From the NCBI GenBank assembly GCA_027492795.1, contig JAPUEB010000006.1, forward strand, positions 248,001 to 312,000: a stretch of 64,000 nucleotides of DNA. The letters are read 5' to 3'. Under the pieces are notes generated by a model. The model was not told the origin of the DNA, made no database searches, and saw only the letters and a program-made list of their open reading frames with translations. The stretch is from Chryseobacterium sp. (GTDB lineage Bacteria > Bacteroidota > Bacteroidia > Flavobacteriales > Weeksellaceae). Shown piece after piece: positions 1-64,000 of this stretch. A program made the translations under genes and the position numbers. Each line of letters begins with the position of its first letter. The first letter of the stretch is position 1.

Positions 1-1069
1 AATTTTGGAAAGCCTGCTCCAATTTTTCTTTGTCTTGAATAGTTCCGTTTTTAATTACAGAATCTATAGTTCCCTGTCTGTTTTTCCAATAGTTTGCTAC
101 GGAAGCATACTGAGAAGCGTAGTTCAGTTTTGTAGCCTGATCACGATCCATATATGTTTTCATTACATCCATCGCAGTTTTGGACGCTTCTACCCAACCC
201 GGATAATCTTTGTTCACCATTTGCGAAATTCCGTAAGAGGTGAGGTAACGGTTTGTTCTTCCAGGATAACCCATAATCATCGCAAAATCTCCCGGTTTGA
301 AAGGCTTCAAAGAAATAGGAAGATGATGTTTTGGCTTGTAAGGAACATTATTCGGGGAATATTCAGCTGGATTTCCGTTGGCGTCGGAATATACTCTGAA
401 AACAGAAAAATCTCCTGTGTGTCTTGGCCATTCCCAGTTATCGGTATCTCCACCGAATTTTCCGATGGAATTTGGCGGAGTTCCCACCAAACGTACATCT
501 TTAAAATCTTGATAAACAAAATAATAAAACTCGTTTCCATTGAAAAAATCTCTTACAACAACGGTATATTTTCCGTTTTCAGAATTTTCCGTTTGTATGG
601 CTTTATATTCTGTGTCGATGATATCCCTTCTCTCTTTCGCCGTCATACTGTTGTTCAATTTGGCGTTGATTCTGGAAGTTACATCATCCATTCTCACCAA
701 AAATCTTACGGAAAGTCCTTTTGCTGAAAGTTCTTCTTTGTTATTTTTTGCCCAAAAACCATTGGTTAAATAATCGTGTTCTGGGGTAGAAAGTGCGGCA
801 ATTGAACCATATCCGCAGTGATGATTGGTAAAAATAAGCCCTTCTTTTGAAACGATTTCTGCGGTGCAACCACCACCAAACTGTACGATTGCGTCTTTTA
901 AACTTGAATTGTTAACAGAATAAATTTCTTCTGCCGTCAATTTCAATCCTTTTTTCTGAAGGTCTTGTCCGTTCAGTCTTTTAATCAGCATCATCAGCCA
1001 CATTCCTTCGTCCGCTCTCATTTGGATAAAGCTCAAAAGAAATGTGCACAATAAAAATATCTTTTTCAT
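1..1069 (-). CDS. S46 family dipeptidyl peptidase (DPP7/DPP11 type), N-terminal part only
   Basis: Secreted serine peptidase that removes dipeptides from peptide N-termini in the periplasm; S46 enzymes are typical of Bacteroidota that live on protein. The ATG at 1069 gives a signal peptide (MKKIF then a hydrophobic stretch) and the family opening ADEGMWL. The catalytic His lies in GLIFTNHHCGYGSI and the catalytic Asp in FGGDTDNWEWPRHTGDF. The gene runs off the left edge after about 356 codons, so the catalytic Ser and the residue that separates DPP7 (hydrophobic P1) from DPP11 (acidic P1) are not visible. It is divergent from the META lipoprotein gene with about 80 bp between them. Confidence 0.93.
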   Translation of the reverse strand, partial: MKKIFLLCTFLLSFIQMRADEGMWLMMLIKRLNGQDLQKKGLKLTAEEIYSVNNSSLKDAIVQFGGGCTAEIVSKEGLIFTNHHCGYGSIAALSTPEHDYLTNGFWAKNNKEELSAKGLSVRFLVRMDDVTSRINAKLNNSMTAKERRDIIDTEYKAIQTENSENGKYTVVVRDFFNGNEFYYFVYQDFKDVRLVGTPPNSIGKFGGDTDNWEWPRHTGDFSVFRVYSDANGNPAEYSPNNVPYKPKHHLPISLKPFKPGDFAMIMGYPGRTNRYLTSYGISQMVNKDYPGWVEASKTAMDVMKTYMDRDQATKLNYASQYASVANYWKNRQGTIDSVIKNGTIQDKEKLEQAFQN

Positions 1070-1110
1070 AATGTAAAATAAATTTGCCGCAATTTACTGA
1101 TTTTTTGGCT

Positions 1111-1118
1111 TAATTTTG
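1111..1118 (+). promoter_or_regulatory. Bacteroidota -7 box for the META lipoprotein gene
   Basis: TAATTTTG matches TAnnTTTG and lies 31 bp before the ATG at 1150. The best upstream TTG is 24 bp away, slightly beyond the usual spacing. Confidence 0.5.
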
Positions 1119-1149
1119 GGTTTATAAACATCATAAAATCAAAAATATC

Positions 1150-1584
1150 ATGAAAAAATCCGGATTTTTAGTTGCGCTGTTCAGTTTTTTATTATTATTT
1201 CAAAATTGCAAAAGTCAAAAACCAAATCCCGACCAGTACCAAAGGCAATGGATGCTAACTTCATTAAATGGTTTTAGCAGAGATTTTTTGGTTTCCAAAA
1301 GGGCTCAACTCGATTTGTCTCCCACGAAATCAGCTCCAAATCAATTCAGAGCTTTTATGGGATGCAACGATTTAGGCGTAACCGCGGAGTTTAAGAAAAA
1401 TAATACCGTAAAGTTCGGGGATTTTATGTCCACAAAAATGTATTGCGAAGACAACAAAGGCTTGGAAAAAACCTTCATCAACATGATTGCAAAAATGACA
1501 AAATACAAAATCGACGGTCATCAACTTACGCTTTCCGACGGAAAAGGAAACGAAATGAAATTTGTTGCCGCAGATTGGGACTGA
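1150..1584 (+). CDS. META domain (HslJ-like) lipoprotein
   Basis: A 144-residue envelope protein. Residues 1-20 are a signal peptide ending in LFQNCKS, a plausible lipobox with Cys20, so it is probably a lipoprotein. The rest resembles the META/DUF306 domain of HslJ: a W-x-L-x-S-L-N-G strand near residue 34, FMGCNDLGVTAEF in the middle, then M-Y-C-E and a C-terminal strand after L-T-L-S-D. META proteins are linked to heat or novobiocin resistance and motility, with no defined biochemical activity. It stands alone between a divergent peptidase gene and a SemiSWEET gene 83 bp downstream. Confidence 0.82.
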   Translation: MKKSGFLVALFSFLLLFQNCKSQKPNPDQYQRQWMLTSLNGFSRDFLVSKRAQLDLSPTKSAPNQFRAFMGCNDLGVTAEFKKNNTVKFGDFMSTKMYCEDNKGLEKTFINMIAKMTKYKIDGHQLTLSDGKGNEMKFVAADWD

Positions 1585-1587
1585 TAT

Positions 1588-1667
1588 ATATAAGAGATAA
1601 TTGATAAATGATTTTACATTTGTTTTAAATTTTCGCAATATCATTTATCACTCATCATTTATCACTT
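1588..1667 (+). repeat. Spacer made of the word TGATAAATGAT in both orientations
   Basis: The 83-bp gap holds GATAATTGATAAATGAT on the left and ATCATTTATCACTCATCATTTATCAC just before the next ATG. The words are inverted relative to each other and the right-hand one is doubled, so the transcript could fold into a long AT hairpin ending at the SemiSWEET start codon. Confidence 0.6.
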
Positions 1668-1940
1668 ATGCAATTTAACCCAGAAATTATCGGATTAGTC
1701 GGAGGTTTTCTTTCCTGCATCACCTTCGTTCCACAAATATTTAAAACATGGAAATCGAAATCTGTAGAAGATATTTCGGTTCACACTTTTTTAATTGTTC
1801 TTGCAAGCACTATTATTTGGATTGCATACGGAATTTTTAAAGACAGTATTTCTGTGATTTTAACAAATATTGTTGTGTTTTTCACGGCTGTCATTATGCT
1901 TTGGATGAAGTGGAAGTTTACGGAGAAATCTCACAGATAA
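1668..1940 (+). CDS. SemiSWEET family sugar transporter
   Basis: A 90-residue inner-membrane protein with three predicted transmembrane helices (about residues 7-25, 38-57 and 62-82). It has the PQ motif of the PQ-loop/SWEET superfamily in helix 1 (FVPQIFKTWKSKS). SemiSWEETs are half-size sugar transporters that work as dimers. The length fits the family. The substrate cannot be read from sequence. The start is the ATG directly after the repeat-filled spacer. Confidence 0.88.
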   Translation: MQFNPEIIGLVGGFLSCITFVPQIFKTWKSKSVEDISVHTFLIVLASTIIWIAYGIFKDSISVILTNIVVFFTAVIMLWMKWKFTEKSHR

Positions 1941-2032
1941 CGCAGGTTTTCACAGATGTTAAAAAATTTATTATCCAAAATTTAAATTTATCAGTAACAA
2001 AATCTGTGGAAATCTGTGAAATCCGTGAGATA
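1925..2032. repeat. Inverted word repeat (CTGTGAAATC / GAAATCTCACAG)
   Basis: The end of the SemiSWEET gene and the following spacer carry AAATCTCACAGAT and TTTTCACAGAT, answered about 70 bp later by ATCTGTGGAAATCTGTGAA and CCGTGAGAT. This is an imperfect long hairpin that starts inside the last codons of the SemiSWEET gene and could act as its transcript end. Confidence 0.5.
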
Positions 2033-2041
2033 TAAAAACCT

Positions 2042-2049
2042 TAAATTTG
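2042..2049 (+). promoter_or_regulatory. -7 box before hflX
   Basis: TAAATTTG is an exact TAnnTTTG match, 45 bp before the ATG at 2095. No clear TTG lies at the right distance upstream. Confidence 0.5.
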
Positions 2050-2094
2050 CACAAATGCAGAAAGCAAATTGCTGAAAGCCGAAAGCAAAAAAAT

Positions 2095-3306
2095 ATGCTC
2101 GAAAAAAAAGACCACCAATATGAAAAAGCCGTTCTTGTCGGCTTAATTACCCAAAACCAAGACGAAGAAAAACTCACAGAATATCTGGATGAGTTGGAGT
2201 TTCTTGCTTTCACAGCAGGTGCAACTGTGGAAAAACGCTTCACACAAAAAATGTCGCAACCCGATTCCAAAACTTTTGTAGGAAGCGGAAAAGCCGAAGA
2301 AATCAGGAATTACGTAAAAGAACACGAAATCGGAACCGTGATTTTTGATGATGAACTTTCGCCGTCACAATTGAAAAACTTGGAGCGAGAAATGGAAGTC
2401 AAAATTTTGGACAGAACCAATCTCATTCTCGACATTTTCGCACAACGCGCCCAAACTTCCTACGCAAGAACGCAGGTAGAACTCGCCCAATACGAATATT
2501 TGCTTCCACGATTAACAAGAATGTGGACGCACTTGGAACGTCAACGAGGTGGAATCGGAATGAGAGGTCCCGGAGAAACCGAAATCGAAACCGACCGACG
2601 AATTATCCGTGACAGAATTTCTTTACTGAAAGAAAAACTGAAAACCATCGACAAACAAATGTCCACACAAAGGCAAAACCGTGGAAAAATGGTTCGCGTC
2701 GCTTTGGTTGGTTACACCAACGTTGGGAAATCAACGTTGATGAATGCGCTTTCAAAATCGGAGGTTTTTGCAGAAAATAAGTTGTTTGCTACTTTGGATA
2801 CGACGGTTCGCAAAGTTGTAATTGGAAATTTGCCTTTCCTTTTGACGGACACGGTTGGTTTCATCCGAAAATTACCGACACAATTGGTAGAAAGTTTTAA
2901 ATCGACTTTGGATGAGGTTCGTGAAGCGGATTTGTTGGTTCACGTCGTGGATATTTCTCACGAAAGTTTTGAAGACCACATCAATTCCGTTAACCAAATT
3001 TTAATGGAAATCGGCGCTCATCAAAAGCCGATGATTATGGTTTTCAATAAGATAGACGCTTTTGCTTACGAGAAAAAAGATGAAGACGATTTAACGCCTT
3101 CCAACAAAAAAAATATTTCACTTGCAGAATGGGAAAAAACATGGATGTCAAAATCGAAATATCCAACGGTTTTTATTTCGGCTTTAACGAAAGAAAATTT
3201 CCCTGAAATGAAGAAAATGATTTACGATGAGGTTTTGAAGATCCATATTTCAAGATTTCCGTATAATGATTTTCTGTTTGAGTATTTTGATGAGGAGGAG
3301 AATTGA
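2095..3306 (+). CDS. hflX: GTPase HflX
   Basis: A ribosome-associated GTPase of about 403 residues that splits or rescues stalled ribosomes. It has the N-terminal HflX domain, the glycine-rich linker GGIGMRGPGETEIETDRR, then a TRAFAC G domain with G1 GYTNVGKS (about residue 206), G3 DTVGFI (about 252) and G4 NKID (about 317). The ATG at 2095 is chosen. The frame is open upstream to a TTG at 2047, but that start overlaps the predicted promoter and adds a repeat-like, non-conserved tail. Length and motifs are normal for the family. Confidence 0.96.
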   Translation: MLEKKDHQYEKAVLVGLITQNQDEEKLTEYLDELEFLAFTAGATVEKRFTQKMSQPDSKTFVGSGKAEEIRNYVKEHEIGTVIFDDELSPSQLKNLEREMEVKILDRTNLILDIFAQRAQTSYARTQVELAQYEYLLPRLTRMWTHLERQRGGIGMRGPGETEIETDRRIIRDRISLLKEKLKTIDKQMSTQRQNRGKMVRVALVGYTNVGKSTLMNALSKSEVFAENKLFATLDTTVRKVVIGNLPFLLTDTVGFIRKLPTQLVESFKSTLDEVREADLLVHVVDISHESFEDHINSVNQILMEIGAHQKPMIMVFNKIDAFAYEKKDEDDLTPSNKKNISLAEWEKTWMSKSKYPTVFISALTKENFPEMKKMIYDEVLKIHISRFPYNDFLFEYFDEEEN

Positions 3307-3369
3307 TGTGATGATTTGTTGATGTGATGATTTTATAATTTGAAAATTTAGAGACGCGATTTATCGCGT
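3301..3369 (+). repeat. Tandem TTGATGTGATGATT words plus ACGCGAT palindrome
   Basis: Directly after hflX, ATTGATGTGATGATTTG is followed by a near copy, then a short palindrome ACGCGAT-TT-ATCGCGT at 3354-3369. The palindrome may end the hflX transcript, but no long T run follows. A degraded look-alike follows coaX near 26315-26337. Confidence 0.55.
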
Positions 3370-3388
3370 ATTATGAATCAAAAATACT

Positions 3389-3778
3389 ATGAGAACAGAG
3401 TTATTCCGCAATAAAATATTTTTCTATATTTTTTTGGCAATTGTAGGATTGGATTTTATGAGTGGGCTTTTGCACGTTTCAAAACCTACAGAGAGTACAG
3501 GAATTATTGTTTTCAAATGGCTAAAATTAATGATTTGTTTGTCGGCTTTTTTAATGTTTTTTATCAAAACAAAATATAATCATCAAATTTTCAAACTCTA
3601 TATTTATTTTGTGGGAATTCTACTGCCATCATATATTTTGCTTTATGACTTGAAAGAACTTGTTTTTTATGGCATTCATCCGGTTTCAGCAGAAAAATTA
3701 TTTGAAAATGGGTTCGCTTTAGTTTTCGCCATAATTCTTCTAATTTTTTATAAAAAATTCAAAATTGAAAATAATTGA
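3389..3778 (+). CDS. Integral membrane protein of unknown function
   Basis: I do not recognise a family. The 129-residue protein has four hydrophobic segments (about residues 8-25, 40-60, 68-88 and 105-122) and a basic C-terminus ending KFKIENN, so it is probably a small inner-membrane protein. The last 14 bases overlap the start of the next gene, which suggests coupled translation with the AlkD-like gene. Base composition matches the neighbours. Confidence 0.72.
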   Translation: MRTELFRNKIFFYIFLAIVGLDFMSGLLHVSKPTESTGIIVFKWLKLMICLSAFLMFFIKTKYNHQIFKLYIYFVGILLPSYILLYDLKELVFYGIHPVSAEKLFENGFALVFAIILLIFYKKFKIENN

Positions 3779-4484
3779 CAACATCAAATCCGCCCTCGAA
3801 TTCCTTACCATTCCAGAAAAAAAGGAATTCTTTCCCCGTTTTTTTAAAGCCGGAAAAGGAGAATATGCAGAAGGCGACCAATTCATCGGCGTTACCGTTC
3901 CCGACCAAAGAAAAGTCGCGAAAGAATTTTGGAACAAAATTTCTTTAGGAGAATTAGGAGAGTTGCTTTCCTCCAAAATTCACGAGCATCGTCATACTGC
4001 GCTTTTGATGTTGGTCACTAAATTTGAAAAATCAAAAGACCCGAAAGAGAAAGACGAAATCGTAAAATTTTACCTAAAAAACAAAAAACACATCAACAAT
4101 TGGGATTTGGTGGACAATTCCTGCTACAAAATTTTAGGGAGATATTGTTTTGAAAATCAGGACGATAAAATTTTAAGAAAACTTTCGGAAGAAGATAATT
4201 TGTGGAGAAAAAGAATGGCAATTGTTTCTACAATGTGGCACGCAAAAAAAGGAAACAGTTTTGAGTTACTAAAAGAATTAGCATTAAAAAACCTGCATCA
4301 CGAACACGATTTAATGCACAAAGCAAACGGTTGGCTCCTTCGAGAAATGGGCGAAAAAAACGAAACCGAACTCCTTGATTTTCTGAAACTTCATTATAAA
4401 ACAATGCCGCGAACTTCACTTCGTTATGCCATTGAAAAACTGGATGAAGAGGTAAGACAGGATTTTTTGAAAGGCAGAGTTTAG
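3765..4484 (+). CDS. DNA alkylation repair protein (AlkD-like, HEAT repeats)
   Basis: A HEAT-repeat DNA glycosylase-like protein of about 239 residues. AlkD enzymes excise bulky or positively charged N3/N7-alkylated bases. Family signatures are VPDQRKVAKEFW near residue 44, HEHRHTALLML, INNWDLVDNSCY near 108, and the conserved W-R-K-R-M-A-I-V-S-T block near 147. The start appears to be TTG at 3765 (MKIIDNIKSAL), overlapping the upstream membrane-protein gene by 14 bases; no ATG lies nearby in a sensible place. Confidence 0.9.
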   Translation: MKIIDNIKSALEFLTIPEKKEFFPRFFKAGKGEYAEGDQFIGVTVPDQRKVAKEFWNKISLGELGELLSSKIHEHRHTALLMLVTKFEKSKDPKEKDEIVKFYLKNKKHINNWDLVDNSCYKILGRYCFENQDDKILRKLSEEDNLWRKRMAIVSTMWHAKKGNSFELLKELALKNLHHEHDLMHKANGWLLREMGEKNETELLDFLKLHYKTMPRTSLRYAIEKLDEEVRQDFLKGRV

Positions 4485-4508
4485 TTTTTACAATTAAGTA
4501 TTTTAAAA

Positions 4509-4656
4509 ACCACAAAAGGCACAAAAGTTTTTTTGCCAAATGAAAGATGGAAAATATTGAAAACATAAAGTGCACAAAAGCGAAAATCTTTGATTTTCAA
4601 TTTTATTTTCTTTTGAAATCCTTTTTCCTCATTATGAATTTTTGTTTCTTTTGTGG
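4509..4656. repeat. Spacer with long-range inverted repeat ACCACAAAAG
   Basis: The 186-bp gap after the AlkD-like gene begins with AACCACAAAAGGCACAAAAG and ends with TTCTTTTGTGGTTAA, about 135 bp apart and inverted. Between them sits a small hairpin, GAAAATC-TTT-GATTTTC, near 4583-4599. No gene is seen. Confidence 0.5.
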
Positions 4657-4670
4657 TTAATATTTTCTAT

Positions 4671-5003
4671 ATGGAAAGTCATTTCTACATCCGCGAAATC
4701 ATCCATTATTTTCTGCATTTGGTTTTCCCGATTGTGATTGCGAAAGTTTTCTTCAAAAATAATTGGAAACACGCCTATTTTCTTCTTTTGGCGACAATGT
4801 TGGTGGATTTGGACCATATTTTTGCCAATCCAATTTTCGATCCCAATCGCAACAGCATTGGTTATCATCCTCTTCATACCTATCCAATGATTGCGCTGTA
4901 TTTTTTGGGTGCTATTTTCTTGAAAAAAAATTACAGAATCGTCGCTATAGGTCTTCTTTTCCACATGTTCACCGATTTTCAGGATTTTTATTTTTGGAAG
5001 TAA
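4671..5003 (+). CDS. DUF6122 family membrane protein
   Basis: A 110-residue protein with three to four hydrophobic segments. It has the family features REIIHYFLHLVFP at the N-terminus, MLVDLDHIFANPIFD in the middle (a D-x-D-H acidic/His cluster), YHPLHTYP, and HMFTDFQDF near the C-terminus. The spaced Asp and His residues resemble the membrane metal-dependent hydrolase-like (YdjM/DUF457) fold, but no activity is established. The ATG at 4671 is used; an upstream GTG at 4653 adds only six residues. Confidence 0.82.
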   Translation: MESHFYIREIIHYFLHLVFPIVIAKVFFKNNWKHAYFLLLATMLVDLDHIFANPIFDPNRNSIGYHPLHTYPMIALYFLGAIFLKKNYRIVAIGLLFHMFTDFQDFYFWK

Positions 5004-5372
5004 AAAGTACTTGACAGTATAGGCATAATCGGAAATTAATTTTCTTCGTTTTCCCCAACCCTTACTTCGAGAGCCTCAGGATGACAGGGAGCGAAGAAAA
5101 TCAATTTCCTCCCTTTAGGGTTGGGGAAAAGAAATTGATTTTCAGTGTATTAAAAATGTTATAGGTAAAATCTTGAGTAATCATTTTAAATAATCTTTAA
5201 TAATTTTATTTCAGCATTACATAATTATCATTTTTTCAAATCAAATTTCGTTTTTTTGATAGATTTTTTGTATTTTGTCGGCGTTCTTGATGGAAAACTT
5301 AGCTTTATTTTTCATTTATGCTAAAAAATAAAGTTGGTATTTCTTCTTGACAATCTCTAAAAAACAAAATTT
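5004..5372. other. 369-bp gene-free spacer with a large inverted repeat
   Basis: This stretch contains the inverted repeat listed separately, an AT-rich middle without a clear promoter, and a hairpin CTTTATTTTT / AAAAATAAAG (5303-5312 with 5324-5333) about 40 bp before the antiporter start. I see no coding sequence. Confidence 0.6.
5031..5145. repeat. MITE-like nested inverted repeat
   Basis: Perfect 14-bp arms TTTTCCCCAACCCT (5049-5062) and AGGGTTGGGGAAAA (5117-5130) are flanked by AAATTAATTTTCTTCG on the left and GAAATTGATTTTC on the right. An internal GCGAAGAAAATCAATTTCC also pairs with either flank. The centre holds CTTCGAGAGCCTCAGGATGACA-like text. It has no ORF, so it is either a small non-autonomous element or a structured spacer. 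Confidence 0.65.
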
Positions 5373-6446
5373 ATGAAATTAAAAAATTTTACAGCTTGGC
5401 ATATTTTACTTCCCATTTTCGCTTCCATATTTTATTTGGGCGGATTTCTGAATGACACCACAATTTCTAATATCATCGGCGCAATTTTGATGTTCGGAAG
5501 CGTTTTAGCGGCAGTTCATCATGCAGAAGTGGTTGCGCATAAAGTTGGAGAACCTTACGGAACCATAATTCTCGCGATTTGCATCACCATTTTGGAAGTT
5601 GGACTTATCATTTCCTTCATGCTTTCAGGGAGCGAAGGTTCATTGACTTATGCTCGCGACACGGTTTTTGCGGCAGTGATGATTATTCTGAACGGAATTT
5701 TAGGAATTTGTATTCTTGTTGGTGGTGTGAAATTTCGAGAACAGTTTTTTGCCAGAAGTTCGGTGAGTATTTACTTGGTGAGTTTGGTTACCATCCTCGT
5801 TCTCACGCTTATTTTGCCTAATTATACGTCAAGCGTTCGTGGTCCTTTTTATTCAGAAGCGCAGCTTGTTTTCGTTTCCATCGCGTGTTTGGTGATTTAT
5901 GGCGTTTTTTTGATGGTTCAAACCGTTCGTCACCGCAATTATTTTATCGATGCAAATACCGATGACGACCACGCTGCGGAACCTCCAACAATTTCTGTTA
6001 CGATTTTAAGTCTTGTAATGTTGTTGATTTGTCTTGCCGTTGTAATTTTCATGGCAAAAGGTTTATCTCCTGTAATTGAGAGTTTTGTAAAAAGTATTGG
6101 CGCACCAAAAGCTTTGGTTGGTGTAATTATCGCTTCCGTAGTTTTGCTTCCCGAAGGTTTGGCTGCGGTTCGTGCTGCACGCAACAATCAAATTCAGTCT
6201 TCTGTAAACTTGGCTTTAGGTTCTGCTGTTGCGAGTGTTGGACTTACAATTCCGGCAATTTCAGTGGTTTGCGTTATTTACGATATTCCTTTCGTGTTGG
6301 GAATGGATATCAAATCTATTATTCTCCTTGCATTATCAGTATTTACAGTGATGATTTCCCTGAGTCGCGGAAAAACAAACATTCTTTACGGAACGGTTTT
6401 GCTTACCATTTTGGCGGCATACATTTTTACGGTGATTGTACCGTAA
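5373..6446 (+). CDS. Calcium/sodium:proton antiporter (ChaA/CAX type)
   Basis: An inner-membrane cation exchanger of 357 residues with about eleven hydrophobic segments. The diagnostic alpha repeat in the first half reads HHAEVVAHKVGEPYGTIILA then ITILEVGLI, and the matching second-half repeat reads VVLLPEGLAAVRAARNNQIQ then LGSAVASVGLTIPA; these hold the acidic residues that bind the cation. ChaA-type proteins export Ca2+ or Na+ in exchange for protons, mainly at alkaline pH. It stands alone after a long spacer. Confidence 0.9.
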   Translation: MKLKNFTAWHILLPIFASIFYLGGFLNDTTISNIIGAILMFGSVLAAVHHAEVVAHKVGEPYGTIILAICITILEVGLIISFMLSGSEGSLTYARDTVFAAVMIILNGILGICILVGGVKFREQFFARSSVSIYLVSLVTILVLTLILPNYTSSVRGPFYSEAQLVFVSIACLVIYGVFLMVQTVRHRNYFIDANTDDDHAAEPPTISVTILSLVMLLICLAVVIFMAKGLSPVIESFVKSIGAPKALVGVIIASVVLLPEGLAAVRAARNNQIQSSVNLALGSAVASVGLTIPAISVVCVIYDIPFVLGMDIKSIILLALSVFTVMISLSRGKTNILYGTVLLTILAAYIFTVIVP

Positions 6447-6452
6447 TGTTTA

Positions 6453-6517
6453 GCCACGAATGCACGAATAAATGTTCATTTCAAAGTAAATTCTCAAAAA
6501 AATCGTGTATTCGTGGC
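6453..6517. repeat. Copy of the CACGAATGCACGAAT palindrome (looped)
   Basis: The arm GCCACGAATGCACGAAT at 6453-6469 pairs with TCGTGTATTCGTGGC at 6503-6517, with about 33 bases between. It lies between the convergent antiporter and globin genes, so it may serve as a transcript end for both. Confidence 0.7.
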
Positions 6518-6523
6518 AAAAAA

Positions 6524-6913
6524 TCAAGAAAGTTTCTCCAGTTTCGTAGCCGTTTCCATTTTGTAAGCCATCAAATTCGCAATATTTCCAGCTTTGTAAA
6601 TCGCTAAATCCGCCGTTTCTCCAGTGAAATTTTCCTCCACGGTTTCAGTCCAAAGTTTCAGCCAAGTTTCAAAATGCTGCTTTTCCATCGGAACCATCTG
6701 ATTGATAGGAAAATGCACCGCCATCGGATTTCCCTTGTAAGAAATTTGCCCAAAAAGAAGTGTTTCCCAAAATTTATACATTTTCGGAAGATGAAGGCTC
6801 CAATCTACTTTTGCAATATCGTTGAAGAAGAATCCAATTCCCGATTTTTCTACTTTTTTGTAGAAAGTGTTCACCAGAAATTCAATATCTTCTCTTGTTT
6901 CTAATTTTTTCAT
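6524..6913 (-). CDS. Group III truncated haemoglobin
   Basis: A 129-residue globin. The proximal-His helix reads MEKQHFETWLKLW and the CD/E region reads MYKFWETLLFGQISYKG followed by NPMAVH, the usual pattern of the group III (trHbP, Ctb-like) family. Such proteins bind O2 or NO and are tied to nitrosative stress or oxygen handling. The start MKKLETREDIEFL is an ATG at 6913; the 70-bp gap to the divergent potassium-channel gene also carries that gene's promoter. Confidence 0.9.
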   Translation of the reverse strand: MKKLETREDIEFLVNTFYKKVEKSGIGFFFNDIAKVDWSLHLPKMYKFWETLLFGQISYKGNPMAVHFPINQMVPMEKQHFETWLKLWTETVEENFTGETADLAIYKAGNIANLMAYKMETATKLEKLS

Positions 6914-6968
6914 GCCTCAAAATTACTTTTTATTTATGGCTAAACTTATGATTTCAGTCAATATAGCG

Positions 6969-6976
6969 TAATTTTG
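6969..6976 (+). promoter_or_regulatory. -7 box directly before the KirBac gene
   Basis: TAATTTTG matches TAnnTTTG and ends 7 bases before the ATG at 6984, so the transcript would start within a few bases of the start codon (leaderless or nearly so). Confidence 0.55.
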
Positions 6977-6983
6977 CAGAATT

Positions 6984-7934
6984 ATGGCAAGAAAATTAAG
7001 AATAATCCGCCAAAAATCCCGCGACGACAGTGGTTTTGGAAGCAACGCGTCGGGAAGATTCATCAATAAAGATGGGTTTTCCAATGTTCAGCGAAAAGGA
7101 GTGAATATTTTCAACAGGTTCAGTTGGTATCACACGATGCTGAATTTGCCGTCCTTTCGTTTTATTTCTTATTTAATTTTAGGATATGTCGCTATCAATC
7201 TGGTTTTTGCGCTTATTTATTACTTAATCGGCGTTGAACATTTAACCGGAATCGACCAATCTACTCCTTTGAATGAATTTATCGATGTTTTCTTTTTCAG
7301 TTCGCAAACCTTCACTACAGTTGGTTACGGAAGAATAGCTCCTGTTGGATTTTTAGCGAGTTTGGTTGCCACTTTTGAAGCATTTCTCGGACTCCTCGCC
7401 TTTGCGATTGCAACTGGTCTTTTTTATGGAAGATTTTCACGACCAAGAGCATTTTTGGTTTTTTCAAAAAACGCTTTAATTGCTCCATATCAAGATGTTA
7501 CAGCGTTAATGTTTCGGTTGGCCCCGTTTAAAAACAATGCCTTAACAGATGGAGAAGTAATTCTTACAGCTGCGATTGAAATCAACGAAAACGGGGTTCC
7601 AAAAAGCAATTTTTATAGGCTTAATGTTGAGTTGGCAAAAATAAATTCTTTATCATTAAACTGGACAATTGTACATAAAATTGATGAAGATTCTCCTTTT
7701 TTTGGTTTTACGAAAGAAGATTTTCAAGACCCCGAAACAGATATCGAAATTATGGTTCAGATTCGTGCTTTCGATGAGGTTTTTGCAAACACGGTGGTTC
7801 AAAAAACATCCTATATTAATTCAGAAATTATTTACGGTGCAAAATTCATTAAAATGTATGAATCGAGCGACGACCACAAAACCACTATTTTGGATTTGAG
7901 CAAAATTGATGCGTATGAAAAAGTAAATATTTGA
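6984..7934 (+). CDS. Inward-rectifier-type potassium channel (KirBac)
   Basis: A 316-residue channel subunit. The two transmembrane helices (about residues 61-82 and 119-145) flank a pore loop with the selectivity filter TTVGYG (111-116), and a cytoplasmic immunoglobulin-like KirBac domain follows (SRPRAFLVFSKNALIAPYQ onward). Arg-rich and Gly-rich residues 1-35 form the N-terminal slide-helix region. These channels pass K+ as tetramers. The length matches known KirBac proteins. It stands alone with its own promoter. Confidence 0.95.
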   Translation: MARKLRIIRQKSRDDSGFGSNASGRFINKDGFSNVQRKGVNIFNRFSWYHTMLNLPSFRFISYLILGYVAINLVFALIYYLIGVEHLTGIDQSTPLNEFIDVFFFSSQTFTTVGYGRIAPVGFLASLVATFEAFLGLLAFAIATGLFYGRFSRPRAFLVFSKNALIAPYQDVTALMFRLAPFKNNALTDGEVILTAAIEINENGVPKSNFYRLNVELAKINSLSLNWTIVHKIDEDSPFFGFTKEDFQDPETDIEIMVQIRAFDEVFANTVVQKTSYINSEIIYGAKFIKMYESSDDHKTTILDLSKIDAYEKVNI

Positions 7935-8041
7935 GTTTGATTTTGTTTGATTTTGTTTGATTTCTTCAATTTTGCTTCTCTCAACATTTTCGAAACTATT
8001 TCAAACCTCCTCAAACCACTTCAAACGATTTTAAACCAAAA
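7935..8041. repeat. Spacer of TTTGATT / TCAAAC words, copy 1
   Basis: Three TTTGATTTTG-type words are followed about 60 bp later by CTTCAAACC, CTCAAACC, CTTCAAACG and TTTTAAACC in the opposite sense. The spacer ends AAACCAAAAAA just before the next ATG. A sister spacer with the same words lies before coaX at 25455-25555. Confidence 0.7.
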
Positions 8042-8045
8042 AAAG

Positions 8046-8534
8046 ATGGATTTAGAATTCTACAAAAAACAGGCTCTTCAGAAACAGAAAGATCACAAAA
8101 AGTTTTTGGAAAACCTGAAGAAAAAACCGCCCAAAAAACTCGATTATGTTGTTGAGGAAACCCACGATGATGTTTTTGAAGAAATCGACTGCCTGAAATG
8201 CGCCAATTGCTGCAAAACAACCGGACCGCTTTACACCGAAAAGGATATTGAAAGAATTTCCAAACATCTTAGGATGAAACCTGCCGATTTTGAGGCGAAA
8301 TTTCTAAAAACCGACGAAGACAAAGACAAAGTTCTTCAAAACCTCCCCTGCTTTTTCCTAAATTCCGATAATACCTGCTCCATTTACGAAGTCCGTCCGA
8401 AAGCTTGTAGAGAATATCCTCACACCGACAGAAAAAAGATTTACCAAATCAATAATTTAATGCTGAAAAACACGGTAATTTGTCCGGCTGCTTTTGTTTG
8501 GGTGGAGAAAATGATGGGGAAAATCCAAAAATAA
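8046..8534 (+). CDS. YkgJ family cysteine-cluster protein
   Basis: A 162-residue putative zinc/iron-chelating protein (UPF0153). After a basic N-terminus it has IDCLKCANCCKTTGP near residue 55 (C-x2-C-x2-CC), then LPCFFLNSDNTCSIYEVRPKAC (C-x7-C-x9-C) and a CREYPH motif, which is the family's eight-Cys signature. The biochemical role is unknown. The ATG at 8046 is chosen because the open frame upstream to 7947 is the repeat spacer translated. Confidence 0.9.
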   Translation: MDLEFYKKQALQKQKDHKKFLENLKKKPPKKLDYVVEETHDDVFEEIDCLKCANCCKTTGPLYTEKDIERISKHLRMKPADFEAKFLKTDEDKDKVLQNLPCFFLNSDNTCSIYEVRPKACREYPHTDRKKIYQINNLMLKNTVICPAAFVWVEKMMGKIQK

Positions 8535-8681
8535 ATGCCACGAATACACAGTTTTTTTTACAATCTTTTAGTTAAGATTTTAGTTAAGAAATAATTCGCT
8601 TTTGGTTCTCGCGGAGCTTGACACATTGTTATACCTAAAACACATATATAATATGGTTCATTGTAAAAGCATATTTTTGTT

Positions 8682-8723
8682 TGCCACGAATGCACGAATT
8701 AGTTGATTCGTGCATTCGTGGCA
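8682..8723. repeat. Perfect CACGAATGCACGAAT palindrome
   Basis: The 18-bp arm TGCCACGAATGCACGAAT (8682-8699) and its exact reverse complement (8706-8723) are separated by six bases. It is the best-preserved of at least three full copies in the window (also 6453-6517 and 49037-49080). Confidence 0.85.
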
Positions 8724-8830
8724 TTTACTTTATGATTTATTTTGGTGTATTTTAATTTGTTTTGTGTATTAATCTCTTGCGACTTTTCGCTGGAGGAGCA
8801 AAATCTTAAACTTTAAATATTTCTTTTTAA

Positions 8831-8869
8831 CAAAAAAACCCTTTCAGCGATTTGAAACGCTGAAAGGGT
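8831..8869 (-). terminator. Strong minus-strand terminator-like hairpin
   Basis: A perfect 12-bp stem ACCCTTTCAGCG / CGCTGAAAGGGT (8838-8849 with 8858-8869) has an eight-base loop and, read on the minus strand, a run of seven U. It lies about 170 bp beyond the gdhA stop and is the third hairpin in a row for minus-strand transcripts. Confidence 0.7.
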
Positions 8870-8922
8870 AGTTGTAAAAACACTTTTTGTTTACGAAATC
8901 TTAAAAATTTTGCATTTACCAC

Positions 8923-8951
8923 AAAAATAAAAAGCATTGAAAAACAATGCT
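8923..8951 (-). terminator. Second hairpin downstream of gdhA
   Basis: AGCATTG-AAAAA-CAATGCT (8933-8951) is followed on the minus strand by a U-rich tract (complement of ACAAAAATAAAA). Confidence 0.5.
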
Positions 8952-9002
8952 CTTTATCCTTTCATTTTACTTTTTCCCATTTTCCCGGGACAGGATTTAT
9001 CA

Positions 9003-9033
9003 AAAGAAAAAAGCCCGAAAAACTTTCGGACTT
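9003..9033 (-). terminator. gdhA terminator
   Basis: AAGCCCGAAA pairs with TTTCGGACTT (one mismatch) around a three-base loop, 10 bp after the gdhA stop, with a U-rich tail on the minus strand. Confidence 0.75.
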
Positions 9034-9042
9034 TTCTATATT

Positions 9043-10401
9043 TTATACCACTCCTTGAGCCAACATTGCTTCTGCCACCTTCACGAAGCCCGCAATATTT
9101 GCACCTTTTACGTAATTTACGTAGCCGTCGTCCTCTTTTCCATAGTCGCGACAAGCTTTGTGGATTCCTATCATAATTTCTTTCAGTCTTGCATCCACTT
9201 CTTCGGAGCTCCAGTTCAAACGGATGGAATTTTGCGTCATTTCCAAACCGGAAGTTGCAACACCACCTGCATTGGAAGCTTTTCCAGGAGAAAATAGAAC
9301 TTTGTGACCAAGGAAATAATTGATGGCATCCAGAGTTGAAGGCATGTTTGCAGCTTCTGTAACGCAGATTACGCCGTTTTCTACCAATTTTTTTGCATCA
9401 TCCAAATCCAGTTCGTTTTGTGTTGCACAAGGAATTGCAACATCACATTTTACTTCCCAAGGACGTTTTCCTGGATGGAATTCTGCGGAAGGGAATTTTT
9501 CAGCGTAATCTTCTGCGCGGTTATTTCCTGAAGAACGAAGTTCCAGTAAATATTCTATTTTTTCGCCAGAAATTCCGTCTTTATCGTAAATATATCCATC
9601 AGGACCGGAAATGGTAACTACTTTCGCACCCAATTCTGTCGCTTTTTTTACAACTCCCCATGCAACATTTCCGAAGCCTGAAACAGTAACAATTTTTCCT
9701 TTGAAATCTTGGTTGATGGTTTTCAACATTTGTTCGGCGAAATAAACTACGCCATAACCTGTCGCTTCAGGACGGATTAATGAGCCTCCGTAAGCAATTC
9801 CTTTTCCGGTAAGAACTCCGGTAAATTCGTTGCGTATTTTTTTGTATTGACCAAAAAGATAACCAATTTCTCTCGCTCCAACACCAATATCTCCAGCTGG
9901 AACGTCGGTTTCTGGACCGATGTGTTTGCAAAGCTCCGTCATAAAAGCTTGGCAAAAACGCATCACTTCCATATCCGATTTTCCTTGTGGGTCAAAATCT
10001 GAACCTCCTTTTCCGCCGCCCATCGGAAGCGTTGTTAAGGAGTTTTTGAAAGTTTGCTCGAAAGCTAAAAATTTTAGAACACTTAAATTTACAGTCGGGT
10101 GAAAACGGATTCCGCCTTTGTAAGGCCCAATTGCAGAGTTCATTTGAATTCTGAAACCTCTGTTTACCTGTATTTCGCCACTGTCATCTACCCAAGGAAC
10201 ACGAAAAATAATGGTTCTTTCCGGCTCTGCCATTCTTTCCAAAAGCTTCATACCATTGTATTGCTTTCTGGTGGAAATAAAAGGAATTACCGTTATGGCT
10301 ACTTCTTTTACGGCTTGTAGGAATTCCGGTTCGTTAGGATTTTTCGCTTCTATTTTTGCGATAAATTCCTGAATTTTTTGTTCTACATTGTAGTGTTCCA
10401 T
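9043..10401 (-). CDS. gdhA: NADP-specific glutamate dehydrogenase
   Basis: Converts 2-oxoglutarate and ammonium to glutamate (cytoplasmic, hexameric; nitrogen assimilation). It has 452 residues, the size of the small hexameric class. The substrate Lys lies in PMGGGKGGSDFDPQGKSD, followed by the glutamate-binding stretch CKHIGPETDVPAGDIGVG and KGIAYGGSLIRPEATGYG. The Rossmann domain reads VTVSGFGNVAWG near residue 235. It is transcribed alone: a good promoter lies 22 bp before the ATG and a terminator 10 bp after the stop. Confidence 0.97.
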   Translation of the reverse strand: MEHYNVEQKIQEFIAKIEAKNPNEPEFLQAVKEVAITVIPFISTRKQYNGMKLLERMAEPERTIIFRVPWVDDSGEIQVNRGFRIQMNSAIGPYKGGIRFHPTVNLSVLKFLAFEQTFKNSLTTLPMGGGKGGSDFDPQGKSDMEVMRFCQAFMTELCKHIGPETDVPAGDIGVGAREIGYLFGQYKKIRNEFTGVLTGKGIAYGGSLIRPEATGYGVVYFAEQMLKTINQDFKGKIVTVSGFGNVAWGVVKKATELGAKVVTISGPDGYIYDKDGISGEKIEYLLELRSSGNNRAEDYAEKFPSAEFHPGKRPWEVKCDVAIPCATQNELDLDDAKKLVENGVICVTEAANMPSTLDAINYFLGHKVLFSPGKASNAGGVATSGLEMTQNSIRLNWSSEEVDARLKEIMIGIHKACRDYGKEDDGYVNYVKGANIAGFVKVAEAMLAQGVV

Positions 10402-10423
10402 AAAGGGTGGGTTCTTATTATTA

Positions 10424-10453
10424 CAAATTTAATTTTTTTTTGAAATTTCACAA
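10424..10453 (-). promoter_or_regulatory. gdhA promoter (TTG-N19-TAAATTTG)
   Basis: On the minus strand TTG (10453-10451) is followed after 19 bases by TAAATTTG (10431-10424), matching both elements of the flavobacterial sigma consensus. The leader would be about 17 nt. Confidence 0.7.
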
Positions 10454-10588
10454 GCCATCAACTAAAATTTGTGAAAATTTCATTAAAACCAAAACAATAA
10501 CTATTTATTGATTAAAAATAATAATATTTTTTTAGCAAATTTCCAATGTTATACAAAAAACAATGAAATATTAAAAAACGGTTAATTT

Positions 10589-11701
10589 TTACAATGCCAA
10601 ATATTGCCTCCCTGAAAGTGATTTCAGCAAGCCCGAAAGTTCCAATTCCAATAAAACAGGCAAAATCTTGTGCGAAGAAATACTCAATTTTTCAGAAATT
10701 TCATCCAAAGAAATATTGGGATTGGTTTTGATGGTTTTATAGATTGTTTCTTGATTATCAGTTAATTGCAATCTCACTTCCGACCTTGGGAACAATTCTT
10801 CCATTTTTTCTTTTGACGCATTAAAACCCAAATCATTTACCAAATCTTTGATGGTAGAAATTGCAGAAGCCTTGTTCTGCATTATGATTTGGTTGCAGCC
10901 TTGGCTGTATTTATCGGTTATTTTTCCGGGAAGCGCATAAACTTCGCGGTTGTAATCATTTGCAAAAGTAACGGTAGAAATGGAGCCGCCTCCAAAAGCA
11001 GTTTCCACCACGATAGTAGCGGGAGAAAGTCCTGCAATCACACGATTTCGTTGGATGAAATTTTCTCTGTCGGGTTTCTGTGAAGAATTAAATTCGGTAA
11101 AAAGTGCGCCGCCATCTTCCAAAATTTTTTCGGCCAATTTTCGGTTTTTCGATGGATAAAAAGTGTGAAAACCGTGCGCAAGAACTCCAACAGTCGGAAT
11201 TTTATGCTTAATCGATTGTGCATGAACCTCCTCGTCAACTCCCAAAGCCAATCCGCTGATGGAAATCGCGTTTGTTTTTTTTATTTCTTCAAAAAAATCC
11301 TCGATGAACTTTTTTCCATAGGAAGTGATGTTTCGGGTTCCAACGATGCTGATTGCGGAACGTTTTTCTTCAAACTTTCCTTTATAATAGATGATTGAAG
11401 GAGCATCTTCACATTCGTTCAGCAATTTTGGAAGCTCGTTTTGATGGCGAAGAAGAATTTTTATGTTATTCTTTTCACAAAACTTTAATTCTTTTTCCGC
11501 AAATTCTAAATGTGCCTTATTGCCGATATCAGCGACGATTTTTTGCCCAATTCCATCAATTTTAGCCAATTTTTTCTTGGAAGATTCCCAAACCTCCTTC
11601 GCCGAATTTGCCGTTCTTAAAAGTTTAAAAAAATTAACGTCGCCAATAAGGTTACAGCGACGCAAAGCAATGGAATAAAGGTGCTCTTCGGAAAACATCA
11701 T
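10589..11701 (-). CDS. dprA: DNA-processing protein DprA
   Basis: Binds incoming single-stranded DNA and loads RecA during natural transformation. The 370-residue protein has an N-terminal helix-hairpin-helix-like region (KIDGIGQKIVADIG, about residues 47-60), a central Rossmann-like DprA fold with SIVGTRNITSYG, ISGLALGVDEEVHAQ, GVLAHGFHTFYPSKN and IAGLSPATIVVETAFGGGS, and a C-terminal winged helix (NPNISLDEISEKLSIS, about residues 314-330). It is followed on the same strand by nothing until gdhA; the R-M pair lies just upstream, 61 bp away. Confidence 0.95.
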   Translation of the reverse strand: MMFSEEHLYSIALRRCNLIGDVNFFKLLRTANSAKEVWESSKKKLAKIDGIGQKIVADIGNKAHLEFAEKELKFCEKNNIKILLRHQNELPKLLNECEDAPSIIYYKGKFEEKRSAISIVGTRNITSYGKKFIEDFFEEIKKTNAISISGLALGVDEEVHAQSIKHKIPTVGVLAHGFHTFYPSKNRKLAEKILEDGGALFTEFNSSQKPDRENFIQRNRVIAGLSPATIVVETAFGGGSISTVTFANDYNREVYALPGKITDKYSQGCNQIIMQNKASAISTIKDLVNDLGFNASKEKMEELFPRSEVRLQLTDNQETIYKTIKTNPNISLDEISEKLSISSHKILPVLLELELSGLLKSLSGRQYLAL

Positions 11702-11762
11702 TTAGTTTTTACCAAAGATAAAAAATTAATGATGATTGAGAAATAGTTGAAAATGATTGCTT

Positions 11763-12776
11763 TCAACTCTTGTATGGTCCTAAAAATTTATCTCCATTAA
11801 AATGAACTAAATGATCAGGATTATCCGCAATCCAAACTTCGGTTTCCCAAGCAATATCTGCAATAAATTGTCTAAACTTTGTTCGGGTTAAAAAAGCTGT
11901 AACATAGACAATGTCGGCTTTGCAATTTCTAGTTAAATTTTGAAGTTGCAATAATCTTATTTCTGAAATTGGTCCTGAAGAATGTACAGCTTCAATCAAA
12001 TAAATCCAATTTTTTTTCTTCGAGTAGGCAATTACATCAGGTAATTCGTCGTGCGAAATTTCAAAGAAATTTAGTTTTTCTAATTTCTCTTTTTCAAGGT
12101 ATAAGTATTTGTCTGCCGTATCTCCAACATACAAAACTTCCGCTTGAAATCCATATCTTGGAAGAAATTCTTCAATAATTGCCTTTTGTAAATCGTTATG
12201 TTCTCCTGCTGAAAATGTTAGTTGCCCTCCTGAAGGAAGAGTTACTTCCACTTTTGAAATCTGTCTTTCTCTTTTTAGTTTTTTACTTAATGGTTCAATG
12301 CTTTTTAATTGCTCTTGAACAGATTTTTCCCAATTTTTCTTGCCGAAATTTCTTACTAATTCAGCATAAGTTGGATTAATTGAATATCCACGAGTTGAAT
12401 CATTTGTCGCGGAGTTTGGACTCGATTGTAAAACAATTTCAGCAATTGTCAAAAGTTTTAAATCTTTTCTTCTGATATCATCATAAGAACCTGAACTAAT
12501 TTTTTCGTCAAAATGTTCATTTACAAAATTGATGATATCCCTTGTTTTAAGAGCAAACCCATTATTTAAATCTTTTGCTTTTGAAATATCTTTTAATGCT
12601 TTGATATCTCCACAAGCCAAAAATGCAATCGCCATTCTCTCTAATCTTCGCGATGTTCCCTCAATTGGAATTCCAAAAGTGTCAAGAATATAAAGAGCAG
12701 TATTAATAAGGTCTTGAATAGCTTTAGGCTTTTCGCTAAAAGTTTTGGATTTATCTGAGCTGAGGTATTGCTTCAT
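11763..12776 (-). CDS. Type II restriction endonuclease, BsuBI/PstI family
   Basis: Cuts unmodified DNA; partner of the adjacent methyltransferase. The 337-residue protein has a helical N-terminal domain (about 1-160; compare IPIEGTSRRLERMAIAFLA) and a C-terminal PD-(D/E)xK nuclease domain. The latter carries VTLPSGGQLTFSAGEHNDLQ, LYVGDTADKYL, the metal-site Asp in LPDVIAY and the Glu in YLIEAVHSSGPI, then IVYVTAFLTR. Those blocks are the signature of the BsuBI/PstI family. The ATG at 12776 overlaps the methyltransferase end by 26 bp, so the two are translationally linked. The recognition sequence cannot be read from here. Confidence 0.88.
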   Translation of the reverse strand: MKQYLSSDKSKTFSEKPKAIQDLINTALYILDTFGIPIEGTSRRLERMAIAFLACGDIKALKDISKAKDLNNGFALKTRDIINFVNEHFDEKISSGSYDDIRRKDLKLLTIAEIVLQSSPNSATNDSTRGYSINPTYAELVRNFGKKNWEKSVQEQLKSIEPLSKKLKRERQISKVEVTLPSGGQLTFSAGEHNDLQKAIIEEFLPRYGFQAEVLYVGDTADKYLYLEKEKLEKLNFFEISHDELPDVIAYSKKKNWIYLIEAVHSSGPISEIRLLQLQNLTRNCKADIVYVTAFLTRTKFRQFIADIAWETEVWIADNPDHLVHFNGDKFLGPYKS

Positions 12777-13782
12777 TATCAAATAATTTAAGTTGCTCGA
12801 ATTCAATTACAGTATAATCTTCAATGGAAGTTCCCATGATATGTGTTTTAATATTTTTTGCTAAATGAAAAGCGAAATTTGGAGCAACTGCATTTCCAAT
12901 CTGGTTAAATTGATGAGTTTCAGTTCCTTGAAATTCAAACCAATCAGGGAAACTTTGAAGCCTTGCAGCTTCTCTTACAGTTATCCGTCTTCTTCTTCCA
13001 TCGTTTAATCTTACTCGGTGCATATCTCCTGTAGCTCCTGCAAGATTTCTACAAGTTAAAGTTCGGGCAGGTCTATCCAAATATAAGTCTCTCGGGTTTA
13101 CACATTTTGATGCTTTTTCATAATTTGCAACATATCTGTCCATAGATTCTGTAAAAAATTTAGAATTTTCATCATATTCAAACGCCAATTTTCCTAATGC
13201 TTCTCCTGCTGTTACAGTTTTTCTAATCGGTCGAGGCAGTTTGACTTTTTTTTTAGAACCAATTACAATTACTCGCTCTCTGTTTTGTGGAACTTCATAA
13301 TTTACAGCATTTAGAAGAGAGTAATCGATATAATAACCTAAACTCTCAAGCTCGTCAATCACTTCTTTCAGATACCATTTGTTTTTGTACAGCATTCCCC
13401 GAACATTTTCAAACATAAAAATTTCGGGATTTAATTGTCGAACAGCAGATATGAAAATGGGAAATCCGTCTCTTGAATCTTTTAATCCGTGCTGTTTTCC
13501 ACCTACACTAAATGGTTGACAAGGCGGACCTCCGATTACAATATCCGCTTTTGGATAAATGGATTCAGGGGTTAATTTTCCTGTAACACATTCTCCTAAA
13601 AGATTTTTATTATAAGTTTTTGAAGCGTTTTCGTCCATTTCGTAGCCAATGGTTTTAAATCCATTTGCTTCAAAGCCAAGAGATAGCCCTCCACACCCTG
13701 CAAAGAGGTCAACAACCGTTTTGTTCAAATCGGCATCAATCCAAGGTTTTAACTTATTATTAATCTCCTTCCAATATTCCAT
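12751..13782 (-). CDS. DNA (cytosine-5-)-methyltransferase
   Basis: The protective half of the R-M pair. The 343-residue protein contains the ordered C5-methyltransferase motifs: I DLFAGCGGLSLGFE, IV GGPPCQPFS (catalytic Cys about 88), VI ENVRG, VIII QNRERVIVIG, and X FNQIGNAVAP near the end. The target-recognition region is RPARTLTCRNLAGATGDMHR. The ATG at 13782 starts MEYWKEINNK. The pair is inserted between dprA and a rhomboid gene. BsuBI and PstI themselves work with adenine methyltransferases, so the pairing with a cytosine enzyme is notable. Confidence 0.95.
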   Translation of the reverse strand: MEYWKEINNKLKPWIDADLNKTVVDLFAGCGGLSLGFEANGFKTIGYEMDENASKTYNKNLLGECVTGKLTPESIYPKADIVIGGPPCQPFSVGGKQHGLKDSRDGFPIFISAVRQLNPEIFMFENVRGMLYKNKWYLKEVIDELESLGYYIDYSLLNAVNYEVPQNRERVIVIGSKKKVKLPRPIRKTVTAGEALGKLAFEYDENSKFFTESMDRYVANYEKASKCVNPRDLYLDRPARTLTCRNLAGATGDMHRVRLNDGRRRRITVREAARLQSFPDWFEFQGTETHQFNQIGNAVAPNFAFHLAKNIKTHIMGTSIEDYTVIEFEQLKLFDNEAIPQLR

Positions 13783-13845
13783 TTGGTAAAATTAGTGAAT
13801 TTTCTTTTGAACCAAATGTTTTCAGAAATCATCACCTGCAATGAA

Positions 13846-14616
13846 TCAACTATTCCTACGGATTTCATCCAAATGCTCCCAAACATCGTCTTTCTTTTTG
13901 TAGGGAAGTTCTTCAAAATCATCGGGATGGTTTTCGCGGTATTCCTGCCACAGTTTGTCGTCTTTTTCGCTGTAATAGTTGGGAAATTGCCAAATGAATT
14001 TTTTCTTTTTTTCTCCGTAATTTCTAAAAACGAAAGCCATAATGCTGCCAATTACAGCGCCGGAAAGATGGCTTTGCCAAGAGATATTGCTTTTTTCTTT
14101 TAAAGTTCCGAAGAGTTCTTCAGGAAAAACACCCCAAATTAAACTACCATAATATAAGGCTACCACAAGAGAAACAGTTAACAGTTTCATATTCCAACGA
14201 AATACGCCACTGAAAAAAAGGAAAAATGCGAGAACATATACAATTCCGCTGGCTCCGATGATACAAGTGTAGTTGTACTGCCCTGTAAAAATATCAATAG
14301 GAGGAAGAAGCCACACTAACAATCCCGTGAGAATCCAGCCGAGAAAGAAAATTTTGTTTGCAATTTCTGAATAAAATTGAAATAAAAGAAACATCAAAAC
14401 AGCAATTGGAATAGAATTTCCAAAGAGATGCTCCAAGTTTCCATGTAAAAACGGCGAAAAAAAGACTCCTTTCAAACCTTCGGGAACGAGCGGAATGATT
14501 GCGCCCCAACAATCCTGAATAACTCCCTGAACCTGCAATAAATAACCTGTCCACATCACAAATAACATGATTGCTGGATAAATTACCGCATTTTTGGAAA
14601 TTAGGTTTTTGAACAT
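13846..14616 (-). CDS. Rhomboid family intramembrane serine protease
   Basis: A 256-residue protease that cuts transmembrane substrates within the inner membrane. It has about six transmembrane helices. The catalytic Ser is in GASG (CIIGASGIVYVLAF) and the His in the last helix (WQSHLSGAVIGSIMAF). The conserved HGNLEHLFGN in helix 2 contributes the oxyanion hole. A charged C-terminal tail of about 60 residues (EKKKKFIWQF ... HLDEIRRNS) extends into the cytoplasm. Confidence 0.93.
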   Translation of the reverse strand: MFKNLISKNAVIYPAIMLFVMWTGYLLQVQGVIQDCWGAIIPLVPEGLKGVFFSPFLHGNLEHLFGNSIPIAVLMFLLFQFYSEIANKIFFLGWILTGLLVWLLPPIDIFTGQYNYTCIIGASGIVYVLAFFLFFSGVFRWNMKLLTVSLVVALYYGSLIWGVFPEELFGTLKEKSNISWQSHLSGAVIGSIMAFVFRNYGEKKKKFIWQFPNYYSEKDDKLWQEYRENHPDDFEELPYKKKDDVWEHLDEIRRNS

Positions 14617-14732
14617 GGGTTACTTTTTTCAAAACAACAGCCAAACAGATTTGTATGTAAATTTGGCTAATAAAATTGAAAACCGAATAATATATAGGAC
14701 AAAAAGTAACTTTTTTTAGTAATGCTGAAAGA

Positions 14733-14760
14733 TTGATTTGTTTCAGAAGCCCTATTTTTG
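14733..14760 (+). promoter_or_regulatory. Promoter of the first DUF3078 gene (TTG-N17-TATTTTTG)
   Basis: TTG at 14733-14735 and TATTTTTG at 14753-14760 are 17 bp apart, an exact fit to the flavobacterial consensus. The ATG follows at 14780. Confidence 0.75.
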
Positions 14761-14779
14761 CAAAAAATTTGGAAAAATT

Positions 14780-15892
14780 ATGAAAAGGAACTTGGTATTG
14801 ATTTTTTGTTTATTTTTTTTATCGGTGTTTTCGCAGGAGAAAAAAGACTTGCGAAAGGTTTTAGATTCCATCAACGAAGCACGTTGGAAAGCTACTTTTT
14901 TGGATTTGGACAGCCTTGCCAATCCGAAGTTTACAGAAATAGAAACCGATTTTAAAGACACTATTTTACTGCGCGATAAAATTGTAATTCCAATAGCGGT
15001 TATCGAGGAAGTTCCGATAACGCCTTTTCTGTTAAACAATTACAAAGAACCGCAAAAGTGGTATTTTTTTGGACAAAATAATTTGGTGATTAATCAGGCT
15101 TCGTTTTCCAACTGGAACTCGGGAGGGAACGATAATATTGGCGCAATCGGAAAAATTAATTATAACCTCAGCTACAGAAACAAAAAACATTATTTAGAGA
15201 ACATTCTTCAACTCGGTTACGGTTGGCTTGCCAATAAAGGACAAAGCAACAGAAAAACGGAAGACATCATCAATTTGATGACGAATTATGGCTACGATTT
15301 GGGGAAAAACTATTATCTCTCAACAGGTTTTCAGTTTATTTCACAGTTTGCTGCGGGTTACAATTACAATGTAACACCCGATCCTGAAAATGATGACCGA
15401 ATTTCGAGATTTTTGGCTCCGGCTTATCTGAATGCGGGTATTGGTTTTTCTTACAACCCGAATGAAAATTTCCAATTGATTATAAGACCGGCAAACGGAA
15501 AATTTACCTTCGTTACCGATCCGTATTTGCAGAAAAAGGGAAAGTATGGCTTGGAACATGATGGACAAAGCATTCGTACAGAGCTTGGTGCGATGATGAA
15601 TGTTATTTATAGGATTAAAGTTTACAAAGATATTACGTTGGATAATCAACTGAATTTTTTCAGCAATTATCTGTATCATCCTGAACGAGTGGATATTGCT
15701 TATAATGGAACACTGAATATTAAGTTCAACAAATTTATTTCAACCGTTGTAAGTCTTGATTTTATGTACGACCACGACCAAATTCAAAAACTCCAAAGAA
15801 AACAGACGCTGGGAATAGGTTTTTCATATAATTTGGGTACGAAAACGGAAGAAAAAAGTAAAAAAATTATTAAGCCTTTCATTGTAAAATGA
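14780..15892 (+). CDS. DUF3078 outer-membrane-like protein, copy 1
   Basis: A 370-residue exported protein of unknown function. Residues 1-19 are a signal peptide (ends LSVFSQ). After an extra N-terminal segment of about 65 residues, the DUF3078 region begins with W-Y-F-F-G-Q-N-N-L-V-I-N-Q-A-S-F-S-N-W and continues in alternating aromatic strands typical of an outer-membrane beta-barrel (compare NYNLSYRNKKHYLENILQLG and the final LGIGFSYNLG). Its neighbour downstream is a shorter paralogue, so this is a tandem duplication. The frame is open upstream to 14738, but the promoter lies there, so the ATG at 14780 is used. Confidence 0.85.
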   Translation: MKRNLVLIFCLFFLSVFSQEKKDLRKVLDSINEARWKATFLDLDSLANPKFTEIETDFKDTILLRDKIVIPIAVIEEVPITPFLLNNYKEPQKWYFFGQNNLVINQASFSNWNSGGNDNIGAIGKINYNLSYRNKKHYLENILQLGYGWLANKGQSNRKTEDIINLMTNYGYDLGKNYYLSTGFQFISQFAAGYNYNVTPDPENDDRISRFLAPAYLNAGIGFSYNPNENFQLIIRPANGKFTFVTDPYLQKKGKYGLEHDGQSIRTELGAMMNVIYRIKVYKDITLDNQLNFFSNYLYHPERVDIAYNGTLNIKFNKFISTVVSLDFMYDHDQIQKLQRKQTLGIGFSYNLGTKTEEKSKKIIKPFIVK

Positions 15893-15925
15893 TAAATATC
15901 AGAGTTTTAATTTTAAACAAATGAT

Positions 15926-15933
15926 TACTTTTG
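15926..15933 (+). promoter_or_regulatory. -7 box of the second DUF3078 gene
   Basis: TACTTTTG matches TAnnTTTG, 20 bp before the ATG at 15954; the upstream element is weak. The gene can therefore be transcribed independently of copy 1. Confidence 0.55.
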
Positions 15934-15953
15934 CAACTTTAATTTTATAAACT

Positions 15954-16886
15954 ATGAAAAAATTATTTTTATCTGTTTTTGCAACGTTAAGTTTTCTTGC
16001 CAATGCACAGGAAGCTCCGGCTGTAGATTCTACAAAACATTGGTCAATCGTTGGTCAGAATACATTAATGTTGAATCAGGCTGCATTTTCTAACTGGGTT
16101 GCAGGAGGAGCAAACAACATTGGCTGGATTGCCGGAACCAACTATAATATGACCTACGAAAAAGACAAAGACCTTTGGGAAAACATCGTTGTTTTGGGTT
16201 ATGGAGAAAGCAATACTAAAGGTGTTGGAACTAGAAAAACACAGGACATCATCAATCTTTCTACCAATTACGGTCGAAAAATTGCAAAAAGTTGGTACGC
16301 TTCTGCAGGAGCTAGTTTACTAACTCAGTTTGCACCAGGATACGATTATGCAGGAACAAGTCCAATAATTTCTACCGGCTCTAACGGCGGATTCAAAAAA
16401 ACATCCAGTTTTATGGCTCCAGGTTATGTGAATTTGGGCGCAGGTTTTACGTACAGACCGAATGAAAACTTCACCGCAACATTGCGCCCTGCAAACGCGA
16501 GATGGACTTTCGTGATGGATAAAGACCTTCAATTCGCAGGAAATTATGGCTTGAAAAACAACGGAGATTCTTCACTTTTTCAGTTTGGATTTTTGGGAAC
16601 AGCAATGTACAAAATGAAGATTATGGAAAACGTAACTTTATTGAACACAGCTTCTGTTTTCTCTAATTATTTGGATCACCCTGAAAGACTTGTTTTGGGT
16701 TACGGTGGCGTTTTGAATATGAAAATCAACAAATATGTTTCTTCTGTGGTAACTGTAGATGTACTTTACGACCACAACCAAATTCAGAAAACACAGTTTA
16801 AACAAACTTTAGGAGTTGGTTTTGCATATAATATTGATAATGGTGTGAAACGTTCTGATAATAAGAACAACCAAACTTGGAAGTAA
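15954..16886 (+). CDS. DUF3078 outer-membrane-like protein, copy 2
   Basis: A 310-residue paralogue of the preceding gene. It has a signal peptide (ends SFLANAQ), then the family block WSIVGQNTLMLNQAAFSNW near residue 26, NIGWIAGTNYNMTYEKDKD and TRKTQDIINLSTNYGRK, and closes with LGVGFAYNID. It lacks the roughly 40-residue linker of copy 1. The strand pattern suggests a beta-barrel in the outer membrane; the function is unknown. A strong bidirectional terminator follows 20 bp after the stop. Confidence 0.88.
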   Translation: MKKLFLSVFATLSFLANAQEAPAVDSTKHWSIVGQNTLMLNQAAFSNWVAGGANNIGWIAGTNYNMTYEKDKDLWENIVVLGYGESNTKGVGTRKTQDIINLSTNYGRKIAKSWYASAGASLLTQFAPGYDYAGTSPIISTGSNGGFKKTSSFMAPGYVNLGAGFTYRPNENFTATLRPANARWTFVMDKDLQFAGNYGLKNNGDSSLFQFGFLGTAMYKMKIMENVTLLNTASVFSNYLDHPERLVLGYGGVLNMKINKYVSSVVTVDVLYDHNQIQKTQFKQTLGVGFAYNIDNGVKRSDNKNNQTWK

Positions 16887-16905
16887 TTTCCAAAAATATA
16901 CAAAT

Positions 16906-16938
16906 AAAAAGACCGAATCGCGCGATTCGGTCTTTTTG
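16906..16938. terminator. Bidirectional terminator
   Basis: AAAAAGACCGAATCG pairs exactly with CGATTCGGTCTTTTT around a CG centre, between convergent genes; it has U runs in both directions. Confidence 0.9.
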
Positions 16939-18597
16939 TTATATGGTGGCAACTGTAGATGGCTTGTAATAATTCTGTGGTTTATGAAAACGGTAAAGAA
17001 AATCCAAATCGCTTTCATCCGGTGCAAAACCATGAGTTTTGATGAGTTCAATTTTATCAAAATATAAATCGATATAATGATCTACAAAATTCTTTGAAAA
17101 CGTTTCATTCAATAGGAAATTGACAAACCATTGGGTATATGATTTTGATATTTTTTTACAAAAAGGATTGTTTTTAGCAGGGAAAGCTTGTGCGACGTCA
17201 GGATAAATTTCAATGCCAAAATCTGGACAAAAGAATATAACCACGTTTTCAAAATCTTTAAAGTCTGAGAAATCATCGGTTTCATCACCAAAAAATCCTT
17301 TCTTCTGCATTCTTTCTTTTGATTCCTCCTTTTCTTTTTTGCTGAGATGAAGTTCTTCATTAAAGTCATTCATGGTTTCTGAAATAAAGCGGTTCATATC
17401 TTTAGGATGAACAAATGCCAAAAGACCACCGTGTTTTTTCTCAAAAGCTTTACGGTGCATCTTAAGCATTTCTTGGTTAGATTTCGCTATTTCAGAATCT
17501 TCCTCGTCTAGAAAAGCGACTTGCATGCGAGAAGACGCCGAGTTTTTTTCTTTGAGAATTGCGTCTGCATTAAAGTCATATTTATAGCTCATCCCAGAAA
17601 ACCACCACTCGTTTTTCCAGCGTACTATACCTATCATCAGTATTTCATCTATTTTTAAATCATCAGCGAAATCATAAGAACTCTTTAATAGGTTGAATTT
17701 TTTGTCCGTTGCAATATGTTCCAAAAAAATATATTTTGCGTCCTGTCCTTTGTAAAGAAAATGAGCTGTAATTTTTTTTGAAATGTTCAGAATATCGTTA
17801 TAAAGCGGATGCTCTTTTCCCAATTGATAGGCTGCGAACTGGCGCATCGTCATACCGACAAGCTTCAATCGATGTTCATTTACAAATTGGTCATCAGTTT
17901 CCTTCAGAACGGTTTCCTGCATTCCATACTCTTCAAATTTTTCAAAATTTATGGCTTCTATTTTCTGAATTAACTCGGGAACTGTCTGTATTTTTGTAAG
18001 ATAAGACGACATATTTAATTTTTTGATGTAGTATCTTACCTTGTAATAGTCGGTTTCTGTTTCGGGCAACGAGTAGTGTTTTTTCAAGGTTTTATTTTCT
18101 GGTGCATAATCAAATTCTTCAATCAAAACATCCATTGCAGCAGAAGCTAATTCCATTACAAAGACATCATCGAACAAAATAATACGGTTGGGATTTTGCA
18201 CGCTGAAATAGTACCAAATAAGAAAAGTTACATCCTGAGAGTTTATTTCATCAAAAAAATATTCATCAAACTCGCTTTCGTGATAGTAAGGAAGGGGTTT
18301 TTTGTACAGTTCAGTATGCGCGTTGCGAAACGCTCCAAAAATATTCGTTTCAGAAACAATATCTTCCAAATAGCAAGATAAAAGCAAACTGATTTCAGCG
18401 CAATCGTCTCCATCAAAAAAAATGAAATTTTTGTCGAAGGATTTTTCATTAGCTTTTTTTACCAATGCGTCATTAATGGAGTTGGCTAATTTCAGATAAT
18501 AAACGTCGGTAACGGCGTGTTCCTCATACGGTTTTGTAGCGGACCACTCGGAAATATAGATTTTGCTTTTCTTTACCACGGATAAGAGTTTGGTCAA
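16939..18597 (-). CDS. Large cytoplasmic protein of unknown function (DUF3843-like)
   Basis: A 552-residue protein without signal peptide or transmembrane helix, rich in Lys, Glu and aromatic residues. It resembles the Bacteroidota-only DUF3843 family as I remember it (N-terminal YISEWSATKPYEEHAVTDVYYLKLAN, central IVRWKNEWWFSG). I see no known catalytic motif. A charged helical stretch (LHLSKKEKEESKERMQKKG, about residues 410-430) may be a coiled coil. It is expressed alone: a terminator separates it from sufD upstream and another lies at its end. Confidence 0.75.
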   Translation of the reverse strand: MTKLLSVVKKSKIYISEWSATKPYEEHAVTDVYYLKLANSINDALVKKANEKSFDKNFIFFDGDDCAEISLLLSCYLEDIVSETNIFGAFRNAHTELYKKPLPYYHESEFDEYFFDEINSQDVTFLIWYYFSVQNPNRIILFDDVFVMELASAAMDVLIEEFDYAPENKTLKKHYSLPETETDYYKVRYYIKKLNMSSYLTKIQTVPELIQKIEAINFEKFEEYGMQETVLKETDDQFVNEHRLKLVGMTMRQFAAYQLGKEHPLYNDILNISKKITAHFLYKGQDAKYIFLEHIATDKKFNLLKSSYDFADDLKIDEILMIGIVRWKNEWWFSGMSYKYDFNADAILKEKNSASSRMQVAFLDEEDSEIAKSNQEMLKMHRKAFEKKHGGLLAFVHPKDMNRFISETMNDFNEELHLSKKEKEESKERMQKKGFFGDETDDFSDFKDFENVVIFFCPDFGIEIYPDVAQAFPAKNNPFCKKISKSYTQWFVNFLLNETFSKNFVDHYIDLYFDKIELIKTHGFAPDESDLDFLYRFHKPQNYYKPSTVATI

Positions 18598-18601
18598 AAA
18601 T

Positions 18602-18635
18602 AAAAAAACCTAACAGATTTTGTTAGGTTTTTTTT
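18602..18635 (-). terminator. Terminator of the suf operon
   Basis: AAACCTAACA pairs with TGTTAGGTTT around a short loop, with a U run on the minus strand, 35 bp after the sufD stop. Confidence 0.85.
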
Positions 18636-18669
18636 AATTCTTTTATGATTTTAGGTGATTTTTCAATTC

Positions 18670-19977
18670 CTAAAAGTCAATCTCCACTTCCAATTTCTCT
18701 GCCAAAAGTTTTGAAATTTTTAATTTTAATGGTTCAATATCAATATTTTGCATCGCATCATTTGCAAAAGCGTAAAGCAATAATGCTTGCGCAGAATCTT
18801 TCGGAATTCCGCGCGCTTGTAAATAGAACATTGCATCGTCATTCAATTGTCCAACGGTGCAACCGTGAGAACATTTCACGTCATCTGCAAAAATTTCCAA
18901 TTGTGGTTTGGTGTCGATTGATGCGCCTTCGCTCAGTAACACATTATTATTCTGTTGATAAGCATTGGTTTTTTGCGCAATTTTATCTACAAAAACTTTC
19001 CCGTTGAAAACGCCGTGAGATTTATCTTTGAAAATTCCTTTGTAGTTTTGATAGGATTCACAATTCGGTTGGTTATGATGAACCGCAGTGTGATGATCCA
19101 CCAATTGTTCTTTACCAATAATCGTGATTCCGTTCATAAACGAGTTGATGTTTTGTCCGTTTTGAATAAAATCCAAATTATTTCTCACCAATTTTCCACC
19201 GAAAGAAAAGGTGTTGACAGTCGCTAAAGAATCTCTTTCCTGCTTCGCAAAAGTATGGTCTACCAAATACGAAGTATCGGAATCGTTCTGCAGTTTATGC
19301 CAATCTGCTTTTGAATTTTTTTCCGCAAAAATTTCGGTCACGGAATTTGTGAACACAAAACTTTCATCAAAATTGTGATGACTTTCAATCACTTCTACAG
19401 CACCGCCTTCTTCTACAATCAATAAATTTCTGGTATTATAAAACGTGTTTTTATCTTGATTTTGAGAAAGATAAAAAACGTGAATTGGTTTTTCAATCAC
19501 TACATTTTTTGGAACTTTCAGGAAAAATCCGAAATTGCAATAAGCCGAATTCAAGTTCGTGAAAGCCAATTCCTGATTAGAAATCGTGTTGAAATATTTT
19601 TCAAAAACTTCTTTATGTTCAGGACTGTTTAATGCAAAATTAAAGGAAAGCAATTCTACATTTTCAATGGAAATTTTAGAATACTCTTTGTGTAACTGTC
19701 CGTTAATGAACACGATATAATCAAAATACTCTTCTCCAACGTGCAGATTTTCAAACTGTTCCTTTGAAATATTGTGATGGGGATTTGGAAATAAATTGTA
19801 ATTTTTCTCCGTGATTTCCTTCAGATTCGTGTATTTGTATTCCTCGTCTTTTTTCGTCGGAAAACCGAGTTGAAAGAATTTTTTCAGCGCAGATTTACGG
19901 TTTTCGTCTAAAAACCTATGTTGCAAAGTTTCTAAAAAAGAAGCGTGATTATTTTGTATATTTTCTAATAGTGCCAT
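18670..19977 (-). CDS. sufD: Fe-S cluster assembly protein SufD
   Basis: A 435-residue scaffold subunit that pairs with SufB in the SufBC2D complex. The N-terminal helical part (LGFPTKKDEEYKYTNLKEI) and the C-terminal beta-helix are clear; the family tail reads DDVKCSHGCTVGQLNDDAMFYLQARGIP. The His in SHGC is the conserved residue at the SufB-SufD interface. It is the last gene of the operon and is followed by a terminator. It is separated from sufC by a 190-bp spacer with four hairpins, unusual for suf genes, which normally abut. Confidence 0.96.
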   Translation of the reverse strand: MALLENIQNNHASFLETLQHRFLDENRKSALKKFFQLGFPTKKDEEYKYTNLKEITEKNYNLFPNPHHNISKEQFENLHVGEEYFDYIVFINGQLHKEYSKISIENVELLSFNFALNSPEHKEVFEKYFNTISNQELAFTNLNSAYCNFGFFLKVPKNVVIEKPIHVFYLSQNQDKNTFYNTRNLLIVEEGGAVEVIESHHNFDESFVFTNSVTEIFAEKNSKADWHKLQNDSDTSYLVDHTFAKQERDSLATVNTFSFGGKLVRNNLDFIQNGQNINSFMNGITIIGKEQLVDHHTAVHHNQPNCESYQNYKGIFKDKSHGVFNGKVFVDKIAQKTNAYQQNNNVLLSEGASIDTKPQLEIFADDVKCSHGCTVGQLNDDAMFYLQARGIPKDSAQALLLYAFANDAMQNIDIEPLKLKISKLLAEKLEVEIDF

Positions 19978-19997
19978 TAGATTTCTTTATTGATTTC

Positions 19998-20111
19998 GCT
20001 CTTTCAGAGCTTCACAAATTTTGTTATTTTTTTCTTCATAGCGCTTCGCACTATGATATTGATTTCTTCATAGTGCTTCGCACTATGCTATTGATTTCGG
20101 TGCTTCGCACC
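19998..20111 (-). repeat. Four hairpins with the same three-base loop between sufC and sufD
   Basis: GCTCT-TTC-AGAGC (19998-20010), CATAGCGC-TTC-GCACTATG (20037-20055, one mismatch), CATAGTGC-TTC-GCACTATG (20069-20087) and GGTGC-TTC-GCACC (20099-20111) follow one another, three of the joints reading ATTGATTTC. On the transcript (minus strand) each loop is GAA. No T run follows, so these are not ordinary terminators. They lie inside the suf operon message. Confidence 0.8.
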
Positions 20112-20167
20112 TTTTACAAATTCAGTTTCTTGTCCTCAATCTTGAATCTTGAATTTGGAATTTTGAA

Positions 20168-20911
20168 TTAGTTTACCAGCCAGTCGTAGCCTTTTTCCTC
20201 CAACTCAAACGCAAGGTTTTTGTCGCCAGTTTTGATGATTTTTCCATCAGACAAAACGTGAACGAAATCCGGTTGAATATAATCTAAAAGTCTTTGGTAG
20301 TGCGTAATGAGAAGAACTGCATTACCTTCATTTCTGAAAGAATTCACACCGTCTGCAACAATTCTTAAAGCATCGATGTCTAATCCGGAATCGGTTTCGT
20401 CCAGAATTGCCAATTTTGGATTGAGCATCAGCATTTGGAAAATTTCATTACGTTTTTTCTCGCCTCCGGAAAATCCTTCGTTTAAAGAACGTCCAAGAAA
20501 ATCTTTCTTAATGCTCAATTTTTCAGAGTTTTCACGAACCAAAGCCAACATTTCTTTTGCCGGCAAATCTTCCAAGCCTTTTGCTTTTCTGGTTTCATTG
20601 ATGGCGGCTTTGATGAAATTGGTTACCGTAACTCCCGGAATTTCAACAGGATATTGAAAAGAAAGGAAAATTCCTTTGTGTGCTCTTTCTTCGGGAGCGT
20701 CTTCAATAATATCTTCACCTTCAAAAATAATTTCGCCATCGGTAACTTCGTAATCTTCTTTTCCAGCGATTACCGAAGAAAGCGTTGATTTTCCAGAACC
20801 GTTTGGTCCCATAATCGCGTGAACTTCGCCTGGTTTTATTTCAAGGTTGATTCCTTTTAAAATTTCTACGCCGTCTTCTATTTTGGCGTGTAAGTTTTTG
20901 ATATTTAGCAT
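20168..20911 (-). CDS. sufC: Fe-S cluster assembly ATPase SufC
   Basis: A 247-residue ABC-type ATPase that drives the SufBCD scaffold. Walker A is GPNGSGKST (about residues 36-44), the signature is FSGGEKKRNEI, Walker B is LAILDETDSGLD, and the switch His is ITHYQRLL. Length is normal. It follows the toxin-antitoxin pair with a 33-bp gap, not sufB as usual. Confidence 0.97.
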   Translation of the reverse strand: MLNIKNLHAKIEDGVEILKGINLEIKPGEVHAIMGPNGSGKSTLSSVIAGKEDYEVTDGEIIFEGEDIIEDAPEERAHKGIFLSFQYPVEIPGVTVTNFIKAAINETRKAKGLEDLPAKEMLALVRENSEKLSIKKDFLGRSLNEGFSGGEKKRNEIFQMLMLNPKLAILDETDSGLDIDALRIVADGVNSFRNEGNAVLLITHYQRLLDYIQPDFVHVLSDGKIIKTGDKNLAFELEEKGYDWLVN

Positions 20912-20944
20912 AATATTTATAACTTAATGTGCAGATTTTCAGAG

Positions 20945-21316
20945 TTATAATTCGTAAAGAATAATGTCTGTCTCTGTTACATTTTTTAATTTTTTATCAG
21001 AAGTAACAAATGGTATATTTAGGAAAATTGCACTTGCAAGAATAACGCTGTCAGCAAATTTCAAATTATATTTTTTTCTTAAGTCAATAATAATGTTTTT
21101 TAATGAGGAATGATATTCAACTATTTTAAAATCATTCAACAATTTGGTAATTGTAAGTTGTTCATTTTCGGTCAGAAAATTGAATGATAAAAGTTCAATC
21201 TCCGTAACAAATGAAGTGTAAACATCCTTATTTTGAATAATTTCCACCACGTTTTCATCACCTTGAGTAAGGTAAATAATGATATTGGTATCTACAAAAA
21301 TTCTATCGGTCTCCAT
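20945..21316 (-). CDS. PIN-domain ribonuclease toxin (VapC-like)
   Basis: A 123-residue PIN-domain protein. All four acidic metal-binding positions are visible: Asp in IFVDTNIIIYL (about residue 9), Glu in VTEIELLSF (about 40), Asp in LKFADSVILASA (about 90) and Asp in FVTSDKKL (about 106), so it should be an active ribonuclease. The ATG lies inside the end of the antitoxin gene (14-bp overlap), the usual toxin-antitoxin arrangement. It sits inside the suf operon. Confidence 0.9.
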   Translation of the reverse strand: METDRIFVDTNIIIYLTQGDENVVEIIQNKDVYTSFVTEIELLSFNFLTENEQLTITKLLNDFKIVEYHSSLKNIIIDLRKKYNLKFADSVILASAIFLNIPFVTSDKKLKNVTETDIILYEL

Positions 21317-21488
21317 TTCTCAACTCTTCTTGCAATTTATTGGGGTCTAAATTTTCAAACGACTTTATCGCTCCACAATATTTTTTTGCATCAAATCCTT
21401 TTTGAGATTTTGCCTTTTTCTTTTGCATTTCTTTTAGAATCTTATTAAATTCTTTAGCAGTTGTATTTTTTTTGATAATTACAGTCAT
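21303..21488 (-). CDS. Antitoxin of the PIN-toxin pair
   Basis: A 61-residue, Lys-rich protein. The N-terminal strand and helix (MTVIIKKNTTAKEFNKILKE) resemble a dimerising DNA-binding half; the C-terminal part (KYCGAIKSFENLDPNKLQEEL) would wrap the toxin. The C-Y-C-G-like turn KKYCGAIK is seen in antitoxins beside Bacteroidota PIN toxins. It is identified mainly by position and size. It starts 30 bp after sufB and I see no promoter of its own. Confidence 0.8.
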   Translation of the reverse strand: MTVIIKKNTTAKEFNKILKEMQKKKAKSQKGFDAKKYCGAIKSFENLDPNKLQEELRNGDR

Positions 21489-21518
21489 AGGAATAATTTT
21501 CTTTAAAATTACAAAATT

Positions 21519-22967
21519 CTATCCAACACTTCCTTCCAAAGAAATTTCTAAAAGTTTCTGCGCTTCAATTGCAAATTCCATCGGTAATTTGTTTAATACT
21601 TCTTTGCTGAAACCATTCACAATCAATGCGATTGCTTTTTCGGTGTCGATTCCGCGTTGATTGCAGTAGAAAATTTGGTCTTCGCCAATTTTGGAGGTTG
21701 TGGCTTCGTGTTCCAACTGTGCAGTTGGGTCTTTTATTTCGATGTATGGAAAAGTGTGGGCGCCACATTCATTTCCCATCAACAAACTGTCGCATTGCGA
21801 AAAATTTCTTGCTCCTTTTGCAGAAGGCATTACTTTTACTAAACCTCGGTAAGAATTGTTTGATTTTCCTGCCGAAATTCCTTTGGAAATAATGGTGGAA
21901 CGAGAGTTTTTACCAATGTGAATCATCTTCGTTCCGGTATCTGCATATTGATGATTGTTCGTAACAGCGATGGAATAAAACTCTCCGATAGAATTATCAC
22001 CTTTCAAAATACAACTCGGATATTTCCAAGTTACTGCAGAACCTGTTTCAACCTGCGTCCACGAAATTTTTGCATTTTTTTCGCAAACGCCACGTTTCGT
22101 TACAAAATTGAAAACGCCTCCTTTTCCATTTGCATCTCCCGGAAACCAGTTTTGCACGGTGGAATATTTTATTTCGGCATCGTCCATCGCAATTAACTCT
22201 ACAACTGCGGCGTGCAATTGGTTTTCGTCTCTTGCAGGAGCGGTGCAACCTTCCAAATAGGAAACGTAACTTCCTTCATCAGCAATAACCAGGGTTCTTT
22301 CAAATTGTCCGGTTCCTTCTTTGTTGATTCGGAAATACGTGGAAAGTTCCATCGGACATTTTACACCTTTCGGAATGTAGCAGAAACTTCCGTCGGAAAA
22401 TACCGCAGAATTCAGCGCTGCATAGAAATTATCGCCTCTTGGAACGACTTTTCCGATGTATTTTTTAACCAAATCTCCGTGATTTTGAATCGCTTCGGAA
22501 ATTGAACAGAAAATAATGCCTTTTTCTTTCAAAGTTTCTTGAAAGGTAGTTTTTACGGAAACGGAATCCATTACAATATCAACTGCAACTCCCGAAAGTC
22601 TTTTCTGTTCCTCGATGTTGATACCCAGTTTTGCAAAAGTTTTCAAAAGTTCCGGATCAACTTCATCTAAACTTGCCAATTCCGGTTTTTGTTTTGGTGC
22701 GGCGTAATAGGAAATTGCTTGAAAATCAGGCTTTTCGTAAGTGATATTTGCCCAATCCGGTTCTTCCATTTTTTGCCAAATTCTGAAAGATTCCAAACGC
22801 CAATCGGTCATCCAACTTGGCTCGTTTTTCTTTTCGGAAATCATACGGACAATGTCCTCGTTTAAACCAATAGGAAAATCCTCGTATTCTATATCTGTAT
22901 AAAATCCCGCTTCGTATTCTTTGGTTTTCAGATCTTCTCGGAGATCGTCTTCGGTATATTTTGCCAT
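21519..22967 (-). CDS. sufB: Fe-S cluster assembly protein SufB
   Basis: A 482-residue scaffold protein that carries the nascent cluster. Family blocks are [49 protein letters not shown], and the beta-helix end [42 protein letters not shown]. The conserved Cys of NQCDSLL / GxxC and the Glu of EHEATTS are present. It is the second gene of the operon, after sufA and a 75-bp repeat-rich gap. Confidence 0.97.
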
Positions 22968-22974
22968 AAAATTA

Positions 22975-23036
22975 GATTTCAGATTTCAGATTTCAGATTT
23001 CAGACGAGAAAAGTCTGTTGTCTGATGTCTGAAATC
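22975..23036. repeat. Tandem AGATTTC words and inverted partner before sufB
   Basis: Four repeats of AGATTTC(AG) run from 22975 to about 23003, and the inverse words TGTCTGATGTCTGAAATCTAG follow. The stretch can fold as one hairpin between sufA and sufB. Confidence 0.75.
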
Positions 23037-23042
23037 TAGTGT

Positions 23043-23372
23043 CTATAAACTAAAAGATTCGCCACAACCACAAGTTCTTGAAGCATTCGGATTATTAAAA
23101 ACAAATCCTTTTCCGTTCAGTCCGCCAGAAAACTCAAGCGTTGTTCCTGCAAGATATAGGATGGATTTTTTTTCAATAATGACCTTTATGCCGTTATCTT
23201 CAAAAATTTGGTCGTTTTCTTCCTTTTTATTATCGAATTTCAAAACATATTCAAGCCCAGAACATCCACCGCTTTTCACACCAACACGAATGTAGTCGGT
23301 TTCTGGGTTGAAACCGTCTTCCGTCATCAGTTGGATGGCTTTTTGTTTTGCTGTGTCGCTAACTTTAATCAT
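23043..23372 (-). CDS. sufA: A-type Fe-S carrier (SufA/IscA family)
   Basis: A 109-residue HesB/IscA-fold protein that carries Fe-S clusters to targets. The three ligand Cys residues are in GGCSGLEYV and TCGCGESFSL (C-x~60-CxC). An extension of two or three charged residues in KKEENDQIFEDNG is normal. First gene of the suf operon, with a strong promoter 29 bp before the ATG. Confidence 0.95.
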   Translation of the reverse strand: MIKVSDTAKQKAIQLMTEDGFNPETDYIRVGVKSGGCSGLEYVLKFDNKKEENDQIFEDNGIKVIIEKKSILYLAGTTLEFSGGLNGKGFVFNNPNASRTCGCGESFSL

Positions 23373-23400
23373 TGTTTTTATTTAGAATGATTTTAGATTG

Positions 23401-23431
23401 CAAATATACAAGGTATTAAATTGATAATCAA
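23401..23431 (-). promoter_or_regulatory. suf operon promoter (TTG-N20-TATATTTG)
   Basis: On the minus strand TTG (23431-23429) precedes TATATTTG (23408-23401) by 20 bp. The transcript start would be about 20 nt upstream of sufA. Confidence 0.7.
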
Positions 23432-23606
23432 ATTTGTTGTTTTCTTTTAACTATAATTATGATTGATATTCTTTTATTCGATGATTTTTCTTTCTAGTAA
23501 AATTCTAAGGGAAATAGTTCTAAGGTTCTTGCTTTTTCAAGAAGCAGTATAACTCATGCAAACAACAAATTTTTATTATCTTTCCCATTCCAAATTTTTT
23601 TTGAAT

Positions 23607-25451
23607 ATGAAAAAGAACCTCTTCATATTGGTTTTATTGGTGTTTGGTAGTTTTCAGGCACAAAAAGTACCTTATTATCAGCAATTTGCAAAGTATAAAA
23701 TGGACATCGACATCGATGCTAAAAACTTTACATACACCGGAAATCAAACTTTAACCTATACCAATAATTCTCCTGATGAGCTGAAAGTTGTGTATTTTCA
23801 TCTTTATTGGAATGCCTTTAAGGCAGGTTCTATGATGGATCAACGCGCTCAAAGTCAAGGAAAAGTTGGAGATTCCAGATTGCAGGTTAATGGTGTTTCA
23901 AGATTGGCCTCTATTCCAAAAAATGAGGAAGGAGCGCAAAACATTCACTGGATTAAGCAAAATGGTAAAAATTTGAAGTTTGAAATTCAGGAAACCATTA
24001 TGAAAGTGGAGCTTGCAGAAGCTATAAAACCCAATTCTTCTACCACATTCACGATGGAGTGGGATGCTGTAATTCCTATGCAAATTCGCCGTTCGGGAAG
24101 AAATAACCGTGAAGGAATCGACATGTCGATGACGCAATGGTACCCAAAAATTGCAGAATACGATTACGAAGGATGGGGAACTTTTGACTATATCGGAAGA
24201 GAATTTCATGCGCCGTTTGCAGATTTTGAGGTGAATATTAAAATCGATAAAGATTATGTGATTGGCGCAGGTGGAACTTTGGAAAATCCTTTAGAGGTAA
24301 AAGGTTACGACCAAAATGCTTCCATTAAAACAGATTCAAAAAATAAGGCAACTTGGAAATGGACAGCAAAAAATATCCTCGATTTTGCTTTTGCTGCCGA
24401 CAAAGATTATACGGTGGAAACTTTCACGATTCTGGACGGTCCGAAAATCTATTACGTTTATCAAAAATCCGAAAAAACCAAACTTTGGGAAGAAAGTAAG
24501 CCTTACGTTACCAAATTTTTCCAACTTATGAATGCCACGATGGGGAAATACGCTTATCCGAGTTACGCTTTTATACAAGGCGGCGACGGCGGAATGGAAT
24601 ACGGAATGTGCACCTTGATGCTTGGTGAAGGAAGAAGCTTGGAAGGATTGGTAGGTTTAATGGTTCACGAAGGAGGACACTCTTGGAACCAGCACATGTT
24701 GGCCTTCAACGAAAGCGTTCGACCTTGGATGGATGAGGGTTTTACAAGCTATTATGATGATTTGATTATGCATCAGCTTTTTCCGCCAAAAGAACCTGTC
24801 GCGAATCCGTTTCTTGGTTCCATAAAATCTTATGTTAATTTTACAAAAACCGGAAAAGAAGAACCAGCGGTTTGGTTAGCCGATCATCACGACGGCGGAA
24901 GTGCTTACTCCATAGCATCTTATGTAAAAGGAAGCCTTTTTTTGGTGCAATTGGGCTATATCGTGGGCGAACAAAATTTGTCATTAATCATGAAAGAATT
25001 TTTCAACCAATGGAAAATGAAACATCCAACCGACAGAGATTTCCTGCACATTGCCCAAAAAATTTCGGGAATGGATTTGCAATGGTTTCTGCATTATTGG
25101 ATCAATACCACGAAAACAATTGACTATTCCATAAAAAATGTGGAATACGGAAAAGATACCACCACAATTACACTTGCCAACAACGGCGGAGTACCAATGC
25201 CGATAGATTTTTCAGTTTTAACTAAGGAAAACAAGGTGGTAAATTACCAAATCCCGATGAATATGACGAGAGAATGGAAAAAGAACGATATTTACGGTGA
25301 TTTTAAAACATTAAAATATTGGGCTTGGACACAGAAAGAATATTCTTTCACCATTCCGTTTTCAAAATCGCAAATTTCTGCTTTAGGGATAGATTTTTCT
25401 CAGCGACTTGCAGATATAAATCAAGAGGATAACTTTGTGGAAGTGAAATAA
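23607..25451 (+). CDS. M1 family zinc metallopeptidase
   Basis: A 614-residue secreted aminopeptidase-like enzyme. Signal peptide about 1-18 (ends GSFQAQ). The N-terminal beta domain includes LTYTNNSPDELKVVYFHLYWNAF. The zinc site is HEGGH (about residues 353-357) followed 18 residues later by the Glu of MDEGFTSYYDDL, the HExxH-x18-E pattern of M1. The exopeptidase GxMEN-type motif corresponds to GGDGGMEYGM. The ATG at 23607 is preferred over the in-frame start at 23556 because the signal peptide begins there. Confidence 0.93.
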   Translation: MKKNLFILVLLVFGSFQAQKVPYYQQFAKYKMDIDIDAKNFTYTGNQTLTYTNNSPDELKVVYFHLYWNAFKAGSMMDQRAQSQGKVGDSRLQVNGVSRLASIPKNEEGAQNIHWIKQNGKNLKFEIQETIMKVELAEAIKPNSSTTFTMEWDAVIPMQIRRSGRNNREGIDMSMTQWYPKIAEYDYEGWGTFDYIGREFHAPFADFEVNIKIDKDYVIGAGGTLENPLEVKGYDQNASIKTDSKNKATWKWTAKNILDFAFAADKDYTVETFTILDGPKIYYVYQKSEKTKLWEESKPYVTKFFQLMNATMGKYAYPSYAFIQGGDGGMEYGMCTLMLGEGRSLEGLVGLMVHEGGHSWNQHMLAFNESVRPWMDEGFTSYYDDLIMHQLFPPKEPVANPFLGSIKSYVNFTKTGKEEPAVWLADHHDGGSAYSIASYVKGSLFLVQLGYIVGEQNLSLIMKEFFNQWKMKHPTDRDFLHIAQKISGMDLQWFLHYWINTTKTIDYSIKNVEYGKDTTTITLANNGGVPMPIDFSVLTKENKVVNYQIPMNMTREWKKNDIYGDFKTLKYWAWTQKEYSFTIPFSKSQISALGIDFSQRLADINQEDNFVEVK

Positions 25452-25454
25452 TTT

Positions 25455-25555
25455 TTGTTTGAGAATTTGAAATTGTTTGACAGATTTGATAAAGTTCTTT
25501 GCTCAAACGACTTCAAACAAAATCAAACAAAGTCAAACCATATTAAACCAAAAAA
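25455..25555. repeat. Spacer of TTTGA / TCAAAC words, copy 2
   Basis: TTTGTTTGAG, TTGTTTGAC and TTTGATAAAG are answered by CTCAAACG, CTTCAAAC, ATCAAACA, GTCAAACC and ATTAAACC. It ends AAACCAAAAAAC just before the coaX ATG. The layout is the same as the spacer at 7935-8041. Confidence 0.7.
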
Positions 25556-25559
25556 CCAA

Positions 25560-26318
25560 ATGACTTCAATTGTAATAAACATCGGGAATACCAATATCCG
25601 TTTCGGACTTTTTGATGATGATAACTGCGATATTTCGTGGATTATGAACACCAAGCCGTACCGAACCAGCGACGAGCTGCAAATGCAGTTCATGATGATG
25701 TATCAAACACACAAAATTGAAGCGGAACAAATTGAAAAAATCATCATAGGTTCAGTAGTTCCGCAGCTTACTCATGACGTGGTACGAGCGATTGAAAAGA
25801 TTCATGGTAAAAAACCGGTTATTGTGGATAGAACTACACCTTCCGATGTTCAGCCAAAATCGAAACAGATGGGAACCGATATTTATGCCAATTTAGTTGC
25901 TGCACATTACCTTTATCCCGGAAAAAAGAAAATTATTTTTGATTTCGGAACTGCACTCACCGCAAGTTGTATCGACGAAAATGGAGAAACCATCGGTGTA
26001 ATTATCGCTCCAGGAATTATTACTTCTTTAAATTCTCTAATTCACGACACCGCGCAACTTCCTGAAATAGAATTGGTAAAGCCAAAATCGGTTTTAGGTT
26101 TAGACACGGTTTCCTGTATGCAAAGCGGAATGGTTTACGGATTTTTGGGAATGGTAGAAGGTTTTGTAGATCGAATTAATGACGAAGTTCAGGATGATTG
26201 TTTTGTAGTTGCAACTGGCGGCGTTTCGCACGTTTATAAGCCTTTAACGGATAAAATTCACGTTGCAGACCGTCTTCACACTTTGAAAGGTTTGTATTTT
26301 TTGGGTAAAGATTTGTAG
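25560..26318 (+). CDS. coaX: Type III pantothenate kinase
   Basis: Phosphorylates pantothenate, the first committed step of CoA synthesis. The 252-residue protein opens with the phosphate-binding motif INIGNTNIRFGLFD, has GSVVPQL, KQMGTDIYANLVAAH, and the second Asp motif FDFGTALTASCID, and ends with VATGGVSHVY. The ATG at 25560 follows the repeat spacer; the upstream in-frame codons are that repeat translated. CoaBC, later in the pathway, is at 42984-44180. Confidence 0.96.
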   Translation: MTSIVINIGNTNIRFGLFDDDNCDISWIMNTKPYRTSDELQMQFMMMYQTHKIEAEQIEKIIIGSVVPQLTHDVVRAIEKIHGKKPVIVDRTTPSDVQPKSKQMGTDIYANLVAAHYLYPGKKKIIFDFGTALTASCIDENGETIGVIIAPGIITSLNSLIHDTAQLPEIELVKPKSVLGLDTVSCMQSGMVYGFLGMVEGFVDRINDEVQDDCFVVATGGVSHVYKPLTDKIHVADRLHTLKGLYFLGKDL

Positions 26319-26347
26319 AGAAGCCATTTATCGAGTACCACGAAAGT

Positions 26348-26779
26348 TTATCTTTTATTTTTAAAAAAATCTTTCACTATCGCAGAACATTCATTTTCCA
26401 AAACTCCGGAAACAATCTCTGTTTTCGGGTGAAGCGACAGATTTTTGTTGATAAATCCTCTTTGTTCGTCTCTCGCGCCAATCACAACTTTAGAAATTTG
26501 CGACCAGTTCAGCGCGCCGCAGCACATTACGCAAGGCTCCAGTGTAACGTACATCGTACAGTTTTGCAGATATTTTCCGCCTAAAAAATTTGCTGCGGAA
26601 GTGATTGCCTGCATTTCTGCGTGCGCTGTAACGTCGTTTAAAGTTTCGGTAAGATTGTGTGCTCTTGCGATAACTCTGTTATTAGAAACAACGATACAAC
26701 CAATAGGAACTTCGTCTTTTTCCAAAGCATATTGTGCTTCCTGCAAAGCCATTTTCATGAAATATTCGTCGGTAAACAT
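26348..26779 (-). CDS. tadA: tRNA-specific adenosine deaminase / nucleoside deaminase (TadA family)
   Basis: A 143-residue zinc deaminase. The zinc ligands and catalytic Glu lie in VTAHAEMQAI and TLEPCVMCCGAL (HAE ... PCxxC). The position and length fit TadA, which makes inosine at the tRNA-Arg wobble position; a guanine or other nucleoside deaminase of the same fold cannot be excluded. It is 23 bp downstream of sufS on the same strand. Confidence 0.87.
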   Translation of the reverse strand: MFTDEYFMKMALQEAQYALEKDEVPIGCIVVSNNRVIARAHNLTETLNDVTAHAEMQAITSAANFLGGKYLQNCTMYVTLEPCVMCCGALNWSQISKVVIGARDEQRGFINKNLSLHPKTEIVSGVLENECSAIVKDFFKNKR

Positions 26780-26802
26780 AATGAATTCTATTTTTTTTAA
26801 AA

Positions 26803-28029
26803 TTAAGAAAGCATTCTTTGCGCTTTTTTCACCCCTTCTACCAAAGCATCAATTTCCTCAAGAGTATTATACACCGCAAAACTTGCACGAACAGTTCCTG
26901 CAATATTGAAAAAATCCATAATCGGTTGTGTACAATGGTGACCGGTTCTTACGGCAATTCCCATTTTATCCAAAATCATCCCGACATCGGAGGAAATTCC
27001 GGAATTTAAAAGATTGAAAGACACAACCCCGGCTCTTTTTGCCGTTTCTCCGTAGATTTTTAGATTTTCAATTCCTAATAGTTGCTTTTGAGCGTATTCC
27101 AGAAGCTCGTTTTCGTGGTTTTGAATATTTTCTTGACCGATTTTTTCAATAAAGTCAATTGCCGCTCCCAAAGCGATATTTCCGCCAACATTGGGTGTTC
27201 CTGCCTCGAATTTGAAAGGCAAATCTGCATAAGTAGTTTTCTCAAAACTGCAAACTGCTATCATTTCGCCACCACCGTGAAAAGGTTGTAGTTTTTCTAA
27301 AACCTCCTTTTTTCCGTAAAGAACGCCAACTCCCATTGGTGCGTACATTTTGTGACCGGAAAAAACGAAAAAATCGCAATCCATTTTCTGAACATCAATT
27401 TTGAAATGCGGAGCAGATTGCGCCCCATCAATTACGATGAATGCATCAGAATTCTTTCTGGTTTTTGAAATAATTTCTTCGATAGGATTGATAATTCCCA
27501 GTGCGTTGGAAACCTGATTTACAGAAACAATTTTCGTTTTTTCCGATAAATTTTTATCTAAAAAATCGAGTTTCAGCATTCCATTTTCGTCCATTGGAAT
27601 TACTTTCAGAATGGCTCCTGTTCTTTCACAAAGCATTTGCCACGGAACGATGTTGGAGTGGTGTTCCAGATAAGAAATGATGATTTCGTCGCCTTTTTTT
27701 AAAATATTTGAATTTCCGATGGAATAGGCAATTAAATTGAGCGCTTCCGTAGTCCCTCGCGTGAAAATCACTTCGTAATCGTGTTCTGCGTTGATGAATT
27801 TCTGGATTTTTCTGCGTGAAAGTTCCATTTCTTCGGTCGCGAGTTGGCTTAAGGTGTGAATTCCGCGATGAACATTGGCGTTGATTTCGGTGTAATATTT
27901 TTCCCAAGACTGCAAAACGGAAATCGGTTTTTGGGAAGTTGCTGCATTATCGAGGTAAACCAAAGGTTTTCCGTTGATTTTTTGGTTTAAAATTGGGTAT
28001 TGGGAGCGGATATTTTGTAAATCGAACAT
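26803..28029 (-). CDS. sufS: Cysteine desulfurase SufS
   Basis: A PLP enzyme that releases sulfur from cysteine for Fe-S assembly. The 408-residue protein has VYLDNAATSQKP at the N-terminus, HHSNIVPWQ, DGAQSAPHFKIDVQKMDCDFFVFSGHKMYAPMG with the PLP Lys in SGHKMY, and the catalytic loop Cys in TGHHCTQPIM. The last is the short-loop type seen in SufS. It is on the same strand as the suf operon but 3.4 kb upstream of sufA, separated by a M1 peptidase and coaX on the other strand. Confidence 0.95.
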   Translation of the reverse strand: MFDLQNIRSQYPILNQKINGKPLVYLDNAATSQKPISVLQSWEKYYTEINANVHRGIHTLSQLATEEMELSRRKIQKFINAEHDYEVIFTRGTTEALNLIAYSIGNSNILKKGDEIIISYLEHHSNIVPWQMLCERTGAILKVIPMDENGMLKLDFLDKNLSEKTKIVSVNQVSNALGIINPIEEIISKTRKNSDAFIVIDGAQSAPHFKIDVQKMDCDFFVFSGHKMYAPMGVGVLYGKKEVLEKLQPFHGGGEMIAVCSFEKTTYADLPFKFEAGTPNVGGNIALGAAIDFIEKIGQENIQNHENELLEYAQKQLLGIENLKIYGETAKRAGVVSFNLLNSGISSDVGMILDKMGIAVRTGHHCTQPIMDFFNIAGTVRASFAVYNTLEEIDALVEGVKKAQRMLS

Positions 28030-28112
28030 TTTTGAAAATTTCGGAAACTTGTTTTATAAAACCTAATATATTTTTTACCACATATTTATATATGTTTTTC
28101 GGTGATAATTAT

Positions 28113-28928
28113 TTACTTCAGTTTCTTCATTGTGTTACTTTCTGTTAGTGATTTCATTTGAGTTATTGCTACTTTATTAAGTTGCAAAAGTCTTTCTCTT
28201 TGCGACAAACCTTGCCCTATAAGCAGAGCATTGATACTTTCCATATTGCTTAAAACCACCAACTGCTCTAAAGTGGCATAATCTCTGATATTTCCATTTT
28301 TGTTTAAATTATTGTTTCGCCATTCTTTTGCTGTAATTCCAAATAAAGCAACGTTCAACAAATCACCTTCGTTAGCATAAACAAAACTAGCTTGTTGTTT
28401 GGTGATTTCTCTAGGGATTAGATTTTCTTTAATTGCGTCTGTATGGATGTGATAATTTACTTTCGCCAATGTTCTTTGTAAGTTCCATTCTAATTTTAGT
28501 CGGTCGTTTTCATCTTCTTTAAGACGTTGATATTCTTTAACTAAAAGCAACTGAAACTTAGGGCTAATCCACATTCCAAAATGAAATGCGAGGTCTTTAT
28601 GGGCATAAGTTCCACCGTATCGTCCTGCCTTAGCAGTTATACCTATGGCATTTGTTGCTTCAATCCAATTTTTTACAGATAGTACAAAATTGTTGCTTCC
28701 TGCCATATTTTTAATTGTACCGAATTCGGTATAATTAAAATTGGGATTGTACAGCGCTTCCCATTCCCCAATATATTCAATAGTGCTTTTTAGAGAGAGC
28801 CATTTAATAATAATCGCCTCCTGCATTTGGCTTTTAGCCATATCTGTTAGAGATATAAAATCATCTTTCTTTTGAGAAATAATACTTATTTCTTTTCCTT
28901 CTATTTCTATTTTCTTGCTTTTTGCCAT
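28113..28928 (-). CDS. KilA-N domain protein
   Basis: A 271-residue protein with a KilA-N domain in residues 18-125 (ISLTDMAKSQ, then AGRYGGTYAHKDLAFHFGMWISPKFQLLLVKEYQRL). KilA-N is a DNA-binding fold first seen in phage P1 KilA and common in phages and as single chromosomal genes. The C-terminal half (QASFVYANEGDLLNVALFGITAKEWR) looks like the extension typical of chromosomal Bacteroidota copies. No phage genes surround it. It stands alone between sufS and rplY, next to a GC-rich patch, so it was probably acquired. Confidence 0.88.
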   Translation of the reverse strand: MAKSKKIEIEGKEISIISQKKDDFISLTDMAKSQMQEAIIIKWLSLKSTIEYIGEWEALYNPNFNYTEFGTIKNMAGSNNFVLSVKNWIEATNAIGITAKAGRYGGTYAHKDLAFHFGMWISPKFQLLLVKEYQRLKEDENDRLKLEWNLQRTLAKVNYHIHTDAIKENLIPREITKQQASFVYANEGDLLNVALFGITAKEWRNNNLNKNGNIRDYATLEQLVVLSNMESINALLIGQGLSQRERLLQLNKVAITQMKSLTESNTMKKLK

Positions 28929-29226
28929 AGTTTTTTATCAAATTACAAATTTTTAAAAATAGTTTTTGTCTCTATTATTTCTTAAAGACCATCGAAAATA
29001 TATTATTTTTCTATGTGACTATGTGGTTTATAAAAAATATACAGTTTATGAACTCATTATTTAGAATGCTTCAAATTTACGGAATTTTTTCGCAATAGGG
29101 ATGGTAATGAAAATCCCGCAGTAAGCGATGGGAAGGATTTGGCACGAGGAATTGCAGTGGACAGCCCGACCGCGCAAATTTTCGGTGATGGAAATGCTGC
29201 TGGAAAATCTTGCGGGGGATTGCCCA
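28929..29226. other. Spacer with an unusually GC-rich patch
   Basis: After an AT-rich start, bases about 29085-29220 are strikingly GC-rich: by my count 48 of 90 bases in 29131-29220. Possible translations (a plus-strand ATG frame of about 41 codons from 29128, a minus-strand 73-codon frame) have no recognisable motif. It may be a dispersed element or an RNA. Confidence 0.5.
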
Positions 29227-29260
29227 AAACAAAAAATCCCATCAAATAAATGACGGGATT
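29227..29260 (-). terminator. rplY terminator
   Basis: AATCCCATCA pairs with TGACGGGATT (one mismatch) and, on the minus strand, is followed by a U-rich tract. It lies 20 bp after the rplY stop. Confidence 0.8.
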
Positions 29261-29281
29261 GGTATAGACTTTTAGCAATAT

Positions 29282-29935
29282 TTATGCTTCAAAAGATTTT
29301 TCTTCTGTTGTAGGAACGTCAGGGGATTGGTCTTTTACTTCTTCTGCTTCTACTTCATCTTCTTCGTCCATTGCAGCACCGCCTTTCATTGCAGTTCTAG
29401 ACATCTTAACAGCTACTACCACTGCGTTGTCTGGATGCATGAATGTGAAGTTGTTTGTTTTGATGTCGCCAACATAAAGTTTGTTACCAATCTTTAATGG
29501 AGTTACGTCCACCACGATTTCATCCGGCAAGTTTGCAGGAAGAGCTTTCAACTTCAGTTTTCTGAACGACTGACGAAGAACACCACCGGCAACAACACCT
29601 TTTGAACGTCCTGTAATTCTTACCGGAACCTCCATGATAACAGGTTTGTCATCTGCAAGTTGGTAAAAATCCACGTGGAGAATTTTGTCTGTAATCGGGT
29701 GAAACTGAATGTCCTGAAGAACCGCAGGGATTGTTACCCCATCGATTACCAGTTCTGCCGTGTGTGCGTCCGGAGTGTAAACCAAATTTTTGAAAGATTT
29801 CTCTTCTGTAGAGAAGTTCAAAGGTTCACCACCTCCATAAACAACACAAGGAACTTGTTCAGCATCACGTAAAGCTTTTGTAGACTTTTTGCCCACGCTT
29901 TCTCTTTTTGTACCTTGAATTGTAATAGATTTCAT
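29282..29935 (-). CDS. rplY: 50S ribosomal protein L25 (Ctc-type)
   Basis: Binds 5S rRNA in the large ribosomal subunit. The 218-residue, two-domain form opens [23 protein letters not shown], has [12 protein letters not shown], then [21 protein letters not shown] at the domain junction, and ends in an acidic tail ([18 protein letters not shown]). The frame is open upstream to 30040, but the promoter and prs terminator lie there, so the ATG at 29935 is right. Confidence 0.94.
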
Positions 29936-29961
29936 AATAAAATATAAAAATTTTGAGAGTG

Positions 29962-29969
29962 CAAAAGTA
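29962..29969 (-). promoter_or_regulatory. -7 box before rplY
   Basis: TACTTTTG on the minus strand, 27 bp before the ATG; exact TAnnTTTG. Confidence 0.6.
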
Positions 29970-29985
29970 AAACTTTTTCCCGAAA

Positions 29986-30014
29986 TAAAAAAACCTTCTG
30001 AAAAAGAAGGCTTT
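29986..30014 (-). terminator. Terminator between prs and rplY
   Basis: AAAGCCTTCT / AGAAGGTTT hairpin with a U run on the minus strand. Confidence 0.7.
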
Positions 30015-30100
30015 AGATTTTCAAAAAACTTTGTGCTCATTTAGGCAAAAATTAATCGCAAAGAGCGCAAAGATTTCAATTTATTAATTATTAAGCTATT

Positions 30101-30178
30101 ACGATCGCAAGGACACTTCGTTCAGCAAAAGTAAAATTGAAATTCTCAGATCATTTGCTAAGCGAAGTGCCTTTGCGA
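30101..30178. repeat. Inverted GCAAGGACACTTCG / CGAAGTGCCTTTGC element
   Basis: The arms GCAAGGACACTTCG and CGAAGTGCCTTTGC lie about 50 bp apart in the prs-rplY spacer (30041-30238). Additional CGCAAAGA and CTTTGCG words frame it. It is probably a transcript-end structure or a dispersed palindrome; no gene is seen. Confidence 0.6.
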
Positions 30179-30238
30179 ACGAATTTGATATTCACATTTA
30201 AAAATTTTCCTTGTGAACCTTTGCGATAAAGTGTTTTT

Positions 30239-31177
30239 TTAAATAATAAACTTATCGCTGATGGATTTGTGTTCGTGTACCATTTTCATTACATCTGCAA
30301 AAAGTGAGGCACAAGAAAGCACTTTTATTTTTGGTGAAAGTTCCGTTTTTACAGGAATGGTATCGGTTACTATGACTTCCGAAAGTTGGGAATTGTTCAT
30401 ATTCTCATACGCTTTTCCGGAAAAAACACCATGTGTAGCCATTGCACGAACCGATTTTGCTCCGTTTGCCATCAAGATTTCTGCGGCTTTGCAAAGAGTT
30501 CCGCCCGTGTCAATCATGTCGTCAATTAAGATTACATTTCTGTCTTTTACATCACCAATGAGGAACATTTCTTCTATTACATTGGCTTTTTTACGTTCTT
30601 TGTAGGCAATTACCACTTCTGCGCCGAGGTGTCCTGCATAGTTTTTTGCTCTTTTTGCGCCACCCATATCTGGAGAAGCGATGGTTAGGTTTTCTAAATG
30701 TAAAGATTGAATATAGTCCACGAAAATAGTTGAGGCATACAAATGATCCACAGGAATTTCAAAAAAACCTTGAATTTGGTCTGCGTGAAGATCCATCGTC
30801 ATAATTCTTGTCGCTCCTGCTGCTGTAAGAAGATTGGCTACCAATTTTGCCCCGATTGGCGCTCTAGGTTTGTCTTTTCTGTCCTGTCTTGCCAATCCGT
30901 AATATGGAATTACTACGGTGATGCTTTTAGCGGAAGCTCTTTTTGCAGCATCAATCATTAATAACAGTTCCAAAAGATTATCTGCAGGTGGAAATGTGGA
31001 GCCTATAAGAAAAACTCTTCCTCCACGAACGGATTGATCTAAAATAGGTTCAAATTCGCCGTCGCTAAACTGCTGGAAATTGATTTTCCCCATTTCTTGC
31101 CCATAATACTGTGCAATTTTTTCAGCCAAATCTTTACTCGTTCTTGTAGAAAAGAGATAGCTTAACTGTTCTGCCAT
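30239..31177 (-). CDS. prs: Ribose-phosphate pyrophosphokinase
   Basis: Makes PRPP from ribose 5-phosphate and ATP. The 312-residue protein has the nucleotide-binding region GLARQDRKDKPRAPIGAK, the flexible loop region, and the PRPP-loop VILIDDMIDTGGTLCKAAE. Length and order of motifs are standard. A TAnnTTTG box lies 22 bp before the ATG. Confidence 0.97.
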   Translation of the reverse strand: MAEQLSYLFSTRTSKDLAEKIAQYYGQEMGKINFQQFSDGEFEPILDQSVRGGRVFLIGSTFPPADNLLELLLMIDAAKRASAKSITVVIPYYGLARQDRKDKPRAPIGAKLVANLLTAAGATRIMTMDLHADQIQGFFEIPVDHLYASTIFVDYIQSLHLENLTIASPDMGGAKRAKNYAGHLGAEVVIAYKERKKANVIEEMFLIGDVKDRNVILIDDMIDTGGTLCKAAEILMANGAKSVRAMATHGVFSGKAYENMNNSQLSEVIVTDTIPVKTELSPKIKVLSCASLFADVMKMVHEHKSISDKFII

Positions 31178-31198
31178 TTTATTTTTTTATTAGATGCA

Positions 31199-31206
31199 CA
31201 AATTTA
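31199..31206 (-). promoter_or_regulatory. -7 box before prs
   Basis: TAAATTTG on the minus strand, 22 bp before the ATG. Confidence 0.55.
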
Positions 31207-31209
31207 ACA

Positions 31210-31241
31210 AAATAAAACCACCTGAAAAATCAGATGGTTTT
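31210..31241 (-). terminator. Terminator after the GDSL lipoprotein gene
   Basis: AAAACCACCTGA pairs with TCAGATGGTTTT (one mismatch) around AAAA, 27 bp after the stop, with a U-rich tail on the minus strand. Confidence 0.75.
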
Positions 31242-31267
31242 AAAATTATCTATTTCTTAAGTAATTC

Positions 31268-32827
31268 TTAAGGGAATGTTACTCCAGAATAAGAGTTTGC
31301 ATTTACCAAAGGAAGGTTGGATTGGTATTTTTTGTTAATTGCTTTAATAAATTCATTGGCAATAACTGCATAACCTCTACCTGTAAGATGTACCGCGTCT
31401 AAGGAGAAAGTCCCTCCAGTTACAAATTTTGCAGTGTATCTTACACCATCAAACTGAATTCCTGAAGTTGTAGAAAGTTCAGTCATTTTAGATTTAGCAT
31501 CGAAGAAAGCAAGTCCTTTAGAATCTGCTAAACCTTTAATGGTTTCATTATAAGAATTTGTTGCATCTAATACCTCATCTACTTCACTTGTGGTTTGTGC
31601 ACCGAATTTACCTCTTAAAACATGTTTGTCTTCCAGAGGGAAAGTAATTCCATATTTATTAAGAGGTGCTACAGCATAAGGAGAAGTAGGCGCAGTACCA
31701 ATAACTCCACTCGTAGTCAATAAAGTTAAGTCTGCCGCAGTCGCATGGCGAGCTTGTCCGAAAACAGCGCCTAACAATCCTGCTGTTTGAGCGGGAGCTC
31801 CACCTGCAACTAAACCTTGTGTAATTTGTGCAGCCAAGTTTGTAAGACTTTCATCTTTTATCAAAAGCGGATTAGCTCCTGTTTTAGAAATTAGCTGAAG
31901 CCTGCTTCCTTGTCCCAAAGCAGTTAAAACAGCTTTCAAAGGTCCAAAAATTTGTGTGTTCAGGTTATCTATGTTGCCATCCTGATTTGAAGGGCTACCT
32001 GTGGCAGCCGTGTTGAATTTATCCGGTGTAATTGGGTTAAAAGGTACTGTTGTAAAGAAAGGAATTGTTGTAATATTAGGAATATTTGCAATTATTCCTT
32101 TTGCACCGGCTGAAGTTAAAGTATTTACCAAAGCGGTGTATTGCGTGGTAAAATCAGCTGTTGGTGTAATTGGGTTTGAACCGTCTCCACCAGAAGTTGC
32201 ATATCCTAATACATCGTTGTTCCCAATCCAAAGTGAGAAAAATGTAGGATTCTGAGCCATTGCATCTTGTACTACACTTGCGTTTGCGGTAGTAGCAAAC
32301 CTTGCATAATAAGGATTTGCCATTCCCGTTGCAACACCTGCAGGATTTCCGTAGCCAGGAAAAAGAAGATGTCCTACTTTCGCTCCCGGAACACCCAAGT
32401 TTTGATATGGACCGCCTGATGCAATATTATCCAAAGCTGTCTGCGGCATAGTTGGAACTGGAGCCAAGCTACCGTTTAGCAGCTGAAGTTTCAATTTTCC
32501 CATAGCTATAGGTTGTCCTGTTATCGGATGCTGATTGGTAAAACCGCCAGTGTTGTCCTGCATCATTGGTTGTTTGAAAGTGCCACCACCTGCAAGTTTC
32601 ATTTGCGCTGCAATTATACTTGGATAAGATTCATTTTGTGCATCAATGTATAGTGCGCCATCTCTATATCCCGAAGTAAGAGAGTTCCCAAGAGCAACAT
32701 ATTTACTGAAGTTTGCATTTCCACTTGTAACTGCAATATCATTCACATCATTTTCAAAATCTGTTTTGCAGCTGTATGATAGGAATAACAATGAAACCGC
32801 AAAAGAAGAAACTAATATTTTTTTCAT
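31268..32827 (-). CDS. SGNH/GDSL hydrolase lipoprotein
   Basis: A 519-residue surface or periplasmic esterase-like lipoprotein. Lipobox LSYSC with Cys20. SGNH block I is YVALGNSLTSGYRDG (catalytic Ser about 50), block III is WIGNNDVLGYA, and block V is SLDAVHLTGRGYAVIANEF with catalytic Asp and His. A Gly/Ala/Pro-rich central region of about 150 residues separates blocks III and V. It is directly behind a FadL-like porin gene with an 8-bp gap, an arrangement that fits lipid hydrolysis followed by fatty-acid uptake. Confidence 0.9.
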   Translation of the reverse strand: MKKILVSSFAVSLLFLSYSCKTDFENDVNDIAVTSGNANFSKYVALGNSLTSGYRDGALYIDAQNESYPSIIAAQMKLAGGGTFKQPMMQDNTGGFTNQHPITGQPIAMGKLKLQLLNGSLAPVPTMPQTALDNIASGGPYQNLGVPGAKVGHLLFPGYGNPAGVATGMANPYYARFATTANASVVQDAMAQNPTFFSLWIGNNDVLGYATSGGDGSNPITPTADFTTQYTALVNTLTSAGAKGIIANIPNITTIPFFTTVPFNPITPDKFNTAATGSPSNQDGNIDNLNTQIFGPLKAVLTALGQGSRLQLISKTGANPLLIKDESLTNLAAQITQGLVAGGAPAQTAGLLGAVFGQARHATAADLTLLTTSGVIGTAPTSPYAVAPLNKYGITFPLEDKHVLRGKFGAQTTSEVDEVLDATNSYNETIKGLADSKGLAFFDAKSKMTELSTTSGIQFDGVRYTAKFVTGGTFSLDAVHLTGRGYAVIANEFIKAINKKYQSNLPLVNANSYSGVTFP

Positions 32828-32835
32828 AATTATTT

Positions 32836-34068
32836 TTAATTTAAGTTGTAATTAACTCCCAATCCGAAATAGAAAGATTGTGCTTTAGCCTGTCCGGCAA
32901 AATTGTAATACTTGTTGTCGAAAGTTCTTGCTTTCGGGAAGGATTTTGCAAGTGCAAGATCAACCCCTAAACCTCCAAATTTCAACCCAAGACCTCCAGT
33001 AAGTACATGTGCATCGAAAGAAGGAGTTTCTGGGATGAACCATTTGTCTTCGTACGGCGATTGGTCGTAATACCATCCTAATCTTCCTGCAATCATGCTA
33101 TTGATTTTGTATTCCGTACCGATTCTGAAGGTTTTGGAATTTTTAAAGTTTTTTGGAGTGGTAAGGATTGTATTATCTGCTTGATTTCCTACTTTGGCAT
33201 TTTCGAAATCTAAAGTAAGCTTGTCATATTTTTCCCAGCCTTGGTAGTTCATTTCGGCTGAAACCTTCCAGTTTGGAGTAACTTTATATGTTGCACCAAC
33301 TGTAAATTCTTCCACCAAAGGTAAAGTTGCTTTAAATTTGTCTTGTCCATTAGCATCTAAACCAACAAGAGGATAAAGAGCCGGACTTATTTTGAAGGTT
33401 GCCACACCGTTTTCAGCCTTCATATCCACTGGTGAACGATAAGCCACACTTATATCCCAGTTTTTATCCGGCTGGAAATAGAACCCTAATCCTACACCAT
33501 GACCCTTAGCTTTTTCATCTTTAATATTTAGCGTACCATTAAATTGCGTAACCGCTTTATCCCAATCTACAGAGCCTTTCGCGTAAATATAGCTTGCTCC
33601 AACCGAAGCCCATGGAGCCAGTTTTACAGAAACCATTGGCTGGAAGTACATTCCTTTTAAAGACATCTTCTGCACCATTTCTTGTCCTGCCCAGTTGTCC
33701 TGCCACTGTATTGTACTCCCAAAAGGAGTAGAAAAACTAAATCCTACGGAAACATTATCCAAAACCTTATATGCTATTGCAGCATAAACTGGCGTTCCAA
33801 TGGGATTATTGGTTTCATAAGTTTGATAAGTGGATGTGTTTTGATAGGTGACTTTCGACATAGCTCCGAAACCACCGGCAGCAACACTTAATTTTGCAGG
33901 AATAAAGGAAATACCTGCTGGATTAAAAAATGCCACACTTGCATCTTCAGCATGTGCGCTGGTATGTGCCATCGCCAGTTGCTTAACTCCCTGCAAGGAT
34001 ACTCTAAATCCGCCCGCGTAGGTTAAAACCCCCGCTAATAAAGCTGTAGAAATTAAAATTCTTTTCAT
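32836..34068 (-). CDS. OmpP1/FadL family outer-membrane protein
   Basis: A 410-residue 14-stranded barrel of the FadL type that passes hydrophobic compounds across the outer membrane. Signal peptide to about residue 19; the N-terminal hatch reads LAMAHTSAHAEDASVAFFNPAGISF, which matches the family's NPA box. The C-terminal strand ends in Tyr-Asn-Leu-Asn. First gene of a two-gene unit with the GDSL lipoprotein gene; it has its own promoter. Confidence 0.92.
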   Translation of the reverse strand: MKRILISTALLAGVLTYAGGFRVSLQGVKQLAMAHTSAHAEDASVAFFNPAGISFIPAKLSVAAGGFGAMSKVTYQNTSTYQTYETNNPIGTPVYAAIAYKVLDNVSVGFSFSTPFGSTIQWQDNWAGQEMVQKMSLKGMYFQPMVSVKLAPWASVGASYIYAKGSVDWDKAVTQFNGTLNIKDEKAKGHGVGLGFYFQPDKNWDISVAYRSPVDMKAENGVATFKISPALYPLVGLDANGQDKFKATLPLVEEFTVGATYKVTPNWKVSAEMNYQGWEKYDKLTLDFENAKVGNQADNTILTTPKNFKNSKTFRIGTEYKINSMIAGRLGWYYDQSPYEDKWFIPETPSFDAHVLTGGLGLKFGGLGVDLALAKSFPKARTFDNKYYNFAGQAKAQSFYFGLGVNYNLN

Positions 34069-34089
34069 AAAAAACTATTAATTATTGGT

Positions 34090-34097
34090 CAAATATA
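34090..34097 (-). promoter_or_regulatory. -7 box of the fadL-GDSL unit
   Basis: TATATTTG on the minus strand, 22 bp before the ATG. Confidence 0.55.
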
Positions 34098-34288
34098 GAA
34101 TATATTTGGAAACCTATGTTAAGGTTTCTTAAATAATTTGAGAATTTTTTAAGAAATTAATTATGCCATCAATAGCATAACTGTTTCTGAAATAATATGT
34201 TAAGACAAATATCAAACAGATTTTAACTGTAATTTGATACGTTTAAATAAAAAAAAATAATGCCTCACCGAACATATGAAAATTATTA

Positions 34289-34296
34289 TAAATTTG
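34289..34296 (+). promoter_or_regulatory. -7 box of ricT-gldH-pbp
   Basis: TAAATTTG, 26 bp before the ATG at 34322. The rest of the 253-bp divergent spacer is AT-rich without other signals. Confidence 0.55.
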
Positions 34297-34321
34297 CAGA
34301 TTAACAAATTAAAATATAAAA

Positions 34322-35608
34322 ATGAGTTGTGGATGTAAAACATCCGGTGATTCTGCTCATAACTGCGGAACAAAGTCCGCCAACGGATGTGATAATGTTG
34401 ACACCTGCGGAAATAGCTATAAATTAAGTGTTTTTGACTGGCTTTCCAATATAAGCAACCCTGTTTCTGAAAAATGTGATCTCGTTGAAGTACGTTTTAA
34501 GAACGACAGAAAGTGTTTTTTCAGAAATATACATAATCTTCCGTTGCACATAGGAAGCATAGTTACAGTAGAATCAAGTCCCGGACACGACGTAGGGGTT
34601 GTAAGCCTTACCGGAGAACTGGTTAAAATCCAGATGAAGAAAAAGAAATTTTCGGAAGAAAATGTTTTGAAAATTTACAGACTTGCAAATCAGAAAGATA
34701 TAGAGACATGGCAGGAAGCTCGCAAAAAGGAAGAACAAGTAAAGATTGATGCCCGCAAAATTGCCTATAGCCTAAACCTGCAGATGAAGATTGCCGATGT
34801 AGAGTTTCAGGGAGACGGCGGCAAGGTCACCTTTTATTATACCTCAGACAGCCGCGTTGATTTTCGCCAGCTGATTAAAGAATTTGCCGGCGTTTTCCGA
34901 ACCAGGATTGATATGAAGCAAATCGGGTTTCGGCAGGAAGCCGCTAAAATTGGCGGTATCGGATCCTGCGGAAGAGAACTTTGTTGCTCCACTTGGCTTA
35001 CAGATTTTCGTTCCGTAAACACAAATGCGGCGAGATATCAGCAATTAAGCATTAACCCACAAAAACTTGCAGGTCAGTGCGGAAAGCTTAAGTGCTGCTT
35101 AAATTATGAACTTGACAGCTATTTAGATTCTCTCCAAGATTTTCCTCAAACTTCCACTACGCTGGATACAGAAAACGGTAAGGCATTCTGCATAAAAATA
35201 GACGTTTTCAAAAGAAAAATGTGGTTTGCATACGTCGATAAATCCATGGCTTGGTATGATTTGGATATTGAGGACGTGAAAAAGATGGTTTCGCAAAACA
35301 AAAAAGGCGAAAAAGCAAAACCATTAGAAGAAATGAAGTTGGCAAATACAGACTATAACGTAAAAAGTACCGACCTCATTCAGGAAAGCAGCGTGGACAG
35401 GTTCGAAAAGAAGTTCCGAGGTAAAAACAACCGAAAGAAAGACAACAATAGACCCGAACCAAAAACACACACTCAAAGCGTGGTGAGTAAGCAAAATCGT
35501 CCACAGAGCAATCGACAGAATGAAAATCAAAAAGAAAGTGGCAATAACAAGTTTCAAGCTAAAAAGAAAAACCCAAAATTTCAGAAAAAACGTGACGATA
35601 ATCCATAA
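34322..35608 (+). CDS. PSP1-domain protein (RicT/YaaT-like)
   Basis: A 428-residue protein. The N-terminus is Cys-rich (MSCGCKTSGDSAHNCG). The PSP1 core contains LPLHIGSIVTVESSPGHDVGVVSL, then RTRIDMKQIGFRQEAAKIGGIG, SCGRELCCSTWL and QCGKLKCCLNYE; these Cys pairs bind an Fe-S cluster in Bacillus RicT, which acts with RNase Y in RNA maturation. The C-terminal 80 residues are a basic, Asn/Gln/Lys-rich tail, longer than in Bacillus. First gene of an operon with gldH and a penicillin-binding protein, an order common in flavobacteria. Confidence 0.9.
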   Translation: MSCGCKTSGDSAHNCGTKSANGCDNVDTCGNSYKLSVFDWLSNISNPVSEKCDLVEVRFKNDRKCFFRNIHNLPLHIGSIVTVESSPGHDVGVVSLTGELVKIQMKKKKFSEENVLKIYRLANQKDIETWQEARKKEEQVKIDARKIAYSLNLQMKIADVEFQGDGGKVTFYYTSDSRVDFRQLIKEFAGVFRTRIDMKQIGFRQEAAKIGGIGSCGRELCCSTWLTDFRSVNTNAARYQQLSINPQKLAGQCGKLKCCLNYELDSYLDSLQDFPQTSTTLDTENGKAFCIKIDVFKRKMWFAYVDKSMAWYDLDIEDVKKMVSQNKKGEKAKPLEEMKLANTDYNVKSTDLIQESSVDRFEKKFRGKNNRKKDNNRPEPKTHTQSVVSKQNRPQSNRQNENQKESGNNKFQAKKKNPKFQKKRDDNP

Positions 35609-36065
35609 GATATTAGGCTTTTGCAGCCTCTTTATAATCCTCGTAAGCTGCAAAAACACATCGGAAGACATCAAAACAGTAAGTTTAAACGGGGTTTGGA
35701 GCCATAAGTTGGAACAACGCTTTGATTTCGATATTAAAGATGCCGAGAATCCGAAAAACATTATATTTGTAGTGAGGAACAATAACGACTATCCTTACAG
35801 CAACATCCGGTTTATAGTGAATTTCACCAACCTGAAAAGCAAGAAAAAGGAAACGGACACCCTAAACTATATCATGGCAAAACCCAACGGAGAATGGATC
35901 GGCAGCGGTTTCGGCGGCACCAAAGAAATCCTTTTTCAGTACAAGATGAATTATAGGTTCCCCAACAATGGAACTTACCGCTTCGGTGTAATTCAGGCAA
36001 TGAGAAACAATGATTTACCGGGTATAGAAGATATTGGCATTAAAATAGAAAATTCAAAACCATAA
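35592..36065 (+). CDS. gldH: Gliding-motility lipoprotein GldH
   Basis: A 157-residue lipoprotein required for gliding in Flavobacterium, linked to the type IX secretion machinery. Lipobox FIILVSCK. Family blocks: NGVWSHKLEQRFDF, NDYPYSNIRF and NGTYRFGVIQAMRNN...PGIEDIGI. The start is uncertain: a GTG at 35592 gives a compact signal peptide and overlaps the ricT end by 17 bases, while an ATG at 35520 in the same frame would add 24 very basic residues and overlap ricT by 89 bases. I prefer GTG. Confidence 0.87.
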   Translation: MTIIHKILGFCSLFIILVSCKNTSEDIKTVSLNGVWSHKLEQRFDFDIKDAENPKNIIFVVRNNNDYPYSNIRFIVNFTNLKSKKKETDTLNYIMAKPNGEWIGSGFGGTKEILFQYKMNYRFPNNGTYRFGVIQAMRNNDLPGIEDIGIKIENSKP

Positions 36066-36075
36066 TTTATTTTTT

Positions 36076-38454
36076 ATGGATAACAAAAATAATACTGGAG
36101 GTAATGGGAATAAAACATTTCCGCTTCCCCCCAAAAAAACCAAAAGAAAAGGCTGGAAAAAATGGGTAAAATATATTTGGCTTGCTCTCATTTTCCTTGT
36201 TTTAGGCATATCCACACTCTTTTTTGCAGTTTCACAAGGATTTCTGGGCGAAATGCCCGAAGTGAAAGAGCTGGACAACCCCGATATTTATGTAGCTTCA
36301 GAAATTTACTCTGCGGATAATGTTCTCCTAGGTAAGTTTGAAAAAGAAAAAACCCAACCCGTAAACTATCAGGATTTGCCAAAGCATTTGGTTTATGCGC
36401 TTCAGGCGAAAGAAGACGAACGCTTCAAAGAACATTCAGGTATCGATATCCAATCTGTAGCAAGAGCAGTTGTCTATAGAGGACAAAGAGGAGGGGGCTC
36501 CACCATCACACAACAGTTGGCAAAGCTCCTATTCACAGGAACAGCTTCTCAAAACAAGATAGAGAGGGCCTTTCAAAAACTTAAGGAATGGGTGGTAGCA
36601 GTAAGCCTTGAAAAAAGATATACCAAAGAAGAAATCATACAGCTTTATTTCAATAAGTTCGATTTTCTGTATAATGCCAACGGAATCGAGATGGCTTCCA
36701 GAATATATTTCAACAAATCTGCGAAAGACCTTACTTTGCCAGAGGCTGCCGTTTTTGTATCCATGCTTGAAGCTCCAGTTGCCAACAACCCAATGCGAAA
36801 TATGGAGAGAGCGAAACGCAGAAGAGACGTGGTTTTGGAACAAATGCTTAAAACAGGATATATCGACCAGGCAACCTTCCAAAAAGCGGTGGACACACCC
36901 ATTAAACTCGATTACCAACCTGTAAAATCCATAGACGAAGGCTACTCTGCCTACTACAAATTCTACCTACGCAAAGAAATTGAGAACTACCTGAAAGAAT
37001 ATGAAAAGAAAACAGGAAAAACGCTCAATCTTTTTAAAGACGGCCTAAAAATCTATACCACACTGGATTCAAAAATGCAGAAATATGCCGAAGAATCCAT
37101 CAAGGAACACCTTACAGATTTGCAAAAAAGTTTCGACAGAGAACAGCGCGGAAGAAAGCAGGCGCCATTTTATTTAATTTCAGACAAGGAAATAAGCAGC
37201 ATAATGATGTCTGCTGTTAAAAGGACTGGGCGATACAAACAATTAAAAGCCGCAGGTGTATCCGAGGATTCCATTATGCTCGATTTCAAAACTCCCATTA
37301 AAATGTCTCGATTCACTTGGGCAGGGGAAGAAGAAGTAGAAATGTCTCCTTGGGATTCAATAAGATATCACAAGCAAATTGCACAAGCTGGATTAATGTC
37401 GATGGTTCCCGGAACCGGTGAGATTAAAGCTTGGGTAGGAGGTATCAATTGGCAACATTTTCAATATGACCATATCAAGCAGGGAAAAAGACAGGTAGGC
37501 TCCACATTCAAACCATTTGTTTATGCCACCGCAATTATGAATTTAGGAATGACCCCATGTTCGCAAGTTTCCAATGCAACATATAGAAAAGGAACATGGA
37601 CGGTGGAAGGTTCAGGAGGAATGCTAGATCTGAAAAACGCTTTAGCACACTCCAAAAACCCAGTAGCAGTAAGGCTTATAGAAATGACGAGTCCCAAAAA
37701 AGTAATCCAAACAGCAAGAGATCTTGGTGTAACAGAAGAAATGCCTAATGAATACGCCATCGCACTTGGATCATCAGACATAACCATTTATGAAATGTTG
37801 GGCGCATACAGCACATTTGCCAACTACGGAAATTATCAAAAACCAGAAATGATATGGCGTATAGAAGACGCCAACGGAAGAGTAATAAAAGAAGTAGAAA
37901 GCGAAATCAGAGAAGTAATGAACGAAAAATATGCCTATACAATGATTGAACTCATGAAAGGTGTGGCACAGTTTGGTACGGCATCCGGTGAATTGGGAAG
38001 AAGAGGAATCAGTAAAGCAGTAGAAATAGCAGGAAAAACCGGAACTACGCAAAACAACTCCGACGGTTGGTTTATGGGAATTACGCCAAATCTTGCAACC
38101 GGAGTTTGGGTAGGATGGGAAGATAGAGCTACCCACTTCTGGGGAACCGGAGAAGGACAGGGTGCAAAAATGGCACTCCCGATTTGGGCAATTTTCATGA
38201 AAAAAGTTTGGGCAGATAAAACTTTGGGTATTACGCCCGACGACAAATTTGTAAAACCTTCGGATTGGACGGATGGTTGCCAAGACTTACAGGGACTTAC
38301 AGGAGGCTACGGAGACGAAGGCCCACTGCAAACCATTGAAGACCTAAAAAATCCAAAAATTGAGGAACCTACCCACACAAAATCTCCTGCAAGAAAGGAA
38401 GAAAATGTGAACGAAACCATCAATAAGGGTGAAGAGATAGATTTTAATAAATAA
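36076..38454 (+). CDS. Bifunctional penicillin-binding protein 1A
   Basis: A 792-residue peptidoglycan synthase. One N-terminal membrane anchor (about residues 33-55). The GT51 transglycosylase domain has EDERFKEHSGIDIQSVARAV and GGSTITQQLAKLLF. The transpeptidase has SxxK in VGSTFKPFVYA, SxN in AHSKNPVAV, and KTGT in IAGKTGTTQNNSDGWFMG. It follows gldH by 10 bp and closes the operon; a terminator follows. Confidence 0.96.
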   Translation: MDNKNNTGGNGNKTFPLPPKKTKRKGWKKWVKYIWLALIFLVLGISTLFFAVSQGFLGEMPEVKELDNPDIYVASEIYSADNVLLGKFEKEKTQPVNYQDLPKHLVYALQAKEDERFKEHSGIDIQSVARAVVYRGQRGGGSTITQQLAKLLFTGTASQNKIERAFQKLKEWVVAVSLEKRYTKEEIIQLYFNKFDFLYNANGIEMASRIYFNKSAKDLTLPEAAVFVSMLEAPVANNPMRNMERAKRRRDVVLEQMLKTGYIDQATFQKAVDTPIKLDYQPVKSIDEGYSAYYKFYLRKEIENYLKEYEKKTGKTLNLFKDGLKIYTTLDSKMQKYAEESIKEHLTDLQKSFDREQRGRKQAPFYLISDKEISSIMMSAVKRTGRYKQLKAAGVSEDSIMLDFKTPIKMSRFTWAGEEEVEMSPWDSIRYHKQIAQAGLMSMVPGTGEIKAWVGGINWQHFQYDHIKQGKRQVGSTFKPFVYATAIMNLGMTPCSQVSNATYRKGTWTVEGSGGMLDLKNALAHSKNPVAVRLIEMTSPKKVIQTARDLGVTEEMPNEYAIALGSSDITIYEMLGAYSTFANYGNYQKPEMIWRIEDANGRVIKEVESEIREVMNEKYAYTMIELMKGVAQFGTASGELGRRGISKAVEIAGKTGTTQNNSDGWFMGITPNLATGVWVGWEDRATHFWGTGEGQGAKMALPIWAIFMKKVWADKTLGITPDDKFVKPSDWTDGCQDLQGLTGGYGDEGPLQTIEDLKNPKIEEPTHTKSPARKEENVNETINKGEEIDFNK

Positions 38455-38476
38455 GCTTTTCTTTTAATAATACTTT

Positions 38477-38508
38477 AAATCCTTTCAAAATTTTGGAAGG
38501 ATTTTTTA
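38477..38508 (+). terminator. Terminator of the ricT-gldH-pbp operon
   Basis: AAATCCTT and AAGGATTT arms with extra CAAAA/TTTTG pairing, then a T run. Confidence 0.8.
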
Positions 38509-38524
38509 TTCCTAAATTTACCGA

Positions 38525-40066
38525 ATGAACCTCCAAAACATCACCCAACAATATTTAGAGCTATTTCCAGGAGATTTTTCTGGAAACCCAATGCAAAGAC
38601 AAACCCCAAAAATGCTCTTTGCAACAATAAGTCCCGCTGGTTTCGAAAATCCGGAAATGATTATTTTTAATGATAATCTATCAGACGAAATTGGCTTGGG
38701 AACACTTGAAACCCAAGATTTGGATTTTTTAGTGGGAAATAATCTTCCAAAAAATGTAAAAACCTACGCAACAGCTTATGCAGGACACCAGTTTGGAAAT
38801 TGGGCAGGACAATTGGGCGACGGAAGAGCAATTTTCGCCGGAGAAGTAAAAAATAATGCCGGAAAAACCACAGAAATACAATGGAAAGGAGCCGGTGCAA
38901 CACCATATTCTCGTTTTGCAGACGGAAGAGCGGTTTTGCGTTCCTCACTTCGCGAATACCTGATGAGTGAAGCCATTTTTCATTTAAAAATTCCCACCAC
39001 AAGAGCTTTAAGTTTGACTTTTACAGGCGAAGAAGTTGTTCGCGACATCATGTATAACGGAAATCCGAAACCCGAAAAGGGCGCAGTAATGATAAGAACT
39101 GCTGAAAGTTTTCTGCGTTTTGGGCATTTCGAGCTGCTTTCTGCACAAAAAGAAACCGAAACTTTAAAAAAACTTGCAGATTTTGTAATTCAAAATTATT
39201 TTCCGGAAATCACTTCCGAAGGAACACAGAAATACAAAGATTTTTTTGAAAGTATCTGCCAAAAAACAGCTGATTTAATGGTAGACTGGCTTCGTGTAGG
39301 CTTTGTACATGGTGTGATGAATACGGATAATATGTCGATTTTGGGCTTAACGATGGATTACGGTCCGTTTTCGATGATGGATGAATTCGACCTGAACTTC
39401 ACCTCGAACACCACCGATTTGCCAGGTAAAAGATATGCCTTCGGAAAACAGGCGCAAATTTCACAATGGAATTTGTGGCAACTCGCCAATAGCCTTTTTC
39501 CACTTATTCAGGATGAAAAATTTTTGGAAGATGTTTTGAATGACTACAGTTCCTATTTCTGGGAAAAACACGACAAAATGCTCGCATCAAAGTTTGGTTT
39601 TGATAAGGTTTTGCAGGGAGATGAAACTTTTTTTGTGGAAGCTCAAACGATGATGCAGGAACTGAAGTTGGATTACACTTTGTTTTTTACAGAATTAGAA
39701 AAAATTAATAAGAACTTTGAATTGATGGAATTTTTAGAAAAAGTTTCTTATTTGCCTTATTCCAATGAAAATGGGGTGAAGCTGAAATATTTCGTTGAAA
39801 AATATCAAAGCAGACTTGCAAGAAACACAATTTCCTTTGAAGAAACTTTAGCGTTAATGCGGAGAAACAATCCGAAATTTACGTTGCGAAATTATCTTTT
39901 GTTTGATTGTATTAAGGAACTTGAAATTGGAAAGAGAGACTTATTGGAAAAGCTTTTGAAAGCTTTAGAAAATCCATACCAAGAAGTTTTTCCGGAATTT
40001 TCTGCAAAACGGCCTTCAAAATACGACGGAATTCCCGGTTGCGGCATGCTCTCCTGTAGCTCATAA
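38525..40066 (+). CDS. selO: Protein adenylyltransferase SelO (YdiU family)
   Basis: A pseudokinase-fold enzyme that transfers AMP to Ser, Thr or Tyr of protein targets, tied to redox stress. The 513-residue protein has YAGHQFGNWAGQLGDGRAI, WKGAGATPYSRFADGRAVLRSS, and VGFVHGVMNTDNMSILGLTMDYGP with the inverted active-site Asp residues. It ends MLSCSS: the Cys third from the end sits where eukaryotic SelO carries selenocysteine. Standalone gene after the operon terminator. Confidence 0.95.
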   Translation: MNLQNITQQYLELFPGDFSGNPMQRQTPKMLFATISPAGFENPEMIIFNDNLSDEIGLGTLETQDLDFLVGNNLPKNVKTYATAYAGHQFGNWAGQLGDGRAIFAGEVKNNAGKTTEIQWKGAGATPYSRFADGRAVLRSSLREYLMSEAIFHLKIPTTRALSLTFTGEEVVRDIMYNGNPKPEKGAVMIRTAESFLRFGHFELLSAQKETETLKKLADFVIQNYFPEITSEGTQKYKDFFESICQKTADLMVDWLRVGFVHGVMNTDNMSILGLTMDYGPFSMMDEFDLNFTSNTTDLPGKRYAFGKQAQISQWNLWQLANSLFPLIQDEKFLEDVLNDYSSYFWEKHDKMLASKFGFDKVLQGDETFFVEAQTMMQELKLDYTLFFTELEKINKNFELMEFLEKVSYLPYSNENGVKLKYFVEKYQSRLARNTISFEETLALMRRNNPKFTLRNYLLFDCIKELEIGKRDLLEKLLKALENPYQEVFPEFSAKRPSKYDGIPGCGMLSCSS

Positions 40067-40123
40067 CGGTTTGAAGTGATCAATCTGCTTTTAAAAAATT
40101 TGAACAGAAAAACCCTCACTCTC

Positions 40124-41779
40124 TCAAGCTCCTTTTATAAGTTCTTCCGCTTGTTTCAGCGCAGCATCTGTAATCTTGGAGCCAGAAAGCAATTGCGCAA
40201 TTTCTTGAAGCTTTTCTTCATTATTTAAAGGAATAATACTAGACTGTGTTTTGCCAGAAACCTCTTCTTTAACAACTTTATAATTGTTATCTCCTTTTGC
40301 GGCAACTTGTGCAAGATGTGTGATGACGATGAGCTGCATATCTTTCGACATTTCCTGCATAACTTTTCCCATTTCATCGGCAATTTTACCAGAAACTCCC
40401 GTGTCGATCTCATCTAAAATTAATGTCGGAAGCTCTGCGTTTTCTGCCATAATCTTTTTTACTGCAAGCATCACTCGCGATCTTTCTCCTCCTGAAATTG
40501 CGGTCTGGATTGGTTTTAAAGGAAACCCAGAATTCGCCTGAAACAAAATCTCAATCTTATTTTTCCCAAAATCATTATAGGTGGCAGAAGCGGCTAAATC
40601 CACCTGAATTTTTGATTTTTCGAGACCGAGTTTTGAAAGCAGAGATTCTATTTTTTGGCTAAAAAGAGGAATCCCCTTTTCCCTTTTTTTAGAAATTTCT
40701 TTGGAAAGTTTTTCCAAAGTTTTTTCTAAGGTCGATAATTCCTTTTCTGATTTCAGAATGCGTTCTTCCAATTCTTCAAATCCCATTTGTTCTCCCGAAA
40801 TTTCGTCGCGTATGGCTATAAGCTCAGATATGCTGGATGCGTTATGTTTCAGGAAAAGGGCATTGATGGTATTTATCTGCTCATTTAGTTCTGAAAGCGC
40901 CATTGGATTTATTTCTATTTTCTCTGCCTCGTCCTGAAGTTCAAAAACCAAGTCCTTCAGTTCCAAAAATTGGCTTTCAAACCTTTGGCTTATTGCAGAA
41001 AAGTGGTGCGAAAGTTCTGCTGTTTTCAAAAGCTTGCCTCTCACATCAGCCAGCGCGTCCAAAATGCCAATATCATCTGCATCAAAACGTGCAAGGGCCT
41101 CGCTTAGGTTTTCGGAAATGCTTCCTGCGTTTTCCTGCATTTGAAAACGGTTTTGGATATCGTCCCAATCAACGTTGTCTAGTGCTGCATCTTCCAGTTC
41201 TTTTAGCAGGTAATTTTTGTAGTTGGATTCCTTATTTCCTTCCAAAAGCCTATTTTTCAGCTTTTCAAGCTCTTTTTTATTTTTTTTGTACTCGTTAATT
41301 GTATCCTGATAGGAAGCAATACTGTTTTGGTTTCCTGATATCCCGTCAATAATCCTAAATTGGTATTCCTCCGAAAATAAGTTGGAAGTTTCGAACTGCG
41401 AATGAATGTCCAGAAGTTTTGCTGAGATTGCTTTCAGAGCCTCCAAAGTTACCGGAACATCATTTACAAAAGCTCGGGATTTACCGTTTGGAAGTATTTC
41501 GCGTCGGATAATGGTGTTTTTTTCAAAGTCCAAATCATTTTCCTCAAAATAACTTCTAAAGTCTCCCTCTAGCAGAAACTCGGCTTCTACAATAGACTTT
41601 TTTTCAGAATTTTGGATGGATTTTGCATCTGCGCGTTCCCCCAAAATAAGTCGCAATGCACCCAAGATGATGGATTTTCCTGTTCCAGTTTCACCCGTAA
41701 TCACCTGAAGCCCCTTATTCAGAGTAATCTCAAGAGAATCTATCAGTGCAAAATTTTGGATGAAAATACGGTTCAGCAT
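40124..41779 (-). CDS. recN: DNA repair protein RecN
   Basis: An SMC-like ATPase of 551 residues used in double-strand-break repair. Walker A is ITGETGTGKSIILGALRLILG near residue 30; the central region (about 155-370) is long coiled coil; the C-terminal ABC head has SGGERSRVMLAVKKIM and Walker B PTLILDEIDTGVSG, then IVITHLAQVAA. It is the last of a rpoZ-coaBC-porD-recN series on one strand. Confidence 0.96.
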   Translation of the reverse strand: MLNRIFIQNFALIDSLEITLNKGLQVITGETGTGKSIILGALRLILGERADAKSIQNSEKKSIVEAEFLLEGDFRSYFEENDLDFEKNTIIRREILPNGKSRAFVNDVPVTLEALKAISAKLLDIHSQFETSNLFSEEYQFRIIDGISGNQNSIASYQDTINEYKKNKKELEKLKNRLLEGNKESNYKNYLLKELEDAALDNVDWDDIQNRFQMQENAGSISENLSEALARFDADDIGILDALADVRGKLLKTAELSHHFSAISQRFESQFLELKDLVFELQDEAEKIEINPMALSELNEQINTINALFLKHNASSISELIAIRDEISGEQMGFEELEERILKSEKELSTLEKTLEKLSKEISKKREKGIPLFSQKIESLLSKLGLEKSKIQVDLAASATYNDFGKNKIEILFQANSGFPLKPIQTAISGGERSRVMLAVKKIMAENAELPTLILDEIDTGVSGKIADEMGKVMQEMSKDMQLIVITHLAQVAAKGDNNYKVVKEEVSGKTQSSIIPLNNEEKLQEIAQLLSGSKITDAALKQAEELIKGA

Positions 41780-42043
41780 GTTTTGAATAACGAAATACGA
41801 AATTATAATTACGAAATAATTCCGTAAAAATACGGCTTTAATAAAAACTACGAAAACATTTTGAAATGCGAATTACGAAATGTGAACTACAATGCGGAAA
41901 ACGTGGGCTTTGAAGCAACAATTACGAAATTCAAATTACGAAATGAGGTGTATGAGGTGAAAAAAACGTTTAATTTGTGTTGAAATTTGAAAAGAAAGTG
42001 GTTTCTAAATTCGTAATTTCAACTTCGTATTTCCTATTTCACA
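41780..42043. repeat. Spacer of ATTACGAAAT words
   Basis: Near-copies of AATTACGAAAT occur at least six times, with inverse copies TTCGTAATTTC and TTCGTATTTCC at the right end; degenerate CCGTAAAAATACGG forms a small hairpin. There is no coding frame. It separates recN from the DUF4835 gene upstream. Confidence 0.7.
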
Positions 42044-42946
42044 TCATTTCCACTTGCTCCATTTGCTGTCGGTATTTTTCGGGGAAAAGGTAATCATAAG
42101 CTGTTTCAGCTCACTCATATTTACCGGGCCATTATTTGGGGAATCGAAAATGCTAAAAATCTCATTGGCTTTGGTATCCAAAAAGAGATTTATAGCGTAG
42201 TTCTGTTGAAAAGAGTTTTCGTACTGAGAGAGCCTTTTCAGGGCATCCGCTATATTTTTTTTCGGTTGGGACTGGTCTTGGCCGTTCATATTATCAAGGC
42301 CCGCTCTATGATAAGTGTAAGACATGCCACGAAGTGTAGATAAATTAGGATTAATGATGCCATCAATTAAGGATCCTCTTGTACGAGGCCCTTCCATTGT
42401 GGACCACCCTTCAAAACCTTTATTCATAGCATTTCTGGAAATAGACTGCGCTTTTGTGAACCATTGTTGTCCACCCATGTTTTGAAAGCTATCAGCGTCA
42501 TAACCTAAAATTAGATATACGTAGTAGCTTATAATATCCGTTAGGTTTTTGCCGGAAAACTGCCTCTCGTTGAAAATGAGATTTTCGTTTTCAATATACT
42601 CGAAAACTACCTTAGTATCGTTTACGTTGATTAATGGTGTTTCATAAGTTGAATTATACACTGGGCGAACTGCCTGTACTACAAGGTTTGCAGTAAATTT
42701 ATTCCCATCTCGATAAGTAATTACAAAAGCGAAATTAGACTTGATTTTTTCAAAGTTCTGCAACTTTTTTCCTGTCCAGCTGGTTTTATTAATAAAGTCT
42801 TTAATATTTCTTTCAAGTGTTTTATAGACCTGCTGATTGCTTCCTCCCATTTGTTGGGAATTTACGGTAACATTTGCCAGTAATTCCTGCGAAAAAGCAA
42901 TTTGTGTAAAGAAAAATATGGTGAATATGGTGAATATTTTTTTCAT
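42044..42946 (-). CDS. DUF4835 protein, PorD-like
   Basis: A 300-residue exported protein: signal peptide 1-19 (ends AFSQ), then family blocks LLANVTVNSQQMGGSNQQVYKTLERN, VYNSTYETPLIN and YYVYLILGYDADSF. DUF4835 is the family to which I assign PorD, an accessory protein of the type IX secretion system; that link is from memory. Its place between coaBC and recN is conserved in flavobacteria. Confidence 0.85.
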   Translation of the reverse strand: MKKIFTIFTIFFFTQIAFSQELLANVTVNSQQMGGSNQQVYKTLERNIKDFINKTSWTGKKLQNFEKIKSNFAFVITYRDGNKFTANLVVQAVRPVYNSTYETPLINVNDTKVVFEYIENENLIFNERQFSGKNLTDIISYYVYLILGYDADSFQNMGGQQWFTKAQSISRNAMNKGFEGWSTMEGPRTRGSLIDGIINPNLSTLRGMSYTYHRAGLDNMNGQDQSQPKKNIADALKRLSQYENSFQQNYAINLFLDTKANEIFSIFDSPNNGPVNMSELKQLMITFSPKNTDSKWSKWK

Positions 42947-42983
42947 TGGTTCTTTTGAATTTCAAAACGGAAAATTACACAAA

Positions 42984-44180
42984 TTATTTCAGAAATTGTG
43001 CTTCCAAAAAGTTTAGGATGTCTTTTGCAACTTCGTCTTTCGATTTTAGGTTAAACTCCAGCAATTCTGTTTTTGTAAGTATTTTTATCTTATTGGTATC
43101 GTTTCTGAATCCCGCTCCATCGTCTCGGAGCGAATTCAGCACTATCATGTCCAAGTTTTTCTTTTCCAGCTTTCCTTTGGCATTTTCTTCTTCATTTTGG
43201 GTTTCCAAAGCAAAACCTACAAGAAACTGGTGAGCCTTTCTCTCGCCCATCGTCTTCAAAATATCGGGGTTTTTTACCAATTCTATTACTAAATTTTGGT
43301 CGTTTTTTTTGATTTTTTCTTTTGCGACTTCTTTTGGAGCATAATCCGCAACCGCTGCACTTGCAATAGCTACATCTACGTTTTCATAATGTTTGAAAAC
43401 CTCATCATACATTTCTTTTGCTGATGTAACTCTGTGGATTTCAATATTGATATGTACGGGTTTTAAAGAGCTTGGCCCCGAAATAAGAATCACTCGAGCT
43501 CCTCTTTTAGCCGCTTCTTCAGCAATAGAGAAGCCCATCTTCCCAGATGAGTGGTTCCCAATAAACCGAACAGGATCAATGGCTTCATAAGTTGGTCCCG
43601 CGGTTATCAGCAAAGTTTTTCCTTCCAAACTTTTATTTTTTTGAAAATATTGTTCCATGTTTTTCACAATATTTTCAGGCTCTGCCATTCTTCCCTGCCC
43701 TACTAAGCCACTGGCAAGTTCTCCTTCCTCTGCGGGGATAATAATGTGCCCGAAATCCTCTGCCAATTCCAAATTTTGTTTTGTGGATGGATGTGCGTAC
43801 ATATCCAAATCCATGGCGGGAGCAATGAAAACGGGACATTTAGCAGACATATATGTGGCAAGTAGCAGGTTATCGCACATTCCGTGTACCATTTTTGAAA
43901 GCGTATTTGCAGTGCACGGAGCAATAAGCATTACATCTGCCCAAAGAGCAAGCTCCACATGGCTGTTCCAAGTTCCATCATGATCAAAAAAATCGCTGTA
44001 AACCGGTTTTTTGGAAAGTGTGGAAAAAGTTGTTTTCGTAACAAAATTTTCTGCAGCTGCCGTCATAACAACCTGTACTTCAGCCTTCTGCCCTATTAAT
44101 TCACGTATAAGATAATTAATTTTGTAGGCTGCTATTCCGCCTGTTACTCCAATCAGAATTTTTTTTCCCTGAAGACTCAT
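42984..44180 (-). CDS. coaBC: Bifunctional phosphopantothenoylcysteine decarboxylase/phosphopantothenate-cysteine ligase
   Basis: Two steps of CoA synthesis in one 398-residue enzyme. The CoaC half has the flavoprotein opening KKILIGVTGGIAAYK, MLIAPCTANTLSKMVHGMCDN and AMDLDMYAH. The CoaB half starts about residue 190 with ITAGPTYEAIDPVRFIGNHSSGKMG and includes AAVADYAPK and KNPDIL. Together with coaX in this window it supplies most of the pathway. The DUF4835 gene follows 37 bp downstream. Confidence 0.96.
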   Translation of the reverse strand: MSLQGKKILIGVTGGIAAYKINYLIRELIGQKAEVQVVMTAAAENFVTKTTFSTLSKKPVYSDFFDHDGTWNSHVELALWADVMLIAPCTANTLSKMVHGMCDNLLLATYMSAKCPVFIAPAMDLDMYAHPSTKQNLELAEDFGHIIIPAEEGELASGLVGQGRMAEPENIVKNMEQYFQKNKSLEGKTLLITAGPTYEAIDPVRFIGNHSSGKMGFSIAEEAAKRGARVILISGPSSLKPVHINIEIHRVTSAKEMYDEVFKHYENVDVAIASAAVADYAPKEVAKEKIKKNDQNLVIELVKNPDILKTMGERKAHQFLVGFALETQNEEENAKGKLEKKNLDMIVLNSLRDDGAGFRNDTNKIKILTKTELLEFNLKSKDEVAKDILNFLEAQFLK

Positions 44181-44241
44181 TACTCAATATTTAATATACG
44201 AATTTACTCTTTTTTTAATTATAGGACTGTGGCATACCAAC

Positions 44242-44274
44242 ATAAAAAAATCACAGAAGAATCTTCTGTGATTT
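44242..44274 (-). terminator. Hairpin between rpoZ and coaBC
   Basis: AAATCACAGAAGA / TCTTCTGTGATTT, a perfect 13-bp stem with almost no loop; read on the minus strand it is followed by seven U. Confidence 0.8.
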
Positions 44275-44298
44275 GGTGTAGATATGGTTTTTTATAAC

Positions 44299-44622
44299 TT
44301 AATTTCTTTCTTCTGTTTTTCTGAAGTAAACCTCGTCATCCATCCATTCTTTTATTGCAATGGATGTTGGCTTCGGGAGTTTTTCGTAATGTTTTGAGAT
44401 TTCTATTTGTTCTCTATTTTCGAAAACCTCTTCCAGAGTTGCGTTGTGTACGGCAAACTCGTCGAGCTTTGCATGAAGTTCTGTGCGAATTTCTGCATTA
44501 ATTTGCTCTGCTCTTTTGCCCATAATTACAATTGCCTCATAAATGGAGCCCACCTTTTTTTCGATTTTATCTCTGTCGTAGGTTATTGTATTTAGTTCTG
44601 CTTTTGAATCTTTTGCGCTCAT
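44299..44622 (-). CDS. rpoZ: RNA polymerase omega-like subunit
   Basis: A 107-residue omega homologue that helps assemble RNA polymerase. It has the family's NTITYDRDKIEKKVGSIYEAIVIMGKRAEQIN near the N-terminus, the K-R-A-E-Q-I-N region of omega that contacts beta-prime. The Bacteroidota form is longer at its C-terminus, as here. It lies between bamD and coaBC; own promoter box 30 bp upstream. Confidence 0.88.
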   Translation of the reverse strand: MSAKDSKAELNTITYDRDKIEKKVGSIYEAIVIMGKRAEQINAEIRTELHAKLDEFAVHNATLEEVFENREQIEISKHYEKLPKPTSIAIKEWMDDEVYFRKTEERN

Positions 44623-44651
44623 TATCAGTGCGTTTTATTTATTTGCGTGTG

Positions 44652-44659
44652 CAAATGTA
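44652..44659 (-). promoter_or_regulatory. -7 box before rpoZ
   Basis: TACATTTG on the minus strand in the 41-bp bamD-rpoZ gap; exact TAnnTTTG. Confidence 0.5.
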
Positions 44660-44663
44660 GTGA

Positions 44664-45626
44664 TTATTTTTGAATTGGTAAAGTTACTGCTGGAGGCGGT
44701 GTTGAAAGTCTTGCGCTGTCTCTTAACGCTTGTTTTGTGGTTCTATTTGCTTGTTCGGCGTCCTTTTCTGCCTGCATTCTCTTTTGTTTCTCTAGTGCTG
44801 CGGCTTTTTGAGATTCAACATGCTTTTGCAATTTGGCAAAACTTTCTTTTTCTTTCAAAAGTTTGTCGCGCAAGTTTATTGCGGTTTTAGCATTTTCTGT
44901 TCCTGGGAGTTCCTTTTCCACTCTTTTTGTGAAGGCAATTGCGTTTTCTATACGTTCCTGTTTCAAATCATAAACAGAGTTCACCGCAAGTTCGTAGCGA
45001 GAATTCATGATGTAATCGTAGATGCTCGGACGCAATTTGGTTGCAGGAAAGTCTTCCAAAACATTTTCCAAAGCAACGTTGGCGGATTTATAATCTCCCA
45101 TTTTGTAATACTGCCTCGCGTTTTCATAAGCTTTAAACTCTAGCTTATAGGAAAGTTCGTCAATGAGCTGGCTTATGTTTTTAGAACGTTCAGAATTGGG
45201 GTATTCATTAAGGAAGCTCTGAAGCTCGTTTATTGCCAATTCGGTACTGCTCTGATCTAAATTGTAGTCCATTGATCCCTTGTAATAACACAAAGCCGAC
45301 ATATACGACGCCTCTTCCTTTCTTGGATCTTGTGAAAAGTTTACTGCAAAATTTTTGAACTGATGCCCTGCAAGTTTATAGTTTTTATCATAATAATTGG
45401 CATATGCAGAATTAAAAACCACGTTGGGTGCGTCATCGGTTCCTGCTACCAAGTTGGTAAGTCTTTCGTATAGTGCAAGAGACTTGCTCCACTTCTTGTT
45501 GGCAAAATGCTCGTTAGCTACTTTTAATATAAAATCCTTATCTGCGCTTTTCAGAGCCTCGTCATGTTTAGATTTGCAACCGGCAATCATTAAAGCTGCG
45601 ATAAAAATAAAGATGTATTTCTTCAT
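44664..45626 (-). CDS. bamD: Outer-membrane assembly lipoprotein BamD
   Basis: A 320-residue TPR lipoprotein of the BAM complex, which inserts barrel proteins into the outer membrane. Lipobox MIAGCKSK with Cys17. TPR helices include ALYERLTNLVAGTDDAPNVVFNSAYANYY and LQSFLNEYPNSERSKNISQLIDELSYKLE. The C-terminal 60 residues are a Lys/Glu/Ala-rich helix (EKESFAKLQKHVESQKAAALEK), longer than in Escherichia coli BamD and usual in Bacteroidota. Confidence 0.93.
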   Translation of the reverse strand: MKKYIFIFIAALMIAGCKSKHDEALKSADKDFILKVANEHFANKKWSKSLALYERLTNLVAGTDDAPNVVFNSAYANYYDKNYKLAGHQFKNFAVNFSQDPRKEEASYMSALCYYKGSMDYNLDQSSTELAINELQSFLNEYPNSERSKNISQLIDELSYKLEFKAYENARQYYKMGDYKSANVALENVLEDFPATKLRPSIYDYIMNSRYELAVNSVYDLKQERIENAIAFTKRVEKELPGTENAKTAINLRDKLLKEKESFAKLQKHVESQKAAALEKQKRMQAEKDAEQANRTTKQALRDSARLSTPPPAVTLPIQK

Positions 45627-45674
45627 AAATGCTAATGAGGCGACCCCTAATTATGCAGAACGCCTATCAGTTTG

Positions 45675-45682
45675 CAAAAATA
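45675..45682 (-). promoter_or_regulatory. -7 box before bamD
   Basis: TATTTTTG on the minus strand, about 50 bp before the ATG. Confidence 0.45.
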
Positions 45683-45729
45683 GAATTTTTTTAGCAATAG
45701 AATGCGTTTTAAGATTATTTAACTAATAT

Positions 45730-46359
45730 TTATTCGTTCGTATAACCCAACGAAGAGAAAATGGTAAGCATGATGCTTGTTTTCACTTTCTTCTCTGCTT
45801 CTTTGAAATATTGTTCGTCTGTTTTGCTGGGTACAAAAAGTTCCACAAAGTTTTTGTTCCTAATAGTGAAAAGCGTAGTCCCCATAATGATGGATAGCAA
45901 ATCTTCAGGTTTCGGCGCAAAGGTAAAGCTCCCAATGGTGATTCCCTTTTTAATTACCTCATCTATCCTCATTACACAAATCTGGTAAAACCCCATCAAA
46001 TCTTCCTTCAAATGCTCATTGTAACGAAGTTCTTGCGTTACAAAGCCATGAAAAAAACTGTATTTAAAAAGCTGTTCTACAATATATTTTATGATTTCTT
46101 TCATCTGAAGTTCCGGTTTCGCTTCCTTTATAGTTTCCGAAAATTCCGAAAAATGCTCTCTGGTTTTCTGAACCCTGTAATGATAAAGATAAGACATCAT
46201 TTTCTCCTTCGAGCCGAAGTAGTAAGAAATCATCGCAACATTAATGTTTGCTTTGGAAGCAATATCTCGAACCGAAGTTCCCTCAAAACCCTTCTTTGCA
46301 ATCAATTCCTCCGCAACATTCAGGATGTGGATTTGCTTTTCCGAAAATTTTTTTCCCAT
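45730..46359 (-). CDS. TetR/AcrR family regulator
   Basis: A 209-residue transcription factor. The N-terminal helix-turn-helix reads GTSVRDIASKANINVAMISYYFGSKEKM (positions 25-54). The ligand-binding half is all-helical with no known ligand pattern. It is divergent from the TatD-like gene with 139 bp between; a perfect inverted repeat in that gap is a candidate operator. Confidence 0.93.
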   Translation of the reverse strand: MGKKFSEKQIHILNVAEELIAKKGFEGTSVRDIASKANINVAMISYYFGSKEKMMSYLYHYRVQKTREHFSEFSETIKEAKPELQMKEIIKYIVEQLFKYSFFHGFVTQELRYNEHLKEDLMGFYQICVMRIDEVIKKGITIGSFTFAPKPEDLLSIIMGTTLFTIRNKNFVELFVPSKTDEQYFKEAEKKVKTSIMLTIFSSLGYTNE

Positions 46360-46400
46360 TATTTGTATTTTTAAGTAAATTTAAGAAATTATTAACAATT

Positions 46401-46419
46401 TGTAAAACGCGTGTTTACA
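46401..46419. promoter_or_regulatory. Candidate operator of the TetR regulator
   Basis: TGTAAAACGCGTGTTTACA: arms TGTAAA / TTTACA around the palindromic ACGCGT, 42 bp before the regulator start. A looser TTTTGTAAAAATTG follows at about 46420. Confidence 0.55.
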
Positions 46420-46498
46420 TTTTGTAAAAATTGATGGATATTTCGTAAATTCTTAATATAGAATACTAAAAATTGGGATATTTGCACATATTCTAAAT

Positions 46499-47128
46499 AT
46501 GAATTTCTTTAATTTCCACCACCACAACCCCGAAATAAAGTTTGGAATTTACAACTTAAAGTTTGGCGAAAGGATTCCCAATACTTTGTTTTCCGCTGGA
46601 ATTCATCCCGATTCCATTGTTGAAAATATGGATGAATATTTTCTTTGGTTAAAAGAAGTTTCCGGAAATAAAAACTGCGTAGCCATCGGAGAATGTGGTT
46701 TGGATGGCTTAATTGATGTTGATGAAAAATTACAGGAAGAAGTTTTTGAAAAACAGATTTTTTTGGCTAATGACATTCAAAAACCAATAATAATTCATTG
46801 TGTAAAAAGGTTTTCACAATTAATTCCTTTCAAGAAAAAATCGAAAGTTCCGATGATTGTTCACGGATTTAATAAAAGAAAAACAATCGGCGATGATTTG
46901 CTGAAACACGATTTTTACCTCAGTTTTGGAAAATCTGTTTTGCATAATGTAAATTTGCAGGATCTTGTGAAAGATTTCCCTATGGAAAAACTTTTTTTGG
47001 AAACCGATTCTGCTGATTTCGACATTCAAGATTTATATCAAAAAGTGGCAGAACTAAAAAATTTAAGTTTGGAAGAATTGACGCAAAAAATCAAAAAAAA
47101 CCTTCAATTTCTACAAATTCCGGCATAA
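46499..47128 (+). CDS. TatD-like metal-dependent hydrolase
   Basis: A 209-residue, shortened member of the TatD DNase superfamily. It keeps HHHN at the N-terminus (residues 6-9), SAGIHPDSI, AIGECGLDG (catalytic Glu), PIIIHCVKRF, and LFLETDS with the metal-binding Asp. About 50 residues are missing compared with TatD (260 residues), mainly in loops. Divergent from the TetR gene; it is followed two bases later by tcdA. Confidence 0.87.
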   Translation: MNFFNFHHHNPEIKFGIYNLKFGERIPNTLFSAGIHPDSIVENMDEYFLWLKEVSGNKNCVAIGECGLDGLIDVDEKLQEEVFEKQIFLANDIQKPIIIHCVKRFSQLIPFKKKSKVPMIVHGFNKRKTIGDDLLKHDFYLSFGKSVLHNVNLQDLVKDFPMEKLFLETDSADFDIQDLYQKVAELKNLSLEELTQKIKKNLQFLQIPA

Positions 47129-47129
47129 A

Positions 47130-47885
47130 ATGAAGAAAAACTGGCTTGAAAGAACCGAATTGCTCATTAAAGAAAACAATCTTGAAAAACTGAAAAATGC
47201 CAATATTTTGGTGATTGGTTTGGGCGGAGTTGGTTCTTTTGCAGCAGAATTTTTAGCAAGAGCAGGAGTAGGAAAAATGGCGATTGTGGATGGCGATACA
47301 GTAGATATTACGAATATTAATCGGCAACTTCCTGCGCTTCACTCCACCATTGGAAAAAATAAAGTGGAAATTGTTGGAGAAAGGCTTTTGGACATCAATC
47401 CGGAATTAAATTTAACCCAAATCAACCAGTTTTTGAATCCTGAAAATATGGAGGAAATACTTGATTCTGAAAAATTTGATTATGTTTTAGACTGTATCGA
47501 CAGCGTAACTCCCAAAATTACTTTGATAAAAGCTTCCAGAAAAAGAAAAATAAAGATCGTAAGTTGTATGGGAGCCGGCGGAAAAATGGATCCGAGCAAG
47601 GTGATGGTGAGAGATATCAGTAAAACCCACAACTGTTATTTGGCAAAACAAGTTCGGAAAAGACTAAAAATAGAGGGAATCAACAAAGGTTTTCGCTGTG
47701 TTTTTTCCAATGAAATACAAAAGGAAGAAAGCCTGAAAATGACGGACGGGAGCAATTTTAAAAAATCTTTTTACGGAACAATCAGTTTTATTCCTGCAAT
47801 TTTCGGGTTGTATGCAGCCGCGGAAGTAATTAATTATTTGATTAAAAAGCCCGAAGACGGAAGTCCGAAGTCCGAAGAAAATTAG
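47130..47885 (+). CDS. tcdA: tRNA threonylcarbamoyladenosine dehydratase
   Basis: An E1-like enzyme that cyclises t6A to ct6A in tRNA. The 251-residue protein has the ATP-binding motif VIGLGGVGSFAAEFLARAG, the adenylation site IVDGDTVDITNINRQ, and the Cys of SCMGAGGKMDPSKV. The last residues KPEDGSPKSEEN are encoded by a GAAGTCCGAAG repeat that recurs elsewhere in the window. Confidence 0.93.
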   Translation: MKKNWLERTELLIKENNLEKLKNANILVIGLGGVGSFAAEFLARAGVGKMAIVDGDTVDITNINRQLPALHSTIGKNKVEIVGERLLDINPELNLTQINQFLNPENMEEILDSEKFDYVLDCIDSVTPKITLIKASRKRKIKIVSCMGAGGKMDPSKVMVRDISKTHNCYLAKQVRKRLKIEGINKGFRCVFSNEIQKEESLKMTDGSNFKKSFYGTISFIPAIFGLYAAAEVINYLIKKPEDGSPKSEEN

Positions 47886-47891
47886 GTTTAA

Positions 47892-48272
47892 ATGAAAGAC
47901 CAAAAATATCCACGAAAGGAAAAACTCAAACAAAAAAGAGAAATCGATTTGCTTTTTGCGAAAGGCAAATGGAATTCGTGTGGAAGTTTGCGGATTATTT
48001 ATATTGATTTAGAGAAAAGACCTCAAGAGAACTTTGAACTTTCCCTTCAAAAAGTGGGTGTTTCAGTTTCCAAAAGAAATTTTAAAAAAGCCGTTGACAG
48101 AAACAGAATAAAAAGGCTTTTGCGCGAATGTTATCGATTAAATAAAGATATTTTCACCTCAAAATTTGGAACTCGCTCATTATCAATGCTTTTTTGGACT
48201 TCAAAAAACTATCCCAAAAATTATGCAGAAGTGGAAAGCGAATTTCTAAAACTTTGTGAATCAAAAAAATAA
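47892..48272 (+). CDS. rnpA: Ribonuclease P protein component
   Basis: A 126-residue basic protein that works with the M1 RNA in 5-prime tRNA processing. The N-terminal KLKQKREIDLLFAKGKW and the RNR motif VSKRNFKKAVDRNRIKRLLRECYR are diagnostic. It follows tcdA by six bases, probably one operon. No rpmH is seen beside it. Confidence 0.94.
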   Translation: MKDQKYPRKEKLKQKREIDLLFAKGKWNSCGSLRIIYIDLEKRPQENFELSLQKVGVSVSKRNFKKAVDRNRIKRLLRECYRLNKDIFTSKFGTRSLSMLFWTSKNYPKNYAEVESEFLKLCESKK

Positions 48273-48297
48273 AAGATAAAAGTTAGCACGTTTTTTG

Positions 48298-48305
48298 TAA
48301 ATTTG
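48298..48305 (+). promoter_or_regulatory. -7 box before the DUF4126 gene
   Basis: TAAATTTG, 30 bp before the ATG; exact TAnnTTTG. Confidence 0.5.
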
Positions 48306-48334
48306 GTTGGAAATAAACTATAAATTCACACGAA

Positions 48335-48982
48335 ATGTTAGATAACATTCCTTATTTACCTTACGCAATCAGCGCTTTCATCGGTATTGGTTTGGCTGCA
48401 GCAACGGGTTTCAGAGTTTTTCTGCCGATGTTCGCAGTAAGTCTTGCTTCCTATATGGGTTGGATTCCGATGAATGAAAGTTTTCAATGGCTTTCCGGCC
48501 TTCCAACTTTAATTACCACTGGAATTGCCACGATTGTAGAAATTCTTGCGTATTACATTCCTTATGTTGATCATCTTTTGGACACGTTGTCGGTTCCTTT
48601 GGCTACAGTAGCTGGTTCTGTGATGTTTGCAAGTCAGTTTGCGGATATCGGAACTTTTCCACAGTGGGCTTTAGCATTAATTGCAGGTGGTGGAACTGCT
48701 GCTGCGATTAGTTCTGGATTTGCAGGAACGAGAGCGGCTTCTACGGCAACAACTGGCGGTTTAGGAAATTCTGTGGTCGCGACAACGGAAACTGCAGGTG
48801 CGGGAATTATGTCGTTTTTAGCGATGGCTGCTCCGTTTATTGCCTTTATTTGTGCAATTATTTTGTTGGTTGTCGTTTTGGTTTTAGGAAGAAAAATTTG
48901 GAAAAAATTTAGAAATTTTAATTCCGACCGAAGCGCAAAAACGATTGATGTAGAAGTCGTCGAACGGAAAAATTTAGAATAA
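48335..48982 (+). CDS. DUF4126 membrane protein
   Basis: A 215-residue integral membrane protein with five to six transmembrane segments, rich in Ala, Gly and Thr. Family marks are GIGLAAATGFRVFLPMF at the N-terminus and PYVDHLLDTLSVPLATVAG in the middle, with a cytoplasmic basic C-terminus (RKIWKKFRNF). The function is unknown. It has its own promoter box and is followed by a terminator. Confidence 0.85.
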   Translation: MLDNIPYLPYAISAFIGIGLAAATGFRVFLPMFAVSLASYMGWIPMNESFQWLSGLPTLITTGIATIVEILAYYIPYVDHLLDTLSVPLATVAGSVMFASQFADIGTFPQWALALIAGGGTAAAISSGFAGTRAASTATTGGLGNSVVATTETAGAGIMSFLAMAAPFIAFICAIILLVVVLVLGRKIWKKFRNFNSDRSAKTIDVEVVERKNLE

Positions 48983-48987
48983 AAATT

Positions 48988-49015
48988 AATCCCGATTTTG
49001 TGTCGGGATTTTTTT
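48988..49015 (+). terminator. Terminator of the DUF4126 gene
   Basis: AATCCCGA / TCGGGATT, seven-base loop, then a T run. Confidence 0.85.
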
Positions 49016-49036
49016 GTACGACGAATTATATTTAAA

Positions 49037-49080
49037 ATGCCACGAATGCACGAATAAATTCATTTGTGCATTCGTGGCAT
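49037..49080. repeat. CACGAATGCACGAAT palindrome, third full copy
   Basis: ATGCCACGAATGCACGAA (49037-49054) pairs with TTTGTGCATTCGTGGCAT (49063-49080), one mismatch, between convergent genes. Confidence 0.8.
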
Positions 49081-49100
49081 AAGCGTCATTCAACTTCATT

Positions 49101-49475
49101 TTATTTCTGAAAAAACATTTTCACCGCTACTATAAGCATTAATATGGCAAATGCTTTTCTTAAAGTTTCCTGTGATAATGAAATGGCAGTTTTACTACCG
49201 AGATAACTTCCCAAAACGAAGCCGCAACAAAGCAAAAGTGCGGTTTTGATGTCCACATTTCCAGTTTTGTAATAATTCATCACCCCGAAAACTCCTACGG
49301 GAATCATCAGCAAAGCCAAAGTTGTTCCTTGAGCTTTATGCTGCGTGAAACCGAAAAGCAAAACCAAAACCGGAACCATCACAATTCCACCGCCAATTCC
49401 AACTAATCCGCTTAAATAACCTGCAATTAGTCCCAAAATAACGAGTCCGATGATGATTGTGATGTCCATTTTCAT
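49101..49475 (-). CDS. Half-size TauE/SafE family transporter
   Basis: A 124-residue, four-helix membrane protein. The N-terminal repeat GLIAGYLSGLVGIGGGIVMVPVLVLLFG is the TauE/SafE signature (proposed export of sulfite or sulfoacetate). Full-length members have two such halves; only one is here, so it would work as a dimer. In-frame starts at 49475 and 49469 are both possible. Confidence 0.87.
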   Translation of the reverse strand: MKMDITIIIGLVILGLIAGYLSGLVGIGGGIVMVPVLVLLFGFTQHKAQGTTLALLMIPVGVFGVMNYYKTGNVDIKTALLLCCGFVLGSYLGSKTAISLSQETLRKAFAILMLIVAVKMFFQK

Positions 49476-49494
49476 TTGTTTTGTGGGTTTATTT

Positions 49495-49502
49495 CAAATA
49501 TA
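49495..49502 (-). promoter_or_regulatory. -7 box before the TauE gene
   Basis: TATATTTG on the minus strand, 20 bp before the ATG; a TTG 16 bp further upstream. Confidence 0.55.
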
Positions 49503-49606
49503 AAAACGCAAGGATAGACAAAGTTTTTAAAATTTTGCGACCGTTATTAAGATAAACAAAGGAACACCTGAAGATGGTCTGTGATGTTCGGAAAGTGTTT
49601 GATTCT

Positions 49607-51283
49607 TTATTTATTTTGTCTTAAAAGTTTGATTTCCTCTATTTTTTCGGCGAAGTAATCTGCTTTCTCCGGATGTTTTTGTGAGAGAACTTCGTAGGCT
49701 TTAATAGCTTTTGAATACAACTTTTGTTCGGTGTAGAGTTTTGCTAAAGTTTCCGTCATTAGATGAGAAATATTATCGCTTTTTTCCTTCACCACAAAAT
49801 CGGAATCTTCTTTCAGTTTTGAGATTTTTGGCTCTTTTTCAATGAAAGTTTCTATAACCTTGCTTTTTATTTCTTCTTTGGAAATTTCAGGTTTCTCTTC
49901 AGTTTTCGGCTCATTTCGGTCAATTTTCAACCAATTTTGCCAAGTATTGATGAAAGTTGGGATATTGCTTTTGGTCTCCTCTTCTTCAATTTCTTCTGTT
50001 TTTTCCTCCGATTTTTCTTCAATATTTTCAATTTTTGGCGCGAAAAACGATACGTTCATTACCGGAATTTCCTCTTGCTTTTCTGAAGTTATTTTGACGG
50101 TTTTTTCTTCTTTTTCAATAGATTTTTCAGCAGGGATTTCTACTTTTTCCTCTTGTTTTTTAGTAATCAAAGCATCAGGAATGGAATTTTTAAAACTCAT
50201 TGGTTTCCATTCAGCCGAAACGTTTTCTGTTTTTTCTTCAACAACCTTTTTCTCTACTTTTTCAAGTTCTTCAGCCTTTTTTTGTGGAACTTCCTCAACG
50301 ACTATTTCTAAAGGTTTTTCTTCTGTTTTTTCTGGTTCGAAAGACTGCGTTTCCGCAAAACTGATTTCTGTATTATCGTGATTTTCCTCTTTTTCAATTG
50401 GTTTTTCTTTCGCAGTTTGCGAAGTCTTTTTGCTCTTCATTTTGGCTTCCACTTCGGCGATAAGGCGTTTCATTTCCTCATCGTGTTTATTTGTGGAAGG
50501 TTTTTCGGGGGCAACAGTGAGAATTTCAGATTTTTTTGGTTCAATTTTAACTTCAGGCAAAAATTCCTGCAGTCCATGGAAGCTTATTTGTGAAGGATTT
50601 TCTATTTCTTCTTTCTGGGTCTTTATTTCATCCTCGTTGATGATTTTTTCGGGCTCAACTTGTTCTATTTCCTCATCTTTTGGTTCAATTTTTTCAATTT
50701 CTTTTGGAGCTTCTTCTATTTTATCTGAAACCTGTTCAATTTCTTCGGCCTCTGCTTCCTGAATGTTTTCATCAAGGATTTTACGCTCAATTTCTTCATC
50801 TTTCTTGGGAAACTCTGGTTCAGATTTAGTAATTAAAGATGATTTTAATTCTTTTTTTGGAACGGAACTCGTTGTAATAAACCCATACTGTGGAACAGAA
50901 TTTTCAACTATAGTTTCCGAAGTTTTATCTTCCGTTTTGATTTCTTGTTCACCTTTTTCTTCAATTTTTTCAGAAACAAAAATTTGTTGATTTTCGGGTT
51001 CTTCAATAGTATTTTCTATAGATTTTTCCTCCGAAAATTCTTCCATTTTTTTGCCATTGATTAATTGGTAAAGAATTTTTTTGTCAGTTGTATAAGCTGC
51101 CGTTTTTGAAAGTTCCCGATGATAATTTTCCGGAGTAAATCGGTGGGTTCCCAACAAAAAAAGAGCTCTCAAACCTTGAAAATATGGTTTTGTGTGAATT
51201 TCTTTTTCGATAGTTTTCAAATCCTGAACTTCCAAAATTTCGGGATTTTTCAGCAATTCTAAAATTCTTTCGTTCATAATCAT
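49607..51283 (-). CDS. Glu/Lys-rich repeat protein with a TPR-like end
   Basis: I do not recognise a family. The 558-residue protein has an ordered N-terminal 75 residues (MNERILELLKNPEILEVQDL onward), about 400 residues of low-complexity Glu/Lys/Ile/Pro text (EKPIEKEEN, EEKTEEIEEEE), and an ordered C-terminus resembling one TPR (LAKLYTEQKLYSKAIKAYEVLSQKHPEK, about residues 515-545). No signal peptide. The ATG shares its A with the lptE stop (TAATG), so translation is coupled. It may be a disordered scaffold or a cytoplasmic partner of envelope biogenesis. Confidence 0.8.
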   Translation of the reverse strand: MIMNERILELLKNPEILEVQDLKTIEKEIHTKPYFQGLRALFLLGTHRFTPENYHRELSKTAAYTTDKKILYQLINGKKMEEFSEEKSIENTIEEPENQQIFVSEKIEEKGEQEIKTEDKTSETIVENSVPQYGFITTSSVPKKELKSSLITKSEPEFPKKDEEIERKILDENIQEAEAEEIEQVSDKIEEAPKEIEKIEPKDEEIEQVEPEKIINEDEIKTQKEEIENPSQISFHGLQEFLPEVKIEPKKSEILTVAPEKPSTNKHDEEMKRLIAEVEAKMKSKKTSQTAKEKPIEKEENHDNTEISFAETQSFEPEKTEEKPLEIVVEEVPQKKAEELEKVEKKVVEEKTENVSAEWKPMSFKNSIPDALITKKQEEKVEIPAEKSIEKEEKTVKITSEKQEEIPVMNVSFFAPKIENIEEKSEEKTEEIEEEETKSNIPTFINTWQNWLKIDRNEPKTEEKPEISKEEIKSKVIETFIEKEPKISKLKEDSDFVVKEKSDNISHLMTETLAKLYTEQKLYSKAIKAYEVLSQKHPEKADYFAEKIEEIKLLRQNK

Positions 51284-51837
51284 TACCAATTGGCTACAAT
51301 ATCATTGAAAATCTTGTTGATAATTCTTTCATTTACCAGCTTTACCTGCGCTGTTTCGATTGCATTTCGGTCTAAATCGCTTGCAAAAACCGCTTCGTCG
51401 GAATAAGTTCTGTCGAAGCTTTTATCCGGTTCTATTTTATTTTCGTAATGCACTTTTACGGTAATCGTAAGCTTGTTTTGCGCCGCCTGAATGCTTCCTC
51501 CAGGCGCGTTCACAGCAGACGAAATCGTGGTTGGCGAAATATTGTAATCTGTAATTTCGCCTTCTATCAAAATATCAGGTTTTTCTTTGGTCCCTTTTAA
51601 AGTAGTCCTTTGCAGAAAACGGTTTTGAATATCTGTAGAAAATTGCTGCGCCAACTGAGGATTATTGAGCGGAGCATTATTGATAAACTCGTTTATCTGA
51701 ATAGTTTTGGTTTCCGGACTTAAAGAAGAACCCGTGAAAGAATAACAAGAGCCAAGTAAAAAGAGCCAAGAGCTAAGGAAAAAGAGTTTCAACCAATTCT
51801 TCGGGCTTCGGACTTCGGACTTCAAACTTTTTTTCAT
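51283..51837 (-). CDS. lptE: LptE family lipoprotein
   Basis: A 184-residue outer-membrane lipoprotein that plugs LptD for lipopolysaccharide delivery. Lipobox FLLGSCYSF. The core [26 protein letters not shown] is the family's. The first 12 residues ([11 protein letters not shown]) are encoded by the GAAGTCCGAAG repeat and are probably not conserved. The ATG overlaps the stop of the upstream sigma-54 activator (ATGA). Confidence 0.88.
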
Positions 51838-53117
51838 TCTTCTAAATTATACTGTTTTATTTTTCTGTAAAGTGTTCGTTGCGAGATTCCCAATTCATCG
51901 GCAGCTTTGTTTCTTCTTCCTCTATGCTTCTCTAATGCCTTCACAATCAACTCTCTTTCATTGTTTTGCAAAGACAAAGTTTCGGGTTTTGCTTCTTCCA
52001 GTTCGATATCTTCTACATCATCAAAATCATCGTCCAAATTAGAAATAATTGTAGGATTCTGAACTTGATTTTGCTGATTATTTTCAAAATATAAAAGCGA
52101 ATTTGGATTGTGAACTGCTGTTTCAGGCGTAAATACTCTATTGATTAGATTTTTTTCCTGATGACTGAACTCGTTATTGCCACGATTTTTTATCAGTTCC
52201 GAAGTTAAGGATTTTAAATCATTCAAATCGTTCCTCATGTCGAACAAAATCTTGTACATAATCTCTCTTTCCGAATGAAATTCTGAATTCGAGATTGAAC
52301 CGTGATTTTTATTTACAACCGCCGGAAGATTCGCATTCATAGGAATATATTCTGCCAATTTAGTGGAATTGATTTCGCGATTTTGTTCGACAACCGTCAT
52401 TTGTTCCACCAAATTTCGCAACTGACGAACGTTTCCCGGAAACGAATAATTCTCTAAATATTGAACTCCGTCCTGACTCAGGAAAATTTCCGGCATTCTG
52501 TATTTTTCGGCAAAATCAATCGCAAATTTTCTGAAAAGCAAGTGAATATCGCCTTTTCTTTCTCTTAAAGGAGGCATATCGATTTGAACGGTATTCAAGC
52601 GATAATACAAATCTTCGCGAAATCTCCCGTCTTGTATTGCCTTCATCATATTTACGTTTGTTGCAGCAACGATTCTCACATCCGTTTTTTGAATCTGCGA
52701 GGAACCGACTTTCATAAATTCGCCGCTTTCTAAAACACGTAAAAGTCTAACCTGTGTTTGTAAAGGAAGTTCGCCGACTTCATCAAGGAATATTGTTCCG
52801 CCGTCTGCAACTTCAAAATAACCTTTTCTGGTTGAAGTTGCGCCTGTAAATGCGCCTTTTTCGTGCCCAAAAAGTTCAGAATCTATCGTTCCTTCAGGAA
52901 TTGCCCCGCAGTTGACAACGATGTATGGTTGATGTTTTCTCTTAGATTCCGCGTGAATAATTTTTGGAATAAATTCTTTTCCCGTTCCAGATTCGCCGAT
53001 GACCAAAACGGTGATATCTGTTGGTGCAACTTGAATGGATTTTTCTAAAGCACGGTTTAAAGCGGGATAATTCCCGATAATTCCGAAGCGGTTTTTTATG
53101 GATTGTAGTTCGTTCAT
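51834..53117 (-). CDS. Sigma-54-dependent activator without receiver domain
   Basis: A 427-residue AAA+ activator. Walker A is GESGTGKEF (about residue 41), the sigma-54 contact loop is GAFTGA (88-93), Walker B is [12 protein letters not shown], and the C-terminal Fis-type helix-turn-helix is [22 protein letters not shown]. Residues 1-15 are too short for a response-regulator or GAF domain, so the input signal is unknown. It overlaps lptE by four bases. Confidence 0.94.
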
Positions 53118-53148
53118 TTTTTTGATTTGAAATTTGATGTTTGAGATT

Positions 53149-53949
53149 TTACAAATCTGCGATTTGTTGTCGATAGATTTTATTGTAATGATGGGTATAA
53201 CTGTCTTTCATGGTTTTACCTTCGTCATACGTTTTTAAAGCCAAATTCTTCAAATCCAAATAATCTTTATTTCTAATTTTTGAAACTTTTGCCCTGAAAT
53301 AAATATTTTCTGCAAAATCTGAAATTTTGCTTTGTTTTTCAAAATTTTCTAATGCTTTATCAACTTTATTTAACTCAAAATAAGTAACACCTAACTGATA
53401 ATAATCGTATAAACCGACGTTATTATTCTTATTCGAAAGTCGGCTCTCTATAATAGAAACTGCCTTTTCTTTTTCTCCAATCGCTGAATAGCAAATGCCT
53501 TTTACGATCTCTAGTTGGTAATCTCCGTTTTGAGAATATCCCAAATCATTTGAACCTAACTTTTCCAACTCCTCAAAGTCAGCAATTGCACCTCTATAAT
53601 CGCGTAGAAACTGAAACTTGCACCAAGCGCGATATCCTAAATGTTTTCGAGGTTCTAAATTTATCGCTTTGTCAATCAGGGTTTTCCAAGTGATGAAATC
53701 TCCGTTTTTTAGGTAAGGAACTGATTTTTCAAAATAAAGTTCTGAAAATTCCGGAAAAAGTTCAATGCCTTTATCGAACGCTTCCTGAGATTGCCGAAAA
53801 CCTTGATATTGCGTAGCCAAATTGTAAAGTTGACACGCTTTTTTCTGATTTTCTTTCTCAAAAACATTGCAGTTATAAGACTGCGCAACAAATCCTTGAA
53901 AAGCAAGAAAAGCAATGAGATTAAGGCAATATTTCAACGACTTGTCCAT
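53149..53949 (-). CDS. TPR protein, exported
   Basis: A 266-residue protein with a signal peptide (ends GFVAQ) and about four TPR-like helix pairs (for example [26 protein letters not shown] read loosely, and the block [22 protein letters not shown]). No catalytic motif. It overlaps the upstream gene by 29 bases. Possibly a periplasmic or lipid-anchored binding protein. The gene is close to the sigma-54 activator but separated from it by about 30 bp. Confidence 0.8.
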
Positions 53950-54445
53950 TTTCGATTTTGTAGGTTAAATATTGGTAATAATCTATTTTTTGTCCTTCAT
54001 TTTGTCTCGGAATCCAACCTCTCAATGATTTTGTAAAATCCAATAGTTTGTTTGTGAGATTGTTATCTAGTTGAGTTTGCTTATAATCCAAACCCATTTG
54101 TTGGGTTCTGAACATTCCACTTTTCCCTTCGCAATTCACGATAAATCGTATCGTGATGTATCCGTTTGCATCTTTATTTCCTGAAATATTCTTTGACTTT
54201 AATTCTTGAAAAATCTCAAATTTTTCTCCTTTATATTGAAATCCATTGGAGTGGTAATATTGAAAACTAAAATTTTGATTTTCTCCACATTTTTTGAAAT
54301 CTCCATCAATGGTTTTATCATACGAAATGTCACCTACAAATTTTGGATATGAGGAGGCGACCTTTTCTGTTTGGCAAGAGAAAAGGAGCGGTAGAAAAAA
54401 TAAAATTTTCAATCCTTTTATTAAAAATATTGGGTTATATCTCAT
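53921..54445 (-). CDS. TonB C-terminal-like lipoprotein
   Basis: A 174-residue lipoprotein (lipobox LPLLFSCQT). The region GYITIRFIVNCEGKSGMFRTQQM followed by LLDFTKSLRGWIPRQNEGQKIDYYQYLTYKI follows the pattern of the TonB C-terminal domain (strand, helix, GW-x-P turn, strand). It lacks a transmembrane anchor with ExbB contacts, so it is a TonB-like fold and not a true TonB. Function unknown. The start overlaps the DUF1016 remnant by 11 bases. Confidence 0.75.
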   Translation of the reverse strand: MRYNPIFLIKGLKILFFLPLLFSCQTEKVASSYPKFVGDISYDKTIDGDFKKCGENQNFSFQYYHSNGFQYKGEKFEIFQELKSKNISGNKDANGYITIRFIVNCEGKSGMFRTQQMGLDYKQTQLDNNLTNKLLDFTKSLRGWIPRQNEGQKIDYYQYLTYKIENGQVVEILP

Positions 54446-54605
54446 TATATTTCTCCAATTCATTCTCTATTTCCTCAATCATTGGAAGTTTGCTTTTTAA
54501 GTTTTCAGGTAAATTTTGGGTTAAAATAAATTCGCTTACTCTGATTTTTGGTTTTAAATCAATCAGCCAATTTTTATAATCGCTATTGGAAAATAGTTCT
54601 TTCAT
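54435..54605 (-). pseudogene. DUF1016 (YhcG) nuclease remnant, internal deletion
   Basis: A 56-codon frame starting MKELFSNSDYKNWLIDLK and ending with text that looks like the C-terminus of DUF1016 / YhcG-type PDDEXK nucleases (VSEFILTQNLPENLKSK then LPMIEEIENEL). The first 22 residues fit that family's N-terminus; the roughly 250 middle residues, including the nuclease site, are absent while the frame is kept. It is too short to act as a nuclease. Whether it is translated is unknown. Too short for routine ORF calling. Confidence 0.65.
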
Positions 54606-54634
54606 TTGAAGTTCGAAATTTGAGTTTCTTTGGT

Positions 54635-54667
54635 AAACCTTATAGGTTTCCGAAACCTATAAGGTTT
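54635..54667. repeat. Perfect 15-bp palindrome at the miaB end
   Basis: AAACCTTATAGGTTT and AAACCTATAAGGTTT with a three-base centre (CCG). The right arm contains the miaB stop codon and its last codons, so the repeat overlaps the coding end. It may terminate miaB transcription. Confidence 0.85.
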
Positions 54668-56099
54668 CCACCGTTCTCCCCAAAAGCGTTCCCTGCGTAT
54701 TTCCGTGAACAAAAACAGTCACAATGTCGCCTAATTTTTGTCCTTCTTCTTTATCGAAAACACAGACTGCGTTTTGGGAATTTCTTCCTTTCCATTGGTT
54801 TTCGTTCTTTTTGGAAGTGCCTTCAATCAAAATTTCATGATTTCTTCCAACATAAGATTCCATTCTTTTTCGGGAAAGTTCGCCTTGAAGCGCAATTACT
54901 TCGGTCAATCTTCTTTGTTTTATATCTGCAGGAACATCATCTTCCATTTTTTTGTGGGCGGGAGTTCCAGGTCTTTCGGAATAGGCAAACATATAACCGT
55001 AATCGTATTCCACTTCTCGCATTAAACTCAAAGTCATTTGATGGTCTTCTTCAGTTTCGCCACAAAATCCTACAATCATATCTTGAGAAAATGCAATTTC
55101 GGGCATTATTTCTTTAGCCTTGTTAATTAAATTTAAATATTCCTCACGAGTATGTTGACGATTCATTTTTTCCAAAATCCGGTCGCTTCCGCTTTGAACA
55201 GGAAGATGAATGTATTTGCAGATATTATCGTGTTTCGCCATCACTTCAAAAACATCCGTCGTCATATCGTGAGGATTGGAAGTGGAGAAACGAATTCTCA
55301 TTTCGGGAACTACAGTTGCAACCATATCAAGCAATTGTGCAAAATTTACAGCCGTTAATTTCTGTAAATCGGAAGCGTTTTTAAAATCTTTTTTAGCTCC
55401 ACCGCCAAACCAAAGGTAAGAGTCTACGTTTTGACCAAGAAGTGTGATTTCTTTGTAACCGTTTTCCCACAAATCTTTACATTCTTCAATAATCGAATGC
55501 GGGTCACGACTTCTTTCACGACCGCGCGTAAACGGAACCACGCAAAATGTACACATATTATCGCAACCACGAGTAATGGTAACGAACGCTGTGACGCCAT
55601 TTCCGCCTAAACGAACGGGATTGATATCTGCGTAAGTTTCTTCTTTTGAGAGGATTACGTTAATGGCGTCTCTTCCGTCTTCGGTTTGAGCCAAAAGATT
55701 CGGTAAATCTCTGTAAGCATCGGGACCGACAACCAAATCCACCAAATGTTCTTCTTCCAAAAATTTGGTTTTTAAACGTTCTGCCATACAACCAAGAACA
55801 CCGACAGTAAGGTTTGGATTGGATTTTTTCTGATTTTTAAATTGCGAAAGTCGCATCCTTACGGTTTGTTCCGCTTTTTCACGGATTGAACACGTATTTA
55901 AAAGAATTAAATCGGCTTCTTCAACATTCAAAGTGGTATTATAACCTTGTTCATTGAGAATAGAAGCCACGATTTCAGAATCGGAGAAATTCATTTGGCA
56001 GCCGTAACTTTCCAAAAATAATTTTTTAGAATTTTCAGGTTTTTCAGCGATGGCAAATGCTTCGCCTTGTTTGGTTTCGTCTATGTATTTTTCTTGCAC
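54657..56099 (-). CDS. miaB: tRNA-2-methylthio-N6-dimethylallyladenosine synthase MiaB
   Basis: A radical-SAM methylthiotransferase of 480 residues acting on i6A37 of tRNA. The UPF0004 domain has [15 protein letters not shown] and [17 protein letters not shown]; the radical-SAM site is [23 protein letters not shown] (C-x3-C-x2-C); a TRAM domain closes the protein ([16 protein letters not shown]). Its promoter box lies about 77 bp upstream. Confidence 0.96.
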
Positions 56100-56175
56100 A
56101 ATTTTAATTTAAATTTCAAAATTCCGAATTCAAAATTTTGAATGTTGAATCAGGAATTTGGAAGAGTTTAGTGTG

Positions 56176-56183
56176 CAAAGATA
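56176..56183 (-). promoter_or_regulatory. -7 box before miaB
   Basis: TATCTTTG on the minus strand, about 77 bp before the miaB ATG and just beyond the terminator of the AbiF-linked RNA unit. Confidence 0.5.
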
Positions 56184-56206
56184 ATAAAACTGTGACAGAA
56201 TGGCAG

Positions 56207-56306
56207 AAAAAAATACTCGGAGCAAGTCCGAGTATTAAAGTAATATTTTAAAGTGCCGCACAAATGTTAAAATTAGTGGTGCACTGACAGTATTTTATAC
56301 AAATAC
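56207..56306 (-). ncRNA. Candidate structured RNA downstream of abiF
   Basis: A unit of about 100 nt. From a strong promoter (56311-56342) the minus strand gives hairpin AGTATTT-GTATA-AAATACT (56307-56289), a longer stem AGTGC / GCACT with inner CAC / GTG (56285-56252), then a terminator: AATACTCGGA / TCCGAGTATT with a GCAAG-type loop (56236-56212) and seven U. The first hairpin and the terminator share the AATACT / AGTATT arm sequence, so alternative pairing is possible. I see no open frame of useful length. RNAs linked to AbiF genes have been described; a match has not been tested. Confidence 0.55.
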
Positions 56307-56310
56307 TATG

Positions 56311-56342
56311 CAAATATATAACACTATTTATATATAATACAA
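56311..56342 (-). promoter_or_regulatory. Promoter of the abiF-linked RNA (TTG-N21-TATATTTG)
   Basis: TTG (56342-56340) and TATATTTG (56318-56311) on the minus strand, 21 bp apart, lie inside the otherwise extremely AT-rich stretch just after the abiF stop. Confidence 0.65.
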
Positions 56343-56364
56343 ATATATGTACATATATTTATAT

Positions 56365-57237
56365 TCATTTATACATATAATTTATTTCATTCTCAATTAT
56401 TCTTTTAACAAAACCATCATTTCTGTATTTTTCAAATAATTGATTAATTGAATTTTCTAAATCCTTTTCCCTATCAGTTGAAATTTTGTTTAAGAAAAAT
56501 AATATAACTTTAATAGATGAATCCAAAGACATCCTATCATTATTGTTAAATTCTAATTCGGGTATTTTTGAAATACCTTTAGGTACCTTTAAGTCAAAAA
56601 GAACTCCTCCATGCGCACAAGTGTTTCTTAACAACACCAAAGTTTCCATTAAACTAATAAACTTTGCTAAATTTTTTACACCATAAATATTCGTAATTCT
56701 TTCTTTTATATCATTATCATGTAAGTTTCTAAAGATTTTTAATATTACTCCAAATGTAAAAAACTCTAGTGTTTTCCAAGCAGGAGCATATTTATCGTTT
56801 AGATATTTTTGATGATGCTTTTTTATAGGCTTATTTGATTTTTTAAAATCGTCACTATAATACTTTTCAATATCCTTTATGAAATTTTGGTCAACAATTT
56901 TTGGGTCAATAAACCAAGTCGGAGAGGTTTTATATTTATTTGAAACATAATATACTAACTTAGTTCTAAAATTTATTTCTATACGATTAAGATATTTTGT
57001 TATGACATTTCGCAAATCAACGTCTAAATAATATAGATTAATTATATCAGAAAACTTTATTCCACTCAATAAATTATGATTATCATCAATAACAAATGGA
57101 TGCCAGTAGAATCCCAATCTATAATATCCAATGTCTAGCAATATTTCCTTTGCCTTATTCGGTTCTAAATCAATGGTCATTCCACGTTTCTCAAGCAAAG
57201 CAATTTGTTCATTGAAAGTTGTTGCTATATTTCCCAT
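56365..57237 (-). CDS. abiF: Abi family protein (Abi_2, AbiF/AbiD type)
   Basis: A 290-residue abortive-infection protein. The N-terminus has the family's GYYRLGFYWHPF (about residues 37-48); the C-terminus has LLRNTCAHGG with R204 and H209, the R-x4-H pattern of HEPN RNases. Abi_2 proteins block phage growth, in some cases as the toxin of an RNA-regulated pair. It is more AT-rich than its neighbours, 24 bp from lysA, and has a -7 box close to its ATG (57242-57249). Confidence 0.9.
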   Translation of the reverse strand: MGNIATTFNEQIALLEKRGMTIDLEPNKAKEILLDIGYYRLGFYWHPFVIDDNHNLLSGIKFSDIINLYYLDVDLRNVITKYLNRIEINFRTKLVYYVSNKYKTSPTWFIDPKIVDQNFIKDIEKYYSDDFKKSNKPIKKHHQKYLNDKYAPAWKTLEFFTFGVILKIFRNLHDNDIKERITNIYGVKNLAKFISLMETLVLLRNTCAHGGVLFDLKVPKGISKIPELEFNNNDRMSLDSSIKVILFFLNKISTDREKDLENSINQLFEKYRNDGFVKRIIENEINYMYK

Positions 57238-57241
57238 TTTC

Positions 57242-57249
57242 CAAAACTA
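57242..57249 (-). promoter_or_regulatory. -7 box before abiF
   Basis: TAGTTTTG on the minus strand, ending 5 bases before the ATG, so the message would be leaderless; it overlaps the gap after lysA. Confidence 0.45.
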
Positions 57250-57261
57250 CAAATTTTCAGT

Positions 57262-58461
57262 TTACAACACCTCCACCTGATTTTTCAGCAAATCCTCGAA
57301 TTCATCTCTTTTTCTAATCAAATGAGCTTTTCCTTCCAACCAAAGAACTTCAGCCGGCTTCAATCTTGAATTAAAATTGGAACTCATCTCAAAACCATAT
57401 GCTCCCGCGTTTCTGAAAACCAAAATATCGCCTTCTCGAACCTCGTTCAGTTTTCTATCCCATGCAAAAGTGTCTGTTTCACAGATGTTTCCTACAACGG
57501 TATAAATTCTTTCCGCTCCTTTGGGATTGGATAAATTTTCAATAATATGGTAAGAATCGTAAAACATTGGACGAATCAGGTGGTTGAAGCCTGAATTGAT
57601 GCCCGCAAAAACTGTCGCAGTTGTTTGTTTGATGACGTTTGTCTTCACCAAAAGATGCCCTGATTTTGAAACCAAAAATTTCCCCGGCTCAAACCAAAGT
57701 TCAAACTTCTTACCTGAACTTTTTGAAAACTCAGAAACTGCTTTTTCCACCTTTTTCCCTAAAGTTTTCACATCCGTTTCCATATCGCCTTCTTGATATG
57801 GTACTTTGAAACCACTTCCCATATCCAAATATTTCAGATTCGGGAAATTTTCAGCCAATTCGAACATGATTTCCAAGCCTTGCAGAAAAACATCGGGATC
57901 TTTGATTTCGCTTCCAGTATGCATGTGAAGACCTTCTACATTAATTCCGGTTGTTTTCATAACTCGCTCGATATGACGAAGTTGATGAATTGAAATTCCG
58001 AATTTGGAGTCGATGTGACCAGTAGAAATTTTATAATTTCCACCTGCAAAAATATGTGGATTAATCCTTACAAAAATTGGATAAGAATCGCCGTGTTTAT
58101 TTCCAAATTGTTCCAAAATCGACATATTATCGATATTGATATGCACTTTCAGCGACATTGCTTCTTCAATTTCCGCTAAGTCCACACAATTTGGAGTAAA
58201 AAGTATTTTTTTCGCCTCGAAACCTGCCTTTAAACCTAATTTTACCTCGTTGATAGAAACGCAATCAAGATTTCCGCCCAAACTTCTCACATATTTTAGA
58301 ATGTTGATGTTGGAAAGCGCTTTGCACGCATAGAAAAACTTTGTGTTTTTATGAAAGGAAGAAGTAAGTTTTTCGTATTGGGTTTTAATGCTTTCAGCAT
58401 CGTAAACATAAGTAGGAGTGTCGAATTGTTCGGCTATTTTTAATAAATCTTTGTTAGTCAT
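57262..58461 (-). CDS. lysA: Diaminopimelate decarboxylase
   Basis: A PLP enzyme that makes lysine from meso-diaminopimelate. The 399-residue protein has the PLP Lys in FFYACKALSN, HTGSEI, GSGFKVPY, the catalytic region FEPGKFLV, and GNICETDTFAW with the reactive Cys. Normal length. The AbiF gene lies 24 bp after it on the same strand. Confidence 0.96.
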   Translation of the reverse strand: MTNKDLLKIAEQFDTPTYVYDAESIKTQYEKLTSSFHKNTKFFYACKALSNINILKYVRSLGGNLDCVSINEVKLGLKAGFEAKKILFTPNCVDLAEIEEAMSLKVHINIDNMSILEQFGNKHGDSYPIFVRINPHIFAGGNYKISTGHIDSKFGISIHQLRHIERVMKTTGINVEGLHMHTGSEIKDPDVFLQGLEIMFELAENFPNLKYLDMGSGFKVPYQEGDMETDVKTLGKKVEKAVSEFSKSSGKKFELWFEPGKFLVSKSGHLLVKTNVIKQTTATVFAGINSGFNHLIRPMFYDSYHIIENLSNPKGAERIYTVVGNICETDTFAWDRKLNEVREGDILVFRNAGAYGFEMSSNFNSRLKPAEVLWLEGKAHLIRKRDEFEDLLKNQVEVL

Positions 58462-58536
58462 TTTGATGAGTTTGAAGTTTGAAGTCCGAAGACCGAAGAA
58501 AATTCACGAAGCAAAATTCGTGCATTAATGGCAAAA

Positions 58537-59763
58537 TCACTTCTGCGGCAAAGGAAAAATCTCAAAATCACCGCGCAAAAGCCCAAGTTTGAAGTCATTT
58601 TGCATATCAATTGTAGAAACCGGAAGGGAGATTTTCAATTTGTTGATTTTTGATCTTGATTGAATTTGCGTATGAAATTCATAAAAACCGTAACCTGTAA
58701 GTTTGCTGTTTTCGAAAATCAAAAACGTTTTTTCGCCTAAATTTCTTCCGGAAGTGGACCAGATTTCATTTCTCTTTTTTAAAGAAATCCTCTTTGTAAA
58801 CTCTTGAATGTCAGAAAAATTTTGAGTGGAATTAATATAACTCACTGCTTTCAATCCTTGTGTAAAGGATTTGAATTTAATCAATGCTTTTTCTGTTGGG
58901 TGAAGCGAGTTTTTTTCAACTAAATATTTTCCGTTGCGGTGATAAAGACCAAAATTTAAGGATTCTCGTTTTCGGATTCCCTTGGTTTTCATCAAAAGTT
59001 TTGCAACAATATCATTTCCGGCAAGTTCGTAATGAATTTGCTCCGTTTCCTCCTGAATTTTTTGAAAACGTTTTGATTTGGAGTTGAAGAGTTTTTTTGA
59101 AAATTTGTTGATATCATCCACAAAATCGCTAAAAAGAATTTTTCCTTTTTCGTCCTGAAAATACACAATTCCTTTTTCATTCGGCAGATCCTGCGTTAAT
59201 TCCCGAATTTTGTTGATGTAGGTTTTTGCGTTGGTTTCGTCGTGCTGCTTCTGGATAATCTCGTTATCAACATCTTTGGAAATCAACAATTTAAATAAAT
59301 CTAAAGTTGCTCTTGCGTCTCCTCCTGCTCTGTGATGATCCACCAAAGGAATTCCTAAAGATTTTACCAATTTCCCCAAAGAATAACTTTCCGCTTCCGG
59401 AATCATTTTTTTGGCTAAAGGAATCGTATCTAAAGTATTGATTTTGAAATCGTAACCAAGGCGTTTGAACTCTTGGCGAAGCATTCTGTAATCAAATTCG
59501 ATGTTATGACCCACCAAAGTTGTACCTTCCGTAATTTCCACCACTCTTTTGGCGATTTCGTGGAATTTTGGTGCGGTTTTCACCATTTTTGGAGTGATTT
59601 TGGTCAATTTTTGAACAAAATGGGTGATTTCTGCTTCGGGATTCACCAAGGAAAGAAACTGGTCAACAATTTCATGACCGTCGTATCTGAAAATAGCAAT
59701 ATCGATGATGCATTCCTTACGAAAACCACCTCCATTACTTTCTATATCTATTATGGAATACAT
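58537..59763 (-). CDS. DEDD exonuclease fused to a GIY-YIG-like domain
   Basis: A 408-residue protein. Residues 1-165 are a DnaQ-type 3-5-prime exonuclease: DIES (motif I), VGHNIEFDYRML (motif II), HHRAGGDARATLDLF (motif III with His-x4-Asp). About residues 193-280 resemble the UvrC/Cho GIY-YIG fold (DLPNEKGIVYFQDEKGKILFSDFVDDINK), but the GIY and YIG residues are degenerate and the catalytic Arg is not clear. This fusion is known from several Bacteroidota. The ATG at 59763 is preferred over the open frame above it, which is a repeat. Confidence 0.85.
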   Translation of the reverse strand: MYSIIDIESNGGGFRKECIIDIAIFRYDGHEIVDQFLSLVNPEAEITHFVQKLTKITPKMVKTAPKFHEIAKRVVEITEGTTLVGHNIEFDYRMLRQEFKRLGYDFKINTLDTIPLAKKMIPEAESYSLGKLVKSLGIPLVDHHRAGGDARATLDLFKLLISKDVDNEIIQKQHDETNAKTYINKIRELTQDLPNEKGIVYFQDEKGKILFSDFVDDINKFSKKLFNSKSKRFQKIQEETEQIHYELAGNDIVAKLLMKTKGIRKRESLNFGLYHRNGKYLVEKNSLHPTEKALIKFKSFTQGLKAVSYINSTQNFSDIQEFTKRISLKKRNEIWSTSGRNLGEKTFLIFENSKLTGYGFYEFHTQIQSRSKINKLKISLPVSTIDMQNDFKLGLLRGDFEIFPLPQK

Positions 59764-59845
59764 TTTTTTTGCTTTCGACAATCTGCTCAAGCTTTCGGCT
59801 ACCAAAATGCTGATAGCGAATAGCTGAAAGCTGATTGCTTATTTT
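59764..59845. repeat. GCTGAAAGCTGA-type word repeat
   Basis: Between the exonuclease and HerA-like genes: AATGCTGATAGCGAATAGCTGAAAGCTGATTGC. Similar words (GCAAATTGCTGAAAGCCGAAAGC) precede hflX at 2055-2090. Confidence 0.55.
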
Positions 59846-61372
59846 TTATCTTCTTCTTCCGCCCAAACCAAACATTCCCAAAATTGCTTTCGCTCCTTCT
59901 CTCATCAAAGTATTGGTGAATGTTCTTCCGGCTCTACTGGTTAAAACCTGTTCCACCATTCCCGGTTCTTCTTTTACAGGTTTTGTTTTCATGTCAGCCG
60001 GCGCATTTTGAACAGCTTGTTCCATTCTGGAAGTCAACATTTCGTAGGCAGAATCCTTGTTTACCGTGTTTTCATATTTTGCAACCAAGGCTGAACGCGA
60101 CGTTAAATCTGCAACTTCCGCATCGGTAAGAACATCCATTCTGGATTCTGGAGAAATTAAATAAGTGTCAACCAAAGGTGTAGGAATTCCCTTTTCGTCC
60201 AAAGCCGTAACAAAAGCTTCACCAATACCTAAATTTTGGATGAGCTGACCAGCATCATAAAATTCTGTAATTGGGTAATTTTCAACGGCTTTATCAATTT
60301 CTTTTCGGTCTTTTGCGGTAAAACCACGTAATGCGTGCTGAATTTTCAAACCTAATTGTGACAACACATTTTCTGGAACGTCACCTGGAATTTGTGTGAT
60401 GAAATAAATCCCAACTCCTTTGGAACGAATCAGTTTCACCATTGTTTCTATCTGTGAAAGAAGGGCTTTTGAGGCTTCGTTAAAAATTAAGTGCGCCTCA
60501 TCGATGAAGAGAACAAGTTTTGGTTTTCCTGCATCGCCTTCTTCTGGGAAAGTCATGTAAATTTCTGCAAAAAGCGAAAGCATAAACGTGGAAAAAAGCT
60601 GTGGCTGCGTCTGAATATTGGCAACTCTCAAAATATTTACCACTCCTTTTCCGTCTCTTTGCTGCAACAAATCGTGAACATCAAAACTCGGTTCACCAAA
60701 GAAATTAGTCGCACCTTGTTGTTCCAAAGCTACAATAGAACGTAGAATTGCACCTAAAGAAGCCGGAGCGATTGAACCGTAATTATTGGCCAAATCTGCT
60801 TTTCCTTGCGGATTATCGGTAACGTATTGTAGCACTTTTTTCAAATCCTCCAAATCAATCAGCGGCAAACCTTTGTCATCGCAATATTTAAAAACGATGG
60901 ACATGATACTTGCTTGCGTATCGTTCAGCAACAAAATTTTTGAAAGCAAAACTGGCCCGAATTCCGTAACGGTAGCGCGAAGTTTCACGCCTCTTTCGCC
61001 AGAAATCGTCATCAATTCCACCGGAAAACTCTGCGCTTCCCAATTGAGCTGTGTTTTTGCATAACGCTCATCAATAATGCTATTTCTTTGTCCAGCTTCT
61101 GCAATTCCGGAAAAATCTCCCTTAATATCCAGAACCAAAGACGGAACTCCTGCGTGCGAAAGCTGCTCCACAAAAACCTGTATTGTTTTGGTTTTCCCCG
61201 TTCCTGTTGCACCGGCAATTAATCCGTGTCGGTTGATGGTTTTCAGGGGAAGCGTAACGTTTACTTCCGGAACTACTTCGCCGTCGAAAATCCCTTTTCC
61301 AAGAACTATGTGTTCGCCTTTCGGAGTATATCTTGCGTTAAGATCTGCTATAAATTTTGCCTTGTCTGCCAT
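59846..61372 (-). CDS. HerA-like ATPase (DUF853)
   Basis: A 508-residue P-loop ATPase. Walker A is GATGTGKTKTIQ near residue 57, Walker B is LVLFIDEAHLIFNEA near 289, and the arginine-finger region is FITQIPGDVPENVLSQLG. It is the bacterial DUF853 branch related to HerA and VirB4 pumps; the physiological substrate is not established. The C-terminal GLGGRRR is basic. Confidence 0.92.
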   Translation of the reverse strand: MADKAKFIADLNARYTPKGEHIVLGKGIFDGEVVPEVNVTLPLKTINRHGLIAGATGTGKTKTIQVFVEQLSHAGVPSLVLDIKGDFSGIAEAGQRNSIIDERYAKTQLNWEAQSFPVELMTISGERGVKLRATVTEFGPVLLSKILLLNDTQASIMSIVFKYCDDKGLPLIDLEDLKKVLQYVTDNPQGKADLANNYGSIAPASLGAILRSIVALEQQGATNFFGEPSFDVHDLLQQRDGKGVVNILRVANIQTQPQLFSTFMLSLFAEIYMTFPEEGDAGKPKLVLFIDEAHLIFNEASKALLSQIETMVKLIRSKGVGIYFITQIPGDVPENVLSQLGLKIQHALRGFTAKDRKEIDKAVENYPITEFYDAGQLIQNLGIGEAFVTALDEKGIPTPLVDTYLISPESRMDVLTDAEVADLTSRSALVAKYENTVNKDSAYEMLTSRMEQAVQNAPADMKTKPVKEEPGMVEQVLTSRAGRTFTNTLMREGAKAILGMFGLGGRRR

Positions 61373-61522
61373 TTTTTTTTTGTTTATTTAATCAATTGAT
61401 AAAGGTAAAATTTTTTGAGAGAAAAATAAAATGAATTGAAATTATTGTTTTGAATAAAAAATGCTGACAAATATCACATTCCATTTGTGACCGCAATCAT
61501 AGACCTTCCAAAAGCCTTGCTT

Positions 61523-61530
61523 TATCTTTG
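61523..61530 (+). promoter_or_regulatory. -7 box before the copper locus
   Basis: TATCTTTG, 8 bases before the ATG at 61539; nearly leaderless. The usual upstream TTG is not clear. Confidence 0.45.
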
Positions 61531-61538
61531 TTCGTGAA

Positions 61539-61904
61539 ATGAAAGTATTCTTTTCGACCATATTATCTATAATTGTTTTCTTTGCGAGTTTCCAGAACTC
61601 TCTGGTTTTGTTGGATTATAATATCCACAGAGAGTTCTACGAAGCTCATTGCGTAAACAAAGGCAAGCCAGAAATGGAATGCCACGGAAAATGCGAAATG
61701 AAAAAACAGGCAGAAAAAAGCAATTCTCCTTTTAATATCGTGAAAACTGGAGCTTTTGATTTTCATTTCGTTCCAAATGCTTTGGTAGAGATTCCAAATC
61801 TTCAAAAAGACTTTCACAACAACCATCAGAAGATTTTTCATACTAATTTTCATCAAATCTTGAAGGGCTATCATCAGATTTTGCCCCATCCTCCACAAGT
61901 TTAG
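61539..61904 (+). CDS. Small Cys/His-rich exported protein, copper locus
   Basis: A 121-residue protein with a signal sequence or anchor (about 5-20), then EAHCVNKGKPEMECHGKCEMKKQ with Cys38, Cys48 and Cys52 (C-x9-C-x3-C) and nearby Met, and a His-rich tail (FHNNHQKIFHTNFHQILKGYHQILPH). No known enzyme fold. Soft-metal-friendly residues and position before a Met/His lipoprotein and a copper-like receptor suggest periplasmic copper handling. Similar proteins occur beside TonB receptors in Bacteroidota as I recall. Confidence 0.75.
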   Translation: MKVFFSTILSIIVFFASFQNSLVLLDYNIHREFYEAHCVNKGKPEMECHGKCEMKKQAEKSNSPFNIVKTGAFDFHFVPNALVEIPNLQKDFHNNHQKIFHTNFHQILKGYHQILPHPPQV

Positions 61905-62022
61905 GTTTTTATTGCAATTCGCTTTATTTCAATGAAATGAAGCCATATCAACTTGCTTTTTAAAGAAATTTTTTCTTTAGAAAATCCAACCTATTTACAC
62001 AATCAAAAAAAAACCTAAAAAA

Positions 62023-62877
62023 ATGAAATTTTCATTAAAAATATTATTCGCCATGCTTGCTATGGCTTTGTTTTTCACGTCTTGTAGAAACAACGATGAA
62101 CCCGTAACTCCGATAACCAACGAACTGGAAGGTTTGAAAAAAATAAAAGAATTCTCCAACAACACGCATATTATCGAGCTTTATTCTGCTTCCGGAACTA
62201 CGAGTTTAGGATATAACGATATAAAAATCCGCATCAAAAACAAAACCGACAATTCCTACGAGAAAAATGCAACAATCTCTTGGATGCCGGTAATGCACAT
62301 GACTTCAATGTCGCATTCCTGCCCAAAATCTACAGTTACGAAAGTGAGTAACGACGGTACTTTGTACAAAGGATACATTGTGTTTCAGATGCCCCAAAAT
62401 GCAACGGAATATTGGGATTTGAAAGTTGATTACACCATCAATGGAACAAATTACACCGCAACTTCTGTAATTGATGTTCCGGCGCAAACTAAAAAAACCG
62501 TAAACTCTTTCATGGGTTCCGATAACACGAGATATATTGTGGCTTATGTAGAGCCAAAAACTCCGAAAGTTGCTGTAAACGACCTTGTTGTAGGCGTTTG
62601 GAAAATGCAGGACATGATGAGTTTTCCCGTTGTGGACGGATATACTGTAAAAATTGATCCAAGAATGCCGAGTATGGGAAATCATTCGTCTCCAAATAAT
62701 GTTCATGCAACACAAAATGGCGCAGGAAACCTCTACAACGGAAAACTTTCTCTTACCATGACTGGTTACTGGAAAATAAATTTGCAGCTCGCAAATAATT
62801 CTGGAACTATTTTGAAAGGCGAAGAAATAACTGCAACAAACGAAGCAAGCAGCATTTTCTTCGAAATTGAATTCTAA
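62023..62877 (+). CDS. Lipoprotein with Met/His metal motifs (YtkA-like), copper locus
   Basis: A 284-residue lipoprotein (lipobox FFTSCRN, Cys21). Two similar beta domains follow: residues about 45-160 with MPVMHMTSMSHSCP (88-101) and about 170-284 with MPSMGNHSSPNN. The pattern of a beta sandwich with clustered Met and His resembles YtkA/CopC-type copper binders. It is 118 bp after the small Cys/His protein and 65 bp before the receptor gene. Confidence 0.82.
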   Translation: MKFSLKILFAMLAMALFFTSCRNNDEPVTPITNELEGLKKIKEFSNNTHIIELYSASGTTSLGYNDIKIRIKNKTDNSYEKNATISWMPVMHMTSMSHSCPKSTVTKVSNDGTLYKGYIVFQMPQNATEYWDLKVDYTINGTNYTATSVIDVPAQTKKTVNSFMGSDNTRYIVAYVEPKTPKVAVNDLVVGVWKMQDMMSFPVVDGYTVKIDPRMPSMGNHSSPNNVHATQNGAGNLYNGKLSLTMTGYWKINLQLANNSGTILKGEEITATNEASSIFFEIEF

Positions 62878-62942
62878 ATTTTTCCACTAAAAGCAAAGTT
62901 TCCGCAAAAAAAGAAGCTTTGCTTTTTTCAAATTTTAAAATC

Positions 62943-64000
62943 ATGAAAAAAACAATTTTCCTGATTGCAGGATTCTTTTTTGCACAAAATATTTTGGCAC
63001 AAACTCATTACGACAGTCTGAAAACCAGAGAAATAGAAGAAGTAATCGTCATCGGAACTACGAATATTGCCAACAAAGAAGCAAAACCTTTAGGCTCCAT
63101 CGACGAATATTTGCAAAAATCTTCAAAAATAGATATGATTCGGCGCGGAAGCTACGCTTGGGAACCCACCATCAACAGCATGGCAACGGAAAGAACGCTT
63201 GTAACTATTGATGGAATGAGGATTTTCGGCGCTTGTACCGACAAAATGGACCCTATAACTTCGTATGTAGAAGTTTCCAATTTATCTGAAGCGGAAATAA
63301 TTTCGGGGCAGCAAGGTTCCTGTCATGGCTCTACAATAGGCGGTTCTATCGATTTGAAGCGGCAAAAAGGAAGTTTTGGCGAAAAAAGATGGAATTTTAA
63401 CATCAATTCAGGCTTTGAAACGGTGAATCAGCAGAAAATTTTTGGCGGTGGAGTTTCTTTTAAAAACAAAAAATTCTATTCCGATGCCGATTTTATGATG
63501 CGTGACGCCGAAAACTACAAAGACGGAAACGGCAATGAAGTTCTGCATTCACAATTCAAAAAAATCAATTTTTCGGAAACTTTGGGAGTGAAAATCGGTG
63601 AAAATAAATTGCTGGAAGGTTCGGTAATCTACGATAAAGCCAAAGATGTGGGCTATCCTGCGCTTCCAATGGATGTTTCTTTGGCAGAAGCAATAATTAC
63701 TTCTTTGAAATTTCAAATTTTGCCCAATTCTGATATTTTCAAAAATTGGGAAACCAAATTCTATTACAACACGGTAACACACAGAATGGACGACACAACG
63801 CGTCCCAACGTTCCCGTTCACATGGATATGCCTGGTTGGACGAAAACTTTTGGATATTTCTCGAAAATAAATTCGGTGTGGAAAAATCATAAACTATTGC
63901 TGAATTTTAATGGTTTTTACAACAAATCGGTTGCGGAAATGACGATGTATCCGAAAAATCCCGCCGAAAACTTAATGTTTATGTACACTTGGCCCGATGT
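62943..64000 (+). CDS. TonB-dependent receptor, OprC-like copper importer, N-terminal part
   Basis: Outer-membrane receptor cut by the right edge after about 352 codons. Signal peptide ends NILAQ; a TonB-box-like EEVIVIGT is at about 32-39; the plug domain follows. It carries CTDKM (Cys98, Met102) and HRM (His280, Met282). These match the CxxxM-HxM copper ligands of Pseudomonas OprC, both in order and in distance (182 residues here, 180 there as I remember). So I call it a copper importer, by inference. Confidence 0.88.
   Translation, partial: MKKTIFLIAGFFFAQNILAQTHYDSLKTREIEEVIVIGTTNIANKEAKPLGSIDEYLQKSSKIDMIRRGSYAWEPTINSMATERTLVTIDGMRIFGACTDKMDPITSYVEVSNLSEAEIISGQQGSCHGSTIGGSIDLKRQKGSFGEKRWNFNINSGFETVNQQKIFGGGVSFKNKKFYSDADFMMRDAENYKDGNGNEVLHSQFKKINFSETLGVKIGENKLLEGSVIYDKAKDVGYPALPMDVSLAEAIITSLKFQILPNSDIFKNWETKFYYNTVTHRMDDTTRPNVPVHMDMPGWTKTFGYFSKINSVWKNHKLLLNFNGFYNKSVAEMTMYPKNPAENLMFMYTWPD

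Follow-up and report, generated by a model that had tools for sequence, protein, structure and literature searches.

At the end of the 64,000-nucleotide stretch of Chryseobacterium DNA analysed here (the window), a small open reading frame (ORF1), a lipoprotein gene and a gene for a TonB-dependent receptor follow one another on the + strand. Sequence, fold and perfect co-occurrence give good support to copper acquisition by the OprC-like receptor together with an extracytoplasmic copper lipoprotein, as put forward in the original prediction. ORF1, which that prediction had made part of a metal hand-over chain, is probably a cis-acting nascent-peptide leader of the CutF/CruR kind and not a copper carrier. 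Taken as a whole, we consider it likely that OprC-type import with a lipoprotein is governed by a self-arresting, copper-sensing leader that acts through an RNA helix hiding the lipoprotein start.

The receptor and lipoprotein genes

The host genome is a 2.96 Mb draft, and the window lies on a contig that runs on past the window's end. The predicted three-gene, one-direction arrangement was recovered, with all three open reading frames in the places assigned to them, and the gap between ORF1 and the lipoprotein gene is 118 nt. The receptor gene begins at 62943 and is cut by the end of the window at 64000. Its complete sequence, which the original prediction had called for, was taken from the whole contig, where the frame runs without an internal stop to the equivalent of 64931 and encodes 662 aa.

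In a phmmer search of the PDB the receptor matched OprC only (best E 1.2e-17). The alignment sets GACTDKMD of the receptor opposite GACPNRMD of OprC, and tHRMDD opposite dHIMDN, so that C98 and M102 (C98-x-x-x-M102, codons 63234-63248) and H280 and M282 (H280-R-M282, codons 63780-63788) are aligned with Cys143/Met147 of the OprC plug and His323/Met325 of its barrel, and are by homology the likely copper ligands. The residue numbers are exact with M1 at 62943, and the proposed match to the OprC ligands in type, order and spacing holds in this alignment, with 182 residues from Cys to His in the receptor and 180 in OprC (PMC8610252). A set of 52 receptors shows no change at any of the four ligands, whereas eight different amino acids occur at position 281, flanked by H and M; C98/M102 formed part of the pattern by which these receptors were picked, which biases that half of the comparison and leaves H280/M282 as the unbiased half. 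Both motifs are also kept in 30 of 30 loci from a whole-protein search and in 19 of 19 loci found across the phylum by profile. The motif pair is absent from eight other TonB receptors of the same genome.

The best NCBIfam model for the receptor is TIGR01778, TonB-copper, at 130.7 bits; the equivalog cut-off of 472 bits is not reached. Since the window contains only half of its own receptor, the fold search was made with the modelled receptor of locus L040 from Chryseobacterium lacus (69 percent identical; pLDDT 82), for which the top 28 PDB chains were all OprC, at TM 0.83. In this model, OprC is the closest solved fold of the receptor. OprC of Pseudomonas aeruginosa and NosA of P. stutzeri share with it the plug CxxxM, the barrel HxM, their order and spacing, and the fold (PMC8610252), and differ from it in that identity is about 20 percent, in that the receptor stays below the TIGR01778 cut-off, and in their operon partners (PA3789 there).

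The lipoprotein gene (62023-62877) encodes 284 aa with a lipobox Cys21. Its Pfam match is YtkA (PF13115, 1.4e-6, 29.2 bits against a cut-off of 25.9), over the second of two beta-sandwich domains that stand in tandem in the predicted structure (pLDDT 92). For the first domain, residues 37-152, VIA-align gave CrdA of Helicobacter pylori as the clear best match (Z 13.4; next row Z 9.0), superposed with an rmsd of 2.6 over 105 residues; Foldseek on the lipoprotein returned only generic Ig-type tandems at a TM of about 0.2. CrdA and the YtkA domain have in common with the lipoprotein the beta-sandwich fold and a methionine-rich copper site (PMC9182242), but CrdA is a single domain without His and Cys, whereas the lipoprotein has two tandem domains, a lipid anchor and invariant His. 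M91, M93, H98, M123, M215, M218, H221 and M246 are invariant in 53 lipoprotein relatives, and the soft-metal motifs noticed earlier in this protein and in ORF1 are real and conserved among relatives.

Of 246 genomes in the family, 51 have the receptor (threshold E <1e-100), and these are precisely the genomes that have the lipoprotein. Of the 30 best loci, 29 have leader, lipoprotein and receptor in intact order; in the remaining one (L185, G003:C90) two genes, restriction-modification-like, are inserted between lipoprotein and receptor, with leader and lipoprotein still upstream. Named relatives belong mainly to Weeksellaceae and Flavobacterium, with one Salinimicrobium and one Crocinitomicaceae locus. 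In the window, the gap between lipoprotein and receptor (62878-62942) contains AAAGCAAAG/CTTTGCTTT, a hairpin with a T run behind it; by eye this resembles a terminator, and it may reduce expression of the receptor relative to the lipoprotein. In three same-order relatives (G464:C18, G554:C1 and G269:C12) the receptor gene is immediately followed by another leader of this family, as though every operon segment carried its own switch. Elsewhere in the window, an Abi_2 abortive-infection-like protein (56365-57237, - strand; PF07751, 8.7e-42) is encoded beside a pyridoxal-dependent (diaminopimelate-type) decarboxylase gene.

It is highly improbable that the cargo of receptor and lipoprotein is some other metal or a metal chelate and not copper ions. 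Such a cargo would be in keeping with the low TIGR01778 score and with the uptake of copper chelates by CrtA-type receptors (PMC12914433), but the four OprC ligands are invariant, every inspected leader context that contains a metal-related family is copper-related, and the host carries genes for copper enzymes, one nosZ and one cbb3 oxidase gene having been found. Within the family, receptor and nosZ are associated (37/14/27/168, odds ratio 16), an association that genus membership confounds. Service to N2O reductase only, as for NosA, was rejected on account of the 14 receptor genomes without nosZ, and a general copper supply to cuproenzymes is for the same reason the safer reading.

ORF1 as a probable leader peptide

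ORF1 (61539-61904) encodes 121 aa: an N-terminal segment that is hydrophobic by eye, the sequence CHGKC, a variable linker, and the C terminus LPHPPQV-stop. The C48-H-G-K-C52 codons (61680-61694) specify a putative copper-sensing CxxxC, and the H117-P118-P119 codons (61887-61895) a putative ribosome arrest motif. Across 40 leaders C38, C48, G50, K51 and C52 are invariant, as are P118 and P119, and His is frequent in ORF1. When 93 distinct upstream open reading frames were selected by CxG[KH]C alone, in 92 of them 2-8 residues separated a PP from the stop; the residue before PP was H in 65 and R in 17, and the residues preceding HPP or RPP vary. CxGKC and PP lie 62-70 residues apart (sd 2.4), while the intervening stretch is hardly conserved. 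This conserved C-terminal (H/R)PP, like the covarying RNA helix described below, had been missed in the original prediction.

CutF-like leaders have been delimited as proteins of <150 aa with PP in the last 15 residues, a same-strand downstream gene within 1000 nt, and a Cys-rich metal motif with a stem-loop over the next start (PMC9973294). ORF1, with 121 aa, PP at 118-119, the lipoprotein gene 118 nt away, CHGKC and the helix P1, falls within these limits. The published rules further include an N-terminal signal peptide, at the place of which ORF1 shows the hydrophobic segment seen by eye. In the 93 leaders the C-terminal motif is mostly HPP or RPP and not the RAPP/RGPP of other arrest peptides. 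DUF2946 of Pfam matched none of 40 leaders up to E 5; Pfam and NCBIfam gave nothing meaningful for ORF1 and 40 relatives, and no leader had a convincing Pfam family.

The leader is far more widespread than the receptor. Its profile is present in 222 of the 246 family genomes, in up to five copies, and matches 135 of 395 sampled Bacteroidota genomes, often several times. Besides OprC-type receptors with YtkA lipoproteins, the next genes in 20 inspected leader regions were MbnP/MbnH (PF20243; TIGR04039), YHS or SCO1, or a second OprC-type receptor (CPSRM/HSM). At three family relatives (L173, L179 and L188) the leader is kept at the same chromosomal site, and the lipoprotein and receptor are replaced by the CPSRM/HSM receptor; the helix is kept there too, with other bases.

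The CxxxC with a hypervariable linker of fixed length and PP near the stop, the occurrence of the leader at the head of further copper operons, and the covarying helix that joins the ORF1 stop to the next start codon each lead us to regard ORF1 as a cis-acting nascent-peptide regulator. The same three lines argue against the hand-over chain of the original prediction, in which all three proteins carry copper and ORF1, as a small secreted Cys/His chaperone or reductase, passes it on. That reading can draw on the export-type N-terminal segment, the invariant Cys and frequent His, and on genes that are always together. It is nevertheless very unlikely: a chaperone acting in trans accounts neither for a C-terminal half that is hypervariable yet fixed in length and ends in an invariant PP, nor for a helix that overlaps the ORF1 stop codon, nor for the different operon headed by each copy of the leader.

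A helix over the leader stop and the lipoprotein start

In the predicted fold of the window, an 11-bp helix (P1) closes a three-way junction that contains two intergenic hairpins, P2 (61921-61943) and P3 (61957-61983). The 5' arm of P1, TTTAGGTTTTT (61900-61910), holds the leader stop TAG (61902-61904), and its 3' arm, AAAAACCTAAA (62009-62019), occupies positions -14 to -4 of the lipoprotein start. The fold has a z of -4.49, with none of 200 shuffles as good. The arms covary: TAGG/CCTA in the window corresponds to TAACTT/AAGTTA, TAATTTGA/TCAAATTA, TAATTGTT/AACAATTA and others in relatives. When MAFFT alignments were given to RNAalifold, P1 emerged in one clade, with nine pairs, four of them changed on both sides, whereas a set of Flavobacterium loci yielded no consensus helix, a miss that we ascribe to the varying distance between arm and ATG.

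Because of this variation, covariation was assessed by an alignment-free comparison of arms within and across loci. For 63 loci the helix score was 17.08 for arms of the same locus and 13.75 for arms of different loci (sd 0.37, z 9.0), and none of 20,000 permutations, which were restricted to the two clades by exchanging loci of the same clade, reached it; three control pairings gave a z of about -1. A separate test of duplex energy gave -10.57 within and -7.84 between loci (sd 0.30, 0 of 20,000). A stop-to-start helix is likewise found at the leaders of other operons (n 25, z 4.6), with 14 bp at L188 and 15 bp at L172. A convincing helix is missing in about a quarter of the 63 loci, and an Rfam scan of the window returned nothing.

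With the RNA masked as far as a stalled ribosome should reach, the start region of the window rose in predicted unpaired probability from 0.05 to 0.95, and the mean over the 63 loci rose from 0.47 to 0.67 (Wilcoxon p 2e-6; control mask 0.49). Masking hardly alters accessibility of the start region in some loci with a 3' arm placed further upstream, such as L014 and L019. Bacteroidota lack Shine-Dalgarno sequences. In F. johnsoniae initiation is promoted by adenines at -6, -12 and -13 (PMC6847099); the adenines at these three positions all fall in the 3' arm of P1. The lipoprotein ATG itself lies in a small predicted hairpin, AAUGAAAUUUUCAUU (62021-62035), in both states.

From about 61760 to 62045, C exceeds G (for example 20.5 versus 7.7 percent), which leaves room for added Rho-dependent termination, as in CruR. 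A transcriptional mechanism could build on this bias and on the action of CruR through Rho (PMC9426467): arrest would block Rho-dependent termination between the genes, and the helix would just stabilise the RNA or couple reinitiation. We think this unlikely, as a pure Rho mechanism has no need of a covarying helix placed exactly over the stop and the initiation region, and AT-rich DNA makes a weak rut site.

Proposed mechanism and relation to known copper leaders

In the mechanism we favour, opening of P1 by the arrested ribosome, the receptor would carry copper across the outer membrane through its CxxxM/HxM site, and the tandem YtkA/CrdA-like lipoprotein would bind it on the extracytoplasmic side through the side chains of Met and His, as their homologies suggest. 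When copper is scarce, the ribosome would arrest at the C-terminal HPP of ORF1, sitting on the 5' arm; P1 would open, the A-rich initiation region of the lipoprotein gene would be freed, and lipoprotein and receptor would be made. Copper on the nascent CxxxC would relieve the arrest, and once the ribosome had left, P1 would close over positions -14 to -4 and shut the operon. In toeprints a ribosome reaches 16 nt from its P-site codon, and one with the prolines of ORF1 in its P and A sites would cover the RNA to about 61906, that is 7 of the 11 bases of the 5' arm. CruR arrests in vitro at PP with the two prolines in just these sites (PMC12992588).

The arrest, the sensing of copper and the sign of the response are what we infer; because the operon imports copper, arrest and expression are placed at low copper, and release and closure at high copper. 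Against the model stand the HPP motif, which differs from RAPP/RGPP, the motifs with measured arrest, and CutF, which works with the opposite sign. The same leader might be read in the CutF manner, copper prolonging the pause and turning the operon on, with lipoprotein and receptor serving copper tolerance. CutF, which also has CxxxC and whose next start lies under a stem-loop, does respond positively (PMC9973294), and CrdA is a copper-resistance determinant (PMC9182242). This reversal is nonetheless quite unlikely, given that TonB-dependent receptors import, that copper represses oprC and bfrG (PMC8610252, PMC9426467), and that the other leader contexts, including MbnP/MbnH and SCO1, belong to copper acquisition and cuproenzyme assembly.

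CutF of the Rhodobacter capsulatus cutFOG operon is a short exported leader that acts in cis, as ORF1 probably would, and shares with ORF1 the CxxxC, a C-terminal proline motif, an intergenic structure shielding the next start and copper genes downstream (PMC9973294). It differs in that the downstream gene is an oxidase turned on by copper and the start is shielded through its Shine-Dalgarno sequence (PMC9973294), whereas the ORF1 locus is without a Shine-Dalgarno sequence, its arm overlaps the leader stop codon, its motif is HPP and the genes downstream are for uptake. CruR of Bordetella pertussis (cruR-bfrG(crtA)-bp2921; PMC9426467, PMC12992588) also stands first in a three-gene TonB receptor operon, with a pair of Cys, PP shortly before the stop, fixed motif spacing and a long intergenic region. 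CruR, however, has CXXC and RAPP, the latter three residues before the end (PMC9426467), with 45 residues between, and its operon is controlled by Rho termination and encodes a PepSY_TM protein and a CrtA-type receptor; the ORF1 locus has CxxxC and HPP at 62-70 residues, a start-hiding helix, a YtkA lipoprotein and an OprC-type receptor.

The view that the three genes were undescribed as a unit stands only in part. TonB copper receptors under leader control are known (PMC9426467, PMC12914433), as are operons of leader and TonB receptor, namely cruR-bfrG and those in which DUF2946 leaders lie upstream of TIGR01778 OprC-type receptors (PMC9426467). For the combination of leader, YtkA lipoprotein and OprC-type receptor, for the covarying stop-codon helix, and for the CxGKC...HPP class as a copper leader of Bacteroidota, we found no description in the open-access literature. 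About a fifth of 5,334 entries listed as CutF-like proteins are from Bacteroidota (PMC9973294), and in a 2025 survey of RAPP/RGPP leaders those related to Cu were missing from this phylum (PMC12992588), where the (H/R)PP class appears to fill their role.

Little is known of how Bacteroidota acquire copper and control that uptake. We give an even chance to the broader proposal that these bacteria own widespread nascent-peptide copper switches, in which a CxGKC...HPP leader arrests the ribosome, the arrested ribosome opens a stop-overlapping helix that hides an A-rich start, and the cargo is exchangeable. The locus would correct a natural misreading, in that small Cys/His proteins beside metal receptors need not be metal carriers. 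If the proposal is true, these switches would be copper sensors that work without a transcription factor and regulate translation without a Shine-Dalgarno sequence, and CxGKC...HPP together with the helix would predict copper-controlled operons across the phylum.
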